DNA of 25,529 nt. It comes from a virus. Below are positions 1 to 25,529 of the stretch, piece by piece (position 1 is the stretch's first letter; the number at the start of each line of letters is the position of its first letter). The position numbers were made by a program, and so were the translations under genes. The stretch spans positions 1 to 25,529 of the IMG/VR virus record IMGVR_UViG_3300027791_000117; one strand, given 5' to 3'. Below the pieces are notes generated by a model. The model saw only the letters and a list, made by a program, of their open reading frames with translations, was not told the DNA's origin and searched no databases.

Positions 1-42
1 CTTAGTTGCCCAATTTGCTATTTGTTTTTCTATGTTTGACAT
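1..42 (-). CDS. Start of a small unknown gene, cut by the window edge
   Basis: Only the first 14 codons are present: an ATG at 42-40 followed by an open frame reading MSNIEKQIANWATK, which runs off the left edge. The start is supported by its leader: an AAAGGGAAAAT ribosome-binding stretch and an upstream promoter/operator unit identical to the one before the gene at 423-127. It is the second of two small genes with identical control regions, so the two are probably expressed at the same time. The product cannot be recognised from this fragment. Confidence 0.6.
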   Translation of the reverse strand, partial: MSNIEKQIANWATK

Positions 43-123
43 TTTATTTTCCCTTTGTTGTTGTTTTCTAACTATAACTTATATTAACACAGATACAGTA
101 TCTGTCAACCTTTTTGTGTGTTT
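40..123 (-). promoter_or_regulatory. Promoter, operator and leader, copy A
   Basis: Read on the minus strand, this has a consensus -35 TTGACA (108-103). A -10 follows, either TAATAT (86-81, 16-bp spacer) or TATAAG (83-78, 19-bp spacer). A perfect 17-bp palindrome with one central base, ACAGATACAGTATCTGT (89-105), overlaps the end of the -35 and fills most of the spacer. That is the usual place for a repressor operator. The leader ends in AAAGGGAAAAT just before the ATG at 42-40. All 84 bases are identical to 421-504. The regulator is not visible in this window. Confidence 0.7.
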
Positions 124-126
124 AGG

Positions 127-423
127 CTAATTTTCCATTAAGCCAAGATTAACTTGACAGGCAACACGATATTTCTTGTTCAAGACTTTCACTGTCAAAT
201 CTGTCAATTCTGACAACATTTCTAACAATGTAGTTTTTTCGCTAATCAAGCCAAGTGCTAATTTAACTTGTCCGCCACGAGTCCATTTACGACACGCTTT
301 CTTATATGCATGATTTATTTCTTTATAAGAAATGTGCTTACCAAACTCTCGCTTATAAAGTGCGTGTAACTCTGTTCGCAGTGTTGCGTTGTGAAGTTCA
401 AAAATTTCTGCTTTAAGTGCCAT
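127..423 (-). CDS. Small basic helical protein, unknown function
   Basis: This 98-residue protein is rich in Lys, Arg, Leu and Glu with no signal peptide or membrane segment, and looks mostly helical. The middle (about residues 30-55) is basic with an aromatic KKACRKWTRGG stretch, which could contact nucleic acid, but no named HTH or other domain is recognised. The ATG at 423-421 is preceded by AAAGGGAAAAT and a full promoter/operator unit (504-421). The next unit (123-40) begins three bases past its stop, so the gene is an independent, repressible cassette. Its small size, own promoter and place outside the late operon suggest an early or regulatory gene. The function is unknown. Confidence 0.7.
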   Translation of the reverse strand: MALKAEIFELHNATLRTELHALYKREFGKHISYKEINHAYKKACRKWTRGGQVKLALGLISEKTTLLEMLSELTDLTVKVLNKKYRVACQVNLGLMEN

Positions 424-504
424 TTTATTTTCCCTTTGTTGTTGTTTTCTAACTATAACTTATATTAACACAGATACAGTATCTGTCAACCTTTTTGTGT
501 GTTT
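421..504 (-). promoter_or_regulatory. Promoter, operator and leader, copy B
   Basis: This is an exact copy of the unit at 40-123. The -35 TTGACA lies at 489-484, the -10 is TAATAT (467-462) or TATAAG (464-459), and the 17-bp palindrome is at 470-486 between the promoter elements. It drives the 98-residue gene starting at 423. It lies directly downstream of the terminator hairpin at 510-555, so transcription is insulated from the candidate RNA upstream. Identity over the whole unit, including the non-coding leader, points to recent duplication or strong constraint. Confidence 0.7.
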
Positions 505-509
505 TGGAC

Positions 510-555
510 AAAGAAAAACCTCCTAGTAGCAAAAGGGATTAAGCACTAGGAGGTT
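510..555 (-). terminator. Strong intrinsic terminator
   Basis: On the minus strand a perfect 11-bp stem is formed by 555-545 (AACCTCCTAGT) and 527-517 (ACTAGGAGGTT), with a 17-nt loop. Two more G-C pairs are possible past a one-base bulge (543-544 with 529-530). The stem is followed by a U-rich run (UUUUUCUUUG in the RNA). It lies at the 3' end of the candidate RNA and upstream of the next promoter. The stem contains the CCUCCU/AGGAGG pair, so its 5' arm resembles the anti-Shine-Dalgarno sequence. Confidence 0.75.
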
Positions 556-697
556 AGTTTGTTATGTCAGCTTAGGAACTACTAGGAACCTATTCTGGGT
601 ACACAACACTTTTAGTTTATAAGAGTGGTAAAAAGGAAGTAAAACAAAATATGGCGGTTTTGTTTTTTCTTTGTTGTGTACAATACTATTTAGTATT
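510..697 (-). ncRNA. Candidate structured non-coding RNA, about 190 nt, undescribed
   Basis: The transcript would start near 697, seven bases after a perfect TTGACA-N17-TATAAT promoter, and end at the terminator at 555-510. No ATG occurs in the stretch. Seen stems: a 5' palindrome 697-691/688-682; a long-range 10-bp stem 681-672 (GTACACAACA) with 608-599; inside it a perfect 9-bp hairpin 666-658/649-641 with an 8-nt loop CCGCCATA; and a smaller hairpin 627-621/613-607 with one mismatch. Together these make a multibranch fold followed by the terminator. A second pairing, 587-579 with 529-521 (9 bp), competes with the terminator stem. It matches no RNA family known to me, and a long regulatory leader is the main alternative. 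Confidence 0.55.
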
Positions 698-702
698 CAA
701 CT

Positions 703-731
703 ATTATACTGTAAATATTCCCATTTGTCAA
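703..731 (-). promoter_or_regulatory. Perfect-consensus sigma70 promoter for the candidate RNA
   Basis: On the minus strand, TTGACA (731-726), a 17-bp spacer (725-709) and TATAAT (708-703) match the housekeeping consensus at all twelve positions. This is the strongest promoter in the window. It reads leftwards into a gene-free, structured stretch. A 16-bp palindrome AATACTATTTAGTATT (682-697) starts at the expected transcription start and could be an operator or the RNA's 5' hairpin. The flank AGAGCTTG before and at the -35, and CAGTATAAT at the -10, recur in the promoter at 25043-25071. Confidence 0.8.
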
Positions 732-750
732 GCTCTCCGTAAATACTGTT

Positions 751-990
751 ATGGATAGAATACTGTTTTTACAAAAATTAGATCAAGTGTGTGAATATAA
801 ATTTGAATTTGATGATAGACCCGTGGTAACACGAATATTCACAAAGCCGATGAGTTGCCCTGGTAGAGGATGCAGTCAAACTGTAACCACACAGAGAAAA
901 TGTTCAATTGTCAAACAAAAGGGATGGTGGAAAGAAATTTGCAATACTTGTAAAGTGAGAACCACTGAAACAACAGACTTTTCAAATTAG
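751..990 (+). CDS. Small Cys-rich protein, probable zinc-binding, only plus-strand gene
   Basis: This 79-residue protein has five cysteines in the arrangement C-x4-C (residues 36 and 41), a single C near residue 50, and C-x2-C (residues 64 and 67). That suggests a small zinc ribbon, and many such proteins bind nucleic acid or act as adaptors. No specific family is recognised. Codon use looks coding and no minus-strand frame competes over most of its length. It is the only convincing plus-strand gene in the window, ends tail-to-tail with the gene at 1250-987 (4-bp overlap), and diverges from the promoter at 731-703. No Shine-Dalgarno is seen. A possible plus-strand -10 TATACT lies at 705-710, without a good -35. 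Confidence 0.55.
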   Translation: MDRILFLQKLDQVCEYKFEFDDRPVVTRIFTKPMSCPGRGCSQTVTTQRKCSIVKQKGWWKEICNTCKVRTTETTDFSN

Positions 991-1250
991 AAAAACTGTT
1001 CCATGATGAGAAAACCTGACACTGTAACCAATACACCAATCAGCCAATCCTTTGCACTGTTCCAACGACGACTTTCACTGTAGCGGATTTTTTGTAGATC
1101 ATTGCGTATTTCAATCAACACTGTTTCCATTGAAGTGATTCGCTTGTCTAGTTGTTGTATGTGATCTGCCATGCGATCATAGCGTTCAGCACACAAATCA
1201 ACATGTGCTTCTAGGTTTGTTTTTTCAAGCCTACTACGCACCTGGGGCAT
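987..1250 (-). CDS. Coiled-coil protein with C-terminal membrane helix, XhlA/holin-accessory-like
   Basis: About 87 residues from the ATG at 1250, or 93 from the ATG at 1268. The first was chosen because GGGG lies just upstream of it. The protein has a polar helical N-terminal half with heptad-like spacing (about residues 10-55), a short basic patch (SESRRWN), then one hydrophobic segment near the C terminus (IGVLVTVSGFLIMEQFF). This order is that of XhlA-like small phage proteins, which sit at the inner membrane and assist host lysis. It is the last gene of the late operon, after the tail genes, where lysis functions are often found. No endolysin gene is seen nearby, so the lysis role is an inference. 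Confidence 0.6.
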   Translation of the reverse strand: MPQVRSRLEKTNLEAHVDLCAERYDRMADHIQQLDKRITSMETVLIEIRNDLQKIRYSESRRWNSAKDWLIGVLVTVSGFLIMEQFF

Positions 1251-1518
1251 CGAGACCCCAAGCCTCATAGTCTGTGGCTGGATCTGTTATTGAGTTTGTC
1301 CAGTCGTTTGTGTCTTGATTCCACACTGCCGTATAATACAGTGTGCGATATTCAGGTGCATGACACTGAGCATCTGTGCTATCTCTTGTTTGTGCTTGTG
1401 CATCAGCTTCTGGATTAGCACCAGTGCCTATGCTGGTAAACAGTTCGAGATCAATTTCCTTCCATTGATATCCAAAGTCAGTTCCGTCATTTGCTTTTAT
1501 TAATAATCTATACCACAT
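1234..1518 (-). CDS. Small late protein, possible tail or fibre accessory
   Basis: A 94-residue acidic protein rich in Asp, Thr, Trp and Tyr, with no signal or membrane segment. It starts with MWYRLLIKAND and looks mainly beta, with a W-x-E motif near residues 19-21 and a Trp/Tyr-rich second half. It follows the LamG-like gene by 11 bases and overlaps the start of the coiled-coil membrane gene, so it is part of the late operon. Its position after the fibre genes suggests a small virion or fibre-assembly protein. No family is recognised. Short plus-strand frames across it are shadows. Confidence 0.65.
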   Translation of the reverse strand: MWYRLLIKANDGTDFGYQWKEIDLELFTSIGTGANPEADAQAQTRDSTDAQCHAPEYRTLYYTAVWNQDTNDWTNSITDPATDYEAWGLDAPGA

Positions 1519-1529
1519 TTTGTTTTTCC

Positions 1530-2351
1530 CTAGCCTTGATCATTTGTAAATGAGGTACCGCCATTGCTGCCTTCCATGTGCAACAACATATCAGTATATT
1601 CATCAACTGTGAATGCCGCACTTGGTAATGTTGTAATATCACCTGTGTCATCGTATCTCCAGGTGTTACTAAAACAAACCTCATCAGTGTATATTGGCCC
1701 TGCTCCGTTACCACCATCAGCAGTTCCCCAATTGACATTTGTTCCTGCAGTACTACTGGCAAAGTTAAAAGTATCGCCTGTTAATGATGCGTGATTGATT
1801 CCGGCAACAGGTTTTAGAACACCATCTAGAAAGAATGACATGTTTGCATTCTTTCTTTGCATTACACAGAAATACCATTTGCCTGTTTGCCAGGTTGCAT
1901 CTCCTGATGATCCTGTTGAGATATCCCAATATTCCAAATCAGCATAACCTCTAGCAAATATGTTGATGTATTTGGCACTGGCTCCACTACCTAAACCACT
2001 GTTGTTGTATCTTCTTCCCAGTCTATAACCAAAACCTTGCGTGACATTTTGACTAGTCAAATCACAACTGGCACTGTGTCCAGCTAGAGTAGGAATATAC
2101 ATGTACCACTCAATGCAAAAGTCACCAGTTCCATAGTTCATAAAAGAGGGATTATTGGGAGTATAAATTTCAGTGCTATTGGTACTTGTATAGTAACTGC
2201 TTGAACCATATTTTGCATAGGTTGTGCTGGTAGTTGAACCTGAGTTTGCACCCCAAGTCATACCTGTATTGGTACTTGCGGCACCTTCTCTTCGGCCACC
2301 GCTGACCGCTGCCGGCTGTGCTAGGAAGCCACCTCTACTTGCAAACGGCAT
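1530..2351 (-). CDS. LamG/concanavalin-like tail protein, probable carbohydrate-binding adhesin
   Basis: The 273-residue protein starts at the ATG of a TAATG joint with the collagen gene. After a low-complexity Gly/Ser/Thr N terminus (residues 1-60), a jelly-roll domain fills residues about 65-260. Its marks are FCIEWYMYIPT, then WYFCVMQRKNANMSFFLDGV, the hydrophobic-strand and FLDG pattern of LamG-like domains, and later IYTDEVCFSNTWRY before a closing MLLHMEG. Such domains bind glycans or proteins and in phages often sit on fibres that contact the host. Translational coupling to the collagen fibre gene suggests the two act together at the tail tip. Substrate and exact position in the virion are unknown. 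Confidence 0.75.
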   Translation of the reverse strand: MPFASRGGFLAQPAAVSGGRREGAASTNTGMTWGANSGSTTSTTYAKYGSSSYYTSTNSTEIYTPNNPSFMNYGTGDFCIEWYMYIPTLAGHSASCDLTSQNVTQGFGYRLGRRYNNSGLGSGASAKYINIFARGYADLEYWDISTGSSGDATWQTGKWYFCVMQRKNANMSFFLDGVLKPVAGINHASLTGDTFNFASSTAGTNVNWGTADGGNGAGPIYTDEVCFSNTWRYDDTGDITTLPSAAFTVDEYTDMLLHMEGSNGGTSFTNDQG

Positions 2352-3739
2352 TATGCATATCCTAATGTTAAGCTGGCATAGTAATTGGTTCCATCATAGA
2401 ACACACTGATAACATCAATTGAACCTGCCGCAGTTGATAGCGTCTTGGTACCACCTGCAAACTTCATTGTTGAAGTTAACAGTCTTGATCCTGTGCCATC
2501 TTGTGTTACTAGCAATGTGAAACTGTTACCTGCAGTAATACCAGTGATTGCTGAGAATGTTAAATCGCCATTCAGTGTGATACTTTGTATACTGCCGTTG
2601 CCAATAGTAGGTGTAATTGCACCCGATGTTGTGCCAATTGCATATACCACTTCCTTGAATGTGGTTAGTTTAGCTTTCTCAAGATTGACTACACCACTTC
2701 CGTTTGGAATAATATCAATGTCGCCATTGCTGGCACTTAGTATATCAAATCCGTTTACATCTAGGTTCTGTGTTAGTGTTCCGCCAAATGTTCCAGTTGC
2801 TCCAGTTGGACCTGTTGCGCCTTGAATACCAGCTGGGCCTGTATCGCCTTGTCCACCTTGTGCACCAGCAGGTCCAGTTGCACCTGTAATGCCCTGTATA
2901 CCTTGTGGTCCTGTGTTACCAATGCCACCTGTTGATCCAGTAGGTCCAGTTGCACCCTGTATACCTTCACTGCCCTGTGCTCCAGTTGGTCCTGTTGCAC
3001 CCTGCGTTCCAGTATTACCTGTTGGTCCTGTAGCACCTTGTGTGCCCTGTATACCCTGTGGTCCTGTGTTACCAATTCCGCCAGTTGATCCTGTAGGGCC
3101 AGTAGCTCCTTGAATACCAGTAGGTCCTGTGTTACCAATGCCACCTGTTGAACCAGTTGGTCCTGTTGCACCTTGTGTGCCAGTGCCTGTTGGCCCTGTG
3201 TTACCAATGCCACCTGTTGATCCTGTTGGTCCTGTTGGGCCTTCAGGTCCTGTGTTACCTACGCCTAATGGGCCAGTAGCACCTTGTATTCCGGTAGGTC
3301 CAGTTGGTCCAGTTGAACCAGATCCTTGTGGACCAGTGTTTCCTTCAGCGCCTTGTGCTCCTGTAGGTCCAGTGGCACCTTGTGTTCCTGTACCACCTGT
3401 TGGACCAGTTGGTCCTGTGTTGCCAACTCCTTGTGGTCCAGTTGAACCTTGAGATCCAGTTGGACCTGTTGAACCTTGTGGCCCTGCAGGTCCAGTAGCT
3501 CCTGAACTTCCTGTTGATCCTGTTGGTCCAGTATCGCCTGATGGTCCTGCTGGTCCTGTGTTTCCTGTTGGTCCTGTGTCGCCTTTTGCCGCAGCCGCTC
3601 CACTTGGTCCTGTTGGCCCTTGTGGGCCTGTTGCTCCGAGTGGCCCTTGTGGGCCTGTATCTCCGTTTTCGCCTTGTATAACAACTGCTTCAGTTGATAT
3701 AGTAATATTGGCACTTGATCCTGATATTGTTGCACTCAT
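2351..3739 (-). CDS. Collagen-like tail fibre protein
   Basis: This 462-residue protein has three parts. Residues 1-23 are a short beta-rich anchor. Residues about 24-316 are Gly-X-Y triplets dominated by GPT, GAT, GPQ and GNT, which should form a trimeric collagen-like shaft. Residues about 317-462 are a globular C-terminal domain ([18 protein letters not shown], later [18 protein letters not shown]) like the tips of many phage fibres. The triplet register is broken by GAAAAK near residue 47 and by several two-residue steps such as GVG, GSG and GTG. The start ATG overlaps the previous stop as ATGA. The C-terminal half probably trimerises the fibre or binds the host. Confidence 0.9.
2791..3672 (-). 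repeat. Gly-X-Y coding repeat tract of the collagen-like fibre
   Basis: This tract encodes nearly 100 collagen-type triplets. Blocks recur at the DNA level, notably one encoding [14 protein letters not shown], which appears four times in close succession. The tract therefore resembles a tandem array that can expand or shrink by slippage or recombination. Mirror open frames on the plus strand, rich in Val, Gly and Pro, are by-products of the repeat and are not genes. Confidence 0.85.
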
Positions 3740-4239
3740 ATTGTTATTCCTGTATAATCTGCTTCAGTTGTTGGGTCACCTGGTGTTACGCCTGGCTCCC
3801 ATGCTTGCATAAATGCCCAACGATGTACTAGGATTTGTGTTACTCCCACATTCGGCACATTCCATGTGAAACCAAACACCACAATTGGCACATTCTTTCG
3901 TGCATCTGGGTATAGTGGTCCTGTGTACATATTAGCAGGGAAGTTTACCACAACTGTACCTGCAGTTGAGTTAATGATGCTTGGTACATCTGATCCTGTA
4001 ATATCTACTTTTGGAAAAGTTCCAATAACATTACTGTTTGCGAAATTTGGTGCCCCAGTGTTTCTGTTGAATGTGACTGCATCTACAACAACTGTTTGAT
4101 ATTCAGCTGAGAAAGTGTATGTGCTTACATCCACTCCATAATTGTAAATCACACTTCTTTGACTACTGGGAAAAGATTGCTCCATGATCAATTGATCTGG
4201 GCCGCCAATATATTGGCTAAATGTTAGTACTCCGGCCAT
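3736..4239 (-). CDS. Tail-tip or fibre-base structural protein, unknown family
   Basis: A 167-residue, beta-rich protein with no signal peptide or membrane segment, starting at an ATG with AAAGGAGA upstream. The N-terminal half alternates strands with polar loops, and the C-terminal half contains a Trp-rich stretch ([27 protein letters not shown]). It sits between the hub-C module and the collagen fibre gene and overlaps the latter as ATGA. It may be the connector between tail tip and fibre. No family is recognised, so the role rests on position. Confidence 0.7.
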
Positions 4240-4262
4240 GCCGTATCTCCTTTGGGCGATAA

Positions 4263-4284
4263 TGCAAATACTGTGGCATTTGCA
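4263..4284. other. Hairpin in the leader of the fibre-base gene
   Basis: TGCAAAT and ATTTGCA form a perfect 7-bp stem with an 8-nt loop in the 55-bp gap between two late genes, about 25 bases upstream of the start at 4239. No U-run follows on the minus strand, so it is not a typical terminator. It may affect mRNA processing or stability ahead of the fibre genes, or be chance. Confidence 0.35.
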
Positions 4285-4294
4285 CTGTTGTTAT

Positions 4295-4477
4295 TTATTG
4301 ACTGTTAGGTACCAGTGTGTAGGTAGTTAAATCTACTGTATAATCACCAGCAGGCACAGTTTCTTCTGCATCAATATATCCTACACTGTCTGACAATGAT
4401 GCAGGTAACAGTGTTGGTTTTTTGGCAAAAGAAACTTGAGTAATAGTTCCTTGTGCATTATAAAAATATCTATTCAT
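4295..4477 (-). CDS. Small tail-tip protein, 60 residues
   Basis: The frame is open from 4510, but the likely start is the ATG at 4477-4475. It overlaps the stop of the upstream gene as TAATG, a joint seen at many genes here. The protein begins MNRYFYNAQGTITQVSFAKK and is mainly beta, ending VDLTTYTLVPNSQ. Small proteins of this type are often found between the hub and fibre genes of siphophages. No named family is recognised. Translational coupling to the hub-C gene implies matching amounts and a likely structural or assembly role at the tail tip. Confidence 0.65.
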   Translation of the reverse strand: MNRYFYNAQGTITQVSFAKKPTLLPASLSDSVGYIDAEETVPAGDYTVDLTTYTLVPNSQ

Positions 4478-6249
4478 TAGTCTCTCACAAGCTCCCAGTT
4501 TATTGTACAATCGCTAGTTCCAGCAAATGTGGTAAAATTATTCAAAAATATCTCGTTCGCTGGTACTGCGCCACCACCAACAGGAGCAGTTCTTCCAGTA
4601 TAGTTCATATTCAAATCTAAAGTTTGTATAATTTGTAACGCCACATAATATGTACCAGCAGATGGATTTGGCAAGGATAGTTTCACATAGTTACTGGTCC
4701 AGTCAACAGTTGCTTGTGTTACTATTGTACTAGATGCCAGTGTTGCACCAATTCGAAGACTAACATTAAATGCTGGTTGTAAAGCCTGTGCAGGGGCAGT
4801 GATAACTGATCCAGTGTGGTCAACATATTTCCATTGAGCAGTCACTGTCGGTGTTTCTATGTTGGCACTGATTGCAGTGTAACCTGCGGGTATTGTAGTA
4901 CTGGTGGATATTTGCTTGGTAACATCGTTGGTATTGTTTCCATCGTAAACCAAATCACTGTTACTACCAGCACTCATAGCCGCCAATTGTGTGCCCACAG
5001 TTGATGCAGAGATTGTGGTAAACACATTGTCAACTTCACTCAAACCAGTTAATGATTTACCACCAGTTGCAGTACCAAAGGTTGTTTCAAACTCTTTGAA
5101 CAATCCTGGTGTGCCAGTGTATGCGTTATTGCCACTTTCATTGTCGTCTATAAGTCCTTTGAGAATTGCCATCAATCCATTTGCGGCAGTCAATCCCAAT
5201 AGACTACTACCAGTGTTGTCAACAACATCTGTAACAGTACCAATGGCATCAGTTTGTTGTTGTGGTACAAATGCAAGCAATGTACTTGCTGGTGAAAATG
5301 GTCCAGTTGTGGTTGAGTTCATGCCTCTTGTCTTTACATAAACATTTTGTCCATCCAGTCTATCAAAGTCTGTGGTTACAGTTGTGCCTGGAGGAAAGTT
5401 ACCTCCACCTACAGGAAACTCTTCTGCTACCTGTGAATAGCTTGTGCCATCACTGCTGATCCAAAACTCCATGCTTTCAACTAGTCCACTTGGTACTGTG
5501 GTTTCAATGCTTAGTCTTGGTCTTGCAACCAATTTGAAATCAGTTACCTGTGGTTGTACTGGTGTGCCAATAGCACCTGCGGCTCTAATACCATTTCTGT
5601 CTGATCTAACAAATCTGTTTAGGTTTGATGTATCATACACCAATGGATCATACTGTTGAGCAGTTATTGAATATGTGATTGCACCATCTTCTACTCTTTC
5701 AATGGTAATAACTCTAAACAGTTTTGAACTCCAACCATAAGGTGTGTTTGTAATACCAACAACATTACCTGGATTGATATCTGAAGCAGTCCAATCTGTT
5801 TGAAAGGTAACAATCAAGTCTGCTCTACTCTGTTTAAGTTCTTGTAGTGCAATTATTTCTGCTTGAACAGGTTCATTGCACTGTGCCAACTGTATTACCA
5901 GTTCATTGTCTGGTTCATTTGGATTTCTATCTGAAGCACTCAATGCCACTCTAACAAAGTCAACTTCATCAGCAGTGTCTCTAAGTGGAAACTCCACCAT
6001 TACACTATTGTACATTTCATCTAGTCCTGAACCATTTACGCTTATTCCGCCAATGATGTCTGAGTCTGTGAATGTTCTTGTGGTTGTTTCTGTTTTCAGT
6101 ATTACCACATTCCATTTGCCTTCGGTTGCATCAAAGCTGATCAAACTGCCAGCAGTTGTGGCAAGTGTTTCCATGTTGGCAAGAACATTGTTGTTGGTAT
6201 CAACCAATCCGTTGATTTGATACCTATTTGGTAGTGTTGTGGTTGTCAT
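4477..6249 (-). CDS. C-terminal part of a split J-like central tail hub protein
   Basis: A 590-residue protein from the ATG at 6249, in a TAATG joint with GAGGA upstream. The longer open frame to 6294 has no such support. Residues 1-215 match the second half of the lambda J/tip-attachment hub core: an INGLVDTNNNVLANMETLA helix, YNSVMVEFP, a long EPVQAEIIALQELKQSRAD helix, the domain with GNVVGITNTPYGWSSKLFRV, and YDPLVYDT. A fibronectin-like domain covers about 235-331 and a beta-rich C-terminal region follows. J-type proteins form the baseplate hub and bind the host receptor. The matching N-terminal half is a separate gene at 9958-9164, with two other genes in between. Confidence 0.75.
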   Translation of the reverse strand: MTTTTLPNRYQINGLVDTNNNVLANMETLATTAGSLISFDATEGKWNVVILKTETTTRTFTDSDIIGGISVNGSGLDEMYNSVMVEFPLRDTADEVDFVRVALSASDRNPNEPDNELVIQLAQCNEPVQAEIIALQELKQSRADLIVTFQTDWTASDINPGNVVGITNTPYGWSSKLFRVITIERVEDGAITYSITAQQYDPLVYDTSNLNRFVRSDRNGIRAAGAIGTPVQPQVTDFKLVARPRLSIETTVPSGLVESMEFWISSDGTSYSQVAEEFPVGGGNFPPGTTVTTDFDRLDGQNVYVKTRGMNSTTTGPFSPASTLLAFVPQQQTDAIGTVTDVVDNTGSSLLGLTAANGLMAILKGLIDDNESGNNAYTGTPGLFKEFETTFGTATGGKSLTGLSEVDNVFTTISASTVGTQLAAMSAGSNSDLVYDGNNTNDVTKQISTSTTIPAGYTAISANIETPTVTAQWKYVDHTGSVITAPAQALQPAFNVSLRIGATLASSTIVTQATVDWTSNYVKLSLPNPSAGTYYVALQIIQTLDLNMNYTGRTAPVGGGAVPANEIFLNNFTTFAGTSDCTINWELVRD

Positions 6250-8762
6250 TATTCTGTGTCCTCTACATAAGGCTGTGTTACTGTAGTTACGCATCCAATA
6301 GGGTTGGTAAGCGTATAAGTTATCTCTCTTGGGCTTGAACTAAGTGCAGGGAATACTGCGGCATCAGCATGTCCAAGACTAGGTGATGGTGTTGGTGGAT
6401 ATGTTGATGCAGTGAAACTATCAAATCTAAACAAACAGATAGTATCACTGTCCAGTGGTACAAAGTTGTTTTGATACACTGTACTATCAAAGTTTTCAGT
6501 ATATCTCACAGAGGAACTAACTCGCAGTTTTTGCATTTGACTGGTACTGCTGGCATCTATGGCTATTGCAAATCGGTTAAAAAGCGTACCATAGATGTAT
6601 CCGTCTGGAATGCTAACACTGTTATCATAATCATATGCTGGTTTCTGCTCTACACCATTAACCCAAAGTTTGTACTGTGGTGACTTTTGCAGTGTACTGT
6701 ACCAAGCACTGCCATTCCACACATACACCTCGGTTCCAGCACTAGACACAATATATGCATCACCCGTTGTATTTCCACTTGAGGGTAAATCAGAAATCAG
6801 ATATACTGTGCCCAGGATTGGTCGCTTGGTAACTGCATAATGATTAAATCCACTATTAATAGTGCCTGTTACTTGCACGCCATAACCAGGAGTTGCGTCG
6901 GTTCCATATAAGAAAGTGTTAGTGCTGTTGAATATCTTAAGATCAAGTCCTGGTTCGGAAGAACCTGACCAGAAACTATTTCCATGATATACAGTACCAG
7001 TTTGATTTGCCACAAATTCCATAGTTTCAACTGTATCATAGTAAAGCCTGTTTGGAGCAGTGCCAGTGAAATCAAACAGTATGTGCCCAGGACCTGCGGA
7101 TGCGTTACTAGGAATTGTTATTGTGTTGTTTGCACAAGTTATACGGTAGGCTGGAGTTAAATCACCATAAGGATCATAAAAATCTATTTCAGTTGTGGCG
7201 GGTGTGTAGGTTTTGTTATAGGTTATGCTCATTGATGCAAGATAACTGTTGATAGCTTCTCGTGTGCCAATATATTTTAGACTTCCGAATGTATCATAGT
7301 AATTCCAAGGCACACTGAATTGATTCAATGGTTCAGTACTGGTTGTGGTTAATAGTATTGTCTGTGGTGAGTCTTCTGTAACAATGTCTAGTGTATAGAG
7401 ATTGTTTTCTTTTATATGTGGATCTACAATATTTCCTTGAAAGTCACTGGCATCAAAAGTTGCAGTCAAACCTGCGTTGTTGCTTTCAAAGTTTAGCAGA
7501 CACTGTGTTGATGCATCTTTGCTAAAAGTATCTGGTGTTGGTGTAAAGTTTGTGGTTCCGTATCTCGCCACATTACTCAATCTATAATCATCAAAATAGA
7601 CATCAAGCCCATTACCACCTTGTCCTAACGAAATACCAGGAATAGTAAAAGTTTGCGTATCTGATTTGCTGGTATTACCTAGACCGTCCACAGTCATAAT
7701 TTGACCATTCAATGAGTGTCTAATCAAACCATCTTTTCTCCAGATGGCATAGTGTTGCCAGGTATCCGCTTGAAATACATTAACGCCAACAGAATCTGCT
7801 GGGGCGGTACCTGTGCCATTACTGCTCGCAATACCAAATTTGTTAGCAGTTATCCTTGTTGATCCATATGCAATGTTAGGAGGCGTAGGTCCTACGAAAA
7901 CAGTAACGGTATTAGCGGCTATATTAGTGTCGGTGGCTAAATCTGTAGTTAATCCAAGATAATGATATGCTGGGCCAGTATAAGGAGTTGAACCAGAGGT
8001 TATTCTCTTCCACCAAACTTCTATGGTAAAGTCACTATCTAGACTAATTGGTGTTGTGTATACTGCACCAATTGATCCTGTGCCAAGTATGCTTAATCCT
8101 TTTGTGCCAAAATATGAAGCGGCAGTTGCTATTGAACTGTCCCCGCCGCCATCTAGATCAAACTGTTTTCTAATACCATACTGTTCTGGTATCTGTTGTG
8201 ATCTAACACTGTCAAATATTTTTGGTGTAAGTGTTCCTATGGCAACAGTTGCATCAGCAGTGAATACAATATTAGGCAAGTCACCTTGTGGTGGTAACAG
8301 TTGTGGATTGTCTACCACAGTGATGGTTGTGTTGATAACAAATGTTCTTGAACTAGCACTACTGGTAATGGTTGTTCTTAATGTTATATCTGGATTGCTT
8401 GCACTGATTGTGCAGTCCTCAGACATGTCCATTAGCACACTACCATATAGATAATCACTTTGTGTGCTTATTCCTGTTATGGTATACTCTGTGCCACTTA
8501 CTGCGGTTAGTGTTACAGTGTTGTCTGGTGTTACTGCGGTATTCAACACTATGTCGCGGTAGGTATAACTGGTATAGCCTGTGAGAAACACATGGTTGAC
8601 TGTGAGTGTGCCTGTTGATCCTAGTGTGCCTAGTTCTTTGGCGACATCCCATGTTGACACCGGAACAGTATTCTTTCTGCCTTTGCTGAATGTGGCAGTT
8701 GCAGTTGCAGTGGCAACTACGGAGGTTGCACTGTAGGTGTTTAGTTCAGCAAGAGTACTCAT
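6249..8762 (-). CDS. Large adhesin-like tail protein with two LamG-like domains
   Basis: An 837-residue protein with an N-terminal beta region (1-155) whose first residues, MSTLAELNTYSAT, match those of the neighbouring 133-residue protein. Two jelly-roll, LamG-like regions follow. The first, about 215-430, contains FTIEVWWKRI, WQHYAIWRKDGLIRHSLNGQ and VYFDDYRLSNVARY. The second, about 560-780, contains LKIFNST, FNHYAVTK and FAIAIDASS. A short insert near 649-690 (VYLISDLPSSGNTTGDAYIV) resembles a domain common in phage fibres. LamG-like domains usually bind glycans. It is coupled to both neighbours (ATGA before, TAATG after) and sits between the two halves of the hub, suggesting a side adhesin on the tail tip. 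Confidence 0.75.
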   Translation of the reverse strand: MSTLAELNTYSATSVVATATATATFSKGRKNTVPVSTWDVAKELGTLGSTGTLTVNHVFLTGYTSYTYRDIVLNTAVTPDNTVTLTAVSGTEYTITGISTQSDYLYGSVLMDMSEDCTISASNPDITLRTTITSSASSRTFVINTTITVVDNPQLLPPQGDLPNIVFTADATVAIGTLTPKIFDSVRSQQIPEQYGIRKQFDLDGGGDSSIATAASYFGTKGLSILGTGSIGAVYTTPISLDSDFTIEVWWKRITSGSTPYTGPAYHYLGLTTDLATDTNIAANTVTVFVGPTPPNIAYGSTRITANKFGIASSNGTGTAPADSVGVNVFQADTWQHYAIWRKDGLIRHSLNGQIMTVDGLGNTSKSDTQTFTIPGISLGQGGNGLDVYFDDYRLSNVARYGTTNFTPTPDTFSKDASTQCLLNFESNNAGLTATFDASDFQGNIVDPHIKENNLYTLDIVTEDSPQTILLTTTSTEPLNQFSVPWNYYDTFGSLKYIGTREAINSYLASMSITYNKTYTPATTEIDFYDPYGDLTPAYRITCANNTITIPSNASAGPGHILFDFTGTAPNRLYYDTVETMEFVANQTGTVYHGNSFWSGSSEPGLDLKIFNSTNTFLYGTDATPGYGVQVTGTINSGFNHYAVTKRPILGTVYLISDLPSSGNTTGDAYIVSSAGTEVYVWNGSAWYSTLQKSPQYKLWVNGVEQKPAYDYDNSVSIPDGYIYGTLFNRFAIAIDASSTSQMQKLRVSSSVRYTENFDSTVYQNNFVPLDSDTICLFRFDSFTASTYPPTPSPSLGHADAAVFPALSSSPREITYTLTNPIGCVTTVTQPYVEDTE

Positions 8763-9160
8763 GTGGCATTTACCACCAGGGTGAAGTCAGCAGTCGCACC
8801 AACATCCTTGAACACATTTGTTATTGTGGTACTTGCGGCACTGCAAGTGGCAACAGAGAAACTGCTGGTCCAATCTTGAAATGTTTTCATACCTGATATG
8901 GTTGTGTTTGTGCTACTCACTGTGGTAACTGTTAGTGTGTTGGTTGCATTGGCTATGTTTGGAAATGCCACAGTGCAGTTTGGATGTGTGATATCTATTA
9001 GTGCTCCAGCAGTTGCACTTGAACCAATTGTCTTTGCTAGGTCATAGGTTATGTAAGGCACATTGAATGCCACACCAGTATCAATTGATATGTCAAGGTC
9101 TGTTGTGGTAAAAGTCACAGTGGTTGCACTGTATGTGTTTAGATCTGCTAGTGAGCCCAT
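8759..9160 (-). CDS. Small paralogue of the N terminus of the LamG-like adhesin
   Basis: A 133-residue beta-rich protein, Thr/Ser/Ala-rich, without membrane segments. Its N terminus, MGSLADLNTYSATT, is nearly the same as that of the 837-residue neighbour. Both continue with a strand region, then xxYDLAK or WDVAKELG, then a TVxSSTNTTISG / TAVSGTEYTITG strand, so the two are paralogues over about 130 residues. The adhesin carries the extra LamG-like domains. Its ribosome-binding site AGGAG lies inside the last codons of the hub-N gene. It may form the anchor or spacer that binds the hub. No named family is recognised. Confidence 0.7.
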   Translation of the reverse strand: MGSLADLNTYSATTVTFTTTDLDISIDTGVAFNVPYITYDLAKTIGSSATAGALIDITHPNCTVAFPNIANATNTLTVTTVSSTNTTISGMKTFQDWTSSFSVATCSAASTTITNVFKDVGATADFTLVVNAT

Positions 9161-9163
9161 TGT

Positions 9164-9958
9164 TTATGCTCCTATATCTGTACTGGCTATCCCTGCTCCA
9201 TAGCGAGTGTTTGTCATGTAATCATACAAACAATCTCCAGGCAGTTTCATTGAGTTTGTTATTGTAAACATCATGTTTGGTACACCAGTTACACCTTTGT
9301 CTCTACTGTAGGTAACTTTGACAATTGCAAACAATGTGTTGCTCATGGTAAAGGTTGCACCCCAGTTTGGCATGATATTGTAAGCATTGGCTAATCCTGC
9401 ATTGGTGTAGTATTCTGGAACAACAGGTGCAGTTGAACTGCCAGCAAAGCAATAGACTTCAACTAGATCCTTTACTGATTCATCTCTGTTGCCTTCTCTG
9501 TCAATGCCATAGTCTGCATCAGTACCACCTGATTGAAATACCAATCTTTGATCATTGTAGTAGATATCATTGAACACATATGAACTGGCTGAACTGGTGC
9601 TCAACAAGTTGCCTGTTTGTTCAGCAATTGCAACACAGAAGTACATGGTTTGATTGTTGTCTGTGAGCCAAGCATCAGTGACAACACCACCTAGTGTGGC
9701 TTGTCCATACAACACTGGCAATCTGTGTTCAGTATCTGGTGTAACTTGTACTGCCACTCCTGGATCAACCATTGTGGTTTTGATAGCGGCTCTTTGTGCA
9801 TCGTTTTCTTTGCTCATCATTGAAGTGACTTTGTTTAAGGCAAAGCCCATCAATGCAGTTTTGGCAACACTTGCTCCAATGGAGTTTGATCCTAGAAAGC
9901 CACCAACACTTTTAATAATGCTACCGGCATTGCCAACAATGTCGTTTAACCAACTCAT
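9164..9958 (-). CDS. N-terminal part of a split J-like central tail hub protein
   Basis: The 264-residue protein has a Gly/Ala-rich, weakly hydrophobic N terminus (about 10-45). A hub core follows: HRLPVLYGQATLGGVVTDAW, FCVAIAEQTGNL, then FNDIYYNDQRLVF and a closing LPGDCLYDYMTNTRYGAGI. This last motif is the usual end of the first J-type hub domain, and intact homologues run on into the segment found here in the gene at 6249-4477. The frame stops at TAA (9166-9164) five residues past IASTD. Its start overlaps the previous stop as ATGA. The two halves would have to assemble as separate chains in the tail tip. Confidence 0.75.
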   Translation of the reverse strand: MSWLNDIVGNAGSIIKSVGGFLGSNSIGASVAKTALMGFALNKVTSMMSKENDAQRAAIKTTMVDPGVAVQVTPDTEHRLPVLYGQATLGGVVTDAWLTDNNQTMYFCVAIAEQTGNLLSTSSASSYVFNDIYYNDQRLVFQSGGTDADYGIDREGNRDESVKDLVEVYCFAGSSTAPVVPEYYTNAGLANAYNIMPNWGATFTMSNTLFAIVKVTYSRDKGVTGVPNMMFTITNSMKLPGDCLYDYMTNTRYGAGIASTDIGA

Positions 9959-10533
9959 GAAGGGGCTCCGAAGTTGAATTGACTACGCATTAGATTGGGC
10001 ACCCTATCCATACTAGGATCAGTAGGATAGAATCTTCTTTGATCTGTTGGATTGGTTCTTCTTCCTGTGGTTTTGTTGTTGAGCAAACCAACTTCACTTG
10101 CCACAGTGAACACTATGGTATTTGAACTACTCAATGAAGGATGGTCGTGATCTTCACTAAGTCCATAGTTTGTTATCATGCCTCTGAATTCCTGTGCTGG
10201 ATTGGTTACACCTGCAGTTACCACTAGTTCACCTGTGGTAACATCAAACACACCTCTGTATATTCGAACACTACTTCCTCTGTAGTCCACACTCAATACT
10301 GATTGCATTGAACTATCTGGAATACCTGATAATGTGATAATAATCTCTTTGCCACTTGCACGGATTTCACTGGCTTGATTGGTAACACTCAATAGACTGC
10401 CTAATCCTGTGAAGGTTACAGAACCAAAGGTGTATGCTTTGAAATAGTCTGAGAATGTGAGTGTTAATGAAGGATTAACACCTATCTCAATGAATGTGTT
10501 GCTTCTAAGGGCTACCTGGGTGTCATATGCCAT
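9955..10533 (-). CDS. Tail-tip protein upstream of the hub (lambda K/L- or DUF2163-like position)
   Basis: A 192-residue beta-rich protein. Visible marks are a repeated strand pattern at about 60-110 (IIITLSGIPDSSMQSVLSV, RGSSVRIYRGVFD), FRGMITNYGLSEDHDH, and a C-terminal NPTDQRRFYPTDPSMDRVPN. That tail resembles the end of siphophage tip proteins encoded just before the hub, which often end in a DxSFD or DPSMDxVP motif. It lies between the distal tail gene and the hub-N gene, coupled to both (TAATG before, ATGA after). The likely role is in the ring joining tail tube and hub. The family assignment is tentative. Confidence 0.65.
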   Translation of the reverse strand: MAYDTQVALRSNTFIEIGVNPSLTLTFSDYFKAYTFGSVTFTGLGSLLSVTNQASEIRASGKEIIITLSGIPDSSMQSVLSVDYRGSSVRIYRGVFDVTTGELVVTAGVTNPAQEFRGMITNYGLSEDHDHPSLSSSNTIVFTVASEVGLLNNKTTGRRTNPTDQRRFYPTDPSMDRVPNLMRSQFNFGAPS

Positions 10534-11147
10534 TATACCAAACTCTCATAGAATACAAAGGGTCCACTCCAACTTATTTGATCCCTTTGGAATATGGTCC
10601 AATCCGGAAAGTCTGTGCATATCACAGTCCACACACAGTTCTCTGCCACACGCAATGTAACATTGGTACCTGCGGCATCCAACAAGGGTCTGCTGAGTGT
10701 AACTGTGTTACTACCAAAAGCAACATCAGCACTGACTGTGTAACATTTACCTGTTGAACCCAACTGTATTACATCACCAGCTTTGAAATTGAAACCTGAA
10801 GTTGCTTGTCCACCTGTTAGTGTAATTGTATTGCCTGTGGTCCAACTAGCAGTGATAGCAGTTTTATCTGCGGCATTGCCTTGATATGTCATTAGGTAGT
10901 TCACATAACCTGCGGCATTGAATTGAATGTTTGCAGTTGTGTATTTGCCTAATACTTCTGCAGTGGCAATTAAGCCTTTGTATTCGCTCCACTTGGGACC
11001 ATTGGGTGGTGTAACTTCAAAGCGCCAAACTTGTCCACCTCTTGAAGTTGCTCGCACTGTACCATCTCTTGATGTGGTACTTGCTGTCACACCTCTTTGA
11101 TTAATACTGATTGATTGTGCGTTATCAAATATCCATTGAAAGCTCAT
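10533..11147 (-). CDS. Minor tail (distal tail-like) protein
   Basis: A 204-residue protein following the tape measure gene by four bases, with AAGGAGATAGG upstream of the ATG. The N terminus (SRGGQVWRFEVTPPNGPKW) and the C terminus ending WTIFQRDQISWSGPFVFYESLV are typical of minor tail proteins encoded between tape measure and hub, which form the ring at the end of the tail tube. A central insertion (about 100-165), rich in Thr and Gly with FKAGDVIQLGSTGKCYTV, looks like a small beta domain displayed outward. Position, size and the WSGPFVFYE ending support the call. The precise lambda counterpart is uncertain. Confidence 0.7.
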   Translation of the reverse strand: MSFQWIFDNAQSISINQRGVTASTTSRDGTVRATSRGGQVWRFEVTPPNGPKWSEYKGLIATAEVLGKYTTANIQFNAAGYVNYLMTYQGNAADKTAITASWTTGNTITLTGGQATSGFNFKAGDVIQLGSTGKCYTVSADVAFGSNTVTLSRPLLDAAGTNVTLRVAENCVWTVICTDFPDWTIFQRDQISWSGPFVFYESLV

Positions 11148-11151
11148 CCGC

Positions 11152-13818
11152 CTATCTCCTTGTTGCCATGCTACGACGGCCTTGTTCTGTAACTGCGTAT
11201 ATCAATCCAGGATCTCTAGCTACCAATGCGGCAAAGCTCTGAGCATCAACTGCATTGATATTGTAATTGATTGTTTGTCCTCCTGACATTGGTGTTACCA
11301 TTGCTGGTCCGCTTACCATTTCAGGTCCTCGCTCTCCAACTATACCATAACCACCTGCAGGAATCATTCCGCCATTTGCAAAGAAGCCGGAGAAGAACTT
11401 GCCTACTCCACTAACTGCACTTGATATACCACTGCCAATTGAGTCTAAGAAGCCTCCACCACTGCTACTGCTACCGCCGGAACTGCCTCCAAACAAACTG
11501 CCAATTGAACCAATTATTGAGTCTAGTCCACCACCGCTTGAACCCTTGCTGGGTGAACTTGAACCACCAAACATATTGCCAATGCCACTTACCAGTGAAC
11601 CCATGCCGCCACCTCCGCCACCACCACCAGAGCTAGAACCTCCGCCACCAAATAGACTGCCTGGTGATGCGGCTCCAAAGATCTGTGCAATAGTCTGTTG
11701 AATTTGTGCTCTTAATAGTTCTTCTAATATTGAACTGACAAAGCCTTTCCATTCAAACTTACCTGTTTTGGCAAATCCTACTATTGAGTCTTCCATGCCT
11801 TTGGTTGCTTTGGAGAACACTCTCTCTGCTTGTTTTGAAGCATTGGTTGCATCATCCTTGTAGTCTCTGAATGCCTTGCTCCAACCATGAGCGAATGTTC
11901 TTTGATAGTTGTAACTCTGTGACGCCAATGTTGATTGTGCATCTATTGCTTCTTTACCTGCTCGTTTTATGTTTTCTATTGAAGCCGCTATCTGCCCATC
12001 TGGATCTCCAGTTTTGGCAATTACTTCTTGTAGTCTTCTAACTTCATTGGTAACATCCTGTGATATGCCTGTTTTGATTTTGAAGATTGACTTCTCAAGC
12101 TCGCCCATGTTGAGCATTGCCAAATCGTTTTGTGCATCTCTAGTTGCGTCAGACATCTTCCTTGAGAAGTCTTTGGCACTCTCACTTGCTCTTTCAACTG
12201 CATCAGCAATCTTCTTTGTTTGCTCTTCTAATAATCTTGCCGCTTCTGCAGCCTTTTCAAGTGCCCTTGTTTCATCACGGATCTCTGCACTTATCTGTTT
12301 GACAACAGGCAGTTGTTCTTGATGTTTCTCTGTGAGTATGGCAATCTGCTTTTGAATCTCTTCATAGTTCTTTTTACCAGCACCAGTTTCTTGATTCTGT
12401 TCTTTGGCTTTGAGTCTTAGTGCATCCAGTTGATCAGCATGTTGTTTTTGGAAACTGCTAACACTCTCTAGATACTTGATCTGTTCTGAATTAAGTCCAA
12501 TCCTGTCTCTTTCAAGTTTGAGACTTGTAATGATTTCTTCGTTTGACTTCTTGTAGCCTTCAACCATACTGTTGGTTGCTTTAAGCAATTCAATAGCGGC
12601 ATCTTTGACTTTTCTTACTGAGTCTTTTTGCTTTTCAGTTTCGGTAACAACATTACGAGTAGCATCAGCACTCTTCTTTATTTCTTTGTTGACTTCTTTG
12701 ACTTCTTCTTTGGCAAAGCCCAGTTTCTCTTTTACATAATCCCATCCAGCGCCTATCTTGTCTGTGATAAACTCCAGCGTGTCAAATCCTGTGAGTGCTT
12801 TTACCAACAGATTGGCTGCATCTGCAACTGCTATCAGTATGCCTGCAATACCAAGGAACCTAATACCAAATCTGGCTATACCAAATGTAACACCTTTAAT
12901 GGTTGTGCCTAGTTTGGATTGTCCTTTTATAAATCTACCGAGACTGTTGGTTGCTCCTCCAAGATCACCACTCAGTCCTTTAACTGCGGCTCCCATACCA
13001 AAGAAGCCACCAGCACTTGATCTAGTGCCTTTTGATATTATATTGAATAGACCACCTAGACCATTAAGTCCTTTGGTTAGTATGAATATACCAGCACCTA
13101 AGCCTGCAATGATCCTTATGAAACTTTTGAAGCCTTCAACACTGATGTTGATGCTTGCGGCTATTTTGTTTAATGGTTCTAGGACTGAGGTAAGTGCCAG
13201 TTGAAAGTTTGCTATGTTAACACTCAGTGCCTTGTTTGCTTCTGCGGCACTCTTTATTGAATCAGCATATGGACCAACTTCTGATTCTGTAATTCCAAAT
13301 TGTTCATTTAGTGATTTAAGATCAACACCTTTGACTGATTCACCAAGTATCTTCATTGCCACACTTGATCTAGTGGCCGCATCAGGTATCTTGGTTAAGC
13401 CTTCAAGTACTGCTCTGAATACATCTTCTGTTGATAGTCTTCTAAGATCTTCTAAGCCTACACCAGCTTGTCTAAAGCTCTCTTGTAGTTCAGCTGAGCC
13501 TCTTGCGGCTTCACCTAGGTTCTTTGTTAAGTCACTTATGGCATCTCTTGCTCTGTCAGCAGTACCACCAGTTTGTGCCATTGCCTGTGAGAATGCAGTG
13601 ATTGCCGCTACTGATATATCCGTAGCCTTGCTCATGTTAACCATTGCATCAGCACCAAGCAGTATATTTCTTACCAGTGCACCAATTGCTATTGAACCAA
13701 TAATGGTTTGTAAACCGTTAAGACTATCGCCTAGATTCTTTGTGTTTGCTTGTAATTTTTTTAGACTCTGTTGTGCTCTAGTTGTGCTAACGCCAACAGT
13801 GTAATTTAGATCTGCCAT
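11152..13818 (-). CDS. Tape measure protein
   Basis: An 888-residue protein, one of the largest genes, in the expected place after the chaperones. The N terminus is helical with the ISVAAITAFSQAMAQTGG pattern of tape measures. A hydrophobic segment lies near 230-350 (IIAGLGAGIFILTKGLNG, LGIAGILIAVADAANLLV). Residues about 375-670 are long coiled coil. Residues about 674-710 (VGFAKTGKFEWKGFVSSIL) are the lambda gpH-type C-terminal motif, then a Gly/Ser linker and FANGGMIPAGGYGIVGERGP. The protein sets tail length and is ejected with DNA. At roughly 1.5 angstroms per residue, the family's rule of thumb, the tail would be near 130 nm. Confidence 0.92.
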   Translation of the reverse strand: MADLNYTVGVSTTRAQQSLKKLQANTKNLGDSLNGLQTIIGSIAIGALVRNILLGADAMVNMSKATDISVAAITAFSQAMAQTGGTADRARDAISDLTKNLGEAARGSAELQESFRQAGVGLEDLRRLSTEDVFRAVLEGLTKIPDAATRSSVAMKILGESVKGVDLKSLNEQFGITESEVGPYADSIKSAAEANKALSVNIANFQLALTSVLEPLNKIAASINISVEGFKSFIRIIAGLGAGIFILTKGLNGLGGLFNIISKGTRSSAGGFFGMGAAVKGLSGDLGGATNSLGRFIKGQSKLGTTIKGVTFGIARFGIRFLGIAGILIAVADAANLLVKALTGFDTLEFITDKIGAGWDYVKEKLGFAKEEVKEVNKEIKKSADATRNVVTETEKQKDSVRKVKDAAIELLKATNSMVEGYKKSNEEIITSLKLERDRIGLNSEQIKYLESVSSFQKQHADQLDALRLKAKEQNQETGAGKKNYEEIQKQIAILTEKHQEQLPVVKQISAEIRDETRALEKAAEAARLLEEQTKKIADAVERASESAKDFSRKMSDATRDAQNDLAMLNMGELEKSIFKIKTGISQDVTNEVRRLQEVIAKTGDPDGQIAASIENIKRAGKEAIDAQSTLASQSYNYQRTFAHGWSKAFRDYKDDATNASKQAERVFSKATKGMEDSIVGFAKTGKFEWKGFVSSILEELLRAQIQQTIAQIFGAASPGSLFGGGGSSSGGGGGGGGMGSLVSGIGNMFGGSSSPSKGSSGGGLDSIIGSIGSLFGGSSGGSSSSGGGFLDSIGSGISSAVSGVGKFFSGFFANGGMIPAGGYGIVGERGPEMVSGPAMVTPMSGGQTINYNINAVDAQSFAALVARDPGLIYAVTEQGRRSMATRR

Positions 13819-13819
13819 G

Positions 13820-14104
13820 CTATTTCCTCAACAATCTTTTTTTATTTCTTTTGAGATAGTCAAGTGTTGGATCACTCATTCCGTCTGGAGCTTGTTTACT
13901 CCAACCAGTGTCCAATCTTTTTGCATAAGGATATCGCAACTGAATTTGGTTACGCTTCTTGAGTGTTCGTCTGCGGGCGTTGCCACTACGGCGTGGTGTT
14001 ATCCGAACAAAATGTTTGTACGCCTCATCCACAATCTTAGGAATCTGTCGATTCAATCTTTCCAGACTGGCTGTCATTGTATCTTTGGTCTTCCGAACTG
14101 TCAT
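13820..14104 (-). CDS. HK97 gp10-like tail/neck protein
   Basis: A 94-residue very basic protein. The core RITPRRSGNARRRTLKK, then IQLRYPYAKRLDTGWSKQAPDGM, matches the HK97-gp10-like family: a helix, a TPxxSGNARR turn and a beta hairpin ending in YPYAxxLDxGWSxQAPxGM. These proteins join head and tail or complete the tail. Such genes normally lie between the head-tail connector and the tail terminator. Here it sits between the chaperone pair and the tape measure, overlapping the chaperone frame as ATGA. The fold call is good, while the odd position leaves the exact role open. Confidence 0.75.
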   Translation of the reverse strand: MTVRKTKDTMTASLERLNRQIPKIVDEAYKHFVRITPRRSGNARRRTLKKRNQIQLRYPYAKRLDTGWSKQAPDGMSDPTLDYLKRNKKRLLRK

Positions 14105-14657
14105 CGATCTTGAACCCTCTGCATCATCTCTTCAAGTGTATTTACTGGAATTTGGTGCTCTTGTGGTTTGCCTTCTGCTTGTGCTTTGTGCTTATTTTGT
14201 TGATAGTTTTCCCATGATCGTGCTACATCAAGTACCAAGAGATCCAAGGTATCTGATTCACCCAATACAGTGCTCGGCAGACAGCCGTAGCGTTGTCCTA
14301 TGCCATCAAGAATAAGACAACGCATGAGGTCGGGACTGTCAGGATTTAACTCTCTGCCAGTTACTTTCCCAGTGTTTCAACAACTGTATTCAATACCTTG
14401 ATCATTACGGCTGCTGGCAATCCAGTGTTTTCTTCCAACACACTTTTACCATCCTCATCAAGGATTAGGTTCTTAAGTGTTTCGAATATCTCACTAGTGT
14501 TGTTTGAATCAATCTGTGCCATCTTGAGATACACACTCATAGGTTGTCTATCCCATGTGTAGAATTCAACAGGCTCACCATATTCTTTTACAGTGTCTTC
14601 GTCGTCTAAACTGATCTTAATCAGTTGTGGTTCTTTGGCTAGGTCTTTCAGTTGCAT
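14101..14657 (-). CDS. Tail assembly chaperone GT fusion made by -1 frameshift
   Basis: The G-like gene (14657-14361) ends ..CTG GGA AAG TAA. The heptamer G GGA AAG (14370-14364), in exactly the required phase, is the same slippery sequence used by phage lambda G/GT. Slipping back one base continues with V-T-G-R-E-L-N-P and enters the frame that ends at 14101. The fusion would be 98 + 87 = 185 residues. The second frame alone could start at ATG 14325, but it has no clear ribosome-binding site and would lose 13 residues. By analogy with lambda, the G part coats the tape measure and the T part recruits tail tube subunits. Confidence 0.8.
14361..14657 (-). CDS. Tail assembly chaperone, G-like (unshifted product)
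   Basis: A 98-residue acidic helical protein starting at an ATG with CGGAGAG upstream. The first 40 residues form a small strand region (LIKISLDDEDTVKEYGEPVEFYTWDRQPMS). The rest is helical (VYLKMAQIDSN, FETLKNLILDEDGKSVLEE, AVMIKVLNTVVETLGK). Position between major tail protein and tape measure, size and the frameshift site at its last two codons identify it as the G-type tail chaperone. It is needed for tail assembly and is absent from finished virions in the lambda system. It should be made in excess over the fusion. Confidence 0.8.
   Translation of the reverse strand: MQLKDLAKEPQLIKISLDDEDTVKEYGEPVEFYTWDRQPMSVYLKMAQIDSNNTSEIFETLKNLILDEDGKSVLEENTGLPAAVMIKVLNTVVETLGK
14364..14370 (-). other. 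Slippery heptamer GGGAAAG for -1 frameshifting
   Basis: The heptamer lies at the last two sense codons of the G-like gene, phased G GGA AAG, immediately before its TAA stop. It is identical to the lambda G/GT slip site. The -1 frame is open from here to 14101. A stop codon directly after the site may add a pause that favours slipping. No clear stimulatory pseudoknot was identified by eye. Confidence 0.8.
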
Positions 14658-14823
14658 GTTTTCTCTCCGTTAATCTGTTAAGCAACAATAGTACAAAACC
14701 CAATCTGTTTTGGGCTTTCTCTACATCTCTATTTGCACATGCTATCTCATTCTTGGCTTTGGCAGCCTCCTTGATCATAGTTGTGAGCAAATCTTCTTCT
14801 TTGGTTTTATCTATCAAGTCCAT
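14617..14823 (-). CDS. Small helical late protein after the major tail protein
   Basis: A 68-residue highly charged protein with long heptad-like helices (EEDLLTTMIKEAAKAKNEIA, then RDVEKAQNRLGFVLLLLNRL), probably a short coiled coil. Its 3' end overlaps the start of the G-like chaperone by 41 bases. The ATG at 14823-14821 has no clear Shine-Dalgarno. It follows a perfect hairpin (14833-14854), so translation may depend on the upstream gene or on an internal start. A plus-strand frame covers the same bases, but the minus frame fits the operon and has sensible helical composition. No family is recognised. A role in tail assembly is suggested by position only. Confidence 0.55.
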   Translation of the reverse strand: MDLIDKTKEEDLLTTMIKEAAKAKNEIACANRDVEKAQNRLGFVLLLLNRLTERKHATERPSQRTTTD

Positions 14824-14832
14824 TGTGTGATT

Positions 14833-14854
14833 AGGGCACTGTTGCCAGTGCCCT
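14833..14854 (-). other. Perfect 9-bp hairpin with GCAA tetraloop after the major tail gene
   Basis: On the minus strand AGGGCACTG and CAGTGCCCT form a perfect 9-bp stem closed by GCAA, a GNRA tetraloop. It lies 6 bases past the stop of the major tail protein gene. No U-run follows (AATCACAC), so it is unlikely to be a strong terminator. A stable 3' hairpin after a highly expressed virion gene fits protection from 3' exonucleases or partial attenuation of the genes beyond. Confidence 0.65.
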
Positions 14855-14860
14855 ATTCCT

Positions 14861-15346
14861 TTATTGTGTTATTGTGTATTCGCCGTCCACTGTGATAGTG
14901 ATCGGTGATACCCAAACAGGTGCGTCTGCTGATACAGTTGGTGCAAGACCAGTGATGTAGCCTTTGCCACTCATTGTTGTTCCGCCTGCGCCGCCGTCTG
15001 TTTTACCAAGAAACAGATCAAAATCAACAAGAACCTTTTGAGTTGACAGTCCAATGATTCCTGCGTCAGCCATTGTAACACTCGGATTGGTTGCCGGAGC
15101 TCCAAAGAATGTTGTCTGGTTAAGCACGATATTCATTGCCAAACTGTTTGTTGATGTTGTAGCAACCTGTAGTTTCGCTGTTTCGTCCAATTGTGTCCAG
15201 GTGAACACATCGTTAGCGTTGTTAACTGTTACATCTTGTAGTGCTGCCAATACAAGATTTCCAGTTAATGGTGAAGCCGAGGTGTCAGTCAGTGTCAGAG
15301 TAACCTCTGAACCTGTAACACCTGGAGCTGGATAGATATAAGCCAT
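14861..15346 (-). CDS. Major tail (tube) protein
   Basis: A 161-residue acidic, beta-rich protein with few charged clusters, starting at an ATG with AAGGAAAC upstream. It has the composition of siphophage tube subunits: Thr, Val, Ala and Gly-rich strands, a central DAGIIGLSTQKVLVDFDLFLG and a C-terminal region ending SPITITVDGEYTITQ. It lies between the tail terminator and the chaperones, the fixed place for this gene. Hexameric rings of it would stack around the tape measure to form the tube. The strong hairpin after its stop fits high expression. Confidence 0.8.
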   Translation of the reverse strand: MAYIYPAPGVTGSEVTLTLTDTSASPLTGNLVLAALQDVTVNNANDVFTWTQLDETAKLQVATTSTNSLAMNIVLNQTTFFGAPATNPSVTMADAGIIGLSTQKVLVDFDLFLGKTDGGAGGTTMSGKGYITGLAPTVSADAPVWVSPITITVDGEYTITQ

Positions 15347-15371
15347 TTTTTGTTTCCTTATTTTTGACTAG

Positions 15372-15776
15372 TTAGTTTACTATTAGTTTAGTAAAATTGA
15401 ATACAAACTCAGTAACCAAACGATCAGTATTATACTCGGTTGACACATCAGTTGACTTCTGTTGAAAGCCTGTGATGGCAGGGTCGAGCCTAGCACTTTT
15501 AATTTGACTAACCAAGGTTGCATATCCCGATGGTAGTACTTTTGCATCTACAACGACAGTAACAGTATTGGTAACAGTTTCTGCTACCACTTGACCGCTA
15601 GCGTCTAGTACATCGAGTAAAGGGTCTTGTGAGGTTTGATCTTGATCAACATACACTTTCTTCAAGTTCTTGAGAAACAGTGGTGCACCGTCTCCGTTGT
15701 ATGGCAATTCCTGAGTAACTGAAAAGTCAGTACCAGTAATTGCCGTTGTAAGAAATGTTAAGAGTGTGTCTCTCAT
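15372..15776 (-). CDS. Tail terminator protein (lambda U-like)
   Basis: A 134-residue protein coupled to the connector gene by a TAATG joint, with GAGGAGATATAG upstream of its ATG. It begins with a helix (MRDTLLTFLTTAITG), followed by strands including LKNLKKVYVDQDQTSQ and ATLVSQIKSARLDP, and ends in a long strand (YNTDRLVTEFVFNFTKLIVN). This helix plus sheet plan, its size and its place just before the major tail protein gene match gpU-type terminators. Those proteins cap the tail tube and bind the head connector. The call is mainly by position and size. Confidence 0.65.
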   Translation of the reverse strand: MRDTLLTFLTTAITGTDFSVTQELPYNGDGAPLFLKNLKKVYVDQDQTSQDPLLDVLDASGQVVAETVTNTVTVVVDAKVLPSGYATLVSQIKSARLDPAITGFQQKSTDVSTEYNTDRLVTEFVFNFTKLIVN

Positions 15777-16288
15777 TATCTATATCTCCTCAGATTTACG
15801 AATCCGGGTTGCTTCTCTTCGCTAGTGATACCTGTGGCATCATTGTTGAAGTTGTACCAATCCCCAGCTGATATAAGCTCGTTAAACATCTCATCATACT
15901 TTAATTGATAATATGCCATCTTGCTTCTTTCAGCTGATTCATCGCTACCAAAGTCCGCAATCATAGGACAAATATAATAATACATGCTATGAAATACACA
16001 AAGATCCGTGAAGTCTTTTAGTCTTGCTTGGATCAATGATGCATCCAGAGCAGGAATGTCTGCTCTAGTGCGGATTGAAACTGATGTGCTCTGGCTAATA
16101 TAATAGCTTTCCCACCAGTTGGTAGCTCTGAATTGTTCTAGAATTCGTTCTGTACTGCGGATCAATAGATCCTCAACCACATCAATAGTTAGACCCTCAT
16201 TCGATTCAAAAAGCCGCTGATCGCGATCAGTAACATCTCCGTATTCTGCGAAGCTGAGTACTACACCATTTGATATTATGAAAGCCAT
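15776..16288 (-). CDS. Head-tail connector/adaptor protein
   Basis: A 170-residue, mostly helical acidic protein with AAAGGA before its ATG. Features are DRDQRLFESNEGLTIDVVEDLLIRSTERILEQ and WWESYY, then a helical stretch ending YYQLKYDEMFNELISAGDWY and a C-terminal tail PGFVNLRRYR. This helical plan resembles the gp6/gp15-type adaptors that form a ring below the portal. It lies directly after the major capsid gene and before the tail terminator. No enzymatic motif is seen. The role is supported by position and overall composition. Confidence 0.7.
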   Translation of the reverse strand: MAFIISNGVVLSFAEYGDVTDRDQRLFESNEGLTIDVVEDLLIRSTERILEQFRATNWWESYYISQSTSVSIRTRADIPALDASLIQARLKDFTDLCVFHSMYYYICPMIADFGSDESAERSKMAYYQLKYDEMFNELISAGDWYNFNNDATGITSEEKQPGFVNLRRYR

Positions 16289-16307
16289 AACTCGATTCCT
16301 TTACTGA

Positions 16308-17144
16308 TTAAACAATCGAACTGTCAAAAGATAATGTCTGACCATATGCGTCAAATATCTCACCAACACCATACTGCATTGAAGCAACAATATCTGTACC
16401 GATACGACTTGCATCACGCTGAGTTTCGATGCTCATTTCACCCATCATAGCTAAACCAAGTGCTTCTCTGTGGAATATAGCGCCTGAGCTATCACCAGCA
16501 GTGTCTACAATGTTTGCATTTTCAAACACTGGAATACCAAAAAGCATACCTAAGTATCCTTCACGCATTGCTTCGTTAGCATAGTCACCTAGTGGGTTCT
16601 GCCAAGCATTTGTGATTGATGATTTAAGATCATATGCAATGTATGGATGTAACACAATAGCAGTATCACTTGTAGGAACTTTTCTTCCTCTTAGTAATGC
16701 GGCTGCTTGAGCTACAAGAGCGGCTGTCGCAGTAATTGCGGCACCACCAGTAACATTTGCAAAGCTACCAAGTAAAGCACATAAGTCTGTGTCTACTTTA
16801 GTTGCAATAGCTTCACCAAACAATTTACCTAAGTCAGCAGTTACATTTGAAGCGGCACTGTTTAATGCTAAGTCACTTACCAATGTTCTAATACCAACTG
16901 TGCCAACTGTTAGTGTAACACCATTAGTTGAAACCACTGTGTCAGATACTGAATCACCTTCTGTAACTGCTGCGGCTGTTTGTGCTGGGTAGATAGGAAC
17001 AGTAATAGTTTTACCTTGTGCTGGACCAATGTTGTAGTTCTTGACAATACCACGCATGATTGAGCGTTCTTGAGCAACAAACATTGCTTCTGCTACAATC
17101 TCAGGTAGTAGGTCATTTAGGGTTGCGGTTGTTGAACCTGCCAT
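16308..17144 (-). CDS. Major capsid protein, HK97-type fold
   Basis: A 278-residue protein, Ala/Thr/Val-rich, with a very strong ribosome-binding site (AAAAGGAGAAAAAAAATG). It opens with a helical LLPEIVAEAMFVAQERSIM, the N-arm and spine helix of small coat proteins. Then come IGPAQGKTITVPIYP and ESDSVSD-like (EGDSVSDTVVS) strands, and a P-domain style middle with SDTAIVLHPYIAYDLKS. The C-terminal region is LFGIPVFENANIVD, FHREALGLAMMGEMSIETQRD and IVASMQYGVGEIFD. The LGMLFGIPVF and REALGLA motifs are characteristic of phage major capsid proteins. No N-terminal scaffold domain is fused, since a separate scaffold precedes it. Confidence 0.88.
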   Translation of the reverse strand: MAGSTTATLNDLLPEIVAEAMFVAQERSIMRGIVKNYNIGPAQGKTITVPIYPAQTAAAVTEGDSVSDTVVSTNGVTLTVGTVGIRTLVSDLALNSAASNVTADLGKLFGEAIATKVDTDLCALLGSFANVTGGAAITATAALVAQAAALLRGRKVPTSDTAIVLHPYIAYDLKSSITNAWQNPLGDYANEAMREGYLGMLFGIPVFENANIVDTAGDSSGAIFHREALGLAMMGEMSIETQRDASRIGTDIVASMQYGVGEIFDAYGQTLSFDSSIV

Positions 17145-17163
17145 TTTTTTTCTCCTTTTAAGA

Positions 17164-17871
17164 TTATCTGGCTAGCCCGTTTGCCTTACGATATTCTGCG
17201 TACTGCTTACGGTGCTTTGAATTTGACATATCCAATTTGGTTATGTCTATTTTTGTGCTTTGACCAGAGTCTGAAAAACTGCTCTTACCATTTGTAGTAG
17301 CAGGCTTCGCACCCTTAAAGTGAGGATTGCTATCTAGGAATTCTTTTACCAATTCGTCGACTGCAAAAGGTTTTCCTGAGTCTGTATATCTAACTGTACC
17401 ATCTGTGTTCAATACCTGTGTGTCTCCTTCATCGCTTAGTACTACACTTCTGTTGAGTAGTGTTCGTACTTGCTCTGGATTCACACTGCCATATTGTGCG
17501 GCAGCATTGAGCAATGGTGAGTTGACTTTGTACTCACGAATAACCTGATCTCGCTTTGTGATCTCAGCGTCTTTGGCAGCCATCTTTTCCTGAAGTGTTT
17601 TCTCGAACTCGCCTCGTTTGAGAGCTTGTTCTTCTGCTCTTTGTTGTGCCTCAGCTTTGAGGTTACGGAGCTCTTCTGGATCTCCCAAGTCTTCATAAGG
17701 CTTCAACAATTTTTTCTGCAATGATCCTCTCATGCGAGCCATCATGTTGTCGACTTCTGTTTGACTATAGGTTTTTGTGGTTGCCGGTGCCTGATTTTCT
17801 TCTAGATTGTTGTCTATTGCCGCATCAGTTGCGGTTGTTTCTTCTGTTGCCAATGCTTCTGGATGGTCCAT
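17164..17871 (-). CDS. Capsid scaffolding protein
   Basis: A 235-residue protein with an acidic disordered N terminus (1-35), then a highly charged coiled coil (about 40-115, with LRNLKAEAQQRAEEQALKR and QEKMAAKDAEITKRDQVI). A small folded region (NSPLLNAAAQYGSVNPEQV) and a basic C-terminal tail ending KHRKQYAEYRKANGLAR follow. An acidic start, central coiled coil and basic capsid-binding tail directly upstream of the major capsid gene are typical of scaffold proteins, which guide procapsid assembly and then leave. GAGGAGGCGAGG precedes the ATG. No protease motif is seen. Confidence 0.8.
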   Translation of the reverse strand: MDHPEALATEETTATDAAIDNNLEENQAPATTKTYSQTEVDNMMARMRGSLQKKLLKPYEDLGDPEELRNLKAEAQQRAEEQALKRGEFEKTLQEKMAAKDAEITKRDQVIREYKVNSPLLNAAAQYGSVNPEQVRTLLNRSVVLSDEGDTQVLNTDGTVRYTDSGKPFAVDELVKEFLDSNPHFKGAKPATTNGKSSFSDSGQSTKIDITKLDMSNSKHRKQYAEYRKANGLAR

Positions 17872-17905
17872 TGTAAACCTCGCCTCCTCTGGAGTTTATG
17901 TTATG

Positions 17906-18256
17906 TTATTTAGCGACAGTTCTCAGACTGTTCAAATACTGTCTATCTTGTTGAATTATCACGGGTACTGGTGTGCTTGATCCACCATGTTCAGGATGAC
18001 TCCACAAGAACTCGTCTTCTGGTTGCACTAGATTGAACCTGTTGCACAGTCTATCAAGTCTTCTTGAACTTGCATGTGGATGAATGTACACCCTAGCTTC
18101 AAATGGTTCAAGTTTCACAGGTTTGCCTCGCCACGGTTCAATGCTCACTAGACTTCTTTGCCAAGCACTCCAACTCCAAGGACATACGGCCCGTATGTTC
18201 TCAAAGTAAGCATGCCACACAAGGTTATCCGCGTCTTGTTTTCTTTTTCTTACCAC
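17906..18256 (-). CDS. Unknown head-module protein between portal and scaffold
   Basis: A frame of 116 residues from a GTG at 18256. It has conserved-looking aromatic and Cys-Pro patches (FENIRAVCPWSWSAWQRSL), a basic helix (ASSRRLDRLCNRFN) and EDEFLWSHPEHGG. The GTG has no Shine-Dalgarno. A strong one (AAAGGAG) and ATG at 18272 begin another frame that reads MAMKRGGKKKK and ends after 15 codons. One fewer A in the run at 18239-18242 would join them into a protein starting MAMKRGGKKKKQDADN. The true start may therefore be 18272, by frameshifting, or the genome may hold an indel or sequence error. Function is unknown. Confidence 0.65.
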   Translation of the reverse strand: MVRKRKQDADNLVWHAYFENIRAVCPWSWSAWQRSLVSIEPWRGKPVKLEPFEARVYIHPHASSRRLDRLCNRFNLVQPEDEFLWSHPEHGGSSTPVPVIIQQDRQYLNSLRTVAK

Positions 18257-18272
18257 CGCGTTTCATCGCCAT
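18225..18272 (-). CDS. 15-codon basic micro-ORF with strong ribosome-binding site
   Basis: ATG at 18272-18270 is preceded by AAAGGAG at good spacing. The peptide MAMKRGGKKKKTRRG ends in TAA at 18227-18225. It overlaps the start of the 116-residue frame, which is in +1 relative to it. It may be a real small peptide, a leader that couples translation to the next frame, or the true N terminus of that protein broken by a one-base change in the A-rich codons. The strong ribosome-binding site supports real initiation here. Confidence 0.45.
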   Translation of the reverse strand: MAMKRGGKKKKTRRG

Positions 18273-18300
18273 AGTTCAGCTCCTTTATTAAGTTTTGGAA

Positions 18301-19812
18301 TTATACATCTCCCTGTTCTATCAACTGAGTCTTTGCAGTTTGAATATCCTGTGCGGTGACTTCTGGATGTAGATCAAGTATGCCCTGATCCGTATAGCCT
18401 TCCATAATCATCTGCTGAATGTGTGGTGTCTTTTCTGCCGCCTCTAGTGTTGGATGTTCCATAACTGCATCAACATCTTCAGGATCTTCACCAAGCAGTT
18501 CCATTAGTTCTCTGTCAATGATTTGATGTATGGCAGGATCTACTGCAATTGATTTTGCCTTTACCAATTGTTCCATAGCACCTTGATTGTCTCTTATGTT
18601 GAATGAACCTGGATAGTCAATGTCTGGCTTGCCTTGTAGGTCTTGATACTGAGCATACAGTTTCCAAAGATGTTCTTCAGCAAGTTCTAGGTTTGAACTC
18701 TTCTCTGCCAGTCTACTGTTGAGCAATTGAAATTCTGTTTCCAATGCCACACCAGATAGTGTTCTTGATTCAGTAGCTCTAACTCCACCAGTGTTTGCCA
18801 TCTTGTCTATTGACTCTGTGATACCACTTATGTTTTGTAGTATGTTGGGAATGTTGGCACCATCAAAGTCCAACACATATGGTTTCAATCCTGGGTCTAG
18901 GTTTTCTGGCATGTGGATAAATGATCCAGCACCAATACCTGCTTGAGTGTCTGGTGTCAATACCAAACTAGGATGTGAGTCTAATCTAACTGATTGTTCT
19001 ATTTCACTGTTGCAATTGTATATTGCTCTTTGTGCATCAGCAATGTCTGCTATGTCACTAACGCCAATGCCTTTGAACATGCTTCTTCTGTTGTAGGCTA
19101 ACACGGCTGGGATCGTACCCAATCCGTTTTCTTCAACTATGTCTTCCACAACTGTTTCTTCAACGCCAGCATCATCAATGTCCACAGATGTTGTTCTAAC
19201 ATATTCAGGTGTCCATATCTTAACAGTTTTTTGATTGCCGTTGATCTCTTCAATGTATTTCAAATATGAAAGACTGTATCTACCATTGATGCCTCTTGAG
19301 TATCTCCAATCCAAACATACCAATGGTGTGATTAGGTTGAGGTAGGGTCTAACTTCTGCGGCTACTTCATCAGCAACTGTGACTGCACCAATGCTGGGCT
19401 TGGTCATGATAATCCAACAGTGTCCGAACACACTGCTCCATGTTGATACATCCTTCATGAATGCATCTAGACTTCTGTCATCATAATCACAGTCCTGTAG
19501 GAAACTGTTCACATCCTCTCGTTCGCCCCATACGGCAAAGTCTCGTCTGGGTTCTTCACGGAACAAGAAACTGTTGTAAACACTTACCACTGATTGACAA
19601 TGATTGTCTAGGTAGGTGCTTCTGGTTCTTGCTAGATACTCACCACCACTTTCAGTTTGGTAACGAGTTAGATGACTGCCTTCTCTGTAGGCATTGCCTC
19701 CAAGGTATGATTCCAATAGGTATTGCCATTGGTCCTTGTAGTCTCTATATAATTGATTAGAGGTGAGCACACTATCAGTTTGGTTCTCTATCTCTTGTAC
19801 GATTGTTGTCAT
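18301..19812 (-). CDS. Portal protein
   Basis: A 503-residue protein coupled to the terminase gene by ATGA. The N-terminal region has a helix and WQYLLESYLGGNAYRE, then YLDNHCQSVVSVYNSFLFRE and a mixed domain (VFGHCWIIMTKPS, VCLDWRYSRGINGRYSL). The middle FKGIGVSDIADIADAQRAIYN and the stretch ESIDKMANTGGVRATESRTL followed by SGVALETEFQLLNSRLAEKS are typical of SPP1-like portals. The C-terminal region is acidic and helical (DRELMELLGEDPEDVDAVME). Twelve copies would form the ring through which DNA is packaged and to which terminase and connector bind. Confidence 0.88.
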   Translation of the reverse strand: MTTIVQEIENQTDSVLTSNQLYRDYKDQWQYLLESYLGGNAYREGSHLTRYQTESGGEYLARTRSTYLDNHCQSVVSVYNSFLFREEPRRDFAVWGEREDVNSFLQDCDYDDRSLDAFMKDVSTWSSVFGHCWIIMTKPSIGAVTVADEVAAEVRPYLNLITPLVCLDWRYSRGINGRYSLSYLKYIEEINGNQKTVKIWTPEYVRTTSVDIDDAGVEETVVEDIVEENGLGTIPAVLAYNRRSMFKGIGVSDIADIADAQRAIYNCNSEIEQSVRLDSHPSLVLTPDTQAGIGAGSFIHMPENLDPGLKPYVLDFDGANIPNILQNISGITESIDKMANTGGVRATESRTLSGVALETEFQLLNSRLAEKSSNLELAEEHLWKLYAQYQDLQGKPDIDYPGSFNIRDNQGAMEQLVKAKSIAVDPAIHQIIDRELMELLGEDPEDVDAVMEHPTLEAAEKTPHIQQMIMEGYTDQGILDLHPEVTAQDIQTAKTQLIEQGDV

Positions 19813-21053
19813 GTTGGGTTTCCTATTTTATGCCCCCAGCGTCCTGGAGGTGGTATTGGTGTGTCGCTCTTTACTGGCCAAATGTAATGTACACAATATC
19901 TCAAAGCATCACTCATATGATCTGTGCCACTCTCCTTGTCTGGCTGATTGGTGCCAGGTCGGTAACTGTGGCGTTCCAAACTCTCTACGGTGTATTTACA
20001 CTTGTTGTCAATCAGCAAGTATAGTTGTTTATTAGCTGTTCTCAGTCTTGAGTTTACACTGTTGATTGAATCTCTAACACTGTCATGTGAGTTGGGACAC
20101 TTCACTGTGAAGCCTGCGTTCTGTAGTATTGATAGATCAGTTCTGCCACCTGCTGATGTCTTGCGTTGCCGTGATGCAGGATCAGGATAGATCCATATTC
20201 TGTTTGCCTGTAGGTAACTGTATCTTGATCGAATCTCATTTACCATTTCATCTGTGTTAGATCCAAACATTCTTATTTCATCTATGATGTGTAAGGTGTT
20301 TACATCTGTTCTCACGCCCACTGTGGCACTCATGGGATTGATGTTGAAGTCCATTCCTATAAACAACTGTTGAGGTTGTGCTCCTGTATAGGCTTGAATA
20401 TTCTCGTCTGTGAAACTGTAGAACACTCTTGAACCAGCATCTTGGAATGTGGCAAGGAACTCCTGTTGGAACAGTCGCTCATCCATTTCTGATTTGGCAG
20501 CTTCTACTTCTTCCTCTGGTACTCTGCCACCATCCAAGGTGGTGTACTGAAAGCTATGCCAGTTTGAGTTATCAAGATGCATGTCATAGATTGACTTTGA
20601 CCAATTGTGAATACCTTTTGGTGTTCCAATGAACAGAGCCGAGCCTTGACGATCCGCCAGTGTTGGTCTGGTTGCAGTCCAGATGTCTGGATCCATATCT
20701 GCAAACTCATCATATACTATGAAGTCCACACTGTATCCTCGAGTGCGTTCATAAGCATCTGCACTCATGATTTGTATTTCACTACCGTTAACCAAACTCA
20801 ACTTCAATTCAGATTCATTGGTTTTGGTTATCCAGTTTAGGTCGTGCAATCGGTCTTTGAGTTCCTGCCACACAATGCCTTTGCCTTGTGCTCTGGTAGG
20901 AGCTATGAACCAGCACCTTGATTGGGGTATTCTTGCGAACCTCGCCAGCTCTCGCATGGCCAAATAGGTTTTGCCAAATCTTCTTCCACAGATTGCAACT
21001 CTGAATCTTTCATCTGCTTGGGCAATAGCCTGTTGTGGTTCACTAAGTGGCAA
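19809..21053 (-). CDS. terL: Terminase large subunit (ATPase and nuclease)
   Basis: A 414-residue protein, the usual length for a compact large terminase. Walker A is GRRFGKT (23-29), an adenine-binding Q precedes it, and Walker B is FIVYDE (111-116) with the catalytic Glu next to Asp. The coupling motif is ALFIGTPKG (139-147). The RNase H-like nuclease domain begins at GMDFNIN (Asp235) and continues with YPDPAS (Asp291) and TDHMSDALRY (Asp378, Asp382). All acidic residues of the nuclease site appear present. The enzyme packages DNA into the head through the portal and cuts the concatemer. It follows the small subunit gene by three bases. Confidence 0.95.
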   Translation of the reverse strand: MPLSEPQQAIAQADERFRVAICGRRFGKTYLAMRELARFARIPQSRCWFIAPTRAQGKGIVWQELKDRLHDLNWITKTNESELKLSLVNGSEIQIMSADAYERTRGYSVDFIVYDEFADMDPDIWTATRPTLADRQGSALFIGTPKGIHNWSKSIYDMHLDNSNWHSFQYTTLDGGRVPEEEVEAAKSEMDERLFQQEFLATFQDAGSRVFYSFTDENIQAYTGAQPQQLFIGMDFNINPMSATVGVRTDVNTLHIIDEIRMFGSNTDEMVNEIRSRYSYLQANRIWIYPDPASRQRKTSAGGRTDLSILQNAGFTVKCPNSHDSVRDSINSVNSRLRTANKQLYLLIDNKCKYTVESLERHSYRPGTNQPDKESGTDHMSDALRYCVHYIWPVKSDTPIPPPGRWGHKIGNPT

Positions 21054-21056
21054 ATT

Positions 21057-21470
21057 CTAATCGTTCCAAGGTAAAGGTTCACTGTTGCTTGCGTCTGTTC
21101 CTGAATCAGTTTGTCCAAGTAGATTCTTACCTAGCCATATCAGCATAACTGCATTGCCAGTGTAGGCTACTTCCAATTGCTTGCGCCTGAGACTCTGTTT
21201 CATTGATTCACGGCCTTTTACAAGTTGCGCCGTGAAATTGTATCTGAGTGTGTCATTTTTGATTCCAAACCAATCGGCTATCTCATGATCCTTACAACCA
21301 ATAGCGGCCAATTTGAATACTTCTTCTGGTGGCACAACTATTCGGTCTCTGCCTACCACTGGTCCTTCCACAATCTTTGTGCCTTGTTTCTTTTTTGTTG
21401 GGTCTGGTCCAGGCTTGCTTTTTTTTGTGTCAGCTCTGTAGTTCGCTTGTGATTCTATTTGATCAGTCAT
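21057..21470 (-). CDS. Probable terminase small subunit
   Basis: A 137-residue protein immediately upstream of terL, with AGGAGA before its ATG. A basic, disordered N terminus (TKKSKPGPDPTKKKQGTK) leads into a helix-turn-helix region of about 45-80 (VFKLAAIGCKDHEIADWFGI then KNDTLRYNF). A C-terminal helix with LEVAYTGNAVMLIWLGKNLL follows. The HTH plus the GNxxMLIWLGKNLLGQ ending is common in small terminases of this type. It would recognise the packaging site on phage DNA and load the large subunit. Other DNA-binding roles are possible, but the position supports terminase. Confidence 0.8.
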   Translation of the reverse strand: MTDQIESQANYRADTKKSKPGPDPTKKKQGTKIVEGPVVGRDRIVVPPEEVFKLAAIGCKDHEIADWFGIKNDTLRYNFTAQLVKGRESMKQSLRRKQLEVAYTGNAVMLIWLGKNLLGQTDSGTDASNSEPLPWND

Positions 21471-21514
21471 CTCGATTCTCCTATATGACTTCGCCTATCC
21501 TCTGTGATAGTATG

Positions 21515-21649
21515 TTATAGCTTTTTCTTTTTCCGTGTTTTAGGTTTTGTTTTTGGTTCGTCTTTGGGCAATACAAAATTGATAACCCATGATACAAACT
21601 GTTCCCAGGTTTGTTTAATCCATTTCTTCATCAGGTATGGTACTCCCAT
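21515..21649 (-). CDS. Very small protein with amphipathic helix and Lys-rich tail
   Basis: The frame reads from ATG 21649 (44 residues) or ATG 21631 (38 residues, MKKWIKQTWEQF). It has a Trp-rich, hydrophobic helix (WIKQTWEQFVSWVINFVLP) followed by a strongly basic tail (KTKPKTRKKKKL). The helix could insert in or lie on a membrane, with the tail inside. It overlaps the end of the 54-residue gene and lies 44 bases before the small terminase gene. A long plus-strand frame covers the same region but lacks support. No family is recognised. Composition and position make it likely, but not certain, to be real. Confidence 0.5.
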   Translation of the reverse strand: MGVPYLMKKWIKQTWEQFVSWVINFVLPKDEPKTKPKTRKKKKL

Positions 21650-21779
21650 CTTCTACAAACGGTTCTGCTTTTGGCTCGGGCTTAACTATGCCTGCGGCTT
21701 GATCTCGTTGCCAAGACATTTCGCCTCTTGCAGTCAATCTCTCTATGACCTTTTGTCTTTCTAGTTCTCTTTTATTCAT
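21615..21779 (-). CDS. Small charged protein, 54 residues
   Basis: ATG at 21779-21777 has AGGAGA close upstream. The protein begins MNKRELERQKVIERLTARGE, a charged helix, then WQRDQAAGIVKP and an acidic tail ending TIPDEEMD. It starts 16 bases after the stop of the methyltransferase gene and continues the operon toward terminase. No domain is recognised. The good ribosome-binding site and coding-like composition support it. Confidence 0.6.
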   Translation of the reverse strand: MNKRELERQKVIERLTARGEMSWQRDQAAGIVKPEPKAEPFVEDGSTIPDEEMD

Positions 21780-21795
21780 CTTTGTCTCCTGTGTG

Positions 21796-22410
21796 TTACT
21801 TAGTTGTGCGGATTAGCCAGTCTAGATCTCGCATAAGTTGTTCTACTGGTGGCTTTTCAGGTCTGTGCCATATTTGACAGTTCTTTGGGAACCATCCCAT
21901 GTGGTAGCCACTTACTGAATAGTTTACTAGATTGTTCTCTAGATAGGGTCTGCTCACAAAGCCATGATTGTAACTCAGTTGTCTCCAGTATTCTCTGGTT
22001 TGACAATTGATGTGTCCTACTCCGCCTTGTCCAGGATGTGCGGCACTAAAGATAACAGTACCTCCTGGAGTTACACTGTTCCACAACACTTCTACTATTT
22101 GTTCATTGTGTTCTTCTGCAATGTGTTCTGCAACTTCAATGCACATCACAACTGGTGATTCACTCTTAAACTCAAACAGGTCAGCAGTGATAACACATTC
22201 CGGTCTAAGTGGATATGGTTCTGTGTCTATGCCCTGTGCACCTAAGCCAACATCTCTGCAGGCTTTTACATAACAACCAGTGCCAGCACCTATGTCCATC
22301 ACTGGTCCACCTAGGTGAAACTTGATCCACACTGCCAGTCTTTCAGCAAATGGATACTCTTCATGATCTATAAGTTCGTAATCAAACTTTAGTGTGCTGT
22401 CTTCTGCCAT
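21796..22410 (-). CDS. SAM-dependent class I methyltransferase
   Basis: A 204-residue protein with the Rossmann-type methyltransferase signature: motif I VMDIGAGTG (37-45), an acidic residue after strand 2 (GIDTEP, Asp62), a motif VVMCIEVAEHI (87-97), then PGGTVIFSAAHPGQGGVGHI. The EVAEHI stretch and the PGG turn are typical of the small-molecule Methyltransf_23-like group. The pattern HPGQGGVGHINCQTREYW is also found in sugar or glycan methyltransferases. It lies three bases after the glycosyltransferase gene, so the pair probably act on one product. The target is unknown. DNA methylation is unlikely because no target recognition domain or DPPY-type motif is seen. Confidence 0.85.
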   Translation of the reverse strand: MAEDSTLKFDYELIDHEEYPFAERLAVWIKFHLGGPVMDIGAGTGCYVKACRDVGLGAQGIDTEPYPLRPECVITADLFEFKSESPVVMCIEVAEHIAEEHNEQIVEVLWNSVTPGGTVIFSAAHPGQGGVGHINCQTREYWRQLSYNHGFVSRPYLENNLVNYSVSGYHMGWFPKNCQIWHRPEKPPVEQLMRDLDWLIRTTK

Positions 22411-22413
22411 CTT

Positions 22414-23523
22414 TTATCCCCCGGTGTTGATGGTTATTAGGTTATCTGTGGTTAAACTGTTCCAGCCTTTGCCTGTGTACACCTTTGAAATGTTTTCAAA
22501 CCAACTTTCAAACTCAGGTGCAACTGCATCAAATAGATATTTACTGCCTCTTGCCTCACAAGCACTAGGTTGAATAAGATGTGCATTAGAGATACCATCC
22601 ACATAGTCTTGCAGTGTGTGACAGAGGTATCCAGTTTCACCATGCACTTGTACTTCTGCAAATGCACCAAAGTGAGGAGCTATCACAGGTGTTCCACTGA
22701 GCAATGCTTCACACTGTACACCACCAAATGGTTCCAAGTATGAACTGGCAATGATCAAACATCTTGCATCTCTCATCAATTGTTTTCTCATTGCAGTGTC
22801 TGCATAGCCTAGTTCTTCAACATGATCAGGTATAGTTTCATAGCCCAGATCCAATAGACTGCCTTGTCCTGCTATCTTTAGTTTCATGCCTGCGGCTTTG
22901 GTTGCTTGAACTGCAACACTTATGCCTTTGAGTTCTGTTACTCTACCCAAGTACAAACACCAAGGTTGTTTTACTCTTGAAAATTCAAAGTCTCTTCTGT
23001 CAAAGTAGTTTGGTATAACTCTTGCATACCAATCCTGTCCACCTGCTCCATATGAAACATTTCTCACTGCATGTGATTCAAATGCTCTCCAACGAGCAAA
23101 CTGTCCTGATGTGTAGCCAATGCCAGGTTCAACTGCTATTACTCCTGATGATTCAACTCTTTCAGCAATAGCCTGATGTCCAATACCCCAATTGCAAAGC
23201 AAGAAGTCTCCTGGCTCTGATCTCAATAACACTTCAGGCACGGCTCTAGCTATGAATGTTTGATTGGCATGATCACCTGTGTTGTGAACAAACTGATGTC
23301 TACGCCAGTCATGTGAACCATAAGCAGTTTCCAATGTCTCATCATCAGTTACTGAGATATGTTCTGTGCATTCTACTTCACTACGCTCATGTCCATAGTG
23401 ATATACTTCATGTCCTCTGTTGTGCATCATTGATGCAAACTTTAACACCTTTTGTGTGTAGGCACATGCCACATAGTCAGGATGTGTAACAGTGTGTGGT
23501 ATCGCTAGATGGTGAAATCTCAT
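22414..23523 (-). CDS. Glycosyltransferase family 4-like (GT-B fold)
   Basis: A 369-residue protein with two domains. The N-terminal half includes DYVACAYTQKVLKFASMMHN, the usual start for GT4 enzymes. The C-terminal donor half includes LYLGRVTELKGI (190-201), the AGQGS turn and the E-x7-E motif EPFGGVQCE (264-272), followed by ALLSGTPVIAP and GETGYL. These identify a retaining nucleotide-sugar-dependent transferase. The donor and acceptor are not evident. Encoded with a methyltransferase and near a TylF-like one, it may build or decorate a glycan on the virion or the host surface. ATGA coupling follows the next gene upstream. Confidence 0.9.
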   Translation of the reverse strand: MRFHHLAIPHTVTHPDYVACAYTQKVLKFASMMHNRGHEVYHYGHERSEVECTEHISVTDDETLETAYGSHDWRRHQFVHNTGDHANQTFIARAVPEVLLRSEPGDFLLCNWGIGHQAIAERVESSGVIAVEPGIGYTSGQFARWRAFESHAVRNVSYGAGGQDWYARVIPNYFDRRDFEFSRVKQPWCLYLGRVTELKGISVAVQATKAAGMKLKIAGQGSLLDLGYETIPDHVEELGYADTAMRKQLMRDARCLIIASSYLEPFGGVQCEALLSGTPVIAPHFGAFAEVQVHGETGYLCHTLQDYVDGISNAHLIQPSACEARGSKYLFDAVAPEFESWFENISKVYTGKGWNSLTTDNLITINTGG

Positions 23524-23855
23524 TTTATTGCTAGTCCTTTCATTCTGTTCTCGCTTGAGTGTTGTTTTCTTGTTATCACTTGTATGTTGTGCAAGACCCA
23601 GTCATCTGCATAGTCTATTCTGGTAAGGCAGTAGCACTCTTGTGTTCTGCCTCTCTGATCATATAGTTCGCCCCAAAGCATGCACCATGTTTCAAAAGTG
23701 AGTAACCAAGTTTCTCCACGCCACTGTGCTTGATTTTTCTGTTGTCTATATCTTTTGTGTTTCTCGTGCATAACAGGGTCTGGTCCACTGACCCATGTGT
23801 GAGGTCTAGGACCTGGTCGTGACCCTATTGGTTTGCCATTTCTAATCACACTCAT
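23520..23855 (-). CDS. Unknown protein, possible HNH-like or DNA-binding domain
   Basis: A 111-residue basic protein. After a Pro/Gly-rich start it has PDPVMHEKHKRYRQQKNQAQ, a Trp-rich core (WLLTFETWCMLWGELYDQRG) and a C-terminal part CYCLTRIDYADDWVLHNIQV followed by ITRKQH. The RxD-W-x-N-x-V-x-R-x-H spacing resembles the second half of some HNH-type phage proteins, but the first catalytic His is not clear. It may be an inactive relative or an unrelated DNA-binding protein. It overlaps both neighbours as ATGA, so it is tightly coupled to the glycosyltransferase gene. Function is not assigned. Confidence 0.65.
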   Translation of the reverse strand: MSVIRNGKPIGSRPGPRPHTWVSGPDPVMHEKHKRYRQQKNQAQWRGETWLLTFETWCMLWGELYDQRGRTQECYCLTRIDYADDWVLHNIQVITRKQHSSENRMKGLAIK

Positions 23856-24247
23856 GAGAACAGTTGATCCAATAGATTGTGGCTAGGCATGTCTGCTTCT
23901 AGCACCATTTCAATAGAGTACTCTGTGTTGCCAAACACTTTGTTCCATCTGTTGATCATTGCTTTGGGCATGTCCTTGCCTGCTATCAATTGTGAGAGTG
24001 CATCTGTTAACACATCATAGGTTGTATAGGCAGTACCATCTTTTCTGTAGTGACTGCCAATTCCTTTTTTAAGATGATCATCCACAACACTATCTGTGCC
24101 AGCTTCAACACAGATTGTAGCACATCGTTCAATGTGTGCTTTTAGTTTTTGTGTTGATGTCTTGTGCAATTTATAATACTCGGTAGCGTATTTTACGCCT
24201 GGACGAGTCTCCATTTTTCTTATTGATAGATATCCAAATTTTGCCAT
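23852..24247 (-). CDS. Conserved-looking protein of unknown function
   Basis: A 131-residue, mostly helical protein with a basic N terminus (MAKFGYLSIRKME) and several charged helices. The ATG is preceded by AAAAGGGAGA, a leader like those of the small early-type genes. It is the first gene of a tightly coupled run, ending in ATGA with the next gene. No catalytic motif, membrane segment or signal peptide is visible. The two cysteines near residues 42 and 46 are in a C-x3-C spacing without partners. Function is unknown. Confidence 0.7.
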   Translation of the reverse strand: MAKFGYLSIRKMETRPGVKYATEYYKLHKTSTQKLKAHIERCATICVEAGTDSVVDDHLKKGIGSHYRKDGTAYTTYDVLTDALSQLIAGKDMPKAMINRWNKVFGNTEYSIEMVLEADMPSHNLLDQLFS

Positions 24248-24296
24248 TGTAGTCTCCCTTTTGTTAGTTTTATTTATGGTATAGATTTGTTTCTGT

Positions 24297-25010
24297 TTAT
24301 ATTCCCAAACTCTCTAAACTTAATTTTGTAGTTTGTTTTGATTGACTGCTTGAAATAACACCAGCCGCTCTCTGTTTAGTGTTGATTGCATTGTTTGTTA
24401 GCATTCTTGTAATCAGCTGATCTTTACGCACTACCACTACCAAGTACTCTCCATCTCTAGGCATTGCCGCTACTGCAACACTAAGATAAGGAATAGTTTT
24501 ACCTTTGCGACTGTTGCCTTTCTGATACATCTTGCTACACATTGGCACAAATCCACTAGTAACCATGTCATCTCTAATTCTCTTTAGCAATGCATAATGT
24601 TGTCTGTCCAGACTGCTACTGAGATCCATGTTTCTTTTAACATTACGCCACGGCCCATTGATACTTGCTCTTGCATACACCCACTGTTGATCTGCTTCTC
24701 GAAGTATGTTTACTGCCACTCGTAAATTCTGCTTGTTTTCATCTCCATTGTCAAACAGATCAATTTTGAGATATCTCCATTCAGGTGGTAATGGGTCCTC
24801 GGAGCCTCCTATACCACTTACCTTTTGACAAGTACCACTTTCTTCGCGAAGCGACTCAAGAGATTCCCTGAAGGGGTATATGTTATCGATTTGCTCAGGT
24901 GGCAAACTTTTAAGTTGTTTTTTGTTGTTTTCGTTGTTATTGTTGTTTTCGTTGTTAATAATTGTGCGGGTAGGTATTCCCGACAGTTTTTGTAATAGTT
25001 CAGTTGTCAT
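24297..25010 (-). CDS. Protein of unknown function with Asn-rich N-terminal tract
   Basis: A 237-residue protein. Residues 18-31 are nearly all Asn and Glu (NNENNNNNENN) and encoded by an AAC-rich repeat. A charged linker (about 30-75) follows, then a folded-looking region (WRYLKIDLFDNGDENKQ, LRVAVNILREADQQWVYAR, LDRQHYALLKRIRDDMV) with a strand-rich end (YLSVAVAAMPRDGEYLVVVV). It could be a nucleic acid-binding or replication accessory protein, but no family is recognised. It has its own sigma70-type promoter (25071-25043) and the AACAAAGGGAAAATA leader, unlike the late genes. Confidence 0.7.
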   Translation of the reverse strand: MTTELLQKLSGIPTRTIINNENNNNNENNKKQLKSLPPEQIDNIYPFRESLESLREESGTCQKVSGIGGSEDPLPPEWRYLKIDLFDNGDENKQNLRVAVNILREADQQWVYARASINGPWRNVKRNMDLSSSLDRQHYALLKRIRDDMVTSGFVPMCSKMYQKGNSRKGKTIPYLSVAVAAMPRDGEYLVVVVRKDQLITRMLTNNAINTKQRAAGVISSSQSKQTTKLSLESLGI

Positions 25011-25042
25011 GTTGTATTTTCCCTTTGTTAAACTTATATATC

Positions 25043-25071
25043 ATTATACTGCAAAAACACCTGTTTTGCAA
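25043..25071 (-). promoter_or_regulatory. Sigma70-type promoter upstream of the Asn-rich gene
   Basis: On the minus strand, -35 TTGCAA (71-66 of the 25000 block), a 17-bp spacer and a perfect -10 TATAAT (25048-25043) are seen. It shares AGAGCTTG around the -35 and CAGTATAAT at the -10 with the promoter at 703-731, so the two may belong to one class. The -35 lies in the loop of the terminator hairpin at 25054-25089. The transcript leader runs about 30 bases to the ATG at 25010. Confidence 0.7.
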
Positions 25072-25089
25072 GCTCTTTTTAGGTGTTTT
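25054..25089 (-). terminator. Intrinsic terminator after the TylF-like gene
   Basis: AAAACACCT (25089-25081 on the minus strand) and AGGTGTTTT (25062-25054) form a perfect 9-bp stem with an 18-nt loop, followed by UU. The A-tract/U-tract flanks make it potentially bidirectional. It begins 5 bases past the stop of the methyltransferase gene. The next promoter's -35 is within its loop and part of the promoter spacer is within its 3' arm. Confidence 0.55.
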
Positions 25090-25094
25090 GGAGG

Positions 25095-25529
25095 TCATGA
25101 AAGTATTTTTATTATTACTGCCGGAGCAACGCAGTACAAGTATTCATACTTGATATTATTCTCTTTAACAAATTCATGCCATGCACCAAACTGTGATTTA
25201 CCACGGAACTTATATTCATTAAAGTAATCATCTAATGCTATTACAGTATCAGTTACAATATGTGATTTAATATTGTCAAGTACACATACAGTGGCATTAT
25301 AATTATCGCAGTCTATGTTAACAAACCGTGCTGGCAACCTACCATAGTCAAAGTCGGGAAGTGTCTCATCAAACCAACCTTTTATAATACGACCATTGCA
25401 GGGAACTGAGAATGGAATGTCACCTCCATTCTGAAACTGATCTTGATGTTCTATTCCGCCACGCCATTTGCCATTGTCTGCTAATCCTTCAAATGCATCA
25501 AATCCATATACTGGTTGATCAGCAAGTTC
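25095..25529 (-). CDS. TylF/MycF-like O-methyltransferase, 3' part only
   Basis: The frame is open from the right edge to TGA at 25097-25095, giving the last 144 residues. The N terminus lies outside the window. An internal TTG (25337) can mimic a start but is not one. Visible family marks are VYGFDAFEGLADNGKWRGG, GRIIKGWFDETLPDF, PARFVNIDCDNYNATVCVLD, then TVIALDDYFN. The GWFxETLP, HIDCDxYxxT-like and DDYFN motifs are typical of TylF-like enzymes, which use SAM and usually a metal ion to methylate sugar hydroxyls. The metal-ligand Asp residues are present. Together with the GT4 and the second methyltransferase, it suggests a methylated sugar product. Confidence 0.85.
   Translation of the reverse strand, partial: ELADQPVYGFDAFEGLADNGKWRGGIEHQDQFQNGGDIPFSVPCNGRIIKGWFDETLPDFDYGRLPARFVNIDCDNYNATVCVLDNIKSHIVTDTVIALDDYFNEYKFRGKSQFGAWHEFVKENNIKYEYLYCVAPAVIIKILS

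Follow-up and report, generated by a model that had tools for sequence, protein, structure and literature searches.

A phage RNA of conserved structure, putatively a base-pairing small RNA directed at a neighboring gene block

What is made from the strong promoter that, near the left end of this phage genome, reads on the minus strand into about 190 bases and stops at a terminator? An earlier note had read this locus as a stand-alone regulatory RNA, with an unusual leader or an anti-termination element as alternatives. We asked whether the predicted structure is kept in related phages, whether the RNA is a unit of its own, and what its conserved loops could bind.

The window, i.e., the whole stretch of 25,529 nucleotides that was analyzed, is a 25.5-kb IMG/VR record. 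The record is circularly permuted, and the full genome has a size of about 27 kb, because a near-identical contig (L026, IMGVR_UViG_3300031637_000532) joins the right end of the window (25097-25529) about 1.4 kb before the left end (position 1) and supplies the missing ~1.4 kb. L026 carries the RNA unchanged; the two differences in 351 bases are both located 3' of the terminator. It encodes a module of portal, terminase, capsid, and tape-measure proteins. The portal protein is 44% identical to that of Phage DSL-LC06 and about 40% identical to those of the Pelagibacter phages HTVC026P, 111P, 112P, and 202P. On these sequence grounds, the phage is a distant relative of the SAR11 (Pelagibacter) phages. 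The locus is arranged in the order tail module, RNA with an adjoining divergent protein with paired cysteines, and block of small genes. Its elements are as follows.

751-990, plus strand: divergent 79-aa protein with paired Cys, probably a zinc ribbon; marks the locus by synteny in relatives
703-731, minus strand: consensus sigma-70 promoter of the RNA, TTGACA-N17-TATAAT; also perfect in relative G002 (L063:2243-2271)
682-697, minus strand: 5' palindrome AATACTaaatAGTATT at the transcript start; identical core in G002, absent in relative L101
672-681, minus strand: 5' arm of the long-range stem P1 (GUACACAACA); compensatory pairs in relatives
599-608, minus strand: 3' arm of P1 (UGUUGUGUAC); compensatory pairs in relatives
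641-666, minus strand: P2 hairpin, 9 bp, loop CCGCCAUA, with GCCAU at 655-651 in the loop
558-600, minus strand: weak P3 stem with conserved UAGUAGUUC (584-576), followed by conserved single-stranded CAUAACAAA (566-558)
510-555, minus strand: intrinsic terminator with an unusually large loop containing UCCCUUU (538-532), a motif kept in the three close homologues
462-489, minus strand: separate promoter of the downstream gene, TTGACA-N16-TAATAT, with palindrome ACAGATACTGTATCTGT, directly after the terminator

The promoter was confirmed: it is the sole 12/12 match within positions 1-3000 of the window, and the minus strand is free of ATG from 697 to 510. The palindrome (697-682), the 10-bp stem (681-672/608-599), the hairpin at 666-641 (loop CCGCCATA), and the terminator were all found again where the earlier note had placed them. 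A smaller hairpin at 627-607 could not be upheld, as its bases run into the 3' arm of P1 and neither of the two competing structures described below contains it. Two features had been overlooked, namely a small stem, P3 (about 600-570), and the UCCCUUU motif that is conserved in the large loop of the terminator. The stem of the terminator is formed by 555-545 and 529-518 and is followed by a U-rich tail (517-510). The 5' palindrome may be either a hairpin or a repressor operator. As a side observation, the consensus promoters of this phage group carry TAAATA about 10-16 bases past TATAAT (window 731-682, L063:2243, L079:13046, L174:5733, L084:11872), and TAAATA is an initial-transcribed-region motif of these promoters.

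The ~190-nt RNA folds at -48.6 kcal/mol, compared with -29.0 ± 3.4 for 200 dinucleotide shuffles (z = -5.8; 0/200 as good). For the full-length RNA, the minimum-energy structure (-48.1) is devoid of P1 and practically equal to a P1-containing structure (-47.8); the pairing that rivals P1 is between the AACAAAG strand and the U-rich tail. P1 is present in the best fold of every tested 100-150-nt prefix ending before the terminator and should therefore form first during RNA synthesis. In the structure ensemble, GCCAU is 92-100% unpaired and UCCCUUU 79-88%.

Besides L026, three relatives carry the RNA, and each adjoins the same tail-end gene and Cys protein. G002 (IMGVR_UViG_3300018041_000158; L063:2243-2515) was found by DNA search; its similarity is 79% at the 5' end and 89% in the terminator. 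L101 (= G029, IMGVR_UViG_3300020185_004040; 5529-5716), which has the same neighbors, was found via a search with the tail-end gene. The more distant L084 (G017) has P1, a P2 with GCCAU in the loop, and a terminator at the same syntenic place; the UCCCUUU terminator loop and the linker are missing. Fold z-scores are -6.0 for G002, -4.0 for L101, and -4.2 for L084. Because the stems share no sequence, the four members could not be aligned with MAFFT/RNAalifold, and we compared them by a structural alignment made by hand and by a motif scan. The comparison rests on few sequences, namely three close members, the near-identical L026, and one distant member.

In this alignment, P1 has a length of 10-12 bp in all four members. 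Between the window and G002, its pairs 9 and 10 are fully compensatory (C-G to A-U and A-U to G-C), and in L101 and L084, the pairs differ nearly throughout. The P2 stems are AACAAAA/UUUUGUU, UUUACA/UGUAAA, AAGAAU/AUUCUU, and UCUAAUC/GAUUAGA, i.e., the sequence is replaced each time and the pairing is always perfect. The terminator stem covaries as well, with U-A pairs in the window replaced by C-G in G002. The loop motifs remain constant: GCCAU stands in the P2 loop of 4/4 members, and UAGUAGUUC and CAUAACAAA (after P1) as well as UCCCUUU (large terminator loop) are kept in the three closest. The earlier note had named compensatory changes among homologues as one check on its reading, and P1, P2, and the terminator stem do change in pairs. 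Conservation of the secondary structure through compensatory changes is well supported by these sequences.

A scan of about 1.8 Mb of fetched loci for P1, a GCCAU hairpin, and a terminator returned the three homologues and one weaker match. Tolerating a single mismatch in P1 brought in L084, at the corresponding syntenic position, along with weaker scattered matches with poorer P1 and/or P2. Permuted 5-mers in place of GCCAU gave mostly 0-5 matches. Large CCCTTT terminator loops near a U run occurred only in the three close phages and one unrelated contig, L012. The tail-module loci of L079 and L174, with GCCA near a terminator, were considered as members and rejected (L079 folds without the GCCA hairpin; L174 folds weakly, z = -1.7). 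Phage DSL-LC06 has the Cys protein and is devoid of the RNA. The 79-aa protein with two Cys pairs belongs to a family with members at this locus in G002, L101, L084, L079, L174, and Phage DSL-LC06, and its strand relative to the tail genes flips among phages. A Pfam scan of the Cys proteins of the window, G002, and L084 gave no match at the curated cut-off.

Searches for known RNAs were negative. No Rfam release 15 family reached the gathering threshold in the loci of the window, G002, L101, L084, L079, and L174; relaxed Rfam searches gave sub-threshold, chance-level matches only, and ARAGORN found no tRNA or tmRNA. DNA similarity of the RNA to deposited phages was nil for the window and L101 and limited to AT-rich chance pieces for G002, and the deposited phage and cellular genomes searched did not contain the RNA. 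Other matches to AAACCGCCATATTTTG in IMG/VR were due to chance and lay within unrelated sequence. Scans of viral and cellular genomes with the linker motifs gave chance matches and no new members, and the terminator pattern had no match in cellular genome contigs.

As expected of a stand-alone phage regulatory RNA, the RNA has its own promoter and terminator and no conserved ORF. Moreover, in the three closest members, a separate consensus promoter for the next gene is located directly past the terminator (window 489-462, G002 L063:2513-2540, L101 5904-5932). With a terminator at its end and a separately promoted gene behind it in these three, a stand-alone unit, as the earlier note had proposed, is favored over a leader. 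That the RNA is instead a leader or an attenuator/anti-termination element controlling the downstream gene is very unlikely, although the terminator lies just before same-strand genes and an alternative shorter terminator hairpin using CCCUUU can form in G002 and L101. A leader or attenuator would place a terminator before an mRNA without another promoter; separate promoters were found in the window, G002, and L101. Attenuation in the window was rejected, as the alternative short hairpin was not found there.

A long transcript from the other side is also to be weighed. In every member, the tail genes precede the RNA and share its strand. No recognizable sigma-70 promoter was found upstream of the RNA in L101, and no consensus promoter directly before it in L084; the terminator is present in both. 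The absence in L101 suggests that some relatives may use a different promoter or process a longer late transcript. The RNA could thus be the 3' end of the late (tail) operon, comprising its 3' UTR and terminator, from which a small RNA might be processed; the upstream promoter would then play an auxiliary role only. We consider this unlikely, since the 5' end of the conserved block coincides exactly with a perfect consensus promoter in the window and G002, and the loop motifs exceed the needs of a terminator. Least probable of all is a DNA element, i.e., an origin of replication, a packaging site, or a binding site for a repressor, with inverted repeats that are not transcribed. The palindrome at 697-682 and those in the two following promoters do look like operators, but this reading is at odds with compensatory stem changes around constant loops, the promoter-to-terminator order, and the U-rich tail.

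These two following promoters are part of a cassette of about 90 bp with promoter and ribosome-binding site, which is duplicated (98% identical) before two genes (window 37-126 and 418-507). A perfect palindrome, ACAGATACTGTATCTGT, lies between its -35 and -10 elements and looks like a repressor operator. The 5' palindrome of the RNA shares the half-site ATACT with it.

What could the loops bind? UCCCUUU is complementary to AAAGGGA and GCCAU to AUGGC starts. The following putative target sites were identified in the window.

431-437, minus strand: AAAGGGA, Shine-Dalgarno sequence of the 98-aa gene 423-127 (start context ATGGC)
50-56, minus strand: AAAGGGA, Shine-Dalgarno sequence of the following gene, which encodes 96 aa and is complete in L026:1616-1906
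24253-24263, minus strand: CAAAAGGGA, Shine-Dalgarno sequence of gene 24247-23852; perfectly complementary to the terminator loop over 9 nt
25020-25026, minus strand: AAAGGGA, Shine-Dalgarno sequence of gene 25010-24297

AAAGGGA occurs five times on the coding strand of the window, and four of these sites are Shine-Dalgarno sequences of genes in the block after the RNA. L026 adds a fifth such gene in the genome part absent from the window. AAAGGGA thus serves 5/8 genes of this block vs 0/27 others (p = 1.7e-4, for a split chosen after the sites had been seen, and with 2/5 sites in the duplicated promoter cassette). The tail, head, and packaging genes mostly have ribosome-binding sites of the AGGA/GGAG type. 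After the RNA, two genes of G002 and three of G029 have an AAAGGGA ribosome-binding site, and G029 has one elsewhere. The loop is complementary to sites in its own genome over 7-9 nt in the window, 7-8 nt in G002, and 7-11 nt in G029. Shuffled terminator loops equaled the real number of sites in 49 (window), 80 (G002), and 10 (G029) of 5000 trials. When binding was averaged over all translation starts, the terminator loop was no better than shuffles (74/300), and our claim is therefore limited to a specific gene set, not all phage mRNAs. The P2 loop was modestly better in the same comparison (11/300), and AUGGC begins about 10 of the 35 listed genes. Complementarity of UAGUAGUUC and CAUAACAAA to phage starts did not exceed shuffles. 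A conserved unpaired seed complementary to mRNA start regions is expected of an antisense sRNA, and UCCCUUU with AAAGGGA would be such a seed and site. Separately, CAAAAGGGAT at 914-923 (plus strand), in the coding region of the Cys protein, is a 10-nt perfect complement of the terminator loop.

The preferred reading, to which we give about an even chance, is a stand-alone phage base-pairing sRNA of ~190 nt whose loops would seed on the ribosome-binding sites of the downstream block and lower translation. The strong sigma-70 promoter would start the RNA near 697. The transcript would fold into a 5' hairpin, P1 presenting P2 with its GCCAU loop, a linker bearing the conserved single-stranded motifs, and a terminator with UCCCUUU displayed in its large loop; the exposed loops would be the seeds. 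UCCCUUU would pair with the AAAGGGA sites common to the genes just downstream, which are probably early, and GCCAU would add contacts at AUGGC start codons. Such pairing would block ribosome entry and reduce translation of the block. Transcription and stability of the RNA, loop-target pairing, repression, and timing during infection are what we infer here. A more far-reaching version is possible but doubtful: the block would have a private AAAGGGA Shine-Dalgarno type, read together with AUGGC by a two-seed RNA (UCCCUUU, GCCAU), so that a single RNA would stop, or set the timing of, translation throughout the block at once.

We consider it somewhat unlikely that the stand-alone structured RNA acts via a protein of the phage or host, which it would bind or titrate, or pairs with host mRNAs and not with the phage's own ribosome-binding sites. 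The conserved UAGUAGUUC and CAUAACAAA, which do not match phage starts beyond shuffles, are consistent with this; GCCAU would match any AUGGC start, including those of the host, and L084 retains GCCAU and not UCCCUUU. Left unexplained would be why three phages keep in the terminator loop an exact complement of the neighboring block's ribosome-binding site.

Among known systems, LhrC of Listeria is, by analogy only, functionally the closest to the base-pairing sRNA proposed here. In LhrC, UCCC motifs in loop A and the terminator loop bind Shine-Dalgarno sequences (PMC4132741). The LhrC family (Rfam RF00616) shares with the phage RNA CU-rich UCCC..UUUU motifs in hairpin and terminator loops that are complementary to Shine-Dalgarno regions (PMC4132741), but it is chromosomal and multicopy in Listeria, whereas the phage RNA comes from a phage genome. 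Membership in RF00616 was rejected (18.7 bits vs a gathering threshold of 110; E 4.6, chance level). Phage-encoded trans-acting sRNAs are established with VpdS of VP882 and PreS of lambda (review PMC12197685). These are likewise small non-coding RNAs from phage genomes and act on phage and/or host mRNAs. They belong to other phages, have no sequence match to our RNA, and reportedly target host mRNAs/sRNAs and phage mRNAs through Hfq, whereas the target proposed here is a block of the phage's own starts. The RNA family is thus new and of a known kind (phage sRNA), with an unusual proposed target set.

The relatives hold a second non-coding region of about 600 nt, which is conserved in three phages (L079:13075-13640, L063:3560-4250, L101:6690-7360, all plus strand; 78% over 184 nt) with a shared GGAACCUU..AGGUUCCGU hairpin. 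In L063 and L101, it lies just upstream of a MAKFGYQSIRE-type gene, and in L079, it has its own TTGACA-N17-TATAAT. It has no Rfam, tRNA, or tmRNA match and was not found in the window. It may be another large structured RNA of these phages, distinct from the one above.

Regulatory RNAs of marine phages have received little attention, and a full-text literature search for pelagiphages and small RNA found no study of one. The RNA described here might serve the phage as an internal switch of its protein production. Its loops, which match the ribosome-binding sites of a gene block, provide a concrete, testable model of how a phage with a very small genome (~27 kb) and few recognizable regulators could time expression post-transcriptionally.
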